From Haloterrigena sp. KLK7 (lineage in GTDB: Archaea; Halobacteriota; Halobacteria; Halobacteriales; Natrialbaceae), in contig NZ_CP149787.1 of the NCBI RefSeq assembly GCF_037914945.1, positions 3,162,001 to 3,226,000 of the forward strand: a DNA stretch of 64,000 nt, read 5' to 3'. Under the pieces are notes generated by a model, which was not told the origin of the DNA, made no database searches, and saw only the letters and a list, made by a program, of their open reading frames with translations. Positions within the stretch are counted from its first letter, which is position 1. Each line of letters starts with the position of its first letter. A program made the translations under genes and the position numbers. Positions 1 through 64,000 of the stretch are shown piece after piece.

Positions 1-95
1 GGAATATACTGCCGCCGGGCTTTTGAACATACCGCACGTTTTAGCCGGGTGGGCGCAGGGGTGACCGTTTTGGGACCCGTCGTTGTACCGCCCGT

Positions 96-428
96 ATGGT
101 GCCCGATATCAGCGTCTTCGGTCGATACACCTACCTCGCGACGGAACTGTTCTGGGGGGCCGTCGCCGCCGTCCTCCTCCGGCGGGCGAACGCGCTCCGG
201 AAAGCCGGCGTCACGATCCTCGCGCTGTATCCGATCGCCTACCTCTGGGACCGCTACACCCTCGCCGTCGGCGTCTTCGACATCAAACTCCGGACCGGCA
301 TCGATATCGCCGGCATCCCGCTCGAGGAACACCTGTTCATGGCGGTCGTCCCCGGTCTCGTGATCGGTATCCACGAGACGATCTTCGGCGAGCGACGGGC
401 CGAGACCGAGGTATCTGGCCAGAGCTAG
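96..428 (+). CDS. Lycopene cyclase domain-containing membrane protein, half-size
   Basis: A 110-residue, mostly hydrophobic protein with about three membrane segments. The PLEEHLF stretch near residue 75 matches the conserved P-L-E-E signature of CrtYc/CrtYd-type lycopene cyclase domains, which cyclise the ends of lycopene in carotenoid (bacterioruberin/beta-carotene/retinal) metabolism. Typical haloarchaeal cyclases carry two such domains in about 220 residues. This one has a single domain and so looks like one subunit of a heterodimer or a homodimerising half. No carotenoid partner lies downstream, and anything upstream is outside the window. Activity is inferred from the motif only. Confidence 0.75.
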   Translation: MVPDISVFGRYTYLATELFWGAVAAVLLRRANALRKAGVTILALYPIAYLWDRYTLAVGVFDIKLRTGIDIAGIPLEEHLFMAVVPGLVIGIHETIFGERRAETEVSGQS

Positions 429-602
429 CGAAATCCGCGCGGCCGAATCTCGGTCAGGGCCCGTTTCGATTCGACGTCGATGAGCGCGTTCCTCGAGGCG
501 TATGATCGCGTTCCTCGAGACGTAGCGACGAAGCGAACAGTACCGTAACAGTTACAGTCACGTGTTAAGGAAGGTATCAACGACTGCAACCGGTCAAGGA
601 GC

Positions 603-610
603 ACTTATCT
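603..610 (+). promoter_or_regulatory. TATA-like box for the CAP protein gene
   Basis: ACTTATCT is centred about 27 bases before the ATG at 633. Archaeal transcription starts about 26 bases after the box centre, so this favours a leaderless start at 633 over the in-frame GTG at 612. Confidence 0.5.
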
Positions 611-632
611 CGTGATCTGGTTGGTTCGGACG

Positions 633-1400
633 ATGTGTCCCCGGTCCCGATCGACTACCGACCTCGATCTCGACGAGTCCGGCGACAGGGCCGTTCTGCG
701 ATCGCTGTTCCGCCTGCTCGTCGCCGTCGCCCTGATTGGTGCCCTCGCTCTCGGAACCGCCGTCATGGCCCCGGCGGTCCTCGAGGGCATCGACACGGGC
801 GATTTGGAGGGGCCCGGCGGTATCGGCAGCGACGTCACGCCGAGTTCGGACCCGCCGCCGGCGGGCGAGCGCAACCCCGACGTCACCGATCCGGACGACC
901 CGGGCAACTCGAGCTACGAGACCGACGTCGAGACGGTCGACTCGGTGACCGTCGAGGACTTCGTCCACGCGAAGGTCAACGACCGGCGGGCCGAACACGG
1001 CCTCGAGCCCCTCAAGTGGGACGGGACGATCGCCTCCGTCGGCCGCGCGCACAGCTACGACATGGCCCAGCGAGAGTACTTCGCGCACGTCAATCCCGAG
1101 GACGAGGCGCCGATGGATCGGTTTCGGGACGTCGACAACTACTGTCGGGGCTACGGCGAGAACATCGCCCTGACGTGGGTCGACCGCCCCGTCGAGAACT
1201 CCGCTACCGGTGAGACCGTCCGTTACCGGACCGCGGAGGGCCTCGCGGAGGGGCTCGTCAACCAGTGGATGAACTCCACCGACCACCGGCGGGCGATCCT
1301 CGAGCAGGGGACCCCCCACTGGGACCGCGGCGGCGTCGGCGTCTACATCGCCGACGACGGCGCGGTCTACGCGTCGCACAACTTCTGTGTCGAGCGGTGA
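633..1400 (+). CDS. CAP (SCP/PR-1) domain protein, membrane-anchored
   Basis: The 255-residue protein has an N-terminal hydrophobic segment (about residues 25-48) that would anchor it or export it. A Pro/Asp-rich linker follows, then a CAP fold from about residue 105 to the end. CAP hallmarks are visible: HSYDMAQREYFAH, the YGENIA motif, a W-M-NSTDHRRAIL stretch and a C-terminal HNFC block. CAP proteins are mostly extracellular; the precise activity of archaeal members is not established. The ATG at 633 is preferred because of the TATA box 27 bases upstream; the alternative start at 612 adds seven residues. Confidence 0.8.
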   Translation: MCPRSRSTTDLDLDESGDRAVLRSLFRLLVAVALIGALALGTAVMAPAVLEGIDTGDLEGPGGIGSDVTPSSDPPPAGERNPDVTDPDDPGNSSYETDVETVDSVTVEDFVHAKVNDRRAEHGLEPLKWDGTIASVGRAHSYDMAQREYFAHVNPEDEAPMDRFRDVDNYCRGYGENIALTWVDRPVENSATGETVRYRTAEGLAEGLVNQWMNSTDHRRAILEQGTPHWDRGGVGVYIADDGAVYASHNFCVER

Positions 1401-1505
1401 CCCGCCTCGAGCGGTGAACAGGATATGTAATCCGGATAACCGAACAGCAGTGCTGAAACTGCGATATATTGATAGCCATTTACCGGTGGCCGTTCTCGTC
1501 CCGGT

Positions 1506-2288
1506 ATGGACGCTCGAGAGACGCTCACCGCAGTTTATCGAACGGCGAGCGATCGCGACATCTCCTTTCTCGCGGCCGCCTTCGCCTACTACGCGTTCGT
1601 CTCGCTGATTCCGCTGGTATTGCTCGCGCTCGTCGTCGGATCGCTGCTCGGCGGCGAGGACGCCGCCGAGCGGTTGATCGTGGTCGCCGGCGACTTCCTC
1701 CCGGCGGCGGGCGAGGAGCTGGTCACCGACGCGCTGACGACCGAATCCGGCCGCGCGCAGGCGACGATCGTCGCGCTCGCCATCGCCGCCTGGGGCGCGT
1801 TGAAGGTCTTTCGCGGGCTCAGCCTCGCCTTCGACAAGGTCTACGACGAGGTCGCCGAGGAGTCGCTGATCGACCAGCTCCGGGACGGCCTCGTCGTAAT
1901 CGTCGCGGGCGCGGGCGCGATGGCGCTGATGGTCGTGATCGGGACGATCGTCGGCTTCGCCGCCGAGGTCCTCCCCTTCGCCGGCCTCCTGAGCTGGCTG
2001 ACGCTGCTGATCGGGCTCGTCCTCGTGTTCCTGCCGATCTACTACGTGTTGCCGCCGATTCCCGTCGCGGTCGAGGACGTGCTCCCCGGCGCCGCCGTCG
2101 CCGCGGTCGGCTGGACGGTCCTCCAGGCCGGCTTCCAGCTGTACGCGGCAAACGCCGGTCAGTACCAGGCCTACGGCGCCGTCGGCGCCGTCCTGCTGTT
2201 CGTCACCTGGCTCTACTTCGCCGGCATGCTCATCCTCTTCGGCGCGGTGTTGAACGTCGTCCTCTCGGAGCCGCCGCTGGCCGAGTGA
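1506..2288 (+). CDS. YihY/BrkB family inner membrane protein
   Basis: A 260-residue polytopic membrane protein with about six helices. It shows the family's early SFLAAAFAYYAFVSLIPLVLL block, the WGALKVFRGLSLAFDKVYD motif near residue 98 and the late AYGAVGAVLLFVTWLYF block. The length is typical of archaeal members. The family was once annotated as ribonuclease BN by mistake; the true substrate is unknown and it is probably a transporter-like protein. A TATA-like GATATATT at 1463-1470 lies upstream and leaves only a short leader. It is followed by an acidic orphan gene with its own promoter. Confidence 0.85.
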   Translation: MDARETLTAVYRTASDRDISFLAAAFAYYAFVSLIPLVLLALVVGSLLGGEDAAERLIVVAGDFLPAAGEELVTDALTTESGRAQATIVALAIAAWGALKVFRGLSLAFDKVYDEVAEESLIDQLRDGLVVIVAGAGAMALMVVIGTIVGFAAEVLPFAGLLSWLTLLIGLVLVFLPIYYVLPPIPVAVEDVLPGAAVAAVGWTVLQAGFQLYAANAGQYQAYGAVGAVLLFVTWLYFAGMLILFGAVLNVVLSEPPLAE

Positions 2289-2372
2289 CGACGCGGTCGG
2301 GGCGCCGAATCCGGCCGCCGTGTCGACGGCAGGGGGGAAAGATTATGGTCTCGGCACGGCCAGACATTCACA

Positions 2373-3338
2373 ATGAGCGACCAGTCTTCGAACCAACCCT
2401 CCGCGGCCGATTCGGCGCCCGACTCGAGCGAGTCGGCCGACGACGCCGGCGCCTCGAGCGGGAGTCTCGAGCCGAGCGGCGGCCCCCAGCGGGTCGTCTC
2501 CGACCAGAGCGTCGACGACATCCTCGACTCGCTCGACGCGACGAAATCCGGGTCGGCGGACGCGGACGAGGACGCGACGGACGGGAACGAGCCCGCGGTG
2601 GCATCGAACGGAGCCGAAACGGACGACGCCACGTCGACGGCGGACGAACCGGACGGCGGGACGGCCGAAGCGGACGACGCCGCGCCATCGTCGGCGGACG
2701 GACCGATCGAGACGGACGGTGACGTCACGACCGCGTTCGACGAGGACGAGATTCCGGCGACCGACGAGCGAGCGGCCGACGGGACCGACGTCGACGCGGC
2801 GGAATCGACGGCCGAGAGCGAGGCGACCGGAACGGTCGCCTCTGCCGAAACAACCGAGGCCGCGAACGCGACCGACGCCGCAAGCGCGACCGGTCCCGCG
2901 AACGGTGCCGGCGAGTCGTCAATCGGATCCGCCGCGACGTCACTCGAGGACGCCGCGACGTCACTCGACGAGACCGAGAGCGACGATCCCACAGCCGACG
3001 ATCTCGCGATCGACGACGACGCCTCCCTCGAGGAACTGGCCGCCCGCATCGAAGACGGCGCCGTCACCGGGGCGGACGTCCGGGCCGCCGAAGCGGGCGA
3101 GGGCCGCGAGTCCACGCCCGAGGTCGACGAGATCGAACTCTCGATGGACGACCTGGAAGAAACCCAGGCAGCAACGGCGTCTACGGGCGGAAGCGACGGA
3201 GCACCCGCCGTTCCCGACGACGCCGGCCCGCTCGCGGGTTCCGTCGGGGCCGACGAGGACTCGAGCGACGATGACGGCGACGACGGGAACGAGTCACCCG
3301 GGTTGTTCGGTCGGATCAAACGGTTCTTCGGCGGCTAA
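2373..3338 (+). CDS. Highly acidic low-complexity protein with basic C-terminal helix
   Basis: A 321-residue protein composed almost entirely of Asp, Glu, Ala, Ser and Thr, so probably disordered. Two parts stand out. A short conserved-looking stretch, QRVVSDQSVDDILDSLDA, sits near residue 43. A C-terminal GLFGRIKRFFGG forms a basic amphipathic helix that could bind a membrane or a partner. A segment near residue 215 (LEELAARIEDGAVTGADVRAAEAGEG) looks folded. AGATTATG at 2340-2347 is placed for leaderless transcription from the ATG. I do not recognise a functional family. Length and reading-frame quality support a real gene. Confidence 0.7.
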   Translation: MSDQSSNQPSAADSAPDSSESADDAGASSGSLEPSGGPQRVVSDQSVDDILDSLDATKSGSADADEDATDGNEPAVASNGAETDDATSTADEPDGGTAEADDAAPSSADGPIETDGDVTTAFDEDEIPATDERAADGTDVDAAESTAESEATGTVASAETTEAANATDAASATGPANGAGESSIGSAATSLEDAATSLDETESDDPTADDLAIDDDASLEELAARIEDGAVTGADVRAAEAGEGRESTPEVDEIELSMDDLEETQAATASTGGSDGAPAVPDDAGPLAGSVGADEDSSDDDGDDGNESPGLFGRIKRFFGG

Positions 3339-3454
3339 CGGTCAGCGATCGCAGCGGTCTCTCGAGTCCGTTCTGCAGGTGCTCCCGTTTCGGTTTTGCA
3401 GGCGCTCTCGAGTACGGAGGGTGGCTATTCGGTCGCGTCTCGTCGAGGACCGCC

Positions 3455-4363
3455 CTAGCTGACCAGCGAGATCAGCACGAACAGCGTCAGCATCGAGACC
3501 AGCGTCGTCGCGAAGACGTTCAGCGACGCGAACTCCTCGTCGCCGCCGAGTTCGGCCGCGAAGACGAACGTCGAGACGGCCGTCGGCGTCCCCAGCATCA
3601 CGACCGCCGCGGTGAACGTCGCGGCGTCGACGGCGAGCACCGAGAAGACGGCCCACGCGAGCGCGGGCATACAGACGATTTTCAACCCGATGACAGCCGT
3701 GGTGGCGCCGACGTCGATCGACGGGAGGTCCACCTCGAGCGACGCGCCGACACAGAGGAGGGCCAGCGGAAGGGCGACCGAACCGAGGAGGTCGAGGCCG
3801 GTCGCGGCCGGACCGGGAAGCGTGATCCCCAGCGAGCCGACGGCGAGTCCGGCGATCAGCGACCCCAGGACGGGGTTTTTCGCCAGCCCGCGCAGTTCGT
3901 CGCCGATCGCGGCGTCGGCCCCGTTGAGCGTCGAGAGCAGGAGGACCGAGAGGGGCAACTGCGTCAGCGTGACGACGCCCAGAACGACGCTCGCGGTCGC
4001 GGTCACCTCGGCGTCGAACGTCGCCGCGACCAGCGGCAGGCCGAGATAGCCGAGGTTCGAGTGGTACGACTGGACGACCGCCACGCTCCGCCGACCCATC
4101 GACGCCCGGTCGCGGTGGACGAGCCACGCCAGCCCGACCGTCGCGAACAGCACGAACAGCAACCCACCCAGCAGCGTCAGCGACAGCAACTCGCCGATCG
4201 CCCGATCGTACGTCGAGACGAAGATCAGCGCCGGCAGGGCGACGTAGTAGGCGACCGCGTTCAACCGCGCCGTCCGGCGGGCGTCGAGCAGGCCGGTCGT
4301 GCGGAGTCCCGCCCCGAGCAGGAGGACGACCAGCAGACCGGACAACCGGACGAACAGTTCCAT
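3455..4363 (-). CDS. AEC family transporter (auxin efflux carrier-like)
   Basis: A 302-residue membrane protein with about ten predicted helices in two halves, as in the AEC superfamily of prokaryotic permeases that includes malonate and malate carriers. The QSYHSNLGYLGLPLV stretch near residue 98 matches the conserved N-x-x-x-(L/I)-G-x-P motif, and GTPTAVSTFVFAAELGGD near residue 257 is the corresponding second-half signature. The substrate cannot be read from the sequence. It stands alone, convergent with the acidic gene and divergent from the FAD oxidase. Confidence 0.85.
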   Translation of the reverse strand: MELFVRLSGLLVVLLLGAGLRTTGLLDARRTARLNAVAYYVALPALIFVSTYDRAIGELLSLTLLGGLLFVLFATVGLAWLVHRDRASMGRRSVAVVQSYHSNLGYLGLPLVAATFDAEVTATASVVLGVVTLTQLPLSVLLLSTLNGADAAIGDELRGLAKNPVLGSLIAGLAVGSLGITLPGPAATGLDLLGSVALPLALLCVGASLEVDLPSIDVGATTAVIGLKIVCMPALAWAVFSVLAVDAATFTAAVVMLGTPTAVSTFVFAAELGGDEEFASLNVFATTLVSMLTLFVLISLVS

Positions 4364-4529
4364 ACGAGCCTCGAGTCGACTCGGGCTTTTCTACCGTTCG
4401 GTTAGTGACGACAGTGGGACGGTCTCGCATTGCTCGAGTCGAGCGATCGGACGACGAGAACGCGAGTGGCGATCCGACCGCTAAACATATAAATACTAAT
4501 GTGTACTCTGACGTTACTCTCAGAAATAG

Positions 4530-4540
4530 TTATAGAATAT
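4530..4540 (+). promoter_or_regulatory. TATA-like box for FAD oxidase gene
   Basis: TTATAGAATAT is centred about 28 bases before the ATG at 4563, giving a leaderless transcript. A second AT-rich box at 4486-4494 (CATATAAAT) could drive a longer transcript with a leader of about 45 bases. Confidence 0.5.
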
Positions 4541-4562
4541 TGGCAGGAACACACCTCCCGGG

Positions 4563-5981
4563 ATGGGAGCAGAACAAACGCCCACTTCTGGATTGGATAG
4601 TGGCACGATTACCGAACTCGAGAGCTCACTTCGGGGAGGGCTCGTCACGCCGGACGACGAATCCTACGACGAGACTCGAGCCGTCTGGAACGGTCTCGTC
4701 GATCGGTATCCGACGCTGATCGTCCGGTGTAACGGCGCCGCCGACGTCGCCAAGGGACTTGCCTTCGCCGCCGAGCACGACCTGCCGTTTTCGGTTCGCG
4801 GCGGCGGTCACCACCAGACCGGCAGTTCGACGGTCGACGAAGGGGTCGTCCTCGATCTGGCCGAGATGGATACCGTCCGCGTCGATCCGCGGCGGAAGAT
4901 CGCACAGGTCGGCCCCGGCTGTCGCGCCCGCGACGTGCTACAGGAGACCCAGCATCACGGGCTCGCGACGCCGACCGGGAGCGCGGGCGACGTCGGTGTT
5001 CCGGGCTCCACGCTCGGCGGCGGAATCGGCTGGATGCGGCGCAAACACGGGCTCGCCATCGACGCGCTCCGCTCGGTCGACCTCGTCACGCCCGAGGGCG
5101 AACTCGTTCACGCGAGTCCCGAGCGCAACGAGGACCTCTTCTGGGCCGTCCGCGGCGGCGGCGGGAACTTCGGCGTCGTCACGAACTTCGAGTTCGACCT
5201 GTACGAGGTCGGCCCCATCGTCGGCGGCCTCGGCGTGTTCTACCCCGGCGACGAAGCGGCGACCGTCCTCGCAGCGTACGACGAACTCGCGGGCGACGCC
5301 CCCGAGGAGGTGACGACGCTCGCCCTGAAGGGGCACGTCCCGGACCTCCCGCCGATGCCGGACGACCTCGTCGGCGAGGACGCCGTGGCGATCCTGGGCT
5401 GTTACGCCGGGGACCCCGAGGCGGGGATGGACGCCCTGCAGCCGTTCCGCGAGATCTCCGAGCCGCTGCTCGACATGAGCGAGCCCATGCCCTACCGCCA
5501 GCTCCACGAGCTCGGGACGATGATGTTCCCCGAGGGGCGCAACTACTGCCACCGCTCGTGCTACGTCGACGACCTCTCCGAGGAACTGATCGACGCGATC
5601 GTCGACCACGCGGACGAGGCGGCGTCGCCGCTGGCCGGCGTCGGCGTCTGGCAGCTGGGCGGCGCGATCGGCGACGTCGAGTCCGACGCGACCGCGTACC
5701 CCCACCGCGACGCGGCGTACATGCTCACGGTCGAGGCGAACTGGGACGAGGGCGACGACGACGCGAACCTCGAGTGGGCCCGCGACGGCGACGATCTGTT
5801 CCGAAGTCTCGGTGGCTACGGCGCCTACGGCGGCTTTACGGGCGCGGATCCGCGGACCGACGAGGACGTCACCGAGCGCGTCTACGGCGACAACGTCGAT
5901 CGCCTCGCCGAAATTAAGGCGCGGTACGACGAGTCGAACGCGCTCGATCGGAACGTGAACGTGACGCCGGCGGACGACTGA
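4563..5981 (+). CDS. FAD-binding (berberine bridge enzyme-like) oxidoreductase
   Basis: A 472-residue flavoprotein of the VAO/PCMH fold. The RGGGHHQTG motif near residue 81 carries the His that usually holds FAD covalently through the 8-alpha carbon. GSTLGGGIGWMRRKHGLAIDAL near residue 145 and RGGGGNFGVVTNFEF near residue 197 are the FAD domain blocks, and the BBE-type end NVNVTP lies at the C terminus. The second covalent Cys of bicovalent BBEs is not obvious. Family members oxidise sugars, alcohols or alkaloids; the substrate here is unknown. Monocistronic with its own promoter. Confidence 0.85.
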   Translation: MGAEQTPTSGLDSGTITELESSLRGGLVTPDDESYDETRAVWNGLVDRYPTLIVRCNGAADVAKGLAFAAEHDLPFSVRGGGHHQTGSSTVDEGVVLDLAEMDTVRVDPRRKIAQVGPGCRARDVLQETQHHGLATPTGSAGDVGVPGSTLGGGIGWMRRKHGLAIDALRSVDLVTPEGELVHASPERNEDLFWAVRGGGGNFGVVTNFEFDLYEVGPIVGGLGVFYPGDEAATVLAAYDELAGDAPEEVTTLALKGHVPDLPPMPDDLVGEDAVAILGCYAGDPEAGMDALQPFREISEPLLDMSEPMPYRQLHELGTMMFPEGRNYCHRSCYVDDLSEELIDAIVDHADEAASPLAGVGVWQLGGAIGDVESDATAYPHRDAAYMLTVEANWDEGDDDANLEWARDGDDLFRSLGGYGAYGGFTGADPRTDEDVTERVYGDNVDRLAEIKARYDESNALDRNVNVTPADD

Positions 5982-6087
5982 TCGACCGAGTACGTCTTTC
6001 GCGTCCGCCGATCGGCCAGACCCGCCCGGCCCGCTCCGCGAGCGACGGGAGCCACACCCGGAGCGTCCCGCTCTCCCCGCCCGGAAC

Positions 6088-7116
6088 TCATTCGTCCCAG
6101 TCGATCGCTTCCGTCCGTTCCGCGTGGCGGAGGATGAACGGCCCGAGCGAGCCGGTTCGCTTCGAAATCGTCGCGATTCGGAGGACGTAGGTCGCCAGCA
6201 GGAAGAAGGGAACGAGGGTGATCGTCGCGCTGGCACCCACGAGCCACACCATGGCATCGACACCGAGGATCGCGCCGCGAACCAGTTCGGGATCGAGATA
6301 CAGCACCGTCGCCGTGGCGGCGACGACGCCCGGCAGGCCGGAGTAGATCATCGATCGCGTGAGGTGGACGAGCTCCCACTGGAAGTACAGCGACTTGAAG
6401 TGCTCGAGGGCCGGGCCGAACAGCGTCAGACTGTCGATCAACTCGTCGAACGCCGCCAGTTGGTCGTCGTCGAGGCTGTCCCCGTGCTCGTCGCGCAGCC
6501 GGCGGACCGCGTAGATCTTCCAGGAGTAGTTGTAGTTCAGTCCCGATCGAAGGACGCCGAACTCCCCGAACTGGGACGTCTCGAGCTGGGACTCGATCTC
6601 GTCGGAGTTCCGGCAGACGTTCTCGACCAGTCGATCGGTCCGCTGGCGCAGGGTCTCGTCGTCGGTGTCGGCGACGGCGTCGCGGAGCGCTTCGGCTCGG
6701 TCGCTGCTGGTCCGCACGAGCGCCTGCAGGAACTGTGCGGGATCGGGCGGGCCGACCGTTCCGAACAGTTCCTCGACGTCGTGTCGGTAGGCCATCGCCT
6801 CGTTCATCCACGTCTGCTGGTCGCCGAGCCGGCCGAGCTCCTGTGAGAGCACGAGCTGATTGATCGAGACGACGAGCGTCACGCCGGTGAGAACCGCAGC
6901 GATCAGCGCCTGAAACGTCGTATCGATGGGCGTGCCGCTGTCCATCATCTCCCGGAGCGGGAGCGACAGCGCCCCGAGAACGACGAACGCGGCGAACGCC
7001 ACGGCGGACAGCAGTCCCGCCAGCGCCCACCGATTCGCATCGAGCAGGAACCAGTGCGCGACGGGGTTTTCGCCGGTTCGCCCGCGGAGCGTGTCCCTCG
7101 AGAACGGACCGTCCAT
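6088..7116 (-). CDS. Haloarchaeal membrane protein, four helices, unknown function
   Basis: A 342-residue protein. Two membrane helices lie near the N terminus (about residues 25-47 and 60-82), a long charged soluble helical stretch spans residues 90-245, and two further helices fall at about 265-285 and 290-315. The layout recalls small bestrophin-like or DUF-type haloarchaeal membrane proteins, but I cannot name the family with confidence. The start at 7116 (MDGPFSRD) is preferred over an in-frame ATG at 7227 because the extra 37 residues are Arg/Ser-rich and lack protein character. Divergent from the Bat regulator at 7265. Confidence 0.7.
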   Translation of the reverse strand: MDGPFSRDTLRGRTGENPVAHWFLLDANRWALAGLLSAVAFAAFVVLGALSLPLREMMDSGTPIDTTFQALIAAVLTGVTLVVSINQLVLSQELGRLGDQQTWMNEAMAYRHDVEELFGTVGPPDPAQFLQALVRTSSDRAEALRDAVADTDDETLRQRTDRLVENVCRNSDEIESQLETSQFGEFGVLRSGLNYNYSWKIYAVRRLRDEHGDSLDDDQLAAFDELIDSLTLFGPALEHFKSLYFQWELVHLTRSMIYSGLPGVVAATATVLYLDPELVRGAILGVDAMVWLVGASATITLVPFFLLATYVLRIATISKRTGSLGPFILRHAERTEAIDWDE

Positions 7117-7264
7117 ACGGGCCCGTTCCGTCGCCGGACGAAAAGCGGTTGAGCCTGAACTCGACCTCGAGCGACACTGCAACTCGAGAGAGTCGTCAAT
7201 CGTCACGTAGATCGAGAACGAGCGCAAACCGATCGTTCACAACGGTTCGTCTCCAACGTAACCT

Positions 7265-7915
7265 ATGGCGATAGAGGCGTCATTCACCGTCGATCAACCC
7301 GAGTTTCCCCTGAACACGGTCTTCGAGCAACTACCCGACGCCACCGTCGAACTGGACCGCGTCGTCCCGACGAGCGATGCCGTTATCCCCTACTTCTGGA
7401 TTTACGCGGAGCGCATCGACGACCTCACGCTCGATCTGACCGGGGACGAGGGGGTCGACGACGTGACCGTAATCGACGAACTGGACGAACAGCTGTTCGT
7501 CCGTATCGACTGGAATCTCGACCACGAGAGCGTTCTCACCGCGATCGTCGAAACCGAGGTCACCCTCCTCTCGGGGATCGGAACGGCCGAGAACTGGACG
7601 TTCGAGGTCAGAAGTAGCGACCAGCAGTCGGTCTCCGAATTTCAGTCGTACTGTCTGGAGAACGGCATTCCGATCCAGCTCACCCAGCTGCACGCGCTCT
7701 CGCCGATCGACTCGGACCGGCGGTACGATCTGACCGACGGCCAGCAAACGGCGCTGATACTGGCGTACTCCCGAGGCTACTTCGACTCGCCGCGCGCCGC
7801 CACGCAGGCCGATCTCGCCGAGGAACTCGATATCAGCCATCAGGCGGTTTCGTCGCGGTTGCAACGCGGTATTCGGCGGCTCGTCGCGAGCACACTGATA
7901 ACGTCTCAGGAGTGA
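7265..7915 (+). CDS. Bat-type HTH-10 transcriptional regulator
   Basis: A 216-residue regulator. The N-terminal 150 residues form a bacterio-opsin-activator (BAT) domain, with typical starts such as FTVDQPEFPLNTVFEQLPDATVELDRVVP and the PYFWIYA stretch. The C-terminal 55 residues are an HTH-10 DNA-binding domain (LTDGQQTALILAYSRGYFDSPR followed by EELDISHQAVSSRLQRG). No PAS or GAF sensor is attached, so the BAT domain itself probably senses the signal. It precedes a HalOD1 gene and a DUF7344-like gene on the same strand, a grouping common in haloarchaeal signalling. Target genes are unknown. Confidence 0.9.
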   Translation: MAIEASFTVDQPEFPLNTVFEQLPDATVELDRVVPTSDAVIPYFWIYAERIDDLTLDLTGDEGVDDVTVIDELDEQLFVRIDWNLDHESVLTAIVETEVTLLSGIGTAENWTFEVRSSDQQSVSEFQSYCLENGIPIQLTQLHALSPIDSDRRYDLTDGQQTALILAYSRGYFDSPRAATQADLAEELDISHQAVSSRLQRGIRRLVASTLITSQE

Positions 7916-7930
7916 CGGGGTCGTAAACCC

Positions 7931-7938
7931 TATTTAAG
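7931..7938 (+). promoter_or_regulatory. TATA-like box for HalOD1 gene
   Basis: TATTTAAG is centred about 28 bases before the GTG at 7963. That supports a leaderless GTG start there and argues against the in-frame TTG at 7945, which would lie upstream of the transcript. Confidence 0.55.
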
Positions 7939-7962
7939 AACGTATTGCGTGGGCAAAATCCA

Positions 7963-8328
7963 GTGACAACCCGTTCGAGCGCGTTTCTTCACGTGATGAC
8001 ATTCTCTCAAGAGACGCTCGGCCCCGTCGAGATCATCGACTCGATGCCGTTCGTCGAGGTCGATGTCGACTCGGAACGCTTCCGAGCGGCGTTCGACAGC
8101 GACCGCGATTCGGCGAGTCTGGCAGTCGTCGCCGTGGTCGCGGCCGCCGCTCACCGGGATCCCTTCGACCTGCCACCGCTTCATTCGGCGATCGATTCGA
8201 GCGCGCTCGAGGCCCTGTTTTCGAAGTCGACCACCAGCAGGCAGCGCGTTTCGTTCCGGTACGAGGGGTTCGACGTGACGGTGTTCGACGGGGGCACGAT
8301 CGAGGTCAGTCCGATGGAGGCGGCCTAG
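7963..8328 (+). CDS. HalOD1 output domain protein (1 of 3)
   Basis: A 121-residue protein whose C-terminal 85 residues match the halobacterial output domain 1: SLAVVAVVAAAAHRDPFDLPPLHSAIDSSALEAL, then a short strand-rich tail (VSFRYEGFDVTVFDGGTIEV). HalOD1 domains occur alone or attached to receivers in haloarchaea; their molecular role is unknown. The start is uncertain: GTG 7963 fits the TATA box, while ATG 7996 (MTFSQETL) is the next methionine. The gene lies 47 bases after the Bat regulator stop and probably has its own transcript. The other two copies are at 23152 and 23982. Confidence 0.8.
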   Translation: MTTRSSAFLHVMTFSQETLGPVEIIDSMPFVEVDVDSERFRAAFDSDRDSASLAVVAVVAAAAHRDPFDLPPLHSAIDSSALEALFSKSTTSRQRVSFRYEGFDVTVFDGGTIEVSPMEAA

Positions 8329-8374
8329 ACCGTAGCGATGTGTCGCGAAACGAGTCTCGAGACGAGGAAAACGT

Positions 8375-8662
8375 ATGGAGACGCGTAGTCGGGAGATCGA
8401 ACGGAACGAGCGCCTCGAGACCGCGCTTCGAGAGCAACCTCGGCGGGTGATCGCTGCCCTCGTCGACGACGAGCCGCTGGACGCGACGCCGATTCTTCGC
8501 GACGATGAGGTTCTCTCCTGTGAGGAATACGTCACGCTCGTGTACGAGTTTCATCACGTGGTCCTTCCCGAGTTGGCGGCCGCCGGGCTCGTTCGGTTCG
8601 ATCGACTCGAGGACGAAGTGCGGAGAGGAGAGCAGTTCGTGGCCGTGCAGTCCGCTTTCTAA
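8375..8662 (+). CDS. DUF7344-like small haloarchaeal protein
   Basis: A 95-residue acidic protein with an all-helical, winged-helix-like pattern: LRRVIAAL-type helix, a charged turn, then EEYVTLVYEFHHVVLPELAAAGLVRFD, which is the usual H-x-x-LPxLxxxGLVxYD end of the DUF7344 family. Those proteins are thought to be DNA-binding wHTH-like regulators, but function is not shown. It follows the HalOD1 gene by 46 bases on the same strand, so all three genes may belong to one signalling group. Confidence 0.75.
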   Translation: METRSREIERNERLETALREQPRRVIAALVDDEPLDATPILRDDEVLSCEEYVTLVYEFHHVVLPELAAAGLVRFDRLEDEVRRGEQFVAVQSAF

Positions 8663-8702
8663 CGAATTCCAACGACGGTATCCGAAAATTCGAAGCGGGC
8701 AG

Positions 8703-9242
8703 TTAGACCCCGGTATCCGTGCCGGGGTCCGGCGGCCGAGGGTCGGCTCGCAGCCCCCGGAACGCGAGGACGGCGCCCGCCACGAACGCGATCGTCGCGA
8801 GGTAGATGGGGCCGAGGTGCGTCAGCCAGTCGTGCGCGAAGAGATCCATGTAGTGCATCGGCAGCGCGATCGCCAGACCGATCACGGCGGCGACGACCGC
8901 CGTCGCCCACGCCCACAGCAGGCCGGCGCGAACGCCGTACCACGCCAGTGCCGTGATAGCGATCCCGGTGGCGATGATGAACGCCGCGGTCGCGACGTGC
9001 AGGTGGTTGATGTAATGCATGATCGCCGGATCGATCGCGTTCAGGTCCGCCGGGGAGATCCCGTTGAGGCTCGCGACGCCGAGTTCGAAGCCGGTGCCGA
9101 AGAACGTCCTGGCGAGGAACGCGACGCCGTAGCCGACGAACGAAACGCCGGCGAGGGCCATCAGGAGCGATCCGGTTCGTACGCCGCGCTCGAGTTCGTA
9201 GTCGCTCTCGTAGTGGTCGACAGGTGCTTGGTCTGTGCTCAT
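8703..9242 (-). CDS. Four-helix membrane protein, unknown function
   Basis: A 179-residue protein with a short acidic N terminus and four hydrophobic segments (about residues 25-45, 80-102, 107-128 and 143-163). Several His residues lie in or near helices (MHYINHLHVATAAF, PMHYMDLFAHDWLTHLGPIY), which might bind heme or metal; this is inference. It lies 30 bases after the DUF1059 gene on the same strand, so the two are probably cotranscribed. I do not recognise the family. Confidence 0.65.
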   Translation of the reverse strand: MSTDQAPVDHYESDYELERGVRTGSLLMALAGVSFVGYGVAFLARTFFGTGFELGVASLNGISPADLNAIDPAIMHYINHLHVATAAFIIATGIAITALAWYGVRAGLLWAWATAVVAAVIGLAIALPMHYMDLFAHDWLTHLGPIYLATIAFVAGAVLAFRGLRADPRPPDPGTDTGV

Positions 9243-9272
9243 AGTCGGATCGGTGGGGAGGTCCGTGCCGGT

Positions 9273-9485
9273 TCAGACCTCGACTTCGGTCACGTGCCGG
9301 TCGTCGATCTCCTCGAGGGAGTACTCTTTCTCGTGCTGTTCGCGGACGTGGTCACGCGTGATCTCCAGCAGCCGGTCCCTGTCGTCCTCCTCGGTCCGCA
9401 TGCGGAAGACACAGCCCGATACTTCGGTATCGCACGCTACTTCTACGGCCGTCATCGGCTCGTCCGTTCGCTGAGTGTCTGTCAT
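9273..9485 (-). CDS. DUF1059-like small protein
   Basis: A 70-residue protein ending in a DUF1059-type domain: two Cys (VACDTEVSGCVFRMRTE), then an acidic helix (RDRLLEITRDHVREQHEKEY) as in archaeal and bacterial members that begin with a C-x-C/C-x(n)-F-R pattern. Function is unknown. A possible TATA element (CTACATAT on the minus strand, about 9520-9528) precedes it. It probably forms an operon with the downstream membrane protein. Confidence 0.75.
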   Translation of the reverse strand: MTDTQRTDEPMTAVEVACDTEVSGCVFRMRTEEDDRDRLLEITRDHVREQHEKEYSLEEIDDRHVTEVEV

Positions 9486-9566
9486 GGCTTGGATCGCCTC
9501 CTCGAGAGAGGGTACGCCGGACGGAGATATGTAGGCACCTAGTGGTTTCCGTGCGGCGGGCGCCGT

Positions 9567-9608
9567 CCGTGCAGACGATGCACGGCAGTCGCCGGCTGCA
9601 AGCCGGCG
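9567..9608. terminator. Two back-to-back perfect hairpins
   Basis: CCGTGCA/TGCACGG (7 bp, 5-base loop, 9567-9585) is followed four bases later by CGCCGGCT/AGCCGGCG (8 bp, GCA loop, 9590-9608). They sit after the stop of the regulator ending at 9663 and before the DUF1059 gene, both on the minus strand. A transcription-end or RNA-processing role is plausible but there is no clear U-tract. Confidence 0.4.
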
Positions 9609-9662
9609 ATCCGGCCGCCCCGCGGTTCGCCGTCGTGGTCGAGCTCGTCGCCGCGACGTCGA

Positions 9663-10472
9663 CTACCCGACGGCCGTTTCGAGCGCGAGCGGACGCGCAT
9701 CGCGTCGGTAGGACTCGAACAGTGATTCCGCCCACTCGCGTGCCTCCGGCACGTCGGTATCGATCAACAGCCGAACCATCCCGCTGTCCGGGTCGTAGCA
9801 ACTGACGGCGATCCGATCGTCGAAGAGACCGACGCCGTAGGGCGGCACGTCGTCGTGCACGCTGACAGAGAGGTTGCCGCTCTCGAGGGGCGCGGAACAG
9901 TGCGTCCGGTAGTTCGAGAGGATGTAGCCGGCGACGGTCGGCGGATCGATGATCTCCGTCTCCATGCCGTCGACGATCGACTGCCGAAGCTCGTCTCTGC
10001 AGGGCTCGAGCAGGGCGACGTCGGTGCCGACGAACCGGAATCGGCTCGTCCGCCGGAGCAGCGCCGCGAACCGGTTCACCGGGCGGTACGGCGCGTCGGG
10101 CTCGGCGACCGTCACGACCGCGCGGCTGGCCATTTCGACGGTGAACCCGTCGGTCTCTTCCGGGAGCAACTGCCAGCTGTCGCGGAGCGTCCGCTCGGTC
10201 TCGAGGCGCTCGAGCAGGTCCCGCAGTCCGGCCGCGACGAACGCACCCAACTGCGTCGCTTCGTACCGGTTGCCGTTCCTCCTGATCCAGTTGCGTTCGT
10301 CGAACGCGCGCAGCGTCCGTCCGATCGTGGACGACGATGCCCCGGTCGCCGCCAGGAGTTCGGCCCGACTCGTCGGCCGCTCGGCCAGCGCCTCGAGGAC
10401 GGTCACGCGGTGTTCCGACCGCGCGAGGAACTCGATCTCCTCGAGCGGTTCGCTCGTAGTACTGTTTGGCAT
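9663..10472 (-). CDS. wHTH regulator with FilR1-like C-terminal domain
   Basis: A 269-residue protein. The N-terminal 80 residues are a winged helix (EIEFLARSEHRVTVLEALAER, then SRAELLAATGASSSTIGRTLRAF, then a basic wing). The rest matches the FilR1/methanogenesis-regulator middle domain seen in many haloarchaeal one-component regulators, which is thought to bind a small ligand. The start at MPNSTT is chosen over the in-frame ATG 15 bases upstream because it matches family starts. It may control the two downstream genes on the same strand. The ligand is unknown. Confidence 0.8.
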   Translation of the reverse strand: MPNSTTSEPLEEIEFLARSEHRVTVLEALAERPTSRAELLAATGASSSTIGRTLRAFDERNWIRRNGNRYEATQLGAFVAAGLRDLLERLETERTLRDSWQLLPEETDGFTVEMASRAVVTVAEPDAPYRPVNRFAALLRRTSRFRFVGTDVALLEPCRDELRQSIVDGMETEIIDPPTVAGYILSNYRTHCSAPLESGNLSVSVHDDVPPYGVGLFDDRIAVSCYDPDSGMVRLLIDTDVPEAREWAESLFESYRRDARPLALETAVG

Positions 10473-10650
10473 GGTAATCCTACGCATGCGGACGTAATAG
10501 CTGTTCCAGTGCGGCGTTTCGTACCGTCTCCGGTTCAGCTACCGTCTCGCGTTGTCATCGCGCTTCGGACTTGTACACCGAGAATCGCACCGTGAGGGCC
10601 GTCTGCTCGAGGATGTCTGGACGTGCGAGGCGATTAGATAGAGAATCCTC

Positions 10651-10743
10651 GACAGAAATAGTGGGTTAGGGCGGATTTGAACCACGCCGAGACGGTCGCT
10701 CTCCTCCGTTCGGGCGCTGCGACTCGCCTGGTTCAAATCTCCC
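10651..10743. repeat. Decayed copies of a tRNA 3' end
   Basis: Bases 10662-10681 resemble the first 20 bases of the tRNA-Val gene's 3' end at 10829-10848 (tgggttAgggcGgatttgaa against tgggttGgggcAgatttgaa). Both copies are preceded by cagaaa. A second, inverted T-arm-like segment (tggttcaaatc, 10729-10739) pairs perfectly with gatttgaacca at 10674-10684. This looks like leftovers of integration at the tRNA gene. Bases 10473-10650 hold nothing else I can recognise. Confidence 0.55.
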
Positions 10744-10828
10744 GAAACAATTTCCGACGGAGCTGAATGACTCGCGTCGCGTGACAGTGTCGTCACGCTC
10801 CGCTCGTCGGTTGTTGTTCCGTCAGAAA

Positions 10829-10903
10829 TGGGTTGGGGCAGATTTGAACTGCCGGCCTCCTCCATGTCAAGGAGGTGTCATAACCAGACTAGACCACCAA
10901 CCC
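10829..10903 (-). tRNA. tRNA-Val (GAC)
   Basis: A full cloverleaf can be drawn on the minus strand. The 7-bp acceptor GGGUUGG pairs with CCAACCC, followed by discriminator A. The anticodon stem CCUCC/GGAGG closes the loop UUGACAU with anticodon GAC. The T-arm GGCAG-UUCAAAU-CUGCC is intact. There is no intron and no encoded CCA. The gene is 75 bases long and diverges from the trp operon. A partial copy of its 3' end lies 165 bases away. Confidence 0.95.
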
Positions 10904-11027
10904 GCCTGGTTTCGCTTGCGTGGCGTCCGTCGCCACCTCGCCTGCACTCAATCGTTGCTGGCCACCGTAATTGAAGGTTTCGAATCGGACGCCGTACGCG
11001 ACTCCACCGCACGACGGCCTCCGACAC

Positions 11028-11035
11028 GCTTAAGT
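11028..11035 (+). promoter_or_regulatory. TATA-like box of the trp operon
   Basis: GCTTAAGT-like sequence about 55 bases before the trpD ATG predicts a leader of about 28 bases. Just after it lies CTCATTTGAG (11043-11052), a short palindrome at the expected transcription start that could be an operator. No regulator is identified. Confidence 0.4.
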
Positions 11036-11086
11036 CGATGTACTCATTTGAGCATTACAAGACAACTACGTACATTGGTGTTCACT

Positions 11087-12103
11087 ATGCAGGAGTACGT
11101 CGAACGGGTGACCGAGGGCGAGGATCTCACACAGGAAGACGCTCGAGCGGCCTCGACGGCCGTCTTCGAGGGCGCGACGGAGGCACAGATCGGTGCGCTG
11201 CTGGCGGCCCTGCGCGCCAAGGGCGAGACGGAAGCCGAGATCGCCGGCTTCGCGGAAGGGATGCGCGACGCGGCCAGAACGATCACGCCGGACCGCGAGC
11301 CGCTGGTCGACACCTGCGGCACCGGCGGGGACGACTACGACACGATCAACGTCTCGACGACCAGCGCGATCGTCGCCGCGGGCGCCGGCGTCCCGGTCGC
11401 GAAACACGGCAACTACTCCGTCTCGTCGTCCTCGGGCAGCGCGGACGTCCTCGAGGAGGTCGGCGTCGACGTCGAGGCCGAGCCCCCCGCGGTCGAGGAC
11501 GCCATCGAGCGCGACGGCATCGGCTTCATGCTCGCGCCCGTCTTCCACCCCGCGATGAAGGCCGTCATCGGCCCGCGCAAGGAGCTGGGCATGCGGACGA
11601 TCTTCAACGTGCTCGGCCCGCTGACGAACCCCGCCGGCGCCGACGCACAGGTCGTCGGCGTCTACGATCCCGACCTCGTGCCCGTCCTCGCGGACGCCCT
11701 CTCGCGGATGGACGTCGAGCGCGCGCTGGTCGTCCACGGCGCGGGGACGGACGAGATCGCCGTCCACGGCGAGACCGTCGCCGCCGAAGTCGACGGCGAG
11801 TCGGTCGAGGAGTACACCCTCGAGCCGGCCGATCTCGGCCTCGAGGAACACGACATCGCGGACATCTCGGGCGGCTCGCCCGAGGAGAACGCGGCCGACA
11901 TGCGCGGCATCGTCGCGGGCGACGTCACGGGCGCGAAACGGGACGTCATCCTCGCGAACGCCGGCGCCGCGATCTACGTCGCGGGCGAGGCCGACTCGCT
12001 CGAGGCCGGCGCCGACGCCGCCCGCGAGGCGATCGAGTCCGGCGACGCCGGGACCAAACTCGAGCAGCTCCGGGGCGACGTCGCCGAACCCGCGGGACGA
12101 TGA
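11087..12103 (+). CDS. trpD: Anthranilate phosphoribosyltransferase
   Basis: A 338-residue enzyme that transfers phosphoribose from PRPP to anthranilate, the second step of tryptophan synthesis in the cytosol. The DTCGTGGDDYDTINVSTTSA block near residue 75 is the glycine-rich PRPP/anthranilate site, KHGNYSVSSSSGSADVLE near residue 107 is the second signature, and FNVLGPLTNPAG near residue 171 is the third. The start at 11087 (MQEYVERV) removes a spurious in-frame extension that would run through the tRNA-Val gene. First gene of the overlapping trpDFEG operon; its stop overlaps trpF (ATGA). Confidence 0.96.
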   Translation: MQEYVERVTEGEDLTQEDARAASTAVFEGATEAQIGALLAALRAKGETEAEIAGFAEGMRDAARTITPDREPLVDTCGTGGDDYDTINVSTTSAIVAAGAGVPVAKHGNYSVSSSSGSADVLEEVGVDVEAEPPAVEDAIERDGIGFMLAPVFHPAMKAVIGPRKELGMRTIFNVLGPLTNPAGADAQVVGVYDPDLVPVLADALSRMDVERALVVHGAGTDEIAVHGETVAAEVDGESVEEYTLEPADLGLEEHDIADISGGSPEENAADMRGIVAGDVTGAKRDVILANAGAAIYVAGEADSLEAGADAAREAIESGDAGTKLEQLRGDVAEPAGR

Positions 12104-12771
12104 CGCGGGTGAAGATCTGCGGCCTGACGAACGAGGACGACCTCGAGACGGCCGTCGACGCGGGCGCCGACGCGCTCGGTATCATCTGCGACGTCTCCGT
12201 CGACACCCCACGGGAGGTCGCGGTCGAGCGCGCCCGCGAACTCGTCGACGCCGCGCCGCCGTTCGTGACGACCGTCCTCGTGACGATGCCGTCCGGTCCC
12301 GAGCGGGCGATCGAACTCGCCGACGAGATCGAACCCGACGCGATTCAGTTCCACGGGAGCATTCGACTCGGCGATCTGGCGTACCTGCGCGCGAACGTCG
12401 ACGCGAAGCTCCTGCTCGCCGTCGACGCCGACGACGCGGTCCGAGCGGAGACCTACGACGACGTGGTCGACGGCCTCCTCGTCGACACGCCGGCCGCGGA
12501 CGGCGGCGGCGGTACCGGCGAGACCCACGACTGGGACCAGACGCGGGTGGCGACCGTGGACCTCGAATCGCCGCTGATCCTCGCGGGCGGACTCACGCCC
12601 GACAACGTCGCGGACGCGGTCCGAACGGTCGACCCGTTCGCGGTCGACGTCGCCAGCGGCGTCGAGGCCGAGGGCGGCGTCAAGGACCCCGACGCCGTCA
12701 GATCGTTCGTCGACCGAGCCAAGAACGCCCGACGGACGGCGGAGCCGTACCCCGAGCCCAACCATGAGTGA
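12100..12771 (+). CDS. trpF: Phosphoribosylanthranilate isomerase
   Basis: A 223-residue TIM-barrel enzyme for the third step of tryptophan synthesis (Amadori rearrangement of PRA to CdRP). The catalytic N-terminal VKICGLTNEDD supplies the general base Cys, QFHG near residue 85 and the VDTP strand near residue 127 are conserved; Asp there is the likely general acid. LAGGLTPDNV and VDVASGVEAEGGVKD form the phosphate site. It begins inside the trpD stop and ends eight bases into trpE, so translation is probably coupled. Confidence 0.95.
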   Translation: MTRVKICGLTNEDDLETAVDAGADALGIICDVSVDTPREVAVERARELVDAAPPFVTTVLVTMPSGPERAIELADEIEPDAIQFHGSIRLGDLAYLRANVDAKLLLAVDADDAVRAETYDDVVDGLLVDTPAADGGGGTGETHDWDQTRVATVDLESPLILAGGLTPDNVADAVRTVDPFAVDVASGVEAEGGVKDPDAVRSFVDRAKNARRTAEPYPEPNHE

Positions 12772-14458
12772 CTCTGACACCGAACCCGACGTATCGCCGA
12801 CGCTCGACGTCGACCGGGAGACCTTCCGCGAGCACGCGGGCGAGGACCGTCCGGCCGTCGTCCGCGCCGTCGCGACCCTCGACGTGGAGACGACGCCCCT
12901 CGAGGCCTACGCCGCCCTCACCGGCCGTTCGGCCTCGAGCGATCGGGAACGATCGCCGTACGCCTTCCTCCTCGAGAGCGCCGAGAAGACCGCCTCGAGC
13001 GACCCCGACGGCGCCTTCCGGCCGAGTTCGGCGGACGCGGATCGCCACGCCCGCTACTCCTACGTCGGCTACGATCCCGACGCCGTCGTCACGGTCGAGC
13101 CCGACGAGACGGCGGTCGAGCGGCTCACGGACGACGCGCCGCTGGGCCTGATCGAGACCGATCCCGAGGGCGACGCCGTCGACGCGCTCCGGGCCGCGAT
13201 GCCGGACGTCCGGTTCGCGAACGCCCCCGAGCACGACCGCCAGCACCTGACCGGCGGGCTGGTCGGTTTCCTCGCCTACGACGCGGTCTACGACCTCTGG
13301 CTCGAGGAGGTCGGCTGCGAGCGCCCCGACTCGCGGTTCCCGGACGCGCAGTTCGTCCTGACGACGAAGACGCTCGCGTTCGACGAACGCGACGGGACGG
13401 TCTCGCTGGACTGCACGCCGGTCATCGAGGGCGACGACGACCCCGACGCGGTCTACGACGCCTTGCTCGAGGAGGCCGAGGCCGTCGCGGCGACGCTGCG
13501 GGCCGCGTCGACGCCGGAGACCGGCGGGTTCGTCCGCGAAGACGAGGTCGTCGGGCCGAAAGCCGAGTACGAAGAGAGCGTCCGCCGGGCCAAGGAACAC
13601 GTCCTCGACGGCGACATCTACCAGGGCGTCGTCTCGCGGACTCGCGAGCTGTACGGCGACGTCGACCCCCTCGGCTTCTACGAGGCGATGCGCGACGTCA
13701 ACCCGTCGCCGTACATGTACCTGCTCGAGCACGACGACCTGACCGTCGTCGGCGCCAGTCCCGAGACGCTGGTCTCGGTTCGCGGACGCGAGATCATGTC
13801 CAATCCGATCGCCGGCACCTGCGACCGGGGCTCGAGCCCCGTCGAGGATCGCCGGCTGGCCGGCGAGATGCTGGCCGACGAGAAGGAGCGGGCCGAACAC
13901 ACGATGCTGGTCGATCTGGCGCGAAACGACGTGCGCCGCGTCGCCGAGGCCGGCTCGGTCCGCGTCGACGAGTTCATGAACGTGCTCAAGTACAGCCACG
14001 TCCAGCACATCGAGTCGACGGTGACGGGCGACCTCGCGAGCGACGCGGACGCGTTCGACGCGACGCGGGCCGCGTTCCCCGCCGGCACCCTCTCCGGCGC
14101 GCCGAAGATCCGAGCGATGGAGATCATCGACGACCTCGAGGCCGAGCCGCGGGGACTGTACGGCGGCGGCGTCGGCTACTACTCGTGGTGTGGCGACGCG
14201 GACTTCGCGATCGTGATCCGGACCGCCACCGTAGAGGACGAAGGAAACCGGGATCGGATCACCGTCCGCGCCGGCGCCGGCCTGGTCGCCGACAGCGATC
14301 CGACCGCCGAGTACGAGGAGACCGAGAAGAAGATGGGCGGCGTCCTCGCCGCCCTCGAGGAGATCGAGGACCCTGGGACGGACGCGGCTCTGGCCGACAG
14401 CGCGGACGGGGAGCCGGCCGACGACGAACTCGAGTCCTCGCCGGAGGTAGGCCGATGA
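12764..14458 (+). CDS. trpE: Anthranilate synthase component I
   Basis: A 564-residue chorismate-binding enzyme. With TrpG it converts chorismate and glutamine to anthranilate, the committed step of tryptophan synthesis. Conserved blocks are GDIYQGVVSRTRE near residue 283, SNPIAGTCDRG near 345, DEKERAEHTMLVDLARNDVRRV near 370, FPAGTLSGAPKIRAMEIID near 443, and the final RAGAGLVADSDPTAEYEETEKK. The N-terminal domain is acidic and somewhat longer than bacterial TrpE. The feedback-inhibition LLES motif is present near residue 67. It overlaps trpG by four bases. Confidence 0.96.
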   Translation: MSDSDTEPDVSPTLDVDRETFREHAGEDRPAVVRAVATLDVETTPLEAYAALTGRSASSDRERSPYAFLLESAEKTASSDPDGAFRPSSADADRHARYSYVGYDPDAVVTVEPDETAVERLTDDAPLGLIETDPEGDAVDALRAAMPDVRFANAPEHDRQHLTGGLVGFLAYDAVYDLWLEEVGCERPDSRFPDAQFVLTTKTLAFDERDGTVSLDCTPVIEGDDDPDAVYDALLEEAEAVAATLRAASTPETGGFVREDEVVGPKAEYEESVRRAKEHVLDGDIYQGVVSRTRELYGDVDPLGFYEAMRDVNPSPYMYLLEHDDLTVVGASPETLVSVRGREIMSNPIAGTCDRGSSPVEDRRLAGEMLADEKERAEHTMLVDLARNDVRRVAEAGSVRVDEFMNVLKYSHVQHIESTVTGDLASDADAFDATRAAFPAGTLSGAPKIRAMEIIDDLEAEPRGLYGGGVGYYSWCGDADFAIVIRTATVEDEGNRDRITVRAGAGLVADSDPTAEYEETEKKMGGVLAALEEIEDPGTDAALADSADGEPADDELESSPEVGR

Positions 14459-15099
14459 GCACCGCGAGCGAGAACCGAGACGTCGGCGACGCGGAGACGG
14501 ACGCGGAGCCGCTGACGGTGCTGTTCGTCGACAACTACGACTCCTTCACGTACAACTTAGTCGAGTACGTCAGCCAGCACGAGGGCACCGAAACCGAAGT
14601 GGTGAAGAACACCGCCTCGCTCGCGGACGTTCGCGCGGTCGACCCCGACGCGATCATCATCAGCCCGGGGCCGGGCCACCCGAAGAACGACCGCGACGTC
14701 GGCGTCACGATGGACGTCCTCCGCGAGGTCAGTCCGGAGGTGCCGACGCTCGGCGTCTGTCTCGGTCTCGAGGCGGCCGTCTACGAGTACGGCGGGAGCG
14801 TCGGCCGGGCGCCGGCGCCGATCCACGGCAAGGCCTCAGCCGTCGACCACGACGGCGAGGGGGTCTTCGCGGGCCTCGAACAGGGACTCCGCGCCGGCCG
14901 GTATCACTCGCTGATCGCGACCGAGGTGCCGGACTGTTTCGCGGTGACCGCGACGGCAGAACACGATGGGGAGACGCTCGTCATGGGAATCCGCCACCGC
15001 GAGCGCCCGATCGAGGCCGTCCAGTTTCACCCGGAGAGCGTGCTCACGGCCGTCGGCCACGACGTGATCGAGAACTTCCTCGAGTCGATCGAAGACTGA
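14455..15099 (+). CDS. trpG: Anthranilate synthase glutamine amidotransferase
   Basis: A 214-residue class I glutamine amidotransferase that supplies ammonia to TrpE. The nucleophile Cys lies in GVCLGLEAAVYEYGG near residue 101; the usual G-x-C-x-G-x-Q-x is slightly altered because Glu replaces the usual Gln after GL. The His-Glu pair lies in AVQFHPESVL near the C terminus. VDNYDSFTYNLVEYV near residue 24 is the typical start, after a short acidic extension. Last gene of trpDFEG. The trpCBA genes are not in this window, consistent with the split trp loci of haloarchaea. Confidence 0.94.
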   Translation: MSTASENRDVGDAETDAEPLTVLFVDNYDSFTYNLVEYVSQHEGTETEVVKNTASLADVRAVDPDAIIISPGPGHPKNDRDVGVTMDVLREVSPEVPTLGVCLGLEAAVYEYGGSVGRAPAPIHGKASAVDHDGEGVFAGLEQGLRAGRYHSLIATEVPDCFAVTATAEHDGETLVMGIRHRERPIEAVQFHPESVLTAVGHDVIENFLESIED

Positions 15100-15222
15100 G
15101 AGACGAGTCCGCGAGAGAGGCGACGCGAACCCTCGAGCGGGTCTCCGATACCTTTTCGCGCGCGAGTTCGAATCGGACCGATTCGACGATCAGTGCGAGA
15201 CCGAACGGCGTCGAGAAGGGAG

Positions 15223-15411
15223 TCAGAAGAACGGCAGGAACGACAGATCAGTGACGCCGGCCGTGTAGAGCCCGGCGAGGACGATAGCGGAGACGATACC
15301 GACGCGAATAGCCAGTTTGATCGCGATCTTGATCGCGACGACGGCGACCGCGAAGGCGGCCAGGCCCGCCAGCACGAGCAGAACAGTCGACGAGGTCAGT
15401 GGTCCGAGCAT
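15223..15411 (-). CDS. Small membrane protein
   Basis: A 62-residue protein with two hydrophobic segments separated by a short Lys-containing stretch (AIKIAIKLAIRVG). Similar small proteins are common in haloarchaea, but function is unknown. The start MLGPLTSST at 15411 is preferred over an upstream ATG at 15543 because the intervening 44 residues lack coding character. Confidence 0.6.
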   Translation of the reverse strand: MLGPLTSSTVLLVLAGLAAFAVAVVAIKIAIKLAIRVGIVSAIVLAGLYTAGVTDLSFLPFF

Positions 15412-15843
15412 AGGAAGTCCTCCGTATTGCAGTAACGTAATCTTTCTGGATACTCTGAACAAATGACTCGACTGACTCTCCGGGCAGGGGACGGGTCCGT
15501 TCGGATCTGGGAAACCACACGACAGCGCGGTGAATATACTCACTGAAGACTACTTTCAGGCCGCTCTGAAAATCGTTAAGACCGTTGGCCGCGTAGGGAC
15601 TGATAGCCGCGGTTACGGCCGTCTCGAGTGTCGTAATCGAACCCGAAGCGATAGGATACGAAAGGACCCCAGAGACATCTGTACAAGCACAGTTGTTCTA
15701 ATACAAGAAAAGTAGAGCAACAACACCACGTTTTAAGATGGACCGCTGTCTACCGAACCTTCGTCACGAATGATGCGACCCAGAACCCGGACCCACGATA
15801 GAATCGCTGCCCCGCGGCGGGTGACCCACGAGGTGACCCGCGC
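15412..15843 (+). promoter_or_regulatory. Upstream region of the ribonucleotide reductase gene
   Basis: About 430 bases without a convincing gene. TTTTAAGA at 15731-15738 is a good TATA-like box and predicts a leader of about 84 bases. A hairpin, GCGGGT-g-ACC, five-base loop, GGT-g-ACCCGC, occupies 15817-15841 and ends two bases before the ATG. It could mask translation initiation. I saw no B12-box signature of a cobalamin riboswitch. Confidence 0.45.
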
Positions 15844-18800
15844 ATGAGCGAATCGGAACTCTCCGCGGAGGATCTGTCCCTCCCGATCAAGCGCACCGAC
15901 GGCGACACCCTCGAGGAGCGCCTGACTGACAACGCCTATCACAATATTCTGCCCGCGCGGTACCTGCGCAAGGACGCCGACGGCGAACTCATCGAGGAAC
16001 AGGAGGACCTCTTCGACCGCGTCGGCAAGAACATCGCGCTGGCCGAGGCCGTCTACGAGGCCGAGAAGCGCGACGCCGAGATCACGGTCACGCCCGACCA
16101 GCTCAAGCCCGACCACCCGCGGCGCGACGAACTCGCCGAGGAGGTCTTCGGCGCGGGCACCACCGCCGAGGACGACGACGAGACCGCGCTGTCTATCTAC
16201 AACGTCAACAAGTTCGCCTACGACACCGTCGTCCCCGAACTCCCCGACGAGATCCGCGAGCACGTCGAGGACGTCGCCGACGAGTTCCAGGGCATGATGG
16301 AGAATCTCGACTTCATGCCGAACTCGCCGACCCTGATGAACGCGGGCGACGAGCTCCAGCAGCTCTCGGCGTGTTTCGTCGACTCCCCCGAGGACGACAT
16401 CGACGACATCCACCAGACCGCCAAGGAGGCCGCGCAGGTCTTCCAGAGCGGCGGCGGCATGGGCTACGCCTTCTGGCGCCTGCGCCCCTACGGCGACGCC
16501 GTCGGCTCGACCGGCGGCATCGCCAGCGGCCCGATCACGTTCATGCGCACGTACGACCAGATGTGCGAGACGATCGCCCAGGGCGGCGCCCGACGGGGCG
16601 CGCAGATGGGCGTCATGCGCGTCTCCCACCCGGACGTCATCCAGTTCATCCACGCCAAGAACAAGGACGTCTCGCTGGCCGAGACCCTGCGCCTGAACGA
16701 CCCCGACGACTACACGCACAACTCCTTCCAGGAAGCCCTGGACGAAGCCCGCGAACTCATCGACGAGGAGGGACGAGTCCCCAAGCACCTCCGGAACGCC
16801 GTCGAGGGCCACCTCTCTAACTTCAACATCTCCGTCGGTATCACCGACGACTTCATGGAGGCCCTGCAGAACGGCGAGGAGTTCACCTTCACGAACCCGC
16901 GGACGGGCGAGCCCCACATCGCGACCGAGGAGACGAAGGAACTCTACGACATGTTCGGTCTCGGCGAGCACGTCGAGGTCGGCGAGGAGCTGTCGATCCC
17001 GGCCGAGGAACTGTGGGACGACATCGTCGAGGGCGCCCACGAGAACGGCGAACCCGGCGTGATCTACCTCGAGCGGGTCAACAAGCAACACTCCTTCGAC
17101 GTCGAGAAACACCCCGACCACCGCATCCTCGCGACGAACCCCTGCGGCGAGCAGCCCTTAGAGGAGTACGAGGCCTGTAACCTCGGGCACATCAACCTCT
17201 CGACGCTCGCGGACCTCGAGGCGCCCGACTGGCGCGTCTGGTACGACGAGCACGGCGACGAGTACGAGTCGCTCGAGGACGCCGTTGACGCCTTCCTCGA
17301 GGACGCGATCGACTTCGAGGAGTTCGACCGCCGCATCGAGATGGGCACGCGGTTCCTCGAGAACGTCGTCACGATGTCTGACTTCCCGGTCGACAGGATC
17401 GAGGAGAAGGTCCGGGAGATGCGCAAGATCGGTCTGGGAATCATGGGCCTGGCGCAGCTGTACATCCAGCTCGGGATGGAGTACGGCAGCGAGACCTCCA
17501 ACGAGGTCGCGCGCCAGCTGATGACCCACATCAACCACACCTCGAAGTGGACGTCCCACGAGCTCGCCGAGGAGCGCGGGAGCTTCGACGAGTGGGACAA
17601 GTCCAAGTACGCGAACCCGACCGAGTACCGCGAGTGGTTCGAGCACCAGACCGGCCTCGACGCCGACGAGTGGGAGGACGGCTTCCCGATCCGAAACCAC
17701 AACACGACGACCATCGCGCCGACCGGCACGACCTCGATGGTCGGCAACACCACCGGCGGCTGCGAACCGATCTACAACGTCGCCTACTACAAGAACGTCT
17801 CCGACGACGTCCAGGGCGACGAGATGTTAGTCGAGTTCGACGACTACTTCCTGCGCACCCTCGAGGCCAACGACATCGACGTCGACGCGGTCAAGGAGGA
17901 GGCCCAGGAGCAGATGGCGACCAACCAGTTCAACGGCGTCGAGGGGCTCTCGACGGTGCCCGACGCCATCGGCGAACTGTTCGTCACGACCGGCGCGCTC
18001 TCGGCGAAAGAGCACGCCGGCGTGCAGGTCGCCTGTCAGCAGGGCGTCGACTCCGCGATCTCGAAGACCGTCAACGCGCCCAACGACTCGACGCTCGAGG
18101 ACGCAAAGGACGTGTTCGAGTACATCTACGAGCACGGCGGCAAGGGCGTCACCTACTACCGCGATGGCACCCGCAGCAAGCAGGTGCTGACCACCCGCGC
18201 CGACAACGCCGACTTCGCCGACGAGACCGAGGCCGCACAGGCGCTGGTCGAACAGATCGACGAGATCTTCGGCGGCCTGACGCAGTTCCTCGAGAGCGAC
18301 GAGGTCCGAGACGTCCTCGAGGCGGACGTCGACTCGCTGGTCGCCGACGAGGACGAGCGGTCGCCCGTTCAGGTCGACTTCACCGAGAAGCGCGAACGGC
18401 CCGACGCTCTACAGGGCGTCAGCCAGCGCATCGACACCGGCTACGGGAAGGTCTACGTGACGATCAACGAGGACCCCGAGACCGGCCAGCCGTTCGAGCT
18501 GTTCGCCAACATCGGCCACTCCGGCGGCTTCACCAACTCCTTCACCGAGGCGCTGGCGAAGGTCATCTCGACCTCGCTGCGCTCGGGCGTCGACCCCGAG
18601 GAGATCGTCGACGAACTCTGCGGGACCCGCTCGCCGAAGGTGGCCTGGGACAAGGGCGAACAGATCCAGTCGATCCCCGACGCCATCGGCACCGCGATGC
18701 GCCGCTACCTGGAGGAAGAGATCGACAAGCCGTACCCGAAACAGCAGACGCTCGAGGAGTCCGCCGACGCGGACGCCGTCGAGTTCGACGGGCCGAAGAC

Positions 18801-18978
18801 CGACGGCGGCGCGGCCGCCGCGCAGGGTCAGAGCGGCGCTGCGGACGCCGAGGACGACACGACCCAGGACCTCATCGACGCCGGCGAGTCGCCGGAGTGT
18901 CCCGACTGCGGCTCGATGTCGCTGTACTTCTCCGAAGGCTGCAAAACGTGCGAGAGCTGTGGCTGGAGCGAGTGCTGA
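15844..18978 (+). CDS. nrdJ: Adenosylcobalamin-dependent ribonucleotide reductase (class II)
   Basis: A 1044-residue enzyme that reduces ribonucleotides to deoxyribonucleotides with a cobalamin-derived thiyl radical. The substrate-reducing Cys lies in LSACFVDSPEDD near residue 176, and the radical site N-P-C-G-E-Q-P-L lies near residue 431. The APTGTTSMVGNTTGGCEPIYN loop near residue 626 is the class II phosphate/dimer signature. The C terminus has a C-x2-C...C-x2-C arrangement, likely the redox tail that regenerates the active-site disulfide. No intein is present, although haloarchaeal copies often carry them. It is monocistronic with a hairpin just before the ATG. Confidence 0.95.
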   Translation: MSESELSAEDLSLPIKRTDGDTLEERLTDNAYHNILPARYLRKDADGELIEEQEDLFDRVGKNIALAEAVYEAEKRDAEITVTPDQLKPDHPRRDELAEEVFGAGTTAEDDDETALSIYNVNKFAYDTVVPELPDEIREHVEDVADEFQGMMENLDFMPNSPTLMNAGDELQQLSACFVDSPEDDIDDIHQTAKEAAQVFQSGGGMGYAFWRLRPYGDAVGSTGGIASGPITFMRTYDQMCETIAQGGARRGAQMGVMRVSHPDVIQFIHAKNKDVSLAETLRLNDPDDYTHNSFQEALDEARELIDEEGRVPKHLRNAVEGHLSNFNISVGITDDFMEALQNGEEFTFTNPRTGEPHIATEETKELYDMFGLGEHVEVGEELSIPAEELWDDIVEGAHENGEPGVIYLERVNKQHSFDVEKHPDHRILATNPCGEQPLEEYEACNLGHINLSTLADLEAPDWRVWYDEHGDEYESLEDAVDAFLEDAIDFEEFDRRIEMGTRFLENVVTMSDFPVDRIEEKVREMRKIGLGIMGLAQLYIQLGMEYGSETSNEVARQLMTHINHTSKWTSHELAEERGSFDEWDKSKYANPTEYREWFEHQTGLDADEWEDGFPIRNHNTTTIAPTGTTSMVGNTTGGCEPIYNVAYYKNVSDDVQGDEMLVEFDDYFLRTLEANDIDVDAVKEEAQEQMATNQFNGVEGLSTVPDAIGELFVTTGALSAKEHAGVQVACQQGVDSAISKTVNAPNDSTLEDAKDVFEYIYEHGGKGVTYYRDGTRSKQVLTTRADNADFADETEAAQALVEQIDEIFGGLTQFLESDEVRDVLEADVDSLVADEDERSPVQVDFTEKRERPDALQGVSQRIDTGYGKVYVTINEDPETGQPFELFANIGHSGGFTNSFTEALAKVISTSLRSGVDPEEIVDELCGTRSPKVAWDKGEQIQSIPDAIGTAMRRYLEEEIDKPYPKQQTLEESADADAVEFDGPKTDGGAAAAQGQSGAADAEDDTTQDLIDAGESPECPDCGSMSLYFSEGCKTCESCGWSEC

Positions 18979-19190
18979 TCCGGTCTAACGGCTGAAATCG
19001 TCCGAATCGTTTCGAACCGTTTCCATCGTCGACGTTTTCTACCGTTTTCGAATGCCGTAGTCCGGTGTACAGACACGGACGATACCGACACGAACAGCAG
19101 TGCCGAGGATCGATTTCGCCCGCACTCGCTCTCCGCGGCGCCCCTCGAGGACCGTCAGGACTTAGCGCCGACCGGTCGATAGTGGTGCGT

Positions 19191-19433
19191 ATGGCCGCCG
19201 ATAGCGACGAGACCGACGTCGAGAGTGATGCCGAGACCGGTACCGAGGAGGATCCCGAAACCGACCTCGAGAGTGACGTCGAAACCGATGCGGGCGGCAG
19301 AGAGCCGGCGTCCCGGTCGGGCGGCGGCCCGACCTGTCCCCGCTGCGGCGGCGAACTGTTCAAACGCCACTGCAAGTACGTCTGCCCGCAGCACGGGGTC
19401 GTCTTCGACTGTGCGGATACGTTCTGGAACTGA
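19191..19433 (+). CDS. HVO_2523-type zinc finger protein
   Basis: An 80-residue protein with an acidic, repetitive N-terminal half (ETDVESDAETGTEED and similar). The compact C-terminal zinc finger CPRCGGELFKRHCKYVCPQHG, then VVFDCADTFW, matches the haloarchaeal HVO_2523 family with its CPxCG motif. Function is unknown. ATG 19191 is chosen because upstream in-frame sequence lacks coding character. It lies between nrdJ and the HalX regulator on the same strand. Confidence 0.8.
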   Translation: MAADSDETDVESDAETGTEEDPETDLESDVETDAGGREPASRSGGGPTCPRCGGELFKRHCKYVCPQHGVVFDCADTFWN

Positions 19434-19574
19434 GGAGGCGGCGGAGGCCCGTTCGTAATCGAGCGCTCGTCACTCCAGAGACCGCGGTGCGGGCGATTCA
19501 GGGTCCGACTCGAGGCGTGAGTCGCCCGGTACTGCTACAAGACGACGGTCTGTGGTCTCGGACGAACGATCCGT

Positions 19575-20102
19575 ATGTCTACGTCTACGCAACCGACGAT
19601 CCTCGTCGTCGAGGACGAGCGCGAACTGGCCGATCTCTATGCGACGTGGGTGAGCGAGGACTACGAGGTCTACACCGCCTACGACGGTCGATCGGCGCTC
19701 GAGTCGATGAGCGAGGCGGTCGACGTCGTCCTGCTCGACCGACACATGCCCGACGTGCCCGGCGACGAGGTGCTCAATCGGCTTCGGGCGGCGGGCCACG
19801 ACTGCTGGGTGATCATGGTCACGGCAGTCGATCCCGGACTCGACATCGTCGAACTCGATATCGACGAGTACGTCACCAAACCGGTGACTCGGACGCAGTT
19901 GATGCGGATTATCGAAAATCTTCGGGTGCAGTCCCGATACAGCGGCGACGGCCGGCGCGAGCTCGCCGCCCTGTCGAACAAGATGGCGACGCTCGAGGAC
20001 GAACACGCGCCGGACGAGTTAGCGGAGACCGAGGCCTACCGGCAACTGGAAGCGGATCTGAAGGACTTGAGCGAGACGCCGGTCGGCGACGGCGATCGCT
20101 GA
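19575..20102 (+). CDS. HalX-type response regulator
   Basis: A 175-residue protein. An intact receiver domain occupies residues 7-120, with the acidic pocket at VVEDE, phospho-acceptor Asp near residue 55 (VVLLDRHMPDVPG), the switch Thr in MVTAVDP and Lys in YVTKPVTR. The C-terminal 55 residues form a HalX coiled-coil-like domain (RRELAALSNKMATLEDEHAPDELAETEAY). HalX proteins lack a DNA-binding domain and probably act by protein contact. No kinase is adjacent. Confidence 0.92.
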   Translation: MSTSTQPTILVVEDERELADLYATWVSEDYEVYTAYDGRSALESMSEAVDVVLLDRHMPDVPGDEVLNRLRAAGHDCWVIMVTAVDPGLDIVELDIDEYVTKPVTRTQLMRIIENLRVQSRYSGDGRRELAALSNKMATLEDEHAPDELAETEAYRQLEADLKDLSETPVGDGDR

Positions 20103-20105
20103 TCG

Positions 20106-20858
20106 TCACCTGTCCGTGGGACGGCCTGCGGTTCGGTCGCGTTCCCGTCGCCGCCCGCGAACGAATCGATACGCCGGCGCCGCTAGCAGCGCGATCGCAG
20201 CCGCGAAACAGGCGAGCGCGAGCGTCACGCCGAGTTCGCCGAGTCCGCCGGTCCGGACCGTCGCCGCCGACGCGCCGACGACGACCGCGGCGATCGTCCA
20301 GGGGAGTTCGCCGATCGCCGTCCCGATCGCGAGGTGGCGGAGTCGAACGTCGCTGACCGCCGCCGCACAGGTCGCCACGTCCGACGGGATCGGCGCCAGC
20401 CGCGAGGCGACGACGCCCCGGACCGGGCCCGCCGTCGCGTAGTACCGACCGACGACGGCGCCGGCTCGCTCGAGGATCGATCCGAACGGTCCGGCGGTCG
20501 ATACGGACGCCGAGGGGGACTGGCCGGCGTCGCCATCGGTCGGACCGGCAGCGATCCAGCGGGCGACGACGAAGACGGGGACGACCGTCACCACGACGCC
20601 GAGGAGCGCCACCGGAACGCCGACGGCGACGCCGTAGCCGTAGCCGACGACGGCGGCGAGCGGCGTCGTCGGCAGGGCCAGCAGCGGCCGCCCGAGGTAG
20701 AGGGCGATCACGACGAGGCCGAACAGGACCGGATCCGCCGACACCGACTCGACGGTCGCGAGCAGCGCCGACGGAGAAACGAGCGCGCCCGCGGCGAGGA
20801 TCGCACCGATCGCGATCGCGCCGGCGAGCGCACGGGGCCGCACCGATGGAGACGACAT
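20106..20858 (-). CDS. TVP38/TMEM64 (DedA-like) membrane protein
   Basis: A 250-residue protein with about six membrane segments. LGRPLLALPTTPLAAVVGYGYGVAVGVPVALLGVVVT matches the conserved core of the TVP38/TMEM64 (VTT domain) family, and a later RLAPIPSDVATCAAAVSDVRLRHLAIGTAIGELPWT matches the second re-entrant block. These proteins are implicated in lipid scrambling or membrane homeostasis; the role here is unknown. Convergent with the HalX gene, with stops four bases apart. Confidence 0.85.
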   Translation of the reverse strand: MSSPSVRPRALAGAIAIGAILAAGALVSPSALLATVESVSADPVLFGLVVIALYLGRPLLALPTTPLAAVVGYGYGVAVGVPVALLGVVVTVVPVFVVARWIAAGPTDGDAGQSPSASVSTAGPFGSILERAGAVVGRYYATAGPVRGVVASRLAPIPSDVATCAAAVSDVRLRHLAIGTAIGELPWTIAAVVVGASAATVRTGGLGELGVTLALACFAAAIALLAAPAYRFVRGRRRERDRTAGRPTDR

Positions 20859-20951
20859 CGGTCGCAGTTTCCCATCGAGTATTGAAACTTTTGTGTCTCT
20901 CGAGGGGCGGGGACAGAACGTTTATTCGGTCGGAGAGACCACCACTCACCG

Positions 20952-21350
20952 ATGGATCGGGAGGAACGTCGGGTCGAGACGTCCGCCGACGCCAGCGACG
21001 ACCGCGTCGAACGCGGACTGGCGTTGCTCGAGCGACTCGAGCACGACTCGCTCGCGCTGGCCGACGTCGTCGACCGGATCGAGACGGTGACCAGCGACCC
21101 CACGGTGACGCGGACGATCCTCGACGAGGCGGAACTCCGTGGGATCATCGAGCGCGAAGACGGCATCGTCCGCCCGAAGAGCCGCCAGTACGTCAGCTTC
21201 GAGAGCGACGTGATCACGAAGGAGGGGGAGTTCTCCTGCCAGCGCTGCGGATCGGGGCTGTCGACGGGCTACTTCATCGACCTCGACGCCGGCGAACTGG
21301 GACCGTTCGGTTCGTCGTGCATTCGGAAGGTGACGGGACGGGAGGATTGA
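20952..21350 (+). CDS. DUF5830-like haloarchaeal protein
   Basis: A 132-residue protein with an N-terminal helical, wHTH-like part (residues 20-80: LALLERLEHDSLALADVVDRIE... TRTILDEAELRGIIEREDGIVRP) and a C-terminal small zinc-finger-like part with CQRCG and SSCIRK near the end. The match to the DUF5830 family is from memory. A TATA-like TTTATTCG at 20921-20928 is placed for a leaderless start. Function unknown, possibly nucleic-acid binding. Confidence 0.7.
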   Translation: MDREERRVETSADASDDRVERGLALLERLEHDSLALADVVDRIETVTSDPTVTRTILDEAELRGIIEREDGIVRPKSRQYVSFESDVITKEGEFSCQRCGSGLSTGYFIDLDAGELGPFGSSCIRKVTGRED

Positions 21351-21354
21351 GGCC

Positions 21355-22593
21355 TCAGCGGCCCTGCCGGAGTTCGGAGATCAGCTGTTCGATCGTCTCC
21401 TGTTGTCGTTCGATGAGTTCGGACTGTCGATCGACGGCCGCCTCGAGCGAGTCGATCCGCTCGACCAGCTCGGCCGGATCGTACTCGGCGGCGCCCGTCT
21501 CGGCGGTCGCCGCGGACTCGGCCGCCGCGTCGGCGACGAGGCCGCTGTCGTCCCACGTCGAGTCGGCACCCGACTCGCCGTCGCCCGCCGCGTCCGACGC
21601 GTCGTACGCCGTCTCGACGTCGTCAGTCGCAGTGTCGGCGCGGCTCGCGTTCGTGTTCGCGTCCGCTGTCGACCGCGGTTCCGCCTGCGTCGCGGCGATC
21701 CGTTCGGACTGGCGGGCCGATTGCTGAGACGTCTGGGATTGCTGGGACTGCTGGGATTGCGGCGACTGCTGGGATCGCTGTGGCTCGCTGGTGGCCGCGA
21801 GCGGATCGGTCGACCGGGATTCGTCCGCGGCCGTCGCCGTCTCGGTCGCCGCGACCGTCTCCCGGTCGTCCGGCTCGGGCGGGTCGGCGTCGAGCGGATC
21901 GACGCCGTCGCCGAAGTCGACCGCGCCGCCGTCCCGGTCGCCGCCGTCGTCGCCGACCCCGACCGTCTCGTTGAGTTCCGCGAGCGACGTCACGTCGTGG
22001 TACTCGAAGAGGGCGCGTTTGAGGCGTTCGCGGAGGTCGTTGGCCTCGTCGTTGGGCGCTTTGATTCGCTCCGGACGGCCGGCGACCGTGAGCACGATCT
22101 GGGTGGCGACGCTCCCGTCCTCGAACGCGAGCTTCGTCACGTCGTCGAAGTGGTAGCCCTCGTAGTCACCGTCCCAGACCGCCGCGCCGATGTGTTTGAC
22201 GAGCCGGTCGCTCGTGATGATCAGCGTCAGTTCGCTGAAGCGGTAGGTCTTGACGACCGTCTCGCCGGGGTCGGTGATCCCGTTGCCGTTCAACACGCCG
22301 GCCAGCACCGGATGCAGGACCGCGTCGGTCTTGTCGGACGGGACGGTGAACTCCTTGGTTCCCTCGAGGGCGTACTCGAGGGTGAATTTCGTCTTGCGCC
22401 GGCCCTCCGAGAGGGTCAGCCGGTCGGCCTCGTGAGGGTATTCCTCGACCGATTCGTCGCTCAAGATGCCGTCGGAGCGGTAGACGAGGGTACTCGAGGA
22501 CGTGATGAAGAGTTCGTCTTCGCCGCCCAGAGAGACTCGAGCCGCGATTTCGTCGCCGTTGAGAGTAGATTGGACGATTCCCGGAACGCTCAT
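21355..22593 (-). CDS. PH-like domain protein with Gln/Ser linker and coiled coil (DUF7115-like)
   Basis: A 412-residue protein. The N-terminal 200 residues hold two strand-rich repeats resembling PH-like/bPH domains (VSLGGEDELFITSSSTLVYRSDGIL and YRFSELTLIITSDRLVKHIG). A long disordered middle follows with a SQQSPQSQQSQQSQTSQQS tract, and the last 35 residues form a coiled coil (VERIDSLEAAVDRQSELIERQQETIEQL). It resembles haloarchaeal DUF7115 proteins of unknown function. The layout suggests a lipid- or protein-binding scaffold, which is inference. Confidence 0.7.
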   Translation of the reverse strand: MSVPGIVQSTLNGDEIAARVSLGGEDELFITSSSTLVYRSDGILSDESVEEYPHEADRLTLSEGRRKTKFTLEYALEGTKEFTVPSDKTDAVLHPVLAGVLNGNGITDPGETVVKTYRFSELTLIITSDRLVKHIGAAVWDGDYEGYHFDDVTKLAFEDGSVATQIVLTVAGRPERIKAPNDEANDLRERLKRALFEYHDVTSLAELNETVGVGDDGGDRDGGAVDFGDGVDPLDADPPEPDDRETVAATETATAADESRSTDPLAATSEPQRSQQSPQSQQSQQSQTSQQSARQSERIAATQAEPRSTADANTNASRADTATDDVETAYDASDAAGDGESGADSTWDDSGLVADAAAESAATAETGAAEYDPAELVERIDSLEAAVDRQSELIERQQETIEQLISELRQGR

Positions 22594-22660
22594 GCGCGGG
22601 TAGTTAGGAAGGCCATGTGATAAATCCGTGGGTCGGCGTTACAGGGCGGCCGGGAATGAG

Positions 22661-22670
22661 AAGGTTAAAG
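22661..22670 (+). promoter_or_regulatory. TATA-like box of tRNA-Met
   Basis: AAGGTTAAAG is centred about 30 bases before the tRNA 5' end at 22697, as expected for an archaeal tRNA promoter. Confidence 0.5.
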
Positions 22671-22696
22671 AAACACAGCGCACAACCGAAGAGTGA

Positions 22697-22848
22697 GCCC
22701 GGGTGGCTTAGCTGGACATAGCGCCGCACTCATAGGGTTCAGAGATTCGGTGCGGTACGCCTTGGAAGCCTCCGTGTCCCCCACGAGGACCGCCGAGCCT
22801 CGGACCTGGGACATGCGGAGATCGAGGGTTCGGAGCCCTCCCCGGGCA
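22697..22848 (+). tRNA. tRNA-Met (CAU), elongator, with intron
   Basis: Exon 1 runs from 22697 to about 22734 and exon 2 from about 22813 to 22848. The acceptor GCCCGGG pairs with CCCGGGC, with discriminator A. The anticodon stem CCGCA/UGCGG closes a loop read as CUCAUAA, so the anticodon is CAU. The intron of about 78 bases (22735-22812) follows position 37, the canonical archaeal site. GGUUC near its 5' end and GGACC near its 3' end can pair to form the bulge-helix-bulge splice motif. An intron in elongator tRNA-Met is typical of haloarchaea. Confidence 0.93.
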
Positions 22849-23015
22849 TTTTTCAAAGGAGTCACGAACGGAGTGAGTGACGACGCCGTAAAATGCCCGG
22901 GGAGGCGGAGAACCCGTAGGTCCTCGAGAGTGAGCGAAGCGAACGATCGAGAGCACGGAAGAGCTCCGCTCTTCCGGAGGTTCGGAGCCCGGAGTCGTTC
23001 CGTGGTTCGGAGCCC
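22849..23015. repeat. tRNA-Met-derived repeat debris and hairpin
   Basis: A short T-run (22849-22853) directly follows the tRNA and may end its transcript. An inverted copy of the tRNA 3' end (AAATGCCCGGGGAGG, about 22890-22904) faces the original. The tRNA T-arm string GGTTCGGAGCCC at 22829-22840 recurs exactly at 22979-22990 and 23004-23015. A 9-bp hairpin (CGGAAGAGC/GCTCTTCCG, TCC loop) occupies 22956-22976. No gene is seen up to 23151. Confidence 0.55.
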
Positions 23016-23121
23016 GCCTCGAGACTCTATTCGTCGCCACTACGAAGCTACTCCCCGAAGCGACGGCTGAGAACGAACTCGAGAGGAACGGACCTTCGTT
23101 CCGATGCGCGTCATCATCAGT

Positions 23122-23128
23122 TTTATAC
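23122..23128 (+). promoter_or_regulatory. TATA-like box for HalOD1 gene
   Basis: TTTATAC lies about 27 bases before the ATG at 23152, so a leaderless start there is favoured over upstream in-frame ATGs at 23104 and 23137. Confidence 0.55.
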
Positions 23129-23151
23129 GGCATACCATGGCATGGCGGGGT

Positions 23152-23448
23152 ATGGGGACGGGGGTCTCATCGAAACCGAGTCACAGTATCGTCACGCAGA
23201 TCGCCGAAATCGAGGGCGTCGATCCGACGGACCTCGAGCCGCCGCTTCACGCCGTCGTCGATCCCGACGCGCTCGAGCGGCTGATCGACTCGAGCCCGAC
23301 TGACTCGAGCGGGACGTCGCTCTCGATCACCTTCACGTATCGGGGCCATCGCGTCCGCGTCGACGGGTCCGGAGCCGTCGAAATCACGACGGCGAATCAG
23401 CTCACCGACGCGAGCGGCGAGTCGTCGGAGGAGTTACACGGCGACTGA
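23152..23448 (+). CDS. HalOD1 output domain protein (2 of 3)
   Basis: A 98-residue protein that is essentially one HalOD1 domain: IVTQIAEIEGVDPTDLEPPLHAVVDPDALERLIDS, then strands LSITFTYRGHRVRVDGSGAVEI. There is no receiver or sensor. The start follows the TATA placement. It converges on another HalOD1 gene (stop at 23683); about 230 bases separate them with no clear gene. Confidence 0.85.
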   Translation: MGTGVSSKPSHSIVTQIAEIEGVDPTDLEPPLHAVVDPDALERLIDSSPTDSSGTSLSITFTYRGHRVRVDGSGAVEITTANQLTDASGESSEELHGD

Positions 23449-23682
23449 GCGCGGTCCGCGCTGCCGGATCGACGGGCGCTCGAGTCGGGACGAGATGTGC
23501 GCGAGTCGGCGGCATCGTGTGATCGAGAGAGCGGTGCATTCGTCGCGTAGCGTTGCGACCGTCTCGTCCGAGCACTCGAACGTGTCGGAGACCGATCGCG
23601 GCCGACCGCTCGAGACCGGTCGGTAGACGCGACTCTCGAATCCGTGGAAAGAAGAACGCGAGAACGGCTCGGCGGGTGTGTT

Positions 23683-23982
23683 CTACGCCGATTCGACGCG
23701 GATCTCACCGTCGGCGGTGACGGTGACGAGATAGTCGAGATACTCGAACGAGACGGACCCCCCGGATCGAACCCCGTCCGCACGCGGTTCGAACAGTCGC
23801 TCGAGCGCGTCGGTGTTGATCGTGTGGTGAAGCGGCTCGAGATCCGTTACCGATTCGTTGCCGAACGCCGCGACCGCGTTGACGACGGCGACGCTCAGTG
23901 GTTCGTTATCGAGTCGATCGTACTGCACAACGTACTCCGCTTCCGCTTGCGCGGACGGTGATCGTGTAGTCATCTCAGTCAT
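23683..23982 (-). CDS. HalOD1 output domain protein (3 of 3)
   Basis: A 99-residue HalOD1 protein: LSVAVVNAVAAFGNESVTDLEPLHHTINTDALERLF, then VSFEYLDYLVTVTADGEIRVESA. The first Met at 23982 (MTEMTTRS) or 23973 are both possible. It lies 113 bases downstream of the large Bat-type sensor regulator on the same strand. A TATA-like TTATACAG on the minus strand around 24060 suggests its own promoter. Confidence 0.85.
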   Translation of the reverse strand: MTEMTTRSPSAQAEAEYVVQYDRLDNEPLSVAVVNAVAAFGNESVTDLEPLHHTINTDALERLFEPRADGVRSGGSVSFEYLDYLVTVTADGEIRVESA

Positions 23983-24095
23983 TGATTTCGCGCACCCCCA
24001 GTGCGGTCTGTGGGAAGACACCCGTGCTTCACCGGTCGTCGTAAAGAACCTGATCGTTATCTGTATAACCGATCGAATCGAGGACGGTTATACAG

Positions 24096-27000
24096 TTAAC
24101 CATCGAGCGATCGGCCGTCGAACAGCGCGGTGAAGAGTTTCCGCTCGGTGGCTCGAACGTGTTTCTGGAAGGCGGGAGAGGAGATCCCCAGCGAGTCGGC
24201 GATCGATTCGCCGGTCGTCCGTCGGGGCCACTCGAAGAAGCCGCCGTGGTAGGCCGTCTGGACGACCTCGCGTTGCCTGTCGGTCAACCGCTCGAGCAAC
24301 GCGTTGCGGGCCGCGGCGTCGATCGTCGACTGCGTCCGCGTCGAGCCCTCGCGGCGGGCGACGAGCGACACCGCGAACTCCCGTCGGTTGAGTTGCGACA
24401 GCACGTTCCTGACTTCGACCGTCTCCGGGACCTCGACGACCGCTCGCGTCCCGGTTTCGTCGGCGACGAGCGTCCGCAGCGTCCCGCCGTTGGCGTCGAC
24501 CGCGGCGCCGAGAAACGGGCCGGTGTAGTGGAGTTGCAACAGCGTTTCCGCGTCGGTGTCGGCGATCACGGAAACGTCGCCGATCCCCTCGAGGTCGGTG
24601 AGGTCGGCCGGATCGACGTCGATGGGTTCGTCGACGACGGCGAACACCGTCGGTGCGCCGTCGTCGCGGATCGTCCCGCCTTCGAACTCGACTCGCGCGT
24701 CCAGTCGATCGGCGAGTCGCCCAAGCGGGTTCGATCCCTCGAGTTCGAGCTCGAGTTCCACCACGGGGACGCTCTCGCCGTCCAGCGGCGTCTTCCGCTT
24801 GACGGCGTCGATGGAGTAGCCGATGGTTTCGCCGAGTTCGGCGAGCATCGAGCGCAGCGGTTCGTCGAACGCGTCCCGGTCGTCGCTGTACAGCGTCAGG
24901 ACGCCGTAGAGGAAGTCATCGTAGACGAGCGGCACGGCGTATATCGATTGGAAGTTCCGCGAGAGGGCGTCGCCGCGCCACGTCCCGTCGCGAATCGAGT
25001 CGGCGACGTTCTCGACGGCGACCGGCGACCGCGTCCGCGCCGACCGGCCCGCCGGTTCGGCGGCGGAGTCGTCGACGGTCGTTACCGAGACCGCGTCGAG
25101 ATACCCCCGCTCGCGGCCCGCGCGTTGCCGGGGCAACAGCTGATTGCCGCCCGGGTCCGGCTCGCCGATCCAGGCGAACGAACAGCACTCGAGGTCGGCG
25201 AGGCGCTCGCAGATCCCCCGTTCGATCTCGGTGCGTGAGTCGGCCATCAGGAGCAACTGCTCGATGTCCTGTCGGACCCGACTGGCCGCGTTGAGCCGCT
25301 CGAGGCGTTCGTTCTGTCGTTTGAGTTCCCACTCGTGGCCGTGGAGCCGGCGCGTCCGGGTGATTCGGTCGAGCGCCGCCTCGGCCGTCCTGGCGAACAG
25401 TTTGGCGAGTTCGAACGTTTCCTCGTCGTAGCGTCCCGGTTCGGGATCGAGCGCGACGAGGACGCCGTGTTCGCCGATCGGAACGTAGAGGCCGCTGCGG
25501 GCGTTCGCGGGCGGATCGAACGCCTGCGGTGCGTCCCCGACGTCGTCGTACCGAGCCGGCGCGTCGTCGACGAACGCCTGCCAGGCGAGACTCCCGTCCG
25601 GCCGGAGCCGCGGCGGCGATCCGATCGCCGACTCGAGGCCCGGCGAGTAGGCCGTCGGCACGAGTTCGTTCTCCCGGTCGTCGAACCGATAGACGACGGT
25701 TTCGAGGTCGAGCACGTCGTTCGCGACGTCGACCACGTACTCGCAGGCGGCCTGCTCCGATTCGACGGTCAGCAGGTGGCTCGTCGCCTCGTGAAGGGCG
25801 TTCAACGCCGACTGATACCGGGCGCGGTCGGTGACGTCGGCGGCGATGCCGATCACGCGGTCGACCGCGCCGTCCTCGACGATCGGTCGGCACCACTGCT
25901 CGAGGACCCGGTCCCCGAGTTCGATCGAGGAGTGCGTCGAGACGCCCTCGAGGGCCGCTCTGACGTCGGCGCGGACGCCGGGGTGATCGTCGAAGACGTC
26001 GAACACCGACTCGCCGACGATATCGTCGTCGACCGCCTCGCTGCGCTCGAGCGCGCGTCCGTCCGCCAGCGCGATCGTCCCGTCGGCGTCGCACTCGAAG
26101 AGAGCGACGGGGACGTTCTGGACGATCGTTTCCAGTTGCTCCGTCCGCTCCCGGAGCTCCCGTTCGCGCTCGACCCGTTCGGTCACGTCCTGGAAGTACA
26201 CCGAGAGCCCGGACGGCGACGGGTAGAGGCGGACGTCGTACCAGCGCTCGGTCGGTTCGTAGTGGTGTTCGACGGACGTCGGCTCCTGCGTGTCCATCGC
26301 CTCGAGCGCCGCCGTCTCGAAGGGCGTCTCCCGGAGCCCCGGGAACAGCTCGAGGATGGAGCGGCCGACCACCGTCTCGGGATCGACGCCGAGGAGGGTG
26401 CCCGCCTGATCGTTAACGTAGGTGAACCGCCACTCCGAATCGAGCGCGTAGAACGCGTCGCTGACCCGTTCGAGCGATTCCTCGAGTTCGCGTTCGACTT
26501 GATGGGACGCCGTCACGTCGCGGATCGAGGCGACGATACCGTCGATTCCCTCGTCCGGCCGGTCGCCGCGGGAGTCCCCGTCAGTGAGCCGGTTCGTGAG
26601 GACGGTCTCGTGGACGTACCAGGCGTCGTCCGCGTGCCGACAGCGGTACTCGACGGTGGTCGTGGCACCGGGGTCGCTCGATCGGAGATCGTCGAACGCG
26701 GCGCGGACCGACGACGCGTCCGATGGGTGGACGCGCTCTAGGTAGTGGCTCCCGAGGAGTTCCTCGTCGGCGTAGCCGCCGATCGATTCGACCGACGGCC
26801 CGATGGCGGAGACCGTGCCGTCGTCGTCGATGACGAGCACCACGTCCGAGGTGTGTTCGAGCAGGGTCTCCCGTCGCTCGGCTTCCCGGCGGACGGCGGC
26901 GGACTCGACGGCCCGGCGCAGTCGATGAGCGAGCAGCGACGGCCGATCGGCCGCGGCGCTGGCGATCACGTCCGTCGCGCCCGCTGTCCGGAGTCGATCG

Positions 27001-27266
27001 ATCGACTCGTCGGCCGCCGACTCGACCGCGTAGACGACCGGACACGCCCCGTCGACGCGCTCGAGGACCGTTCGGTCGTCGGTGAGCAGGCAGTCCGTCT
27101 CGTCGAGGGAGACGCCCTCGAGTTCGGTCGCCGGATCGAGCGGTCCGCGGATCGCGACGCCGTCGTCCGCATCGATCCCCGCCGTCGCCGTTCGCAACCA
27201 CGTCGACGTTCCGACCGCGAGGGCTCGCACCGGCGTCGACTCGGGAACCTCGAGGCCGCGATTCAT
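24096..27266 (-). CDS. Multi-sensor Bat/HTH-10 regulator (receiver-like, 3 PAS, 2 GAF)
   Basis: A 1056-residue cytoplasmic sensor-regulator. Residues 1-125 look like a receiver remnant without the usual Asp/Lys set. Three PAS domains follow (about 130-265, 270-375, 380-490), then two GAF domains (about 490-640 and 665-815). A BAT domain (about 830-990) and a C-terminal HTH-10 (LERLTDRQREVVQTAYHGGFFEWPRRTTGESIADSLGISSPAFQKHVRATE) complete it. This is the architecture of bacterio-opsin-activator-type proteins, which couple redox, light or small-molecule sensing to transcription. No membrane segment. The regulated genes are unknown; a HalOD1 gene follows directly. Confidence 0.93.
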   Translation of the reverse strand: MNRGLEVPESTPVRALAVGTSTWLRTATAGIDADDGVAIRGPLDPATELEGVSLDETDCLLTDDRTVLERVDGACPVVYAVESAADESIDRLRTAGATDVIASAAADRPSLLAHRLRRAVESAAVRREAERRETLLEHTSDVVLVIDDDGTVSAIGPSVESIGGYADEELLGSHYLERVHPSDASSVRAAFDDLRSSDPGATTTVEYRCRHADDAWYVHETVLTNRLTDGDSRGDRPDEGIDGIVASIRDVTASHQVERELEESLERVSDAFYALDSEWRFTYVNDQAGTLLGVDPETVVGRSILELFPGLRETPFETAALEAMDTQEPTSVEHHYEPTERWYDVRLYPSPSGLSVYFQDVTERVERERELRERTEQLETIVQNVPVALFECDADGTIALADGRALERSEAVDDDIVGESVFDVFDDHPGVRADVRAALEGVSTHSSIELGDRVLEQWCRPIVEDGAVDRVIGIAADVTDRARYQSALNALHEATSHLLTVESEQAACEYVVDVANDVLDLETVVYRFDDRENELVPTAYSPGLESAIGSPPRLRPDGSLAWQAFVDDAPARYDDVGDAPQAFDPPANARSGLYVPIGEHGVLVALDPEPGRYDEETFELAKLFARTAEAALDRITRTRRLHGHEWELKRQNERLERLNAASRVRQDIEQLLLMADSRTEIERGICERLADLECCSFAWIGEPDPGGNQLLPRQRAGRERGYLDAVSVTTVDDSAAEPAGRSARTRSPVAVENVADSIRDGTWRGDALSRNFQSIYAVPLVYDDFLYGVLTLYSDDRDAFDEPLRSMLAELGETIGYSIDAVKRKTPLDGESVPVVELELELEGSNPLGRLADRLDARVEFEGGTIRDDGAPTVFAVVDEPIDVDPADLTDLEGIGDVSVIADTDAETLLQLHYTGPFLGAAVDANGGTLRTLVADETGTRAVVEVPETVEVRNVLSQLNRREFAVSLVARREGSTRTQSTIDAAARNALLERLTDRQREVVQTAYHGGFFEWPRRTTGESIADSLGISSPAFQKHVRATERKLFTALFDGRSLDG

Positions 27267-27359
27267 ACCCGCCGATGCGGGCGGCGCGAATAAAAACCTC
27301 GTGGGGAGTGCGGGGAACCGAGCGGAACCAGTGCACGGGTGCGACGAACGCGACTGCGG

Positions 27360-29033
27360 TCAGTAGCCGATCGCGACGCCGTCCTTCCGGGGCTCGGTCG
27401 CGCCGGCGAGGGTTCCGTCGCGGCGGCGAACCAGCTGGGCGCCGCCGAACATGACCGGCGGCAGAACGCTGACGTCGTGGCCTCGCCGCGCGAGGGCGCT
27501 CAGGTTCGGCAATCGCTCTTCGACGCCGAGCGACCCGCTCTCGCGGTATCGCCACCGCGGCGCGTCCAGGGCCGCCTGCGGGGACATGCCGTAGTCGACG
27601 AGGTTCGAGAGCACCTGGACGTGCCCCTGGGGCTGCATGTAGCCGCCCATGACCCCGAAGGCGAGCCAATCGTCGTCGTCGAGTCTCGCGACGGCGGGAA
27701 CGAGCGTGTGGAACGGTCGCTTCCCGGGCTCGAGGCCGTTCGGATGGTCGGGATCGAGCGAGAACGAGGCGCCGCGGTTCTGCAGCGCGATCCCGGTGTC
27801 GCCCGCGACGAGCCCGCTGCCGAAGCCGGCGAAGCGGGAGTTGATGTAGGAGACGAGGTTGCCGTCCTCGTCGCCGACGGTGAGCAGGACGGTGTCGGCG
27901 TCCTCGGCGGCGGCGTTCGGAACGCCGACCGCGGGATTCGAAATCGGACGGTCGCCGATCGCCCGCGCGCGCTCTCGAGCGTACGATTTCGACGCGAGGG
28001 GCGGAATCGTCTCGTAGTCGGGATCGGCGATGTGGCGGTGGCCGTCGACGAACGCGAGTTTCGTCGCCTCGGCGAAGGCGTGGACTCGCTCGGGGGAGTC
28101 GTAGGCGCGTTCGCCGGCGCCGATCTCCTCGGCGACGTTCAGCGCCTCGAGGGCGATCAGTCCCTGATTGTTCGGCGGCAGTTCGTAGACCTCGGCGCCG
28201 TTGTAGGTCGTGCTGACGGGCTCGACGAACTCGGGTTCGAAGGCGGCGAGATCGTCGCGAGTCATGAGCCCGCCCGCGGACCGAACCTCCTCGACGATCG
28301 CGTCCGCGATCGAGCCCTCGTAGACCTCGTCGGCGCCGTGTTCGGCGATCCGCCGCAGCGAGTCGCCCAACTCCGGGAGCGTGACGGTCTGGCCGGGATC
28401 CGGGCTCTCGCCGTCGAACAGGTACGCCTCCCGGGCGTGATCGTTCGTGAAGAGCTCCTCGGCGTTCGTCCAGTGGTGGGCGATCACCGGCGAGACGGGG
28501 TATCCCTCCGTCGCGTAGCGGATCGCCGGCTCGAGGACGTCGGAGAGCGAGCACCGTCCCAGTTCCTCGACCGTGGCCTCCCAGCCCCGGGCCGTCCCCG
28601 GGACGGTGACCGCGTGCGGGCCGAGGAAGGGCATTCCGAGGTCGTCGCCCGACTCTCCGCCGTCGACGGCGTAGCCCCGCGACTCGGGGTAGTAGCGCTC
28701 GAGCGTCTCGTCGTCGGTCGCCTCGAGTTCGGCTCGCACGGCCTCGATCGTCGCGTCGGCGGGCGCCGGGCCACACGAGCGCAGCGCGCCGACCTCGCCG
28801 TCGGCGGTCCGGTAGAGCGCGAAGACGTCGCCGCCGAGCCCGGTCGCGGTGGGCTCGACGACGTTGAGCGCGGCCGCCGTCGCGACGGCGGCGTCGAAGG
28901 CGTTCCCGCCGTCCCGGAGGATCGAGAGCCCCGCCTCCGCGGCCAACGGCTGGCTCGTCGCGACCATTCCCCGGTTGCCGTAGACGGTCGACCGCCGCGA
29001 GTCGAACCGGTCGAGATCGATAGCGTCGGTCAT
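27360..29033 (-). CDS. ggt: Gamma-glutamyltransferase
   Basis: A 557-residue Ntn hydrolase precursor. It is expected to self-cleave before the Thr in DTVLLTVGDEDGNLVSYINS near residue 380, giving large and small subunits. Other family blocks are GGNAFDAAVATAAALNVVEPTATGLGGDVFAL near residue 41, PPNNQGLIALEALN, and the glycine pair region VMGGYMQPQGHVQVLSNL. The enzyme transfers or hydrolyses gamma-glutamyl groups; haloarchaea use gamma-glutamylcysteine rather than glutathione. No signal peptide is seen, so it is probably cytoplasmic. The small cupin gene starts upstream, 17 bases before it. Confidence 0.9.
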   Translation of the reverse strand: MTDAIDLDRFDSRRSTVYGNRGMVATSQPLAAEAGLSILRDGGNAFDAAVATAAALNVVEPTATGLGGDVFALYRTADGEVGALRSCGPAPADATIEAVRAELEATDDETLERYYPESRGYAVDGGESGDDLGMPFLGPHAVTVPGTARGWEATVEELGRCSLSDVLEPAIRYATEGYPVSPVIAHHWTNAEELFTNDHAREAYLFDGESPDPGQTVTLPELGDSLRRIAEHGADEVYEGSIADAIVEEVRSAGGLMTRDDLAAFEPEFVEPVSTTYNGAEVYELPPNNQGLIALEALNVAEEIGAGERAYDSPERVHAFAEATKLAFVDGHRHIADPDYETIPPLASKSYARERARAIGDRPISNPAVGVPNAAAEDADTVLLTVGDEDGNLVSYINSRFAGFGSGLVAGDTGIALQNRGASFSLDPDHPNGLEPGKRPFHTLVPAVARLDDDDWLAFGVMGGYMQPQGHVQVLSNLVDYGMSPQAALDAPRWRYRESGSLGVEERLPNLSALARRGHDVSVLPPVMFGGAQLVRRRDGTLAGATEPRKDGVAIGY

Positions 29034-29050
29034 CTGCTACCGACTGGGAA

Positions 29051-29380
29051 TCACGACGGGAGCGGGCAGAGGCTGGCCGTGAACACGACCCGCTCGTCGG
29101 TCTCGTTTCGCGCGCCGTGGACGGCGCCGCGCTCGTGGGCGACGACGCCCGGCGCGTCGACCGTCTCGCTCTCGCCGTCCCGGACGACCGTGACGGTCCC
29201 CTCGAGGACGTGGAAGACGTTCGTGCTCTCCGGGTGGTCGTGGGCCTCGAGTTCCGCGTCCGGACCGAGCGCGAACGCCTTGACGAGCACGTCGTCGCTG
29301 ACGACCAGTTCCGCCGTTTCGACCTCGCCGTCGGCCGGATCGAGGTCGGCGACCGCCGCGCGGTATTCGTCGAGCGTCAT
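29051..29380 (-). CDS. Single-domain cupin protein
   Basis: A 109-residue cupin. Metal-site motifs are AHDHPESTNVFHVLEGTVTVV (His, His, Glu-type ligands) near residue 46 and GVVAHERGAVHGARNETDE (His) near residue 78. Single cupins bind a divalent metal and act as isomerases, dioxygenases or ligand sensors; which is not clear. It lies immediately upstream of ggt on the same strand, so the two are probably cotranscribed. Confidence 0.88.
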   Translation of the reverse strand: MTLDEYRAAVADLDPADGEVETAELVVSDDVLVKAFALGPDAELEAHDHPESTNVFHVLEGTVTVVRDGESETVDAPGVVAHERGAVHGARNETDERVVFTASLCPLPS

Positions 29381-29423
29381 ACCCGGTAGTTCGACACACT
29401 GTCACAAATGCCCACCGGACGCG

Positions 29424-30485
29424 TCACTCGAGCGACAGCGGTGCGTGTTCGGCCCGGTAGCCGTACTCTTCGTCGGCGTCCGCGAGCGCGTCGACGGCCG
29501 TGACCTCCCGGAGCCGGAGGTCCCGTTCCATCTTCGTGACGACCGGCGTCTCGTAGTTCGCGGCCCGGTACTCGAAGGACTTCCCCTCCTCGCGACGGCG
29601 AGCGACGAACTCCCGGTGGCGCTCGAGTCGCCGTCTCCCGACCGACCGCGAGAGCGCCGGCACGTCGGCGACGCGGTCGTCGAACACCTCGAGGAACGAC
29701 GACTCGAGCTCCGAGCCGACGGAGTTGCGACCGGCGCACATCGCCGCGAGCGTGGTCGTCCCGGTCCCCCAGAAGGGGTCGAGGACGGTGTCGCCGTACG
29801 CGGAGTACATACAGATCAGCCGGTAGGGGATCTCGAGCGGGTACGCGGCCGATCGGTCGCGGAGGTCGTCGTCGGAGAGCGCCTGCAGTTCGCCCCGGAC
29901 CTCGGTCCAGACGTCGGAGAACCAGCGGTTGCGCTCCTCCCAGAAGTAGGCGGCCTCGTAGCGTCGGTCGGCCCCCGGCTCGAACGAACGGCTCTCGCCG
30001 CCCTTCCGGAAGATCAGCACGTACTCGTGCTCGAGGGTGACGTAGGCGTTGGGCGGAATCATCCCGCTGCCCATGAACTTCGCGGCGCTGTTGGCCGGCT
30101 TGCGCCAGAGGACGTCGGGAAGGGGATCGAAGCCTCGCGACTCGAACGCCTCGAGGACCCGCGCGTGGTTGGCGTAGACCCGAAAGCTGTCGTCGACCGA
30201 TCGGGTCGCGTCGCCGACGTTGATACAGGCGATCCCGCCGTCGACGAGCACGCGCTCGAGTTCGTCCCAGACGCGGTCGAGCTGGGCGTGCATCGCGTCG
30301 AAGGCCGCGCGGCCGTCGCCGGCCTCGAGGGCGTCGCCGACGGCCGGATCGAGGCGGGCGAAGAGGTCGTCCCACATCTCGATCATGGGATAGGGCGGAG
30401 AGGTGACGGCGAGTTCGACGGAGTCGTCGTCGATCGCCCCGAGTTCTCGGGAGTCACCGACGAAAACGCGGTGGGTCGTCTCCAT
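29424..30485 (-). CDS. DNA methyltransferase, beta class (SPPY type)
   Basis: A 353-residue DNA methylase. Catalytic motif IV (TSPPYPM, residues 28-34) precedes the SAM-binding motif I (VLDPFWGTGTTTLAAM, about residue 233), the order of beta-class enzymes. The SPPY form is usual for N4-cytosine methylation. No restriction endonuclease lies nearby, so it is an orphan modification enzyme. It resembles the conserved haloarchaeal CTAG methylase (Zim), which is inferred from memory of that family. It would act on chromosomal DNA for expression, replication timing or protection. Confidence 0.85.
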   Translation of the reverse strand: METTHRVFVGDSRELGAIDDDSVELAVTSPPYPMIEMWDDLFARLDPAVGDALEAGDGRAAFDAMHAQLDRVWDELERVLVDGGIACINVGDATRSVDDSFRVYANHARVLEAFESRGFDPLPDVLWRKPANSAAKFMGSGMIPPNAYVTLEHEYVLIFRKGGESRSFEPGADRRYEAAYFWEERNRWFSDVWTEVRGELQALSDDDLRDRSAAYPLEIPYRLICMYSAYGDTVLDPFWGTGTTTLAAMCAGRNSVGSELESSFLEVFDDRVADVPALSRSVGRRRLERHREFVARRREEGKSFEYRAANYETPVVTKMERDLRLREVTAVDALADADEEYGYRAEHAPLSLE

Positions 30486-30582
30486 TATCTTGACGTGTCG
30501 GCGTCGACCCCTTAGCTTCTTCGTCGGGGAGGCGCCGATGAGAATCGAGCGCGTCGATCAGGCGACGAGAAAAACCGGCCGC

Positions 30583-31167
30583 TTACTCCTCTTCTTCCTC
30601 GTCCGCGTCTTCGGTCTCCGCCTCGGCTTCGACCGTCTCCTCGTCCGCTTTGTCTTCGGACTCCGACATGTCGTCGCTCGTCGCGGGTTCGAACTCCTCG
30701 ATCGGCTCCCACTCCTCTTCTTCGTCCCCGGAGCGGCGGCGGCGAAGCACGACGGCGGCGGCGATCGCTCCGACGGCGACCAAGAGCTGCAGCAGCCGGC
30801 TCGAGCCGCCTTCCGGCTCCGTTTCGCCCTCGCTCTCGGTCTCGGAAGTCATCTCGGTGATCGTCTCCTCGTCGTCGCCGGTGCCCCCCTCCATGACGTC
30901 CTCGATGATCTCCGGTTCCTGGATGTCCTCGAGCGACGTCTCCTCGAGTTCGGGCGATTGCCGGCCCGCGAGGAAGCCCAGCGCCGCGCCGGTGCCGAAG
31001 AGGATCCCGGCCAGCGGCAGACCGGAGCCGCCTCCCGACGGCCTGCCTTCGGCTTCGTCGACGGCCTCGACGATCGAGTCCCGCAGCGGGGACTTCATTC
31101 CCAGCCCGACTGCTTCCTTGACGATAGTCTCGGACAACATCTTCTCCTGTTGCTCGCTTTCGGCCAT
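30583..31167 (-). CDS. Acidic protein with two membrane segments, unknown function
   Basis: A 194-residue protein: a helical N terminus (EKMLSETIVKEAVGLGMKSPLRDSIVEAVDEAEG), a glycine-rich hydrophobic helix (about 49-65), an acidic stretch, a second hydrophobic helix (about 125-141) followed by basic RRRRSG, and a Glu-rich tail. The helical segment resembles haloarchaeal membrane-anchored proteins of unknown role. CTATTTAC on the minus strand around 31190-31198 is placed for leaderless transcription from the ATG at 31167. Confidence 0.65.
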   Translation of the reverse strand: MAESEQQEKMLSETIVKEAVGLGMKSPLRDSIVEAVDEAEGRPSGGGSGLPLAGILFGTGAALGFLAGRQSPELEETSLEDIQEPEIIEDVMEGGTGDDEETITEMTSETESEGETEPEGGSSRLLQLLVAVGAIAAAVVLRRRRSGDEEEEWEPIEEFEPATSDDMSESEDKADEETVEAEAETEDADEEEEE

Positions 31168-31622
31168 AATCGCTCCCGACCACATCCCCGTAAATAGTTC
31201 TGTCCAACGTTTCCAGTGAACGAATCGCTTGCTGAACAGTTATGAGTCGGCTACCGATCGGTGATCGACGTCGTAGCCGCTCCCTACGTGTGAGCCCGTC
31301 GACTCGAGTGCCGCATCGCCCGTCGGTCGCGGTCGATACCGCGGTCGAGATCGACGGCACAGCGGTCTCGAACCCAGCGGTTCGTCGAATCGGTCCGGCG
31401 CCGAGTCGCTCTCGCTCTCGCTTCCGGCTCGCGACCGTTCACCGATCCGTTAGTATTCAACGTAGCGTACAGTTGTTCGATTATTCGTTCGCAGAACCGG
31501 TTCGAGAAACGGACTATTAGCGACGTATATATTCTGAGCGGACGAACGCGTCGTTACGAATTGGTTACTATGAGACATAATGACTCCCATAACGAAAGGC
31601 CTCGCCTGTGACGGGGACGGGT
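31168..31622. promoter_or_regulatory. Divergent intergenic region
   Basis: About 450 bases without a convincing gene. GTATATATT at 31525-31533 is a strong TATA-like box for the + strand gene at 31623, implying a leader of about 65 bases. The minus-strand box for the preceding gene is near 31190. The rest holds nothing recognisable. Confidence 0.4.
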
Positions 31623-32273
31623 ATGAGCGTCATCCGACAGCCCGGCGTCCTCGGTCGAACGACTCGACGCCGCGTCGTCGGGGTGACCGCGGCGCTCTCG
31701 GCGGCCGCCGTCGAAGCGGTCGCCGTCGGTCTCTGGTTCGGTCTCGTGGTCGGGTCACCCAGCACGTCGACCGCGCTCGCCGCGCTCGGAATCCTGTTCT
31801 GTGGCTCGCTGCTCCGGGCGAGCGTGTTCGGCGCGACCGTCAGCGATATCGGGGCTCTCCTCTGTCCCCAGCGGCTCGGCGTCGCCCTCCTGCTGACCGG
31901 CAGCTGGATCGTCTGGCTGCTCGTGGCGCAACTGATCGGCGGGGTCGGCGGGGTCGCCGTTGCGACCGTCCTTCACACCGGTCTCCTCATCGGGCAGTTC
32001 GTCCTCGAGCGACGCGCCTTCCGCCTCCGGTCGTCGTCCCAGACGACGCGCGCACCGATCGTGCCCGGCCTCCTGCTCGCCGTCGGCGCGGCGGCGCTGC
32101 TGGCGTCGGCCTGGTTCACCGACTGGGCGGTCGCCACGCCGCCCCTGTCGCTCGAGGTGACGACGATCGTCATCCGGGTCGACGCGTTGCAGGTCGGCGT
32201 CGTCGTCTTCGGCCTCCTGGCCTTCCTCGCCCACCAGCGGCGGTTCGAACGCCTCCTCGAGCCCTGTCCCTGA
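31623..32273 (+). CDS. Haloarchaeal membrane protein, six to seven helices
   Basis: A 216-residue, strongly hydrophobic protein with about six membrane segments, beginning MSVIRQPGVLGRTTRRRVVGVTAALSAAAVEAVAVGLWFG. Family and function are not recognised. The in-frame ATG at 31608 would add five residues. Its stop abuts the stop of the convergent FMN reductase gene (TGA at 32271-32273, next stop 32274-32276). Confidence 0.65.
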   Translation: MSVIRQPGVLGRTTRRRVVGVTAALSAAAVEAVAVGLWFGLVVGSPSTSTALAALGILFCGSLLRASVFGATVSDIGALLCPQRLGVALLLTGSWIVWLLVAQLIGGVGGVAVATVLHTGLLIGQFVLERRAFRLRSSSQTTRAPIVPGLLLAVGAAALLASAWFTDWAVATPPLSLEVTTIVIRVDALQVGVVVFGLLAFLAHQRRFERLLEPCP

Positions 32274-32861
32274 TCACTTCCCCTCGGCGCCGACGTTCTG
32301 ATCGCTCTGGAACGAGTCCGGATCCGGTTCGATCGCCGCGTACTGGACCGCGCGCCGACCGAGCGTCGCGACGCGCTCCTCGAGTTTCTCGTCGACGAAC
32401 GCGCCGTCCTCGATCGCCGAGCCCGAGTTCGGAACGGCCGCCTCGTGGGGGATCACCCACGCGTTCAGCGCCCGACAGACCGACCGCATGTGCTCGAGGG
32501 TCGTCACGGGGAAGGAGCCCCCGGAGACCGCCAGCAGTCCGACGGTCTTGCCCCGAAACTCGTCGAACCCGCAGTAGTCGATGGCGGTCTTCAGCGGCGA
32601 CGAGAACGACCCGTGGTACATCGGCGAGCCGAGGACGATCGAGTCCGCCTCGCGGAGGCGGGCCGCCAGTTCGTCGGCGTCGCCCGCGTCCTCGCGGTCC
32701 CGATCGGCGTCGAACGTCGGCAACTCGAACTCGCGCAGGTCGAGCAGTTCGGTCGTCGCGCCGCCGCGCTCGGCGGCCTCGAGGACGCGCTCGAGGGCGA
32801 CGCGGGTCGCGCTCGCCTCGCGGAGACTGCCACAGACTGCGGTGACGTGAACGTCGGCCAT
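32274..32861 (-). CDS. NADPH-dependent FMN reductase
   Basis: A 195-residue flavodoxin-like protein. The N-terminal strand-loop VCGSLREASATRVALE binds FMN phosphate, LGSPMYHGSFSSPLKTAIDYCG near residue 74 is the family hallmark, and AVSGGSFP near residue 106 forms the second flavin loop. Members reduce FMN, quinones, azo compounds or chromate with NAD(P)H. The start at MADVHVT is preferred over an ATG 39 bases upstream. Confidence 0.9.
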   Translation of the reverse strand: MADVHVTAVCGSLREASATRVALERVLEAAERGGATTELLDLREFELPTFDADRDREDAGDADELAARLREADSIVLGSPMYHGSFSSPLKTAIDYCGFDEFRGKTVGLLAVSGGSFPVTTLEHMRSVCRALNAWVIPHEAAVPNSGSAIEDGAFVDEKLEERVATLGRRAVQYAAIEPDPDSFQSDQNVGAEGK

Positions 32862-32942
32862 GTCGGGTCGTCGACCTCGAGGCTCATATAAGCGGGCCAA
32901 CCGGTGTGAGGGGCGGTGCCCAACGGAGCTTTCGTGAGACAG

Positions 32943-35225
32943 TTACTCGTCGGCCGCCGGGAGCACCACCGAGAACGTCGACCCCTCGCCGGGCGTCGAC
33001 TCGACGCGGATCTCGCCGTCGTGGCGCTCGACGATCCGCTGGCAGAGCGCGAGCCCGATTCCGGTCCCGTCGTACTCCTCGCGGCTGTGCAGGCGCTCGA
33101 ACACCTCGAAAATTCGCTCCTGATCCGCCGACTCGATTCCCATGCCCTCGTCGCTGACCGAGACGACCCACCGGCCGGGGTCTCGAGGGCCGTCCGCGCG
33201 GTCGTCGGACTCCCGTTCGGCCGCGACGTGAATTCGCGGCGGGTCGTCGCCGCTGTACTCGATCGCGTTCGACAACAGGTTCTGGAACACCTGCCGCAAC
33301 TGGCTGGCGTCACCTCGGACGCGGGGCAGCGAGTCGACGGTCACCGCGGCGTCGGACTCGGCGATCGGGAGCCGGAGGTCCTCGCGGACGTCCGCGAGGA
33401 CCGCTTCGAGGTCGACCGGCTCCAGCGGGTCACCGCGGGTCTCGACGCGGGAGTACGTCAGCAGGGCGTCGATCATCTCGCGCATGCGGTCGGCGCCGTC
33501 GATCGCGTACTCGAGGAACTCCTCGCCGTCGGCATCGAGCGCGTCGCCGTAGCGGGATTCGATCAGTTGCAGGTAGCTCGAGACCATCCGCAGGGGCTCC
33601 TGGAGGTCGTGACTGGCGGCGTAGGCGAACTGTTCGAGCCGCTCGTTGGACTCCTCGAGTCGGTCGATCGTCTCCTCGAGGCGGCGCTGATACTCCTTGC
33701 GCTCGGTGATATCCTGAGCCATCGTCATGCCGGCGAAGACGTCGCCGCGGTCGTCGGTGATCGGCACCGCGTGGAGCACCCACTCCCGGCCCGCGTAGGA
33801 GACGTCGACCGACCGTTCCTCCCCCTCTAGCGTCCCGAGAACCGCCGGTTCGAGCGCGTCGCAGAGCGCCGCGGGCCAGACGTCGTAGAAGCTCTCGCCC
33901 TCGAGATCGGCGGGCTCGACGGGGATGTCCGCGAACCCTTGGCCGGCCGCCAGCGTGTACTCGAGGTCGTGATCGAACAGCGTCACGAGGCCGTTCGGGA
34001 AGTGCTCGGCTAAGGTCCGGTGGCGCTGTTCGGACTCGCGAAGCCGGCGCTCTCGCCGACGGCGATCGGTGACGTCGCGGGCCATCGCGAGGACGTAGCC
34101 GCGATCGAGTTCGACGTAGGTCGCGTTGACCTCGACGGGGAACGTCGTCCCGTCGCGGCGCCTGTGGATGCCGTCGAACGTCGTCCGTCCCTCCGCTCGG
34201 AGGTCGTCGACGAACGATCGCCACTCGGCCGGGTCAGAGAGATCGTCTTGGAAATCGATCACCGACCGGTCGAGCAGGCCCTCGCGGGAGTAGTCGAGCT
34301 TGCGACAGGCCGTATCGTTGACGTCGAGGACGTCGCCCGTCCCCGGATCGAAGACGAAGACGCTGTCCGTCGAGTGGTCGATCAGGGTCTGAAACAACTC
34401 GAGGTCGCGCTCGCGCTCCTTGCGCTCGCTGATGTCCCGGACGACGCAGACCAGCCCGCCGTCCTCGGTCTCGGTCAGCGAGTGCTGTTCCGGAAACGTC
34501 GTTCCGTCGGCGCGCAGCCCGGTCGTCTGGCCCCGCCAGTGGCCCGCCTCGTGGACCTCGGGGAGGATCTCCTCGTGGACCTGATCGGTCTCGTCGTCCG
34601 GATAGATGGTCTCCCAGTGCCGGCCGAGCATCTCCTCGCGCTCGTAGCCGTAGTTGTCGGCGTACACCTGGTTGACGTAGGTGAACTCCCCGTTCTCGTC
34701 GAGGAGGCTGATCCCCTCCTGGGCGGTCTCGAGCGCGGTGTAGGTCCGTCTGGCGTCCAGTTCGGACCGATACCGGCTCACGGCCGCCTCGATCCGGTCG
34801 GACACGTCGGCCCCGCTCTCTCCGCCGTCGCCGCGCGGAACGTAGTCGGTGATCCCCGCCGAGATCGCACGGCTCGCCAGCTTCTCGCTTCCCGCCTCGG
34901 TCAGCATGAACACCGGGAGTTTGGGGTCGCGTTCCCGGATCGATCGCAGGAGATCGAGCCCGGTCGTCTCGCCGAGATCGGACTCGGTGACGACGCAGTC
35001 GACCGCCTCGAGCGACTCGAGGACGGCCGCGCTCGACTCGGCCGTTCGAACGGTCAGCTCGGTATCGGCCTCACAATCGCGCAACTCCGCGGGGATTCCC
35101 CGCTCGGCGTCGTCGAAGCCGACACAGCAGACGCGGATCGCCGCCGTCTGAGGGCCGCGTATTGGCGACGATTCGGGTCGGTCGGGGACGGTTCCGTCCG
35201 GTCCGGAGGGCGGTTGACTGGTCAT
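32943..35225 (-). CDS. PAS-domain sensor histidine kinase with altered receiver
   Basis: A 760-residue soluble kinase: receiver-like domain (about 28-145), three PAS domains (about 155-275, 280-400, 405-525), HisKA with the phospho-His in YAASHDLQEPLRMVSSY, and HATPase with NLLSNAIEYS, DEGMGIE and GTGIGLALCQ. In the receiver the expected V-V-S-D-Y-D-L is V-V-T-E-S-D-L, so Glu replaces the phospho-acceptor. The start MTSQPPS at 35225 removes an Arg-rich 69-residue extension. No membrane helix, so it senses cytoplasmic signals. No cognate regulator is adjacent. Confidence 0.92.
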   Translation of the reverse strand: MTSQPPSGPDGTVPDRPESSPIRGPQTAAIRVCCVGFDDAERGIPAELRDCEADTELTVRTAESSAAVLESLEAVDCVVTESDLGETTGLDLLRSIRERDPKLPVFMLTEAGSEKLASRAISAGITDYVPRGDGGESGADVSDRIEAAVSRYRSELDARRTYTALETAQEGISLLDENGEFTYVNQVYADNYGYEREEMLGRHWETIYPDDETDQVHEEILPEVHEAGHWRGQTTGLRADGTTFPEQHSLTETEDGGLVCVVRDISERKERERDLELFQTLIDHSTDSVFVFDPGTGDVLDVNDTACRKLDYSREGLLDRSVIDFQDDLSDPAEWRSFVDDLRAEGRTTFDGIHRRRDGTTFPVEVNATYVELDRGYVLAMARDVTDRRRRERRLRESEQRHRTLAEHFPNGLVTLFDHDLEYTLAAGQGFADIPVEPADLEGESFYDVWPAALCDALEPAVLGTLEGEERSVDVSYAGREWVLHAVPITDDRGDVFAGMTMAQDITERKEYQRRLEETIDRLEESNERLEQFAYAASHDLQEPLRMVSSYLQLIESRYGDALDADGEEFLEYAIDGADRMREMIDALLTYSRVETRGDPLEPVDLEAVLADVREDLRLPIAESDAAVTVDSLPRVRGDASQLRQVFQNLLSNAIEYSGDDPPRIHVAAERESDDRADGPRDPGRWVVSVSDEGMGIESADQERIFEVFERLHSREEYDGTGIGLALCQRIVERHDGEIRVESTPGEGSTFSVVLPAADE

Positions 35226-35335
35226 GTGAAATGCGGAGAGGGGGAGGTCATTCGAGCGATACCGACTGAATGCACGTGATCGCTCGAAGAGACGGAGGCA
35301 AATAACGGTTCTGGGACCGAACTCCGCGCGGGACG

Positions 35336-36295
35336 CTACCGGCGGAGTCGGGCCACGAGATCCCCGTCTTCGCCCCTTTCGAGGTCGACTAGGCCGTCCG
35401 ACTCGAGGTCGGTGAGCAGGCCCGTGAGCCACTCGCGACCGTACTCGCCGTCGGGCGCGTAGTCGACCCGGATGCGGTGGCCGAGCGTGTCCAACTCGAG
35501 TTCGTCGTACTCGCGCAGCGTCCCGATCACGCGACCGCGGAACTGCCGGCGACTCCCCTCGAAGGACGGCTGGGTGGGGACGTCGGGGGCGGTGAAGTCG
35601 CCGCTGGCGTAGGCGTCACACCACTCGCGCCACGGACAGCCGACTTCGTCGCACTTCGGGGTCTGCGTACAGGCGACGCCACCGAGTTCCATGATCGCGT
35701 TGTTCCAGACGCGGGACTCACCGTCGGGCATGAGTTCGCTCGCCGCGTCCTCGAAGGCCGCGTCGTCGTCCGGCACCGAAAACGCGCGGTAGGCGACCCG
35801 CTTGACGTTCGTGTCGACGACCGCGTCGCCGTTGTTGAATGCGAAACTCGCCACGGCGTTGGCGGTGTACGGGCCGACGCCCATGAGTTCCTGCAGTTCG
35901 TCGGGCGTTTCGGGGAAGTCACCGTCGTACTCCTTCTCGACCTGTCCCGCGGCCTCGTGGAGGTACTTCGCGCGGTTGTTGTAGCCGAGACTGTGGTCCG
36001 TCCAGAACCCGACCACGTCGGCCCGGTCGGCGGCCGCGAGATCCGTTGTCGTCGGCCAGCGCTCGAGGAACGCCTCCCAGGCCTCGACGACGCGATCCAG
36101 TTGCGTCTGCTGGCTCATCACCTCGCTGACGAGGATCTCGTAGGGGTCGTCGGTCCGCCGCCACGGGAACTCGCGGTGGTCGTCCTCGTACCACGCGATC
36201 AGGGCCCCGCGGACGGCCTCGAGGTCGTCGGGGAGCGACCAGTCCCCGTCGCCCGCACCCGAACCGGCGTCGGCATCGTCGTCGCTCTCACTCAT
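35336..36295 (-). CDS. mutY: A/G-specific adenine glycosylase
   Basis: A 319-residue HhH-GPD base-excision enzyme that removes adenine paired with 8-oxoguanine. The catalytic Glu lies in PYEILVSEVMSQQTQLDRV, the helix-hairpin-helix in LMGVGPYTANAVASFAF and the catalytic Asp in VVDTNVKRV. Four Cys follow for an iron-sulfur cluster, spaced C-x5-C-x4-C-x5-C (CTQTPKCDEVGCPWREWC) rather than the usual C-x6-C-x2-C-x5-C. The C-terminal MutT-like domain is short or absent and a wHTH-like tail ends the protein. The start MSESDDDADAG follows an acidic haloarchaeal pattern. Confidence 0.9.
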   Translation of the reverse strand: MSESDDDADAGSGAGDGDWSLPDDLEAVRGALIAWYEDDHREFPWRRTDDPYEILVSEVMSQQTQLDRVVEAWEAFLERWPTTTDLAAADRADVVGFWTDHSLGYNNRAKYLHEAAGQVEKEYDGDFPETPDELQELMGVGPYTANAVASFAFNNGDAVVDTNVKRVAYRAFSVPDDDAAFEDAASELMPDGESRVWNNAIMELGGVACTQTPKCDEVGCPWREWCDAYASGDFTAPDVPTQPSFEGSRRQFRGRVIGTLREYDELELDTLGHRIRVDYAPDGEYGREWLTGLLTDLESDGLVDLERGEDGDLVARLRR

Positions 36296-36682
36296 CGGTT
36301 GACCTAGCGACCCGCCGGTCTTACTGGTGGCGGTTCGGAATCGGTTCCGATGGCGAACCGACATCTCTCACCTCGCTCGTCCAGCGAGCCAGTGCAGTGG
36401 CGCACGCTGTCAGTCGCCCGAACGAACGTGAGGGCGACCGACGAACCCGTGCGAGGGATGAGCGAAGAAGCAACGCGACTGAGCGAATCGGCTGGGGAGG
36501 ACGTGGAAGTCCCCGTTGCCACGGTAGCAGCGTGTTCGTCGCGGACCTCTCGAGTGCGCGTATCGGCCGCGTGTCGCCAGCTATGCCGTGACAGATATCC
36601 GATACTGCGATTCCGCTACCGACGATTCGAACGGCGAGTCGACCACGAAAGCCCTATCCCGTCGGCTCGAGTCCCCTCCCGT
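36296..36682. other. Intergenic region without a gene
   Basis: About 390 bases. An open + strand frame runs through it into the next gene but has Arg/Ser-rich, non-conserved character. It contains short repeats such as cgaacgaacgtgagggcgaccgacgaac and the string ggctggggaggacgtggaag, which resemble haloarchaeal dispersed intergenic repeats; that resemblance is only an impression. Confidence 0.3.
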
Positions 36683-37006
36683 ATGAGCCTCGACGATCTC
36701 AACGACGACGTGACGGACGCCTACGGCGCGCTGGACGATGACCTCACCGTCTCGCTCGACCGGGAGACGCGCAACGAACTCGCCTTACTCGAGACCGCCC
36801 TCGAGCCCGACGAGACGGACGAACTCGTCCGGCGAGCGATCCACATGCTCTTCCAGTCGACTATCGATACCGGAAAGCTGGACTTCCAGCTGCGAACGGC
36901 CTACGACGTCACCTACGACGAGTACCTCTCGGGGATGACCTTCGAGGAGATGACCGGCGCGGATCAGTACCCGGCGATGGACGACGAGCGGCGCTATCAG
37001 TTCTAA
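36683..37006 (+). CDS. Haloarchaeal hypothetical protein
   Basis: A 107-residue acidic, helical protein (LDRETRNELALLETALEPDETDELVRRAIHMLFQST), followed by a tail rich in Tyr and Met (YDVTYDEYLSGMTFEEMTGA). The first half recalls ribbon-helix-helix-associated helices and might dimerise. No family recognised. ATG 36683 lies six codons before the conserved-looking segment and follows a region without coding character. Confidence 0.6.
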   Translation: MSLDDLNDDVTDAYGALDDDLTVSLDRETRNELALLETALEPDETDELVRRAIHMLFQSTIDTGKLDFQLRTAYDVTYDEYLSGMTFEEMTGADQYPAMDDERRYQF

Positions 37007-37078
37007 TCGGGGGTCGAATCCCGCAGCCGACGCGACACGCTGCGGTTCGAATCGATCGCACCGGAGAACGATCTCTCC

Positions 37079-37537
37079 TTAGAGTCGATCGGTCCGGTTC
37101 GGGAGCCGTGCGGTCGCGAGCCAGAACTCGGCGACTCGCTCCATCGTCTCGGTGAGCGCCGCGGGATCTGACGGCGTCGGCAGGACGGCGTTGGCACCCC
37201 GGACGTAGGCCTCGGTGACGACATCGTCGTCGGGCGCGTCGGCGGTCGCGACGACCGGGATCCGCGCGAGTTCCGTCTGCTCGGCCGTCCGCTCGAGCAC
37301 GTCGAGTCCGTCTGGACCCGGCTCCGGAAGCTCCAGCCGGAGGACGACGAGACAGGGGGCCGGCGCGTCGGCGTACTCGTCGCGTCCCTCGAGAAAGGCG
37401 AGCGCCGCGTCCCCGTCCGAGACCGCGTGAATGGCAGTCGAGCCCCCGCCCGAAAACGCGTCGCTCGTGAGGCGAGTGCGCTCGTCGGACGGCTCGACGA
37501 GCAACACGTCGGCCGCGGATGCGCTTCGATCGATCAT
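37079..37537 (-). CDS. Degenerate response-regulator receiver protein
   Basis: A 152-residue stand-alone receiver fold. The strand-loop order is kept (VLLVEPSDERTRL; CLVVLRLELPEPGPDGLDVLERTAEQTELARIPVVATAD; GANAVLPTPSDPAALTETM). However, the phospho-acceptor Asp is replaced (VVLRLELP instead of VVLLDLNLP), the acidic pair is EP, and the switch Lys is Thr (LPTP). It therefore cannot be phosphorylated in the usual way and may act as a constitutive partner. A 56-residue His-rich reading frame overlaps its start by four bases. Confidence 0.8.
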   Translation of the reverse strand: MIDRSASAADVLLVEPSDERTRLTSDAFSGGGSTAIHAVSDGDAALAFLEGRDEYADAPAPCLVVLRLELPEPGPDGLDVLERTAEQTELARIPVVATADAPDDDVVTEAYVRGANAVLPTPSDPAALTETMERVAEFWLATARLPNRTDRL

Positions 37538-37704
37538 CGGGTCCGGTCACCTCGAGCCCGTCGTCCGTCTCGCCGCTCGCTCTCGGCCGTCGACGGGACC
37601 GGGCGCTCGAGGCTGATCTCCCGTTCCCGATAGCGCCGGTCGACACGACGGTGCCGGTGCTGGTGCTGGTGCTCGTGCACGCCGATTCGGGGTGAGGCAG
37701 TCAT
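37534..37704 (-). CDS. Possible small His/Arg-rich protein
   Basis: A 56-codon frame begins with an ATG at 37704 and ends with TGA overlapping the ATG of the pseudo-receiver (ATGA). It contains HEHQHQHRHRR, then Arg-rich sequence. The overlap hints at translational coupling and the His run could bind metal. The high Arg content is unusual for a haloarchaeal protein, so it may be only the 5' leader of the next gene. Confidence 0.3.
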   Translation of the reverse strand: MTASPRIGVHEHQHQHRHRRVDRRYREREISLERPVPSTAESERRDGRRARGDRTR

Positions 37705-37814
37705 GCTAATTCCGGTCGGTAGCCACCGCTGGGAAACGCGTCCGCCTCGAGTCGCGGACGAGCGACGACGGGCAGTCGACGGCCGGCGATCGCGACCGAT
37801 TAGCGCGGGAGCCG

Positions 37815-39719
37815 TCAATCGTCGATCGGCGCCGCACTCGAGAGCGCTTCGTCGATCTCCGCGTCCTCCATCTTCTCGACTAAGGCGTCGATGACGTCCT
37901 CGCGTTTGCCCTTGACGAACTTGATCGAGCCGACGACGAGGTGGCCGCCGCCGGAGACGCCGCCGCCGGGGACCTCCTCCTCGAGTTCCGAGACCATGTT
38001 CGGAATGTCCAGTCGAACGCCGTCACTGCGGAGGACGGCGAAGTCCGGACCGTAGCCGACCGTGATCACCGGATCGCCGGTCTCCTCGATCTTGCGGTCG
38101 TGGATCTCGCCCGTGGTCTTGCCCGGCGCGGGGTAGGTAAAGCGGTGGGCGTAGTTCTCGACGTCGATCCGGTAGAGGTGGGCGCCGTTGTCCAGGTCCT
38201 CGTGCTCTAAGTGGGGCATCGCCGCGTCGAGTTGCTCGTCGACCTCCTCGCGGGCGCGGTCGGCGAAGAACTCGACGAGTTCGCGGTGGCGCCCCTCGTC
38301 GTCGGAGTCGATCTGGAGCAGGTCCTGAATCAGCTGGTCACCGGAGTTGTAGCGCAGCCAGAAGGCCGCGTAGTCCAGCGCCTCGCTCAAATCCTGCAGT
38401 CGATCCTCGTCGTAGCCCTCCTCGGAAGCGAGCTCGAGGTAGTCCTCCATCGCGTCGGCCTTCGAGCGGTCCGAGAGGCCCGCGACGGCGGGGACGTGTC
38501 GGAGTTCGTCGCCGAGGTCGGGGTAGATCATCCGCGCGAGTTCGACGCAGCACATCCCCGTCGTGATCCGGTAGTCCTCGTCGTGGAGGTAGGGGTTGAC
38601 GTGGGCGTCGAGCAAGTCCTCGACGGCGTCGGGATCGGGGTGGTGGTGGTCGACGACCGCGATCGGGATGTCGTAGTGGGCCAGCGTCTCGTAGGCCGGG
38701 ACGTCCTCGGCCGTCGAGCCGTTGTCAAGCATGAGCAGGAGGGGAAGCTGCTGGCCGTGTTTCTCGCGGTCCTCGAGGGCGAAGTTGAGGTCCCGCGTGG
38801 CGTCTTCCATCTCGTAGAACGGCGCCTTCGCGGGCAGGCGCTTGATGAGGTGGCGCGGCGCGTTCTCGTCCTCGTGGACGTCCGCGATGAATCGCTCGAG
38901 GGCGATCTGGACGGGCACTGCGGCGCACATGCCGTCGCCGTCGGCGTGGTGGCGCACCCGGATGGGCCGTCCCTCGAGGACGGTCCGACGGAGCAGTTTC
39001 GCGACCTCCCGCAGGTTCGGCCGCAGTTTCTCGAAGGCGGGCCAGTCGATCAGCGGCTCGACGTCGTGGGGCTCGGCGCGGGCCTCGAGGGCGTCCTCGA
39101 GCCGTTCGCGGGCCGCGTCGGCGTCCTCGCCCTCGAGGTTCGAGAGGCCGTCGACCTCGATCTGGATCGAGCCCTCGCGGCGCTCGGGCGTGCCGGTCAC
39201 GCGGACGACGTCGCCGACCTCGACGGAGGGGTAGGCGCGGACGCCGGCCTCCTCGAAGGCGGCACAGGGGACGACGCCGTACTCGTCGGCGACGTGGAAG
39301 ATCGTCGGCCCGGCGGTCTGTTTGACCTGGACGATCTTGCCCTCCAGGTGGATCTGGTCGCCGATGTTCGACTTGAGGCGGTCGGTTCCGGTGAGGGCGT
39401 AGTCGTGGGCGACGTTCTGGAGCGTGTACTCCTCGACGTCGACCGGTTCGAAGGCCATGTCACCGTTGTCGCGGACGCTCTCGAGTTCGACGACGAGTTC
39501 GTCGCCGACGGCGTAGGTGCCCTCGAGGACCGACTCGTGGACGAGCCCGGAGACGGAATCGGAGAGATCGACGAAGACGCCGTAATCGACGATACCGTTG
39601 ATTTCGGCGAGATACGGTCGGTTTCGCTCTACATCTTCTGCCGTACACTCGGCAGCGAGATCGTAGACGACGGAATCCCCGTCATCTGCGCCGGGTTCCC
39701 CGGCGGACTCACGTGTCAT
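37815..39719 (-). CDS. RecJ-like DHH phosphoesterase with OB-fold domains
   Basis: A 634-residue protein. An S1-like OB fold (INGIVDYGVFVDLSDSVSGLVHESVL) lies at residues 30-95, then a tRNA-anticodon-type OB fold (about 110-195). The DHH domain (about 240-480) has RVRHHADGDGMCAAVP, LLMLDNGS and AVVDHHHPDPD metal motifs, and a DHHA1-like C terminus ends with EEVPGGGVSGGGHLVVGSIKF. Archaeal RecJ-like proteins degrade single-stranded nucleic acids and associate with GINS/CMG or RNA decay. The start at 39719 removes a 14-residue extension. Confidence 0.9.
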   Translation of the reverse strand: MTRESAGEPGADDGDSVVYDLAAECTAEDVERNRPYLAEINGIVDYGVFVDLSDSVSGLVHESVLEGTYAVGDELVVELESVRDNGDMAFEPVDVEEYTLQNVAHDYALTGTDRLKSNIGDQIHLEGKIVQVKQTAGPTIFHVADEYGVVPCAAFEEAGVRAYPSVEVGDVVRVTGTPERREGSIQIEVDGLSNLEGEDADAARERLEDALEARAEPHDVEPLIDWPAFEKLRPNLREVAKLLRRTVLEGRPIRVRHHADGDGMCAAVPVQIALERFIADVHEDENAPRHLIKRLPAKAPFYEMEDATRDLNFALEDREKHGQQLPLLLMLDNGSTAEDVPAYETLAHYDIPIAVVDHHHPDPDAVEDLLDAHVNPYLHDEDYRITTGMCCVELARMIYPDLGDELRHVPAVAGLSDRSKADAMEDYLELASEEGYDEDRLQDLSEALDYAAFWLRYNSGDQLIQDLLQIDSDDEGRHRELVEFFADRAREEVDEQLDAAMPHLEHEDLDNGAHLYRIDVENYAHRFTYPAPGKTTGEIHDRKIEETGDPVITVGYGPDFAVLRSDGVRLDIPNMVSELEEEVPGGGVSGGGHLVVGSIKFVKGKREDVIDALVEKMEDAEIDEALSSAAPIDD

Positions 39720-39959
39720 CTTGAACCGTAGTTTGAGCCGGTCGCGTATAACCCTTGTCAAGAAGCGATACGCCGGCTCGAGAACAGTTCCGGCGAGACG
39801 TCACTCACCGAGACGCGTCGAGTATCGGCCGTCAGCTGTGTTACAACGATCTTACTCGCCGATCCGGAACGAGTTACTACCAGCAGATAATGGCACAGTT
39901 CCGATATTTGTCGGTGCCTATGGGATCGCGTTCAGCGTCGGCAAGTCGGGCCGATCCCG

Positions 39960-42212
39960 CTACTCGCCCTGTGCGTCGACCGTCGCGACGGCCGCGAGGT
40001 TCACGATGTCGCTGACCTCGTCGTCGCGCTGGAGGACGTGGACCGGACGATCCATCCCGACCAGCATCGGACCGATCGCCTCGGCGCCGCCCAGCCGCTG
40101 GAGCAGCTTGTAGCAGACGTTGCCCGCCTCGAGGTTGGGGAGGACGAGCACGTTCGCGGGCTCGTCGAGCTCGGCGAACTCGTAGTTGTCCTCGAGTAAC
40201 TCCTCGACGACGGCGGTGTCGGCCTGCATCTCGCCGTCGACCGGGAAGTCGACGTCGGGGTCCTCGCGGAGTCGCTGCGCCGCCCGTCGGGGCTTTCGTG
40301 TCCCCTCGTTGTCGACGCTGCCGAAGTCCGAGTACGACAGGAGGGCGGCGCGGGGCTCGACGTTGAACCGCCTCGCGAGGTCGGCCGTGTGGCGCGTGAT
40401 CTCGGCCAGCACGTCCTCGTCGGGGTCCTGGTTGACCGTCGCGTCGGCGAGGAAGACGACCCGATTTTTGAACGTCAGCATGTAGACGCCCGCCGCGTAG
40501 TCGGTGTCGGGCGCCGTGCCGACCACCTGCAGCGGCGGCCGCAGCGCGGACGGATAGTGGTTCGTGAGCCCGGTGAGCATCGCGTCGGCGTCGCCCTGAT
40601 CGACCATCACCGACGCGAAGTAGTCGCTGTCCCGAATCCGCTCTCGCGCCTCGGTTCTCGTCACGCCCTTGCGCCGGCGGCGCTCGTAGAGCGCCTCGGC
40701 GTACTCCTCGTAGTCGCCGGTTTCCGGATCGACCACCTCGGGGTCGAACTCGAGCCCGAGATCGGCGACGGTAGCCCTGATCTCCTCGGCGTCGCCGATC
40801 AGCACCGGTCGCGCGAGGTCGCGGTCCTCGAGCTGGGCCGCCGCCCGGACGATCTTCTCGTTTTCCCCCTCGGCCAGCGCGAGCCGCTTCGGGTCGTTCT
40901 TGGCCTTGTTGAACACGGTCCGCATCATCTCGCGGGACTTGCCCAGCCGCGCCTCGAGGTCCTCGACGTAGGTATCGAGATCGAGGGCGGTGCGAGCGGC
41001 GCCGCTCTCGACCGCGGCGCGGGCGACCGCTGGCGCGACCTCGAAGAGCACGCGCGGATCGAGGGGCTTCGGAATGATGTACTCGGGGCCGAACTGCAGC
41101 GGCTGGTCGCCGTAGGCCTTGCGGACGGCGTCGGGAACGTCCGTCCGCGCGAGGTCGGCGATGGCCTCCGCGGCGGCGACCTTCATCTCCTCGTTGATCT
41201 CGCTGGCCCGAACGTCGAGCGCGCCGCGGAAGATGAAGGGGAATCCGAGGACGTTGTTGACCTGGTTCGGGTAGTCCGAGCGCCCGGTCGCCATGATGAC
41301 CGTATCGTCTCGGGCGTTCTTCGCGGTCTCGTAGTCGATCTCCGGATCGGGGTTGGCCATCGCGAAGATGATCGGATTCGAGGCCATGGACCGCACCATC
41401 TCCGCGTCGACGATGCCGCCGACGGAGAGGCCGACGAAGACGTCCGCGTCCACCATCGCGTCGGCGACGCCGCCCTCGGGAACGTCGCGAGCGAACTCGC
41501 GGCTGTAGGGGTCGAGATCACCGGCTTCGGCCCGCTCGGTCGTCAGGATGCCGTCGATGTCGACCATCGTGATGTTCTCTTTCCGGACGCCCAGCGAGAC
41601 GAAGAACCGGGCCGTCGCGAGGGCCGCCGCGCCCGCGCCCGCGAACGTGACCGAGAGCTCGGAGAGGTCCTTGTCGGCGATGTCGACGGCGTTGAGCAGG
41701 GCGGCGCCGGAGATGATCGCGGTACCGTGCTGGTCGTCGTGGAAGACCGGAACGTCCATCCGGTCGCGCAGGCGCTCCTCGATCTCGAAGCAGGCGGGCG
41801 CCGCGATGTCCTCGATGTTGACGCCGCCGAACGTCGGCTCCATCGCCGCGACCGACTCGACGAAGGCGTCGACGTCGTCGTGATCGAGTTCGATGTCGAA
41901 GACGTCGATGTCGGCGAAGCGCTTGAACAGGACGCCCTTCCCCTCCATGACGGGTTTCGAGGCCTGCGCGCCGATGTCGCCTAAGCCGAGGACGGCGGAG
42001 CCGTTCGAGACGACGCCCACGAGGTTACCCTTCGACGTGTACTGGTAGGCGTCGTCCTCGTCGTCGGCGATCTCGCGACACGGCGCGGCGACGCCGGGCG
42101 AGTACGCCAGCGAGAGGTCCCGCTGGGTGCTCGTCGACTTCGTCGTGCGGATCTCGATCTTGCCGGGCGGCTCTTCGCGGTGGTACTCGAGCGAATCGTC
42201 GTCTAGTGACAT
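39960..42212 (-). CDS. maeB: NADP-dependent malic enzyme with phosphotransacetylase-like domain
   Basis: A 750-residue two-domain enzyme. Residues 1-420 are malic enzyme: [15 protein letters not shown], then [39 protein letters not shown], the NAD(P) loop [15 protein letters not shown] and VGLSVGG. Residues 430-750 are a phosphate-acetyltransferase-like domain ([43 protein letters not shown]). It converts malate to pyruvate, CO2 and NAD(P)H. The C-terminal part usually serves oligomerisation and acetyl-CoA regulation. The TATA box at 42264-42273 (minus strand) gives a short leader. The ATG at 42212 is chosen over the 40-residue extension. Confidence 0.94.
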
Positions 42213-42263
42213 AAATGAGAATATGGATAGCCGCCGGAAAAACAGTACGCTAGTAGAGATAGG

Positions 42264-42273
42264 AAATATATAC
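42264..42273 (-). promoter_or_regulatory. TATA-like box of maeB
   Basis: AAATATATAC (read on the + strand) is the strongest AT-rich box between the divergent maeB and JAMM genes, and gives a leader of about 28 bases to maeB. Confidence 0.5.
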
Positions 42274-42398
42274 ACACCTAGTTGATGTCCAATATACATC
42301 ATTAACGACCGGGATAGACCGGTGGGAGGCACCGCAGTCGTCGACCTGACTCCGCCGCAGGTTCGTCGCGTCGACCGTCGCCGAGACGACCATCGGAA

Positions 42399-42406
42399 CG
42401 TTTAGC
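42399..42406 (+). promoter_or_regulatory. TATA-like box of the JAMM gene
   Basis: CGTTTAGC is centred about 28 bases before the ATG at 42431, consistent with leaderless transcription. Confidence 0.45.
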
Positions 42407-42430
42407 AACCGCAAGCACGCAGGTCGTGTC

Positions 42431-42928
42431 ATGGGGCTGTTCGACGCGCTGTTTCGCTCGAGTTCGATCCTCGGCATCGCCGAGGAGACCCTCGAGTTCG
42501 CCCTCGAGTCCTCCGAGGCCGCCCATCCCGACGAGTACATGGGATTTCTCCGGGGAACCGAGGCGGATCGACTGGGGCTGGACCGGGACGGACTCGTCAT
42601 CACGGACATTCTCGTGATTCCCGGCACGGAGTCGAACAGCGTCAGCGCGACCGTCAAGACGAACCAGATCCCGAACGACGTGAAGGCGCTCGGCAGCGTC
42701 CACTCCCACCCGAACGGCGTGATCAGGCCGAGCGACGCGGATCTGGAGACGTTCGGTCGGGGCAGCGTCCACGTTATTATCGGCGCCCCGTATCGGCGCT
42801 CGGACTGGCGGGCGTTCGATTCGCAGGGCGAGCCGACCCAACTGAACGTGATCGACGTGGAACTGCCCGAGACCGAGGACTTCTTCGATTTCACGCAGGC
42901 GGATATCGACGACGAACTCCGACGATAG
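42431..42928 (+). CDS. JAMM/MPN+ metalloprotease-like protein
   Basis: A 165-residue protein with a complete JAMM zinc site. Glu lies in EYMGFLRG near residue 36, and GSVHSHPNGVIRPSDADLETF near residue 88 supplies His-x-His, Ser and Asp. JAMM enzymes of archaea remove ubiquitin-like SAMP proteins (desampylases); it may be the HvJAMM2 type, whose activity is less clear than HvJAMM1. This attribution is inference. The FAD synthase gene lies 111 bases downstream on the same strand. Confidence 0.88.
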   Translation: MGLFDALFRSSSILGIAEETLEFALESSEAAHPDEYMGFLRGTEADRLGLDRDGLVITDILVIPGTESNSVSATVKTNQIPNDVKALGSVHSHPNGVIRPSDADLETFGRGSVHVIIGAPYRRSDWRAFDSQGEPTQLNVIDVELPETEDFFDFTQADIDDELRR

Positions 42929-43039
42929 CATGATGCTCGAGACGACCACTGGCCCGACCCGCGGATCGACGGCGAAATCGACGCGACGAGCCGACAGACC
43001 GACAGACGAGGGAACTGCGGCGGGGATTCGGGGGACGAC

Positions 43040-43471
43040 ATGACGCGAACGGTCATCGCGCAGGGGACCTTCGACATCCTTCACCCCGGCCACGTCCACT
43101 ACGTAGAGGAGGCCGCGGCGATGGGCGACGAACTGATCGTCATCGTCGCCCGCAAGGCCAACGTCGACCACAAGGCGAAGCCGATCTGTCCCGCGACCCA
43201 GCGCCGGGACGTCGTCGCCGCCCTCGAGGCCGTCGACGACGCGATCGTTGGCCACGAGGCGGACATCTTCGCGCCTATCGAAGAGATCGATCCCGACGTG
43301 ATCGCGCTGGGTCACGACCAGCACCACGACGACGACGCGATCGAGGCCGAACTCGAGCGCCGCGGGATCGAGTGTACGGTCGAGCGTGCGAGCGCCCGCG
43401 AACCGGACAGCGAGGACGAACTCCTCTCGACGCGGCTGATCATCGACCGGATCCTCGAGCGCCGCGGTTGA
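43040..43471 (+). CDS. ribL: FAD synthase (archaeal RibL-type)
   Basis: A 143-residue cytidylyltransferase-fold protein. The nucleotide-binding [17 protein letters not shown] (HxGH) lies at residues 9-25, and the family end [12 protein letters not shown] (from S-S/T-T-x-I) near residue 130. RibL transfers AMP from ATP to FMN to make FAD in archaea. The two Cys reported as redox-sensitive in RibL are not obviously both present here (one in CPATQRR, one in IECTVER). It lies 111 bases after the JAMM gene. Confidence 0.9.
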
Positions 43472-43492
43472 CGCCGGACGCGGGCCGCACCG

Positions 43493-43648
43493 TCAGTTCT
43501 CCAGGATAACCGGCGGGGGGAGCCGCATCGAATCGATCGTGTGGCCCGTCTCGACGAAGTGTTCGATGGCTCGCTCCGAGACCTCCGACTCGGTCGTGCC
43601 ATCGGCGGTGCTGGCCTGCCACCCGCATTCCAGACAGTACTTATACAT
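43493..43648 (-). CDS. 51-residue CxxC protein
   Basis: A complete short gene on the minus strand: ATG at 43648, TGA at 43493-43495. The protein starts MYKYCLECGWQAST, then has an acidic helix (TESEVSERAIEHFVETGH) and the end IDSMRLPPPVILEN. One CxxC plus one or two His suggest a small zinc-binding fold, resembling the many haloarchaeal zinc-finger micro-proteins. Function is unknown. It converges on ribL, with stops about 20 bases apart. Confidence 0.75.
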   Translation of the reverse strand: MYKYCLECGWQASTADGTTESEVSERAIEHFVETGHTIDSMRLPPPVILEN

Positions 43649-43917
43649 TCGTGGCTCTGTCAGTCACTCTGTGACACTGGCGGGAAAGACTCGTGCAGGA
43701 AATCGAAGGGCACGAGCGTGTGCAGGGCCGGGAACACCGATGCCGGGGTTCGGAGTGTTGTACTCGAGCGAGTGAATACGCTTCGACTGACAGTCGTTTC
43801 GACGACTACGTTCAGTGTCGATATCGGTCGCTTCGTTTGACGGAGGGATCGGTCACCGACGGTCGCCCGAAGGTGTTCGCTGCGCGCTTGATAGGGTTCG
43901 ATACCGGTATCCGAGGA

Positions 43918-43925
43918 CTTTAAGC
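43918..43925 (+). promoter_or_regulatory. TATA-like box of ilvD
   Basis: CTTTAAGC is centred about 26 bases before the ilvD ATG, so ilvD is probably leaderless. The rest of 43649-43917 holds no gene that I can support. Confidence 0.55.
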
Positions 43926-43947
43926 GCCGAGGTAGCAATTCCCGGGT

Positions 43948-45684
43948 ATGAGCCAACAGCCCGAGCAGCGGTCGCCCGCGGAGGGCAAACCCGACGATCT
44001 GCCGAGCAACGAGGTCACGGAGGGGGTCGAGCGAGCCCCTCACCGTGCGATGTTCCGCGCGATGGGGTACGACGACGAGGACTTCGACTCGCCGATGATC
44101 GGCGTCGCGAACCCGGCCGCGGACATCACGCCCTGTAACGTCCACCTGGACGACGTGGCCCAGTCGGCCTACGACGCCGTCGACGAGGCCGACGGGATGC
44201 CCATCGAGTTCGGTACCATCACCATCTCCGACGCCATCTCGATGGGGACCGAGGGGATGAAGGCCTCCCTCATCTCGCGGGAAGTCATCGCCGACTCCGT
44301 CGAACTGGTCGCCTTCGGCGAGCGCATGGACGGGCTGGTCACCATCGGCGGCTGCGACAAGAACATGCCCGGGATGATGATGGCCGCCATCCGAACGGAT
44401 CTCCCCAGCGTCTTCCTCTACGGCGGTTCGATCATGCCCGGCGAGCACGGGGGTCGGGAGATCACGATCCAGAACGTCTTCGAGGGCGTCGGCGCCGTGG
44501 CGGACGGCGACATGTCCGAGGAGGAACTCGACGAGATGGAGCGCAACGCCTGTCCCGGCGCGGGCTCCTGTGGCGGCATGTTCACCGCCAACACCATGGC
44601 CTCGATCTCCGAGACGATCGGCTTCGCGCCGCTGGGCTCCTCGTCGCCGCCCGCCGAGGACGAGGACCGGTACGAGGTCGCCCGCGAGAGCGGCGAACTC
44701 GCCGTCGAGGCCGTCGAGGAACAGCGTAAGCCCTCGGACTTCCTCACCAAGGAATCGTTCGAGAACGCCATCGCGCTGCAGGTCGCCGTCGGCGGTTCGA
44801 CCAACGCCGTGCTCCACCTGCTGGCGATGGCCGCCGAGGCCGGCATCGACCTCGACATCGAGGAGTTCAACGAGATCAGCGCGCGCACGCCCAAGATCGC
44901 CGACCTCCAGCCCGGCGGCGAGCGCGTGATGAACGACCTCCACGAGGTCGGCGGCGTCCCCGTCGTCCTCCGGGAACTGCTCGAGGCGGACCTGCTCCAC
45001 GGCGACGCGCTGACGGTCACCGGCGAGACGATCGCCGAAGGGCTCGGGCGAATCGACCCGCCGGCGGTCGAGGACCTCGACGCCGACTTCCTCAACACCG
45101 TCGACGAGCCGATCCACGAGCGCGGTGCCATCCGCATCCTGACGGGCAACCTCGCGCCCGAGGGAGCGGTCATCAAGATCACCGGCGAGGACCACCTCCA
45201 CCACGAGGGTCCCGTCCGGATCTTCGAGGAGGAGGAGAACGCGATGGCGTACGTCCAGGAGGGCCGGGTCGAGACCGGCGACGTCATCGGCATCCGCAAC
45301 GAGGGCCCCCAGGGCGGCCCCGGCATGCGCGAGATGCTCGGCGTCACGAGCGCCGTGGCGGGACAGGGCCACGCCGAGGACGTCGCGCTGTTCACTGACG
45401 GCCGCTTCTCCGGGGCGACACGCGGGTTCTCCATCGGCCACGTCGCGCCGGAGGCCGCCGTCGGCGGCCCGATCGCCGCCCTCGAGGACGGCGACACGAT
45501 CACCATCGACATCGACGATCACGAGCTCTCCGTGGACCTCTCCGACGAGGAACTCGAGGCGCGACTCGAGGAGCACGACCTGCCCGAACCCAACTACACG
45601 ACGGGCGTGCTGGCGAAGTACGGGCAGATGTTCGGGTCTGCGGAGAACGGTGCCGTGACGAACCCCGGCGCGAAGCAGGACTGA
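43948..45684 (+). CDS. ilvD: Dihydroxy-acid dehydratase
   Basis: A 578-residue enzyme of branched-chain amino-acid synthesis. It dehydrates dihydroxy-isovalerate and dihydroxy-methylvalerate to the 2-oxo acids. Iron-sulfur cluster ligands are Cys in PCNVHL near residue 61, [13 protein letters not shown] near residue 135 and [13 protein letters not shown] near residue 208. [16 protein letters not shown] and [22 protein letters not shown] are further hallmarks. The length is typical. Monocistronic, with no ilv or leu neighbours here. Confidence 0.97.
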
Positions 45685-45938
45685 AGGCGCGCGACGCCGG
45701 CTCGAGGTCGGCGTTTCGATCGGTACGCGTGACGGACGGATTTGTTTCGGTACTCGACCGTCGCTAGCAGCTCGTTTTTCGCCAGATTGGAACGTATCGC
45801 TACCTGAACATGAACTCGACCGATAGCAGCGGGACGGTCAGGAGTTCGCGAAAGTGGCCCGGAGTCGGATCCGGTGTCGTTTACTCGCTCCGAAAAGGAG
45901 TATAGTTATTACATTTTGTCGTACAAGCTTTACGTAGA

Positions 45939-46346
45939 ATGGCTGACCTGAAACGGTACGCGGCGTTCGCGATCGGGCTGCTCGGAATCTGCGGTGCGCT
46001 CTTCGGAACCCTCGGCGGACCGGGAACGACCGGCGAACCGAACGCGGCGCTCGCCCTTGGCAGCGGCGTCGTCGGCGCGGTCTCGCTCGGCTGGCATCAA
46101 CACGCGAAGGACGGACTCGAAAACGACGAGCGGTACATGGCCATCAACTACCGCGCCGGCTACGTCGCCTTCTGGGCGGTGTTCTGGTTCCTGTTCGTCT
46201 TCGCGCTGGCCGGGATCGGAGAGGGCGAAAACGGCGGCGTGAACTACGGACTCCCGATCGAGGCCCACGCGATCGTGATGACGGCCTTCGCGCTCGGGCT
46301 CGCCGCACTGATGATCTCGAAGACATGGTATAAACGGCAGTTCTGA
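45939..46346 (+). CDS. DUF2178-like membrane protein
   Basis: A 135-residue protein with four membrane segments (about 7-24, 38-52, 68-92, 108-127). The pattern ending in MISKTWYKRQF and its place five bases before a small XRE regulator match DUF2178 proteins, which are commonly paired with YgzD-like regulators. TATATAG-like sequence at 45901-45914 gives a nearly leaderless start. The function is unknown; it may sense or be controlled by the regulator. Confidence 0.75.
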   Translation: MADLKRYAAFAIGLLGICGALFGTLGGPGTTGEPNAALALGSGVVGAVSLGWHQHAKDGLENDERYMAINYRAGYVAFWAVFWFLFVFALAGIGEGENGGVNYGLPIEAHAIVMTAFALGLAALMISKTWYKRQF

Positions 46347-46351
46347 GGCCC

Positions 46352-46558
46352 ATGGAAAATAATCTCAAGGTCTGGCGAGCGAAGGCCGACGTCACGCAGG
46401 CCGAACTCGCGGACGAGGTGGACGTCTCCCGACAGACGATCAACGCCATCGAGCGCGGTCGCTACGACCCGAGCCTCGAGTTGGCGTTCGAACTGGCCCG
46501 CTACTTCGACTGCCGGATCGAGGACATCTTCACGTACGACCCGGAAGACGGGGACTGA
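46352..46558 (+). CDS. XRE-family HTH regulator (YgzD-like)
   Basis: A 68-residue DNA-binding protein that is almost only a helix-turn-helix: LKVWRAKADVTQAELADEVDVSRQTINAIERGRYDPSLELAFELARYFDCRIEDIF. This short form, next to a DUF2178 membrane gene, is widespread in archaea and firmicutes. It is cotranscribed with the membrane gene and probably autoregulates it. Confidence 0.93.
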   Translation: MENNLKVWRAKADVTQAELADEVDVSRQTINAIERGRYDPSLELAFELARYFDCRIEDIFTYDPEDGD

Positions 46559-46600
46559 TCGGCGGCTCGGATCGACAATCGAGCCCGACGGTCGCGGCCG

Positions 46601-47227
46601 TCACTCCCCGAGTCGCCGTTCCGCCTCTGCGAGCGCTTCCTGTGTGTCGATACCCTCGAACGTCCGGTCGGAGACGCCCTCGAGGACGTCCTCGCCGACT
46701 TCCGCGACGTCGATTCGCTCGAGCGCGGCGACGATCCGTTTGTCTTCGGAGTCGAGCGTCTCTTCGCAGGCGCGGGCCATCGCGTCGGCCCGGTAGACGG
46801 CCTGCGTCGTCTGGTACCAGCCGTCCTCGAGGCGGACGACGGCGCCGTCGCGACCGCGGGCGCGCTCGTGAAGCGTCTCGAGCAGCGCGGGATCGACGAA
46901 CGGCATGTCGCAGGCGACGACGGCCGCGTACTCGCGGTCGACCGCCTCGAGGCCGACCTGAATACCCGCGAGCGGCCCCCTGTCCGGGACGGGATCGGTC
47001 GCGTACCGGGGCTCGAGGTCGCTGCCCGCGAGCGCGGCGCGGATCGCCTCGAGCTGGTCGTCCCGGCAGTTGATCACGAGGTCGTCGGTCACGGTCGCGA
47101 GTCGGTCGCCGACCCGGCGGATCATCGGCGTCCCCGCGAGGTCGGCGACGGCCTTGTCCGACTCGCCGAAGCGCGTGGAGTAGCCGCCGGCGAGGACGAC
47201 GCCGCCGAGCGAGCGTTCGCTGGTCAC
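46601..47227 (-). CDS. mobA: Molybdenum cofactor guanylyltransferase
   Basis: A 208-residue nucleotidyltransferase. The nucleotide-binding VVLAGGYSTRFGESDKAVADLAGTPMI lies at residues 10-36 and VACDMPFVDP near residue 110 is the Mg-binding motif. MobA attaches GMP to Mo-molybdopterin to give the bis-MGD cofactor used by oxidoreductases such as nitrate and DMSO reductases. The downstream minus-strand neighbour is a different operon partner: yqeC lies upstream of it on the same strand. Confidence 0.92.
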   Translation of the reverse strand: MTSERSLGGVVLAGGYSTRFGESDKAVADLAGTPMIRRVGDRLATVTDDLVINCRDDQLEAIRAALAGSDLEPRYATDPVPDRGPLAGIQVGLEAVDREYAAVVACDMPFVDPALLETLHERARGRDGAVVRLEDGWYQTTQAVYRADAMARACEETLDSEDKRIVAALERIDVAEVGEDVLEGVSDRTFEGIDTQEALAEAERRLGE

Positions 47228-47313
47228 GGGCGGCGATAGGACCAGCTATCCCATAAACTACGCCCCCATTCATCGGCATCTGGGGACTCGAGGGCGGGAC
47301 GGGATCGACGGCG

Positions 47314-48120
47314 TCACTCGAGGACGTCGACCAGCGGCTCGTCGGCGATCATGCTCGTCAGGACGACCCGCGGGATGCGGCCGTGAGCGGCCGCCTCGAC
47401 GTCCGCGCTCCGCTCGAGGATCCGCGTCGCGACCTCGCGGGCGACCGCACGATCGTCGGCGTCGTCGACCATGTTGAGCACCGGGACGTACGTCGCGTCC
47501 GGCGGCACGTCCTTCAGCCCGCCGTCGGGGCTGGTGAGGACCGCCGCGACGTCGTCCGGCCGAATCGGGTCGCCGAGATCGCGTCCGGTAACGGCCGCGA
47601 CGCGCTCCGGCCGGTGGACGGCCTCGTCGTCGAGGGGTCGGCCGACCGCGTCGACGCTGGCGATCGCGAGCACCGTCTCCGCGGCCGCGGGCAGTTGGGG
47701 CTCGCGCTCGTTCGGCGCCTTCAGCAGCCGCGTTCGCGCCCCGTCGGCCTTGACGAGGACGTGATCGACGCTCGAGGCCGCCGCGATTCGATCGACGATA
47801 TCGGGTTCGTACCCCAGATAGCGGTCCTCGCGCTCCTGGGCCGGGACCAGTCCGAGCGGCCACTCGAGACCGTCCGCGGCGCCGTCGACCTCGCCGCCGT
47901 CGGCCCGCTCGAGCAGGTCGACTGGGTCCTGCGTGACTCGCACCGCGGCGACCTGCCGGTCGAAGATCGGAATGCGGACGGTCGCCGTCACGACCGCTCG
48001 CTCGAGTCGGCCCGCGAGCTCGTACAGCGTCGATTTCTTGCCGCCGGCGCCGACGACGCAGGTGACCGCGGCGTTCGCCTCGAGCGCGTCCACGAGATCG
48101 AGATCCGGGTCGTCGTCCAT
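47314..48120 (-). CDS. yqeC: YqeC-like molybdenum hydroxylase accessory protein
   Basis: A 268-residue P-loop-like protein. The start CVVGAGGKKSTLYELAGRL (residues 21-39) is the typical nucleotide-binding loop, with VLVKADGARTRLLKAPNEREP near residue 125 as the second hallmark of YqeC. YqeC is linked to selenium- or molybdenum-dependent hydroxylases. Here it sits 86 bases upstream of mobA, which supports a molybdenum-cofactor role. The start at 48120 removes an Arg-rich 73-residue extension. Confidence 0.85.
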   Translation of the reverse strand: MDDDPDLDLVDALEANAAVTCVVGAGGKKSTLYELAGRLERAVVTATVRIPIFDRQVAAVRVTQDPVDLLERADGGEVDGAADGLEWPLGLVPAQEREDRYLGYEPDIVDRIAAASSVDHVLVKADGARTRLLKAPNEREPQLPAAAETVLAIASVDAVGRPLDDEAVHRPERVAAVTGRDLGDPIRPDDVAAVLTSPDGGLKDVPPDATYVPVLNMVDDADDRAVAREVATRILERSADVEAAAHGRIPRVVLTSMIADEPLVDVLE

Positions 48121-48178
48121 ACCCGCCGGTACGACGACCGACGAGAAAGAGCCGGCGGTCGGTCGACGGGTTCGGTGG

Positions 48179-48883
48179 CTACGAGAAGTGCTCTCGCGTC
48201 GGCGACCGGCCCGGCAGCGCGTACTCGAGGTAGCCCACGAGGTACGCCAGCAGGAGCGGGAGATACCCCTCCCGTTCGTGGCGCCGGACCGACGTCCGAA
48301 CGGGACAGTCGGGGTCGTAGGCGACCCGACCCGCCTCACGCAACCGCAGGGAGAGATCTGTGTCCTCGAGAAACGGGAGCGACTCGTCGAAGCCGTCGAC
48401 CGCCTCGAACGCCGACCGGCGAACGCTGCAGTTCGGTCCCGGCTGCTGGACGAAGCCGACGGACCAGCTGATCCGGTACCACCAGTCCGAGAGGAGGCGA
48501 AAGCGGACGCGGTGGGAGAGTCCGTCCGCGAGCGGCCGGAGCGGACCGCCGACGCCGACGACCGCCGGCGTCGCGTAGTGGCGCCAGTGGCGTCGTACCC
48601 ACGTCGACGGGACGATCGTGTCGGCGTCGGTAAACAGTAGGACGTCGCCCGTCGCGACCGCTGCGCCCCGGTTGCGCGCCGCGCCGGGGCCGTCGCGGCG
48701 GTCGTCGGTGAGCACGCGGTCGACCACCCCGTGTTCGCGAGCGATCCGCAGCGTCGCCGCTCCGCTCGCGACGACGATCACCTCGAGTCGCCCGTCGAAC
48801 GACTGGCGTCCCAGCGAGGCGAGCGTGCGCTCGAGTCGGGCCGCCTCCTCGCGGGCGGGGACGACGACCGACGCGGTTGCCAT
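48179..48883 (-). CDS. Glycosyltransferase family 2
   Basis: A 234-residue GT-A enzyme. SVVVPAREEAARLERTLASL starts the nucleotide-sugar site, GPGAARNRGAAVATGDVLLFTDADT gives the DxD metal motif near residue 90, and a later FLEDTDLSLRLREAG is the acceptor-side ED motif. GPNCSVRRSAFEAVGGFDE-like sequence completes the family pattern. Substrate is unknown; possible roles are S-layer or archaellin N-glycosylation or a lipid sugar. Divergent from the next gene. Confidence 0.88.
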   Translation of the reverse strand: MATASVVVPAREEAARLERTLASLGRQSFDGRLEVIVVASGAATLRIAREHGVVDRVLTDDRRDGPGAARNRGAAVATGDVLLFTDADTIVPSTWVRRHWRHYATPAVVGVGGPLRPLADGLSHRVRFRLLSDWWYRISWSVGFVQQPGPNCSVRRSAFEAVDGFDESLPFLEDTDLSLRLREAGRVAYDPDCPVRTSVRRHEREGYLPLLLAYLVGYLEYALPGRSPTREHFS

Positions 48884-48979
48884 GGGGGAACTGTCCCCGC
48901 GACCGAGATAACGCCTGCGACGACAGTCGTTGCCAGCGTCGAAACGGCCTTCCCGGGGGCCTCCCTACGGCCGGGCACG

Positions 48980-49963
48980 ATGACCGCGACCGTCAGCGCG
49001 GGAGCCAGGCTCCACGTCGGCTTCCAGAACCTCTCGCTCGCTCGCAGACGACTCTACGGCGGGATCGGCGTCGGGCTCGAGGAGCCGCGCGTGACGGTCA
49101 CCGCCGAACCCGCCGACGGCGTCGAGGGCGACGATCCGCTGGGGCGGGAGTACGCCGCCCGCGCCGTCGACGCCCTCGACGTCCCGGGGGTCGCGGTCAC
49201 GATCGAGGAACGGCTGCCCCGCCACGTCGGCCTCGGCAGCGGGACCCAGCTGGCGCTCTCGGTCCTCGCCGCGACGGCGCGGGCACACGGTCTCGAGCCC
49301 CGCATCCGAGACCTCGCGCCGGCGATGGGCCGGGGCGGGCGCAGCGGTGTCGGCGTCGCAACCTTCGAAGAGGGAGGGTTCGTCGTCGACGCCGGCCATC
49401 CGACCAACCGCTTCACCACCGAGCCGCCGGCGGAGGGCGACTGGACGGTCCCCCCGGTGGTCGCCCGCCACGACCTCCCCGCGGACTGGCGATTCCTCGT
49501 CGCCGTCCCCGACGCGGATCCCGGCCGCAGCGGCGACGACGAGGACGCGAGCATGCGCGCCGTCGTCGAGCGCGCCGACCCCGCCGTCGCCGACGAGATC
49601 GCCGGCGTCGTCACCCGCAAACTGCTGCCCGCCGCCGCGGAGGGCCGTCTCGAGGCCTTCGGCGAGGCGATCGCCGAGATCGGCCGGAAGAACGGCGCCT
49701 GGTACGCCGACGCGCAGGGCGGGGTCTTCCGTCCGCCCGCGGGAACGCTCGTCGAGACGCTCGAGGACTGCCCGGTGCTGTCGGGCATCGGCCAGTCGTC
49801 GTGGGGCCCCGTCGTTTACGGCGTGACCGACCGCAGCCACGCCGCCGAGGCCGAGTCGGCGGCTCGAGACGCCCTCGCGGACAACGGCCTCGAGGGCCGG
49901 GTGTTGCTGGCCGAACCGGCGACGGACGGGGCTCGAGTGCGGGCTGGAGGGAAAGAGCAATAG
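48980..49963 (+). CDS. Beta-RFAP synthase-like GHMP protein
   Basis: A 327-residue GHMP-fold protein. VSAGARLHVGFQNLS and LPRHVGLGSGTQLALSVLAA match beta-ribofuranosylaminobenzene 5'-phosphate synthase, including GRGGRSGVGVATFEEGGFVVDAGH near residue 113. That enzyme makes the first methanopterin-specific intermediate from PRPP and p-aminobenzoate. Haloarchaea mainly use folate-type carriers, so its product here is unclear. The start at 48980 is chosen because longer frames run through shadow sequence. Confidence 0.8.
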   Translation: MTATVSAGARLHVGFQNLSLARRRLYGGIGVGLEEPRVTVTAEPADGVEGDDPLGREYAARAVDALDVPGVAVTIEERLPRHVGLGSGTQLALSVLAATARAHGLEPRIRDLAPAMGRGGRSGVGVATFEEGGFVVDAGHPTNRFTTEPPAEGDWTVPPVVARHDLPADWRFLVAVPDADPGRSGDDEDASMRAVVERADPAVADEIAGVVTRKLLPAAAEGRLEAFGEAIAEIGRKNGAWYADAQGGVFRPPAGTLVETLEDCPVLSGIGQSSWGPVVYGVTDRSHAAEAESAARDALADNGLEGRVLLAEPATDGARVRAGGKEQ

Positions 49964-50079
49964 AGAAAGTAACGTACCCGCGAGCGAAGCCGAAAGCTGC
50001 GCGAGCGGGCCGACGACTGACCCGAAGCGAGAGAAACGAGCGAGGGGAAGGAGAAGGCTTTTGATCGACCTTTTGTCGA

Positions 50080-50100
50080 GGGTGCGCCGCAGGCGCACCC
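50080..50100. terminator. Perfect 9-bp hairpin
   Basis: GGGTGCGCC / GGCGCACCC with a GCA loop, within the 190-base gap between the beta-RFAP synthase-like gene and the RAD55-like gene. It could end the upstream transcript; there is no strong T-run. Confidence 0.45.
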
Positions 50101-50155
50101 GCGGCGTAAAAGGGTGGCCGCAATGGGTAAGCGGGTCCGTTCCAACGGAGTGGGT

Positions 50156-50992
50156 ATGAAACGGCTGCCGCTCGGAATCCCGAGACTCGACCGGATGATC
50201 GGCGGGGGCGCGCCCGCCGGCAGCGTCGTGTTGCTCGCGGGCGAGGCGGGGGCCGGCGCGCGGGAGTTCTCCTACACGAGCGCAGTGATGAACGGCCTCG
50301 CCGACGCGGCGCCCGACGAGTTCGACCGCTACTACGGCGACCTCGAGTCGGGGGCCGAACTCCCCGACGCGGTCCACTACGTCTCGTTTACCGACGAGCG
50401 GGCGGCGATCGTCGACGAGATGGGGCTGGTCATGGACGACGGACTCGTCGACGCGGGGACGGACGGCGTCTCCGTCGTCGAACTCGCGGAGTCGTACTTC
50501 CAGTTGACGCCGGTGCCGACGGACTGGTACGCCGAGCGCGCGACCGATATCACCGGCCTCGGTGATCGAACCGGTCGCAGCGACGTCCTCGAGGCGCTGG
50601 GCGAGTACCTGACCGAGCACGCCGCGGGGAGTCTCGTCGTGATCGACTCCGTGACCGACCTCGTCGCGACGGCCGACGACCGGCTGGCGTGGTCGGACCT
50701 GACGGTCCTGTTGAAGGGACTCAAACGCGCCGCCCACCGCTGGGGCGGCGTCATCCTGCTGCTTGTCAACGCGGAGGCCCTCGAGCCGACGGAGCTGGGG
50801 CGCCTGAAGGAGGCCACCGACGGGACCCTGCTGTTCGAGTGGGAGAGCGGCGGCTCCGAGCGCGCCCGCACCCTCGTCGTCGAACAGTTCCGCGGCGTCC
50901 TCTCGCGACTCGAGGACGAAGACATCGTCCGGTTCGAGACGGCGATCAACGACAGCGGATTCGATATCAGTAACGTCCGCAAGATCCGTTGA
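50156..50992 (+). CDS. RAD55/KaiC-like protein with degenerate Walker A (HTR-like)
   Basis: A 278-residue RecA-fold protein. LGIPRLDRMIGGGAPAGSVVLLAG is the usual start of RAD55/KaiC-like ATPases. The Walker A loop reads GEAGAGAREF, so Lys and Thr are missing where G-x-x-G-x-G-K-T is expected. Walker B is close to normal: GSLVVIDSVTDLV near residue 155. Haloarchaeal relatives are called HTR-like proteins and may be regulators of transducers; the role is unproven. The next two genes are on the same strand. Confidence 0.85.
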   Translation: MKRLPLGIPRLDRMIGGGAPAGSVVLLAGEAGAGAREFSYTSAVMNGLADAAPDEFDRYYGDLESGAELPDAVHYVSFTDERAAIVDEMGLVMDDGLVDAGTDGVSVVELAESYFQLTPVPTDWYAERATDITGLGDRTGRSDVLEALGEYLTEHAAGSLVVIDSVTDLVATADDRLAWSDLTVLLKGLKRAAHRWGGVILLLVNAEALEPTELGRLKEATDGTLLFEWESGGSERARTLVVEQFRGVLSRLEDEDIVRFETAINDSGFDISNVRKIR

Positions 50993-51072
50993 GAGACGAT
51001 CTCCGGCGCGTATCGAGCAGTGAGTCCGAACCAACCATTAAGCCCGTCTCGTCCGAACGACGAGTCGAACGT

Positions 51073-51990
51073 ATGTCGAGCGAAGACGACGGCGGAATCT
51101 CGTTCGCGTTGCCCGGCGAGGTCGACGACTGGCTCGCCCGGGAGGCCGGCCGGCGCGACGAGAGCCGCGACGACGTCTGCCGGCGCCTGGTCACGGCGGC
51201 CCACGCCGTCGCGACCGACGACGAGATCGAGCCGAGCGACCTCGACGATCTCACGGCCGTTCGGGCCCGGCTCGACGCCCAGCGCGAGGAGTTCAGGGAG
51301 TTGCTCGAGGACGTCCGGAATCGCGTCGTCCAGGTCAAACGCGAGACCGACGCGAAGGCGCCCGCCGACCACGACCACGCCGAACACGTCGGCGAGGACG
51401 CGCTCGCGGCCGTCCGCGAGGACCTCGAGGCCCTCGACGCGACCGTCGACGACGGCTTCGAGAACTTCGAGACCGTTCTCGAGACCCTCCTCGGCGAGAC
51501 GGCGGCGCTCGACGATCGAACGACCGCGCTCGCGAACGCTGTGGTGGACCTCCGCGAACACCGGAACGCCGCCGCCGAACGGGAGCGGCGTCGAGCGGCG
51601 GTCGACCGACTCAAACTCGCGGCCAATCGACTGGGGATCCGCACCGCCGTCTGCGACGCCTGCGACGCCGCGGTCGACCTCGCGCTGTTGACCGAACCGG
51701 CGTGTCCCCACTGCTCGACGGCGGTCACGGACGTCGTCGAGACGGACTCGTTCTTCGGCTCCCCCACGCTCGAGACGGGCGAGCCGCCGGCCCTCGAGGG
51801 ACGGGTCGACGACCCGGTTTCGGCGACGTCCGAGGACGTCTTCGATGCAGTCGAGGCGGACGCGACGGAGACGAATGCGACGGCGGCGGACCGCGCCGAG
51901 CGAGACGACGGGAACGAGCGGAACGAACAGTCCAGCGACTCGAGCGCGGCGTCGGTTCTCGAGTTCGATTCGGCGGAGCCGGCCCGATGA
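51073..51990 (+). CDS. Ribbon-helix-helix-like, coiled-coil, zinc-ribbon protein
   Basis: A 305-residue acidic protein. The first 40 residues (ISFALPGEVDDWLAREAGRRDESRDDVCRRLV) follow the pattern of ribbon-helix-helix DNA-binding domains. Residues 55-190 are helical coiled coil, with a His-containing break. A zinc ribbon (CDACDAAVDLALLTEPACPHC) lies near residue 198, followed by a disordered acidic tail. No family name is recognised. Its stop overlaps the next start (ATGA), so the two proteins are probably made together. Function is unknown. Confidence 0.75.
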   Translation: MSSEDDGGISFALPGEVDDWLAREAGRRDESRDDVCRRLVTAAHAVATDDEIEPSDLDDLTAVRARLDAQREEFRELLEDVRNRVVQVKRETDAKAPADHDHAEHVGEDALAAVREDLEALDATVDDGFENFETVLETLLGETAALDDRTTALANAVVDLREHRNAAAERERRRAAVDRLKLAANRLGIRTAVCDACDAAVDLALLTEPACPHCSTAVTDVVETDSFFGSPTLETGEPPALEGRVDDPVSATSEDVFDAVEADATETNATAADRAERDDGNERNEQSSDSSAASVLEFDSAEPAR

Positions 51991-52439
51991 CCGATGACGA
52001 GGGGCTCGAGTCGGACACCGCGGGCGGTTCGGAGCCGTCGGCGTCCGATCCCGATAGCGTCGACCGCACGGGTCCCCTCGGCGACCTCGCCGCGTCGGTC
52101 GCCGACCGCGGAGACGTTCCCAGAGGCGGCACCGAGACCTCGAGCCCCGAGGTCGACGAACTGTTCGACCGCGAGGACGTCGCGGATATCGACCGCGACC
52201 GACTCTGGCAGCGCCTCGAGGACGACGAGACGGCGGTGCCTCCTCGCGACGAGGAGCGTGAACTCCGCGAGATCGAGGTAGACGGCTACTGTCACCAGTG
52301 CGAACACTTCGCGTCGCCGCCGACCGTCGCGTGTACCCGCGAGGGAACCGACATCCTCGAGATGCCCTCGCTGGGTCGGTTCCGGGTCGCCGACTGTCCG
52401 GTGGTCCTGGAGGACGAGGCGCTCGAGAAGCGGGAGTGA
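51987..52439 (+). CDS. Small Cys-containing haloarchaeal protein, coupled to the previous gene
   Basis: A 150-residue protein. The first 75 residues are acidic and disordered; the middle has a charged helical stretch (VDELFDREDVADIDRDRLWQRLEDDE), and the C-terminal 55 residues contain CHQCEHF, then VACTREGT and DCPVV. Four Cys in this spacing suggest a zinc-binding fold. I do not recognise the family. It is followed 55 bases later by transcription factor S. Confidence 0.75.
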   Translation: MTDDEGLESDTAGGSEPSASDPDSVDRTGPLGDLAASVADRGDVPRGGTETSSPEVDELFDREDVADIDRDRLWQRLEDDETAVPPRDEERELREIEVDGYCHQCEHFASPPTVACTREGTDILEMPSLGRFRVADCPVVLEDEALEKRE

Positions 52440-52494
52440 CCGGGCGCGGGCCCTGAGAGGTGCACTTTTCCTGCTCGATCCGCTACACCCGGCT

Positions 52495-52824
52495 ATGCAG
52501 TTCTGCGACGATTGCGGTTCGATGATGAAAGCCCAGGGCGATCGCATGGTCTGTACGAACGAGGACTGCGGCGCCTCGAGCGAGCGCGACCGCGAGCAGG
52601 AAGACGCGTTCGTCACCACCGAGTCCCAGACCGACGACGACGTGATCGAGTCCGACGAGAACGCCAACTTCGAGGGGAAGCCGAAGGCGACGGACGTGAT
52701 CTGCGACGAGTGCGAGAATCAGGAGGCGTGGTACACGCTCAAACAGACCGCCTCGGCCGACGAACCGCCGACGCGCTTCTTCAAGTGCACCGAGTGCGGC
52801 CACCGCTGGCGCGGCTACAACTGA
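52495..52824 (+). CDS. Transcription factor S (TFIIS/RPA12-like)
   Basis: A 109-residue RNA polymerase cleavage factor. An N-terminal zinc ribbon (FCDDCGSMM ... MVCTNEDCGA) and a C-terminal zinc ribbon (CDECENQEAWYTLKQTASADEPPTRFFKCTECGHRW) are both complete. The Asp-Glu pair in SADEPPT is the catalytic acidic tip that inserts into the polymerase secondary channel to reactivate backtracked complexes. Length and layout are typical of archaeal TFS. Confidence 0.97.
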   Translation: MQFCDDCGSMMKAQGDRMVCTNEDCGASSERDREQEDAFVTTESQTDDDVIESDENANFEGKPKATDVICDECENQEAWYTLKQTASADEPPTRFFKCTECGHRWRGYN

Positions 52825-52844
52825 GGCGCCGATCGCTCACGCGC

Positions 52845-53246
52845 TCACAGTTCGTTTCCGAGCGCGAGTCCGATCACCGCGCCGACGATACTCAGTCCGA
52901 CGGTGTACAGCGCGCTGGCCAACAGGAGGAAAACGGCCAGCACGCCGAGCGAGCCGGAGCCGGCGAATCCCAGGAAAACGAGGGCGACCAGTCCGAACAA
53001 CAGGAACGGGACGAGCATGACGAGCCCCGCGAGCGTGCCGACGCGCAGGCTCTCGTCCGTCCCGCCGCCCTCGAGATAGCCGGCGACGGCCCCGCCGAGA
53101 AGCGTCGATCCCGGAAGGAACGACAGCACGATCCCGACGCCGCCGCCGATCAGGGCGTTGACGACCGCGTTCGAGTCCGACCTCGAGTTCGAATCCGTCC
53201 CGTAGGTGTCGATCGGCGGCGGCGTGTCGGTCGCGTCGGAGTCCAT
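52845..53246 (-). CDS. DUF5518-like membrane protein
   Basis: A 133-residue protein with an acidic Ser/Asp N terminus and a glycine-rich membrane domain with about four helices (NALIGGGVGIVLSFLPGSTLLGGAVAGYLEGGG ... GTLAGLVMLVPFLLFGLVALVFLG). The pattern matches haloarchaeal DUF5518 proteins of unknown function. It converges on the transcription factor S gene. Confidence 0.8.
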   Translation of the reverse strand: MDSDATDTPPPIDTYGTDSNSRSDSNAVVNALIGGGVGIVLSFLPGSTLLGGAVAGYLEGGGTDESLRVGTLAGLVMLVPFLLFGLVALVFLGFAGSGSLGVLAVFLLLASALYTVGLSIVGAVIGLALGNEL

Positions 53247-53451
53247 ACCGACGGATACTGTCGCCGAATCAAAAAGTGTTCGACGCCGACACGGTCGATC
53301 GGCGTCGACGTCAACGCACGGCGGCGGCGATGACCGACCCGCGTTCGTCCGTCATCTCGAGTCGAACGCGGAACCCGCTCGTCGCGGACCGCTCGAACCG
53401 TTCGAACCGCGACGAACCGCGGTACCGAGCCGCGGTCCGTTTCGGCGCGTA

Positions 53452-53467
53452 ATCTACAACTGTAGAT
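53452..53467. promoter_or_regulatory. Cop-box-like palindrome before the cupredoxin gene
   Basis: ATCTACAACTGTAGAT is a perfect 7-bp inverted repeat with a 2-base spacer. Its core TACAACTGTA fits TACAnnTGTA, the operator of CopY-type copper repressors (and of BlaI/MecI relatives). A TATA-like TTTATCAT follows at about 53490. The next gene encodes a copper protein. Regulation is inference. Confidence 0.5.
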
Positions 53468-53535
53468 GACAGTTACGACACAAGAATCGTTTATCATACT
53501 AATGTCACCTCATAACTAATCCGTGATACGGGCAG

Positions 53536-54306
53536 ATGGCGGCCATGGATCGCAGGCAGATCCTCAAGGCGGCTGGCGTAACGTCGACGATCCCGCTCGC
53601 GTCCGGACTCGGCGCCGCACGCGGTGACGAGCGCGGACAGGGGGGCGACGGCCGAGATCACGGACGGGAACGGCGGGCGTGTTCCCAATCGCAGTGTATC
53701 CACCCGGTGCTCGGCTACTCGGGCCTCGAGGGCGAGGCGAAGATGCCGGCGCCGCTACGACCCCAGTACGAGGTCGATCTGATCACGAGACCGCCGGACG
53801 CCGAATCGGAGCGGCCGCTGCCGGAGTTCTTCTTCGAGCCGACCGGTCTGTCCGTCGAGCCCGGCGACGTGGTCCGTTTCAATCTGGAAACGCCCGATCA
53901 CACCGTGACCGCGTATCATCCGCAACTCGGCCGGCAACGCCGCGTCCCCGAGGGAGTCCCGGCGTTCTCGTCGCCGGTTCTGGGCACGGGAACGTTCTGG
54001 CTCTACCGATTCGATCAGCCGGGCGTCTACGACGTCCTGTGTGCACCCCACGAGATCTTCGGGATGGTCGGACGGATCGTCGTCGGCGATCCGCCGACGG
54101 AGCCGGACTTCGGCCCGTCGGGGCCGGTCGAGATGGACGGCGAGGAAGTCGAGCTCCGACCGCCGGCGCTCACTGCGGAACTGGTGTATCAGGATCCGCT
54201 GCTGGATCCGACGACGATCGCGGAACGGGGGAGCGTCGGCTGGGACGACCTCGCTCCGGAGAGCAAAGAGGTGCTGCTCGAGTTCCCCGAGCCGCCGGCG
54301 GAGTGA
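53536..54306 (+). CDS. Tat-exported cupredoxin (blue copper protein)
   Basis: A 256-residue secreted protein. The start MAAMDRRQILKAAGVTSTIPLASG is a twin-arginine signal. After a Gly/Arg-rich linker with one Cys pair (ACSQSQCIH) comes a plastocyanin-like domain. Copper ligands are His in ETPDHTVTAYHP and Cys-His-Met in DVLCAPHEIFGMVGRIVVGD. It is likely a periplasmic-side electron carrier or copper-binding protein. The C-terminal 60 residues extend the usual fold. ATG 53545 is a possible alternative start. The palindrome at 53452 lies upstream. Confidence 0.88.
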   Translation: MAAMDRRQILKAAGVTSTIPLASGLGAARGDERGQGGDGRDHGRERRACSQSQCIHPVLGYSGLEGEAKMPAPLRPQYEVDLITRPPDAESERPLPEFFFEPTGLSVEPGDVVRFNLETPDHTVTAYHPQLGRQRRVPEGVPAFSSPVLGTGTFWLYRFDQPGVYDVLCAPHEIFGMVGRIVVGDPPTEPDFGPSGPVEMDGEEVELRPPALTAELVYQDPLLDPTTIAERGSVGWDDLAPESKEVLLEFPEPPAE

Positions 54307-54471
54307 CGGCGCGGGGACGCTCGACGCGGCTGCGAACGCCGCAGCGACGCGGTTGACCGCATTTTTCTGGGGAGCGACGCCGACAGCGGTCGCCGTCGGT
54401 CGCGTTCGTCGGCCGAACGCGGCGCGGACACAACGTTCACAACGATTCGCGCGAACCCCACCAGTAGACGA

Positions 54472-55872
54472 ATGTCCGAGGGGCCGCGGCTGCCGGGCGT
54501 CGAGACGGACGGAGAGGACGAGGACCGCATCGTCTGTCACGTCGACGCCGACTGCTTCTACGCCTCCTGCGAGCGGTTGCGCGAGCCCGAACTGCGGGGC
54601 GAACCCGTCGTCGTCGGGATGGGCTACGAACCCGGCGAGACGATCGGTGCCGTCGCCACCGCCAGCTACGAGGCCCGCGAGTTCGGCGTCGAGAGCGCCC
54701 AGGCCATCTCGACGGCCCTCGAGAACCTGCCCAGACGCGCCGCGCTCACGGAGGACGCCGACGACTACGACTCCGACCTCACCCGCGAGGAGACGGGCTT
54801 CTACCGACCCGTCGACATGGACTACTACGAGTCGGTCGCGAGCGAGGTCCGCGAGATCCTCCACGACTGCGCCGACGTCGTGCGGGAGGTGAGCATCGAC
54901 GAGGCCTACCTCGACGTGACCGAGCGGACCGCCTGGGAGGTCGCCGACGGCTTCGCTCGCCACGTCAAGGACCGCATCCGCCGCGAGGTCGGCGTCACCG
55001 TCAGCGTGGGCGTCGCCCCGACGATGAGCGCGGCCAAGATCGCCAGCGACTTCGACAAGCCCGACGGGCTCACGGTCGTCCGGCCCGGCGAGGTGCGGGA
55101 GTTCCTGGCCCCGCTCGAGGTCGACCTGCTCCACGGCGTCGGCCCCGTGACGGCCCGGGAGTTGCGGGAGATGGGCCTCGAGACCGCGGCCGACGTCGCC
55201 GCCGCCGATCCGGAGCCGCTGGTCGAGGCGTTCGGCGAGCGCGGTCGGGAACTGTACGACCGCGCCCGCGGCGACGACGACCGCCGGGTCGAACCGAAGG
55301 GCGAACCCAAGAGCTTCTCGCGGGAATCGGCCTTCGCCGACCCCGTCTCGGACCCCGACCCGAAGTACGAACAGATCGAGACGCTCGCGTCGGCGGTCGC
55401 CGACCGAGCCCAGCGCGAAGGGGCGCTGTACCGCACCGTCGGCGTCAAGGCCGTCCTACCGCCGTACGACGTCAACACGCGCGCTCGGTCCCTCTCCGGG
55501 CCGGTCGACGACCCCGATCTCGTCGAGCGCATCGCTCGCGACCTCTTCACCGAGTTCGAAGCCGACCCCGTCCGCAAGGTCGGCGTCCGGGTCGCCAACC
55601 TCGAGTTCGCGGCCGCCGATCAGGCCAGCCTCGACGGCTGGGAGCGACGCGCCGACGAGCAGCGAGCCGACGGCAGCGGGGCGAGTGACGCCGGTTCGAG
55701 CGACGATGGGAGCGAATCGACCGACGACGAATCCGAATCGACCGAGGAGACGAGCGACGGCGACTCCGAATCGGCCGACGACTCGGGCGACGGTGACGAA
55801 GCGGCGTCTATCGACGCCGCTCGAGGCCTCGTGGACGGGCAGTCATCGCTGACCGACTTCGCTGACCGGTGA
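54472..55872 (+). CDS. dinB: DNA polymerase IV (Y family)
   Basis: A 466-residue translesion polymerase. The catalytic carboxylates are HVDADCFYASCE (residues 23-34) and VSIDEAYLDV near residue 140. GVAPTMSAAKIASDFDKPDGLTVV and the HhH LLHGVGPVTARELREMGL follow. After the little-finger domain, an acidic Ser/Asp linker of about 70 residues leads to GQSSLTDFADR, a PCNA-binding PIP box (Q-x-x-L-x-D-F). It bypasses damaged template bases, with low fidelity, after recruitment by PCNA. Confidence 0.95.
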   Translation: MSEGPRLPGVETDGEDEDRIVCHVDADCFYASCERLREPELRGEPVVVGMGYEPGETIGAVATASYEAREFGVESAQAISTALENLPRRAALTEDADDYDSDLTREETGFYRPVDMDYYESVASEVREILHDCADVVREVSIDEAYLDVTERTAWEVADGFARHVKDRIRREVGVTVSVGVAPTMSAAKIASDFDKPDGLTVVRPGEVREFLAPLEVDLLHGVGPVTARELREMGLETAADVAAADPEPLVEAFGERGRELYDRARGDDDRRVEPKGEPKSFSRESAFADPVSDPDPKYEQIETLASAVADRAQREGALYRTVGVKAVLPPYDVNTRARSLSGPVDDPDLVERIARDLFTEFEADPVRKVGVRVANLEFAAADQASLDGWERRADEQRADGSGASDAGSSDDGSESTDDESESTEETSDGDSESADDSGDGDEAASIDAARGLVDGQSSLTDFADR

Positions 55873-56015
55873 CTTCGAACGTACCGTGACTGTCACCACA
55901 GCCGAAATAATCAATTGGGTGGAGCGACGAGACATACCATCCTGAGCCGAACGACACGATAATCACGTGCCGAGCCGACAACTCACATCCGACAACACGA
56001 TCCCCTAACTCTCAC

Positions 56016-57332
56016 ATGACTGAGGACTTCTACGACCTTCTCGACGTCCCTTCCGACGCCTCCCAGGACGAAATCAAGACCGCCTATCGCGAACAGGTAC
56101 GGGTCTACCATCCCGACCACAACGACGACGATCGGGCTCGAGCGCAGTTCACGGCGGTCAAGAAAGCCTACGACATCCTCGGCGATCCCGTCGAGCGCCA
56201 GGCCTACGACCGCCTCGGCCACGAGGACTACGTCGCGAAGCGAACCAGCGGCCTCCCCTCGGCGGACGTCTGGCGATCGAGCGACGACACGACGGACGAC
56301 GGGGACGACGAGCCGGAGCGAGCGACGGCGACCGCGGGCGCATCGGCGACCGGGACGACCGGGGCGACGTCGACGTCGACGACGGGGTCGCGGTCGACCG
56401 CCGGCTCGGGGACGGGAACCGCCTCGAGCGCGTCGACCTCAAGTGCGTCGGCCTCGAGCACGTCGACCGCAACGGGATCGACCGCGAACGCGGCGGGAAC
56501 GACCTCCAGCGCGGACGCCGCGACGAGTTCCAGCGCCGCGGGGACGGGTGGGACCGGTTCGACCGGAACGAGGACAGCGGGTCGAACGACGACCGAGACA
56601 ACGGGAACGACGGGAACGGCCACGTCGAACGCGGACACCGAAACCGGCTGGCTCGGCGACAACGCCGTCGCCCGCTGGTGGCGCCGCCAGAACTTCTCGC
56701 TGCCGCTGATCTGGCTGTCGGTCCTCGTCTATCTCACCGGGCTCGGCCACTTCGCGCTGGCCAACCGATCGGGCCTCGAGACCCTGCGCGCCGAACTGGC
56801 CGCCGCCGGCACCGAGCCCGATGCCATCGCGGCGACGCTCTCGAGCGGACGCTACGGGATCGACTCGAGCGTCGCGTATCTGACGGCGTTCGAACTCGTC
56901 GCGCCGCCGCTCGAGGAGCCGCTGTGGCCCGCCGCGCTGGCCGGCGCGGTCTGCCTGACGCTCCTGACGTTGCTCGGCGTGCGCGCCTATCGGGACGGCG
57001 AAACGTGGGGGCCGGTGTCGATCGACGAGACGATCGTCGTCGCGCTCGCCGTGACCGCGGCGACCGTCCTCGTCGGCGGCCCGCTGCTGGCCGGCGCGGT
57101 GCTCATGCCGATGCTGTTCGCCGTGATCGTCCGTCACACCAGACGTGGGCCGGGCTGGAAACCGTCGTACCTGTACGTCCTGCCCGTGCTCGCGCCGCTG
57201 GCCGGATTCGGCGCGGCGATGATCGGCGAGGCAACGCTGGCGATCGATCTCGCGACGCTGGTCGCGCTGCCGATCGTCGGCGGGCTGGGGCTGCCGCTGC
57301 GAGCGACGATCCGGAAACACTTCGGCTGGTAG
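56016..57332 (+). CDS. J-domain membrane protein with Ser/Thr/Gly linker
   Basis: A 438-residue protein. The first 70 residues are a J domain: YDLLDVPSDASQDEIKTAYREQVRVYHPDHNDD contains the HPD motif that stimulates DnaK ATPase. A very low-complexity linker of about 120 residues, made of Ala, Ser, Thr and Gly, follows. The C-terminal half has about five or six membrane segments. It may tether DnaK to the membrane; the membrane part is not a recognised DnaJ type. There is no DnaJ zinc-finger domain. Confidence 0.85.
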   Translation: MTEDFYDLLDVPSDASQDEIKTAYREQVRVYHPDHNDDDRARAQFTAVKKAYDILGDPVERQAYDRLGHEDYVAKRTSGLPSADVWRSSDDTTDDGDDEPERATATAGASATGTTGATSTSTTGSRSTAGSGTGTASSASTSSASASSTSTATGSTANAAGTTSSADAATSSSAAGTGGTGSTGTRTAGRTTTETTGTTGTATSNADTETGWLGDNAVARWWRRQNFSLPLIWLSVLVYLTGLGHFALANRSGLETLRAELAAAGTEPDAIAATLSSGRYGIDSSVAYLTAFELVAPPLEEPLWPAALAGAVCLTLLTLLGVRAYRDGETWGPVSIDETIVVALAVTAATVLVGGPLLAGAVLMPMLFAVIVRHTRRGPGWKPSYLYVLPVLAPLAGFGAAMIGEATLAIDLATLVALPIVGGLGLPLRATIRKHFGW

Positions 57333-57437
57333 TCGAGCGATCGATCCGATCGCTCGAGTGTCGATGAACGAACCGTTCCGTCTCTCGGTCGATTTCCGCT
57401 ACTCCTGCTCCCGCTCGAGCCTGCGAGCGGATGTCGG

Positions 57438-57637
57438 TCACCGATTCGTTCCGAGCGCGTCGAACCCGCCGCGGTACGTCAGGAGATACGAGATCACCGG
57501 CGCGAGGAACAACAGCGGAACGGCGTACAGAAGCATCGTGAACGGGTCGAGCGGCGAAACAATTCCCGCGATCAGGACCGCGAGCAGACACGCCCCAGGG
57601 TCGTCTGCAGAAATCGAACGAGATCGGCAGTTCTCAT
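57438..57637 (-). pseudogene. Frameshifted small membrane protein gene
   Basis: The frame begins with ATG at 57637 (MRTADLVRFLQTTLG) and hits a stop after 21 codons. From about 57593 the neighbouring frame continues as a clear membrane protein: ACLLAVLIAGIVSPLDPFT, then MLLYAVPLLFLAPVISYLL and TYRGGFDALGTNR, ending TGA at 57438-57440. Adding one G to the GGGG run (CCCC at 57593-57596 on the + strand) restores a 66-residue two-helix protein. An AT-rich box at about 57655-57667 is well placed for it. It is either a sequencing error or a recent loss. Confidence 0.7.
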
Positions 57638-57737
57638 AACGCTACTAATACCGAGAATATGATATTTGTTGCCATCTTCGCGCACCGATCTCGAGTTCCG
57701 TGCCTGCCGGAACTGCCGACGCCTGACCGAGCCGCCC

Positions 57738-58415
57738 TCAGCCGACCAGCGTCGCGACGCCCTTCGTCTGGCGGTAATCGCGTCCCAGGATCGCCTCGAG
57801 TCGCGCGACGATCGCCTCTTCGTCGGTGTCCTCCCACTCGGTGGGGTCCCGGATCGGAACGATCAGGAACCCTCGTCCGCGGATCTCGCGGGCGTGCAGC
57901 GCGGCCATGTCGAGGTCGAGTCGCCCCCGTTGGGTGGTGTACTCCCGGAGGACGTGGTCGGTCGCCCGCTCGCCGACCGGCAGCAGGATGTGGGCGTTGA
58001 TCGCCCGGAGTTCGGCGTCGAAGAACCGCTCGAGGTCGGCGTAGGAATCGTCGCTCGGCGTCTCCCCGGCCGGGAGACAGCACATGTGGATGTAGCTGTA
58101 GTACAGGTTCTCGAGGTCGGGGCGATCGGTCGGCCCGCTGGCGAAGCCGACCTCGCGAGCGAGCTCCTGAATCGCGACGCCGGCCTCGGTTTCGGTGAAC
58201 GGTACGCCCGTCGACCGCCCGCCGTGGACGTCGGGGTGGTCGCCGATCACGTGGAAGTCGGCGTTGGCGTCGCCGTAGCCGAAGACGGCCGTCCGCTCGT
58301 CGGGACCGGTCCGATCGAACGGTGGTCGCAGTCCGAACGGGTTGCTCGTCCGCTCTGTAACGTTCTTCACGGCTGTCGAAAGTCCATCGAGCGGCTTAAC
58401 CGCCCCGGTTGCCAC
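57738..58415 (-). CDS. Uracil-DNA glycosylase superfamily protein
   Basis: A 225-residue protein resembling haloarchaeal members of the UDG superfamily. FHVIGDHPDVHGGRSTGVPFTE near residue 54 corresponds to the active-site loop G-E-x-P-G-x-x-E-D, and LLPVGERATDHVLREY near residue 143 to the DNA-binding strand region. LYYSYIHMCCLPAGETPSD matches the middle block with Cys residues. Uracil removal is likely but not certain, because the usual catalytic Asp/Asn is not strictly placed. Confidence 0.75.
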   Translation of the reverse strand: MATGAVKPLDGLSTAVKNVTERTSNPFGLRPPFDRTGPDERTAVFGYGDANADFHVIGDHPDVHGGRSTGVPFTETEAGVAIQELAREVGFASGPTDRPDLENLYYSYIHMCCLPAGETPSDDSYADLERFFDAELRAINAHILLPVGERATDHVLREYTTQRGRLDLDMAALHAREIRGRGFLIVPIRDPTEWEDTDEEAIVARLEAILGRDYRQTKGVATLVG

Positions 58416-58605
58416 AGTTGAGACGGTCTTTCGCGGACGACCGATTCGCGAGCGTCACCGCTGCTCGAGTTCGATGCGTTCGAACCGTCTACTCTCGATT
58501 CGTTGGGAGTCAGGGTTGAGTCGGCCTCGCTGGATGGTGTACCGTCCGTCAGCGTCCGCGAAACACATCGATACCGACTTCCCCGCGTCCGCCGAGTGAT
58601 CGGCT

Positions 58606-59553
58606 ATGACCGACTCCGGTGCCGCGCTCCGAGAACGCCTCGACCGCGGCGAGCTACTGGTCTGTCCCGGCGTCCACGACCCGCTCACCGCCGGCGTCGC
58701 CGACGCCGTCGGCTTCGACGCGATTTACATGACCGGGTACGGGACGTCGCTATCGACGACCGGCTATCCCGACGCCGGCTTCGTCACGATGCCGGAGATG
58801 ATCGGCAACGCCGGGAACATCCAGGAGCGTATCGACGTTCCGCTCATCGCCGACGCGGATAACGGGTACGGGAACGCGACGAACGTCGTCCGGACGGTGC
58901 GGGAGTACATCAAGGCCGGCGTCGGCGCTATCCACATCGAAGACCAGACGTTCCCGAAGCGCTGTGGCCACACGAAAGGGCGGCAGGTCGTCCCGCGGGC
59001 GGAAGCGATCGGCAAGATCGAAGCCGCGGCCGACGTTCGAGACGATCGGGCCGAGGACTTCGTTCTCATCGCTCGAACTGACGCCCGCGGAACCGGTGAC
59101 GGCTCCCTCGACGAGGCGATCGGCCGCGCCAACGATTTCCTCGAGGCCGGCGCCGACGTCGCGTTCGTCGAGGGACCCACCGACGAATCGGAACTGGAAC
59201 GCATCGGTCGAGCGGTCGACGGCCCGCTCGTGTACAACTTCGTCGGCGATCTCGGCTCGTCGCCGTACGTCGAACTGTCGGCGCTCGACGAGTGGGGCTT
59301 CGACCTCGCGTTGTTCCCGATCGCGTCGACGCTGTCGACGATCGCGAACGTCTACGCGGACCTCAGTGCGTTCGCCGACGACCCCGTCGCGGCGATGCGC
59401 GGCATCGACGACGACTTCAACGACCAACCGGTCGGTAGCCTCCACGAGTTCGCCGGGTTTCCCGAGGTCGTCGACTGGGAGCGACGGTACCTCCCGGACG
59501 ACGAGCGGGACAAATACGAGGGCTCGCTCGGCGACAACCCCGGATCCGAGTAG
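58606..59553 (+). CDS. Isocitrate lyase/PEP mutase family enzyme
   Basis: A 315-residue TIM-barrel enzyme. PGVHDPLTAGVADAVGFDAIYMTGYG starts the fold, IADADNGYGNATNVVRTVREY supplies metal-binding Asp, and IHIEDQTFPKRCGH contains the catalytic K-R-C-G-H loop near residue 118. Members cleave methylisocitrate, isocitrate or related oxaloacetate-type substrates, or act as PEP mutases. The specific reaction cannot be assigned. The length is usual for the family. Monocistronic. Confidence 0.88.
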   Translation: MTDSGAALRERLDRGELLVCPGVHDPLTAGVADAVGFDAIYMTGYGTSLSTTGYPDAGFVTMPEMIGNAGNIQERIDVPLIADADNGYGNATNVVRTVREYIKAGVGAIHIEDQTFPKRCGHTKGRQVVPRAEAIGKIEAAADVRDDRAEDFVLIARTDARGTGDGSLDEAIGRANDFLEAGADVAFVEGPTDESELERIGRAVDGPLVYNFVGDLGSSPYVELSALDEWGFDLALFPIASTLSTIANVYADLSAFADDPVAAMRGIDDDFNDQPVGSLHEFAGFPEVVDWERRYLPDDERDKYEGSLGDNPGSE

Positions 59554-59652
59554 TCGCGCCCGTCGAATCTCTGCCAGCGGGTTCCGGGATCGCCGTCCGG
59601 TCACCGTCGCGTGCCGACAGTCGACGAGGAACCCGAAGGCGACTCGAGACGG

Positions 59653-60369
59653 TCAGTGATCCTGCTGCGCGTCGATCTCGAGTTCCGCGTCCAGTCGACG
59701 CGAGAGCGGCGTCGGTCCGCTGCCGGCCTCGGCTGCGATCGTCGAGCCGATGAGTTCCGCGAGGCCGCGGCGCAGTCGCTGCGAGACCGCCGAGTCGGAG
59801 ACGTCGAGTCGGTCGCCCAGTTCGACCAGCGTCGTCCGCCGCGGCACGTCGAAATAGCCGGCCTCGTAGGCGGCGATCAGCAGTTCCCGCTGCGCCGTCG
59901 TCAGGCCGAACCCGCGGCCGCCGCTCGGCTCGCCGGTCTCGTGGAGCCGGACGAGTTCGATCGAGATGTCCCGCTCGAGGCAACTGCTGTAGAAGGCCGA
60001 CAGATCCTCGGAGGACGGAAACCGGAGGCGGAACGTCCAGCGGGTCTCGGTGCCGACGGCGCTCGTGACGATCACGTCGCGCTCGCGGATCGACTCGAGG
60101 ACGCCGTTGACGCTGTCGTCCCACGCGATCTTGACGAGGACGTGATCGTCGGTTTCGTCGACGATCGAGACGGCAGCGACCGTCTGGTCGGACTCGAGGG
60201 TGTCGACGATCGAGTCGGCGACGTCGGCCGGCGCCCAGAAGTACGGGACGACCGACTCGCCGGTCGGGACCGTCGTCTCGACGGTCAGCGTCACGTCCTC
60301 GTCCAGGTCGAGCAGCGACCCGAGCGGGAACGCCGCGGCCGGGACGACGACCGTCGCGACGAGACTCAT
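59653..60369 (-). CDS. Bat-type HTH-10 transcriptional regulator (second small copy)
   Basis: A 238-residue regulator. A BAT domain spans residues 1-150 (FPLGSLLDLDEDVTLTVETTVPTGESVVPYFW) and an HTH-10 domain follows (LTTAQRELLIAAYEAGYFDVPRRTTLVELGDRLDVSDSAVSQRLRRG). It parallels the regulator at 7265. The start at 60369 is preferred over one at 60510 that would add an Arg-rich 47-residue extension; a TATA-like box near 60549-60558 would leave a leader of about 155 bases. Confidence 0.88.
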   Translation of the reverse strand: MSLVATVVVPAAAFPLGSLLDLDEDVTLTVETTVPTGESVVPYFWAPADVADSIVDTLESDQTVAAVSIVDETDDHVLVKIAWDDSVNGVLESIRERDVIVTSAVGTETRWTFRLRFPSSEDLSAFYSSCLERDISIELVRLHETGEPSGGRGFGLTTAQRELLIAAYEAGYFDVPRRTTLVELGDRLDVSDSAVSQRLRRGLAELIGSTIAAEAGSGPTPLSRRLDAELEIDAQQDH

Positions 60370-60666
60370 CGGTCGCTCCGTTCCGCCGGCGACGCGCCGG
60401 CGCGGTCGGCGCGGCCGTCGCGGTCCGTTCCTCGACCTCGATTCGACTGCCTCGACGCGCGCGGCGTCCGTCCGGTAGCAGAGTCCATGGAGGGTCAGTC
60501 GGTGGAACATCCACAGGTGCTTACAAGGAGTAGCGGGTTAGGTATCGAAGTGATTTAACTAGCGGGTACTATCGATGTGGGGACTCGAGCGGATAGACGA
60601 GAGGGGAGTCGACCGCGATCGAAACCGGTCGAAGAACGGCGCGCGAACGGCCCCCTATAGCGGTGT

Positions 60667-60674
60667 GTTTATCC
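60667..60674 (+). promoter_or_regulatory. TATA-like box
   Basis: GTTTATCC is centred about 29 bases before the ATG at 60700, consistent with a leaderless start for the YdjM-like gene. The rest of 60370-60699 holds no gene, only the weak minus-strand box near 60553. Confidence 0.45.
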
Positions 60675-60699
60675 TTCGAGGGGTTGTGTCACCGAATAT

Positions 60700-61191
60700 A
60701 TGTATCAGGTCGGCCACTACGGGACGGCGCTGGTCGCGTACGCGCCACTCGGCACCGCCGTCGCCCTCGCCGGACACGAGACGACGGCGATACTCGGGGC
60801 GCTCGCCTGCGTCGCGCTCTCGACGCTTCCCGACTGCGACCACAGAGTGCCGCTCGTCGAGCACCGCGGTCCGACCCACTCGCTGGCGTTCGCCCTGCTG
60901 GTCGGCGCCGGCCTCGCCGGGATCGCCGCGATGCTCGTCGACGCCGGCTCGCCGCTGCTCGGCGTCGGCCTCGTCGGCTTCGCCTTCGCCGTCGGCGCGC
61001 TCTCGATCTGCTCGCATCTCCTCGCGGACGCGCTGACGCCGATGGGGATCCGTCCCCTCTGGCCGCTCTCGAATCGTCGCTACACGCTCGCGGTCACGAG
61101 AGCGGCGAATCCGCTGGCCAACTACGCGCTGCTCGGCGTCGGCGTCGGAGCGGTACTCGCGGGTGCGGTCGTCGTCGCCGCGCTCGGCTGA
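60700..61191 (+). CDS. YdjM-like membrane-bound metal-dependent hydrolase
   Basis: A 163-residue membrane protein of the DUF457/YdjM family with four membrane segments. YQVGHYGTALVAYAPLG supplies the first His, LSTLPDCDHRVPLVEHRGPTHSLAFALL gives Asp and His near residues 43-65, and CSHLLADALTPMGIRPLWPL gives His and Asp near residue 110. These residues form a putative metal-hydrolase site in the membrane. No substrate is known. It is convergent with ctaA. Confidence 0.85.
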   Translation: MYQVGHYGTALVAYAPLGTAVALAGHETTAILGALACVALSTLPDCDHRVPLVEHRGPTHSLAFALLVGAGLAGIAAMLVDAGSPLLGVGLVGFAFAVGALSICSHLLADALTPMGIRPLWPLSNRRYTLAVTRAANPLANYALLGVGVGAVLAGAVVVAALG

Positions 61192-61261
61192 CGGGACTCG
61201 AACCCTCCGTGCGCCCGAGGGAATCGGAGGCGACGAACAGCGGAACGAGGAATGGACGGCG

Positions 61262-62137
61262 TTACCGCGACAGCGACGTTCGCGAGGTCCTCGAGGCGCG
61301 ACGCGTCAGTCCGACGCCCGCGAGGAAGGCGACGAAGAGCAGTCCGGCGCCGACGGCGTAGAGGTAGTCGAACGCGGGGTTAACGGCCTGTCGGCCGAGG
61401 TAGGCGACGGCGAGCGCGAGCACCGCCGTCGCGCTCAGGAAGCCGGTCAGTCGGGCCTCGTCGAACCGCCGGCGGCCGATGATCGCGGCGACGATGACGG
61501 CCGCGAGGATGACGAGCGTGACGCCGTACTGGGCCATCTGCATCGACGGTCCGTACGTCGTGACGTCGCTGATCACCGTCGGGCTGAGCACGACGTGAGC
61601 CGGGAGCGCGACCGCACCCAGCGCGAGCGCGCCGGTGACGTGCGTCGCCGTCAGCCGCGGCGCCCAGACGAGGACGGTCGCGACAGTGAACACCACGAAG
61701 ATCGAGATCGCCGTCCAGAAGTGGAGTCCGAGAATGTCCATCGTGTAGGTCGTGACCGTTTCGCGACCGAGGGCGACCTGAATCGGCGTCAGCACCAGTC
61801 CGGCGACGACGAGGCCGGCGACGCGACGGTCGACGTCCGGCAGGCGGACGGCGGCGATGGCAGTCCCGATGATCGCGAAGCCGGCGAACATGGCGACGAA
61901 GCGGTGGAACCACTCGTAGAAGCTCGGGAGGTTCGCCGGGAGCAGGTTGTACGGCCCGGCGTCGCACTGGGGCCAGTTGGCCTCGCAGGCCAGCCCCGAC
62001 CCGGTCGCCTTCGCGGCGATGCCGAGGAGGATCGTCGCCGCGACCATCACGAGCGTCACCGCGAGCAGGTGCGGAAAGCCGAACCGTTCGATCAGCGGAC
62101 GAACTACGGGACGAGAGGTCTGACTGTTGGTCGACAC
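61262..62137 (-). CDS. ctaA: Heme A synthase (COX15/CtaA)
   Basis: A 291-residue membrane enzyme with about eight helices. TGSGLACEANWPQC (with the conserved Cys), EWFHRFVAMFAGF, and LGRETVTTYTMDILGLHFWTAISI carry the four heme-ligating His-type positions of the family. It oxidises heme O to heme A for cytochrome oxidase. Haloarchaeal CtaA are of this length. No ctaB is adjacent. It diverges from the M24-like gene. Confidence 0.93.
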   Translation of the reverse strand: MSTNSQTSRPVVRPLIERFGFPHLLAVTLVMVAATILLGIAAKATGSGLACEANWPQCDAGPYNLLPANLPSFYEWFHRFVAMFAGFAIIGTAIAAVRLPDVDRRVAGLVVAGLVLTPIQVALGRETVTTYTMDILGLHFWTAISIFVVFTVATVLVWAPRLTATHVTGALALGAVALPAHVVLSPTVISDVTTYGPSMQMAQYGVTLVILAAVIVAAIIGRRRFDEARLTGFLSATAVLALAVAYLGRQAVNPAFDYLYAVGAGLLFVAFLAGVGLTRRASRTSRTSLSR

Positions 62138-62308
62138 GGACGTTCGAGGATGAGTTGGGACGGACCGTACTTAGGTTGCCCGAGTCGTTCTTACCGCGCT
62201 GGAATCGGCCTGCTGACCCCGAATTACGTGCGATTACGATGCCGTCAGACGGCTCACCGACGGCTTCGCGTTCGTCGCATTCAAGAGTCGGCCACGCCAG
62301 CACTCGGC

Positions 62309-63421
62309 ATGGAGAAACGCGAACGCCTCGAGGCCTACCTCGAGTCGAACGATCTCAATTCGGTCTGGTTCGCCCGACCGAACTCGTTCGCCTGGCTGAC
62401 CGGGGGGAACAACGTCGTCGACCGCGAGACCGACGCCGGCGTCGCCGCCGTCGGCTACGACGGGACGGACCTGCGAATCGTGACGGACACCATCGAAGCC
62501 GATCGCATCGCCGCCGAGGAGCTACCGGACCTCGACGCGGACGAGGTCTCGATCGAGCGGTTCCCGTGGCACGATTCGTCGCTCGAGGCGGCCATCGCGG
62601 CCCGCGTCGGCGACGACGAACGGGCCGCCGCGGACGTCGACGCGCCGGGCCTCGAGCGCGTCGATCCGACGACGCTCCGCCAGCCGTTGACGAAGCGCGA
62701 CCGCGAGCGCTACCGACGGCTGGGTCAGGAGACGGCCGCCGCCGTCGAGTCGGTCTGTCGGGAACTGCGGAGCGAGGACACGGAACACGAGGTCGCCTCG
62801 GCCCTGCGAGTCGCACTCTCCGCCCGGGACGTCGAGGCGCCCGTCGTCCTCGTCGGCGGCGCCGAACGCGCCCAGCGGTACCGCCACTACACGCCGACCG
62901 AGGCCGAACTCGGCGACTACGCGCTCGTCTCCGTGACGACCCAGCGGGCCGGCCTCCACGCGAGCTGTACGCGAACCGTCGCCTTCGATCCGCCGTCGTG
63001 GCTCGAGGACCGCCACGCGACCGCGGCCCGCGTCGAGGCGACGGCGCTGGCGGCGACGCAGACGGCGGCCGGGGACGGCGGGGACGCGGCGACGGCCGGG
63101 GACGTCTTCGCGGCGATTCAGGACGCCTACGACGCGCTCGGCTACGCGGGCGAGTGGGAACGTCATCACCAGGGCGGCGCCGCCGGCTTCGCGGGCCGGG
63201 AATGGATCGCGACGCCCGACCACGACGCGCCGGTGACGGCGCCGATGGCCTACGCCTGGAACCCGACCGTCGAGGGCGCGAAGAGCGAAGACACCCACCT
63301 CGTCACCGAGGACGAGGTCGAGTCGCTGACGGACACGGACGACTGGCCGACGACGACGGCCCGGGCCGTCGAGTTCGATCTGGAACTCGAGCGGCCGGAC
63401 GTGCTGACGCTCGAGGACTGA
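62309..63421 (+). CDS. M24-family protein lacking most metal ligands
   Basis: A 370-residue protein with a creatinase/prolidase-like N-terminal domain (MEKRERLEAYLESNDLNSVWFARPNSFAWLTGGNN) and a pita-bread M24 domain. The metal Asp residues of V-D-x-G and S-D-x-T-R-T are replaced (YALVSVTTQR, HASCTRT), and the first Glu of the E-P-G block is Asn-Pro-Thr. A His (ERHHQGGAAGFAGREW) and the last Glu (KSEDTHLV) remain. It is therefore unlikely to be a normal dinuclear metallopeptidase. It could act as a creatinase-like hydrolase. Confidence 0.8.
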   Translation: MEKRERLEAYLESNDLNSVWFARPNSFAWLTGGNNVVDRETDAGVAAVGYDGTDLRIVTDTIEADRIAAEELPDLDADEVSIERFPWHDSSLEAAIAARVGDDERAAADVDAPGLERVDPTTLRQPLTKRDRERYRRLGQETAAAVESVCRELRSEDTEHEVASALRVALSARDVEAPVVLVGGAERAQRYRHYTPTEAELGDYALVSVTTQRAGLHASCTRTVAFDPPSWLEDRHATAARVEATALAATQTAAGDGGDAATAGDVFAAIQDAYDALGYAGEWERHHQGGAAGFAGREWIATPDHDAPVTAPMAYAWNPTVEGAKSEDTHLVTEDEVESLTDTDDWPTTTARAVEFDLELERPDVLTLED

Positions 63422-63517
63422 GTCGCCGCACGCGGCGGGCGCCGCAGTGGCGACTCAGTCCTCGAGTCGAGAAATCGAGAGAACGGGGGCGGAGGAGCGG
63501 CCGGCGCCGCGGTGGCG

Positions 63518-64000
63518 TCACTCCTCGCGGTCGGGTTCCGACGCCGATTCGGCGGCATCGTCCTCGTCGGTCGGATCGGCGTCGCGCTCCGCGACGGCGT
63601 CCTCGGACTCGGAGCGCGCCGTCTCGGACGCGTCGGTCGCGGCGGGTTCGGGCGGTTCGGTGTCGTCGACGGTGATCGTCACCGGTTCGTTGCCGCCCTC
63701 GAGACCGGGGTCCGTCTCCCCGTGGCGATCGAGGAGCCGATCGAGCGTGAAGATGGTGTTCAGTTCCTGCTGGACCTGGTCGACGACGCCGCCGACGAGT
63801 TCGCTCGGTTGAATGGCCGTGTACTCGTAGGGGTTGTTTCCGGCGCCCTTGCTCGCGCGCTTCTCCCGGTTGACGCGCTCCTCCTCGTGGAGTTCCGCGA
63901 GGGCCTCTCGGACCGTGCTCGGATAGAGGCCGGTCCCCGTGGCGACCTCCTCGGAGGTGCTGCCCGGGTTGGCCAGCAGGTAGACGTAGATCTTCGCGCG
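63518..64000 (-). CDS. wHTH transcriptional regulator, N terminus outside window
   Basis: Only the last 160 residues are visible. The part in view begins AKIYVYLLANPGSTSEEVATGTGLYPSTVREALAELHEEERV, a winged-helix domain as in TrmB/MarR-like haloarchaeal regulators. A helical segment (VGGVVDQVQQELNTIFTLDRLLDR) and an acidic Ser/Glu tail follow. It continues beyond the window edge, so neither the start nor any sensor domain is seen. Confidence 0.8.
   Translation of the reverse strand, partial: RAKIYVYLLANPGSTSEEVATGTGLYPSTVREALAELHEEERVNREKRASKGAGNNPYEYTAIQPSELVGGVVDQVQQELNTIFTLDRLLDRHGETDPGLEGGNEPVTITVDDTEPPEPAATDASETARSESEDAVAERDADPTDEDDAAESASEPDREE

Follow-up and report, generated by a model that had tools for sequence, protein, structure and literature searches.

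The overlapping genes ORF1 and ORF2 probably encode two components of a three-protein regulatory complex specific to haloarchaea, in which the KaiC-family protein encoded upstream would be the third; we put the probability of this reading at about 0.6. The three genes are regarded as a candidate complex because they are kept and lost together. The module gives boundaries to two protein families missing from Pfam and NCBIfam, and it separates both from tfs, the gene for transcription factor S. In the window, i.e., the whole stretch of 64,000 nucleotides that was analysed, the features are as follows.

50156..50992, + strand: gene of the KaiC-family protein (278 aa), candidate third module member; Walker B-like VVIDS kept
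51037..51042, + strand: ATTAAG, putative TATA-like box for transcription of ORF1-ORF2, about 30 bases upstream of the ATG (sequence pattern)
51073..51990, + strand: ORF1, ATG to TGA (305 aa); RHH-like N-terminus, long helical/coiled-coil region, zinc ribbon, disordered tail
51094..51216, + strand: RHH-like domain, residues 8-48; ribbon 8-14, helices 15-28 and 32-48 (RHH_1, AlphaFold, Foldseek)
51232..51633, + strand: two long helices, residues 54-95 and 108-187 (AlphaFold model)
51304..51378, + strand: hinge motif LEDVRNRVVQVKRETDAKAPADHDH, residues 78-102; 17 of 25 positions invariant
51640..51780, + strand: predicted four-Cys zinc ribbon, residues 190-236; C194, C197, C211 and C214 invariant
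51987..52439, + strand: ORF2, ATG to TGA (150 aa); start overlaps the ORF1 stop
52191..52214, + strand: ORF2 motif DRDRLWQR, residues 69-76; W74 invariant, D69 nearly so
52287..52406, + strand: ORF2 four-Cys C-terminal domain, residues 101-140; YCxxCx10Cx20CPxV
52464..52469, + strand: ACTTTT, putative TATA-like box of tfs (sequence pattern)
52495..52824, + strand: tfs, transcription factor S (TFIIS-like); TIGR01384 above cut-off; neighbour, not judged part of the module

The gene pair and its protein domains

ORF1 and ORF2 overlap by four bases (ATGA), the KaiC-family gene ends 80 bases before ORF1, and the ATG of tfs at 52495 lies 55 bases beyond the end of ORF2. A GTG at 50114 offers a possible longer start for the KaiC-family gene. 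An earlier note on this DNA had placed both reading frames, their overlap and the spacing to tfs correctly, and the pair it described is real, but it had missed the upstream KaiC-like gene with the same pattern of presence and absence. Its suggestion of an undescribed haloarchaeal module held up, as no ORF2 relative was found among 164 genomes of the phylum outside Halobacteria. The 28 orthologous loci of the pair all belong to this class, in which the genome itself is placed, and the nearest named locus is that of Haloterrigena salina. Neither ORF1 nor ORF2 reached the cut-off of any Pfam or NCBIfam family, a literature search found no paper treating these module families, and nothing relevant was found in the literature on 'HTR-like protein'.

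Leaderless haloarchaeal genes are expected to have an AT-rich peak about 30 bases 5' of the start codon. At this distance the peak was 0.70 for the KaiC-like gene, 0.60 for ORF1 and 0.71 for tfs, but only 0.31 for ORF2. Because an AT-rich peak precedes ORF1 but not ORF2, the pair is considered a putative bicistron. The KaiC-like gene and tfs probably have promoters of their own, and with its own TATA-like box tfs need not share the transcript of the pair.

In orthologs (alignment A1), ORF1 has the order RHH-like N-terminus, long helical region, four-Cys ribbon and variable acidic tail. The AlphaFold monomer model (mean pLDDT 76) has helices at residues 15-28, 32-48, 54-95 and 108-187, followed by a small strand-rich ribbon. 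Of the domains first proposed, the coil and the zinc ribbon were recovered and the RHH domain was borne out at moderate strength: Pfam RHH_1 matches 9 of 21 ORF1 orthologs (best E 4.6e-4) though not the window protein itself, the model contains the two helices of the RHH/CopG superfamily, with the RHH strand not formed in the monomer, and a Foldseek search places Arc, MatP, CdbA, CopG and VapB at the head of its list, all with E above 1. MatP and CdbA are RHH DNA organisers, and in MatP, as in ORF1, the RHH domain is joined to a coiled coil; unlike the ORF1 module, both lack a zinc ribbon and a KaiC partner. The four-Cys region is predicted to be a zinc ribbon, with invariant C194xxC197 and C211PxC214 knuckles and strands in the AlphaFold model.

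Conservation in ORF1 peaks outside the RHH domain and the zinc ribbon, in the last part of the first long helix together with its hinge. Here 17 of 25 positions are invariant; the counts are 2 of 34 for the RHH helices and 9 of 29 for the zinc ribbon. The hinge consensus reads RVxQVKREADAKAPADHxH, of which KAPADHxH might resemble the HxH metal motifs of phage tail fibres. The motif is lost in the orthologs of loci L048 and L064. Two genomes (G025, locus L043; G091, locus L060) have ORF1 cut in frame to an RHH-only protein of 82-83 aa, with the KaiC-like gene and ORF2 intact. The orthologs of L062 (genome G007) and L023 have their start beyond the RHH domain and retain coil, hinge and zinc ribbon, the hinge being altered in L062.

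ORF2 consists of an acidic N-terminus, a conserved W motif and a C-terminal four-Cys domain, in which C102, C105, C116 and C137 are invariant among 24 orthologs. None of these 24 matched a Pfam family even at E 1. The structural model of ORF2 was poor (pLDDT 66), and a fold search with this weak model gave no match.

The KaiC-like protein and joint retention and loss

The upstream protein belongs to the KaiC family by its core (PF06745, 36.7 bits against a cut-off of 26.6) and matches KaiC chains in the PDB at E 1.6e-7. Its alignment with KaiC and ArlH covers the P-loop region at the N-terminus and the strands at the C-terminus, but it stays under every NCBIfam cut-off; its best NCBIfam match, ArlH (6e-13), is far below that threshold. 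Unlike KaiC-family proteins, ArlH and CirA, it has the lysine and threonine of Walker A replaced. The motif is GEAGAGAREF in the window, and all 15 aligned rows, also when compared with solved KaiC, have Ala or Ser for Lys and Arg for Thr. Because Walker A reads GxxGAG[A/S]REF in every aligned row, both the lysine that binds ATP and the Thr/Ser after it have been lost, and the GxxGxGK[T/S] pattern for ATP is not present. CirA adjoins arlA2 and is described with intact Walker motifs (PMC13286277, PMC3941300), by which an identity with the upstream protein was rejected. The start spelled by the printed primers for cirD also differs, and the Cir proteins, CirA included, are KaiC relatives of another kind.

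To map the distribution, ORF1, ORF2, the KaiC-like gene and tfs were each searched in 145 Halobacteria genomes. Absences of ORF1 and ORF2 refer to the matches listed, where a single absence could be a missed match; three independent searches agree. Among the matches listed, the KaiC-like gene, ORF1 and ORF2 were all present in 121 of the 145 genomes and all missing in 20, to which G119 and G014 are added. G119 retains only a truncated ORF1 (the first ~94 residues; L034, 1465-1764) between mptG and tfs, a scar of module deletion. G014 has only a distant ORF1 paralog and is without all three genes, though its genus mates carry an unlinked KaiC. Also among the matches listed, one genome (G066) had the KaiC-like gene and ORF2 with no ORF1 ortholog found, and another (G021) the KaiC-like gene only. 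G121 was left out, and its reading as a module remnant rejected, because its locus is a contig edge.

The coupling of the pair proposed in the earlier note was confirmed, with ORF1 and ORF2 adjacent and in the same orientation in 120 of 121 genomes and a paralog involved in the single exception. The KaiC-like gene lies less than 1 kb before ORF1 in 105 of the 121. In 14 genomes it is more than 5 kb away, in the opposite orientation or on a separate contig, and co-occurrence is kept. In Natrialbaceae without the module, tfs comes directly after mptG, the two genes having closed up at the scar. The genes are contiguous in this family, so one deletion removes all three, and their joint loss there is weaker evidence than co-occurrence in genomes where they are unlinked. 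In a tree of mptG plus tfs from 30 loci, the label present/absent changes nine times (8-9 in bootstraps), and at least five changes are forced by well supported branches. The tree alone does not decide between loss and gain, but we read the history as repeated loss because of the G119 remnant and because distant families have the module at the same mptG-tfs site.

Eight genomes (G004, G014, G029, G044, G073, G092, G118 and G137) gave no more than a single, very weak KaiC/ArlH profile match each, with E about 2e-4 to 4e-4. They have apparently undergone near-complete loss of KaiC-family proteins, and all are module-less. At the Haloferacaceae-type loci L012, L017 and L018, a RimK-like ligase gene or mptG precedes ORF1 in place of the KaiC-like gene, and a PspA-like coiled-coil gene follows tfs.

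In the proposed complex, the KaiC-like protein would no longer hydrolyse ATP and, as a folded and perhaps ring-forming protein, may provide a scaffold or sense a ligand. ORF1 would dimerise via its RHH-like domain and coil and act as an adaptor, possibly docking on the KaiC-like partner via the hinge RVxQVKREADAKAPADHxH. ORF2 may be a small, zinc-dependent co-subunit that uses its W motif and Cys4 domain to attach to ORF1 or the KaiC-like protein. The output of the module would be regulatory and dispensable, with DNA, RNA polymerase or another target all possible.

Alternative explanations

If ORF1 were a classical CdrL-like RHH regulator, i.e., a promoter-binding dimer with the zinc ribbon and ORF2 as co-regulators and the KaiC-like protein as modulator, the RHH_1 matches in 9 of 21 orthologs, the RHH-like helices and the Foldseek list would be accounted for. 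There is also a precedent in CdrL (VNG0195H) of Halobacterium, which combines an RHH domain with a double zinc ribbon and binds the cdrS-ftsZ2 promoter (PMC7439475). Like ORF1, CdrL is found only in haloarchaea and has an N-terminal RHH, a coil and a zinc-binding C-terminus with Cys residues. Because CdrL shares it, the RHH-coil-zinc outline, which had been called unfamiliar, is not unprecedented, but ORF1 itself is not a CdrL. The CdrL-like protein of the same genome (L069) is encoded elsewhere, beside cdrS and ftsZ, and has eight Cys, a short coil and a basic ribbon, whereas ORF1 has four Cys, other neighbours and a hinge motif that CdrL lacks. BLASTP between ORF1 and the CdrL-like protein gave no meaningful match (E 0.14, coil only), and membership of ORF1 in the CdrL family was rejected.

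The ribbon is also where the regulator explanation becomes unlikely. Before helix A, 16 of 21 ORF1 orthologs have no Lys or Arg and hence not the basic or polar ribbon of the fold. Both the CdrL-like and the CdrS-like protein encoded in the same genome do have K/R in this position. Furthermore, the ribbon is deleted in the Haloferacaceae-type orthologs L012, L017 and L024, the whole RHH domain is missing in L023 and L062, and the RHH helices are conserved no better than the coil (0.55 each). Action of the pair on DNA, one of the suggestions of the earlier note, is doubtful because the ribbon is mostly without basic residues and some orthologs miss the RHH domain. Some lineages may have an ORF1 that binds DNA, but this is unlikely to be the conserved function of the protein.

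That three unrelated conserved genes merely share a locus and were deleted together by chance is improbable. Most genomes have the genes side by side, and in Natrialbaceae the losses take the whole stretch between mptG and tfs. On the other hand, mptG and tfs are spared in repeated losses, the unlinked KaiC-like gene still co-occurs, and the pairing of paralogs with DUF7504 recurs at another locus, all of which speaks against coincidence.

A motility or taxis adaptor akin to the ArlH-ArlCDE archaellum switch is very unlikely. The best NCBIfam match of the KaiC-like protein is ArlH, and ArlH is missing in 13 of 22 module-less genomes against 19 of 120 with the module (Fisher p 5e-5, uncorrected for kinship). 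The association is weak and not strict, as 19 genomes keep the module without ArlH and nine without the module keep ArlH; that with CheA is not significant (p 0.06). In the loci read, moreover, the module lies between mptG and tfs and not in an arl or che cluster, and a role in archaellum function or chemotaxis was rejected.

The neighbourhood of tfs bears on the last alternative. In 99 of 120 genomes the distance between ORF2 and tfs is at most 1.5 kb, in line with the proposed tie between the pair and tfs, but 21 genomes keep the pair without a close tfs, so adjacency is frequent and not constant. A close tfs was found in 142 of the 145 genomes and a more distant TFS in the remaining three; tfs persists in all 22 module-less genomes, where its TATA-like box is retained. 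Given its own box and its presence wherever the pair is lost, a functional link to tfs was rejected, and from the sequences tfs looks like a conserved bystander and not a subunit. Least probable of all is that the pair works with TFS on RNA polymerase, e.g., by promoting elongation or countering pausing with a helical hairpin: adjacency to tfs and a conserved acid- and His-rich hinge between two helices, which might loosely resemble a Gre hairpin tip, speak for it, but these patterns of tfs speak against it and a comparison with TFS/TFIIS, Gre-type and other known factors of the RNAP secondary channel gave no match to a polymerase-binding factor in sequence or fold.

ORF1 paralogs beside DUF7504

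Among the matches listed, every one of the 12 ORF1 paralogs has a DUF7504 gene no more than 1.7 kb away, although a genome contains only 2-10 genes of this kind; the neighbour was confirmed for the five paralogs read. The DUF7504 proteins beside them also match the KaiC-like DUF7090, and inspection of those read revealed no GK[TS] loop at the matching place. Like ORF1, to which they are homologous (E down to 5e-33, A1 profile), the paralogs have an RHH-like start, a coil and a CPxC zinc ribbon, and like the module they have a P-loop-less KaiC relative next door. They differ in that those read have no KAPADH hinge and no ORF2, in the KaiC subfamily of the partner, and in their position beside DUF5305/DUF7344 genes. 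Because the paralogs pair with DUF7504, the combination of an RHH-like/coil/ribbon protein with a dead KaiC occurs at least twice.

It has been proposed that relatives of KaiC serve as major hubs of archaeal signalling, but to our knowledge few of their partners are known. We tentatively suggest that haloarchaeal regulatory complexes of catalytically dead KaiC-family proteins with dedicated RHH-like/coiled-coil/zinc-ribbon adaptors may be widespread, in at least two paralogous versions (with ORF2 or with DUF7504), and that KaiC signalling in them could be independent of nucleotide. If true, this would be unlike the cyanobacterial clock or the archaellum motor. A conserved, jointly retained and lost partner set for a KaiC without the P-loop lysine, repeated at a second locus, provides concrete bait-prey pairs for genetically tractable haloarchaea.

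Paralog loci near DUF7504 were seen at L053-L056 and L066 and in genomes G026, G078, G017, G112, G061, G098, G040, G068, G066 and G014. Genes for DUF5305 and DUF7344 often accompany the paralog/DUF7504 pairs, a second undescribed system. The second copy in the AT-rich genome G129 (L051, 2184-2918) is an ORF1 paralog with a long extra N-terminal region before the RHH-like part.
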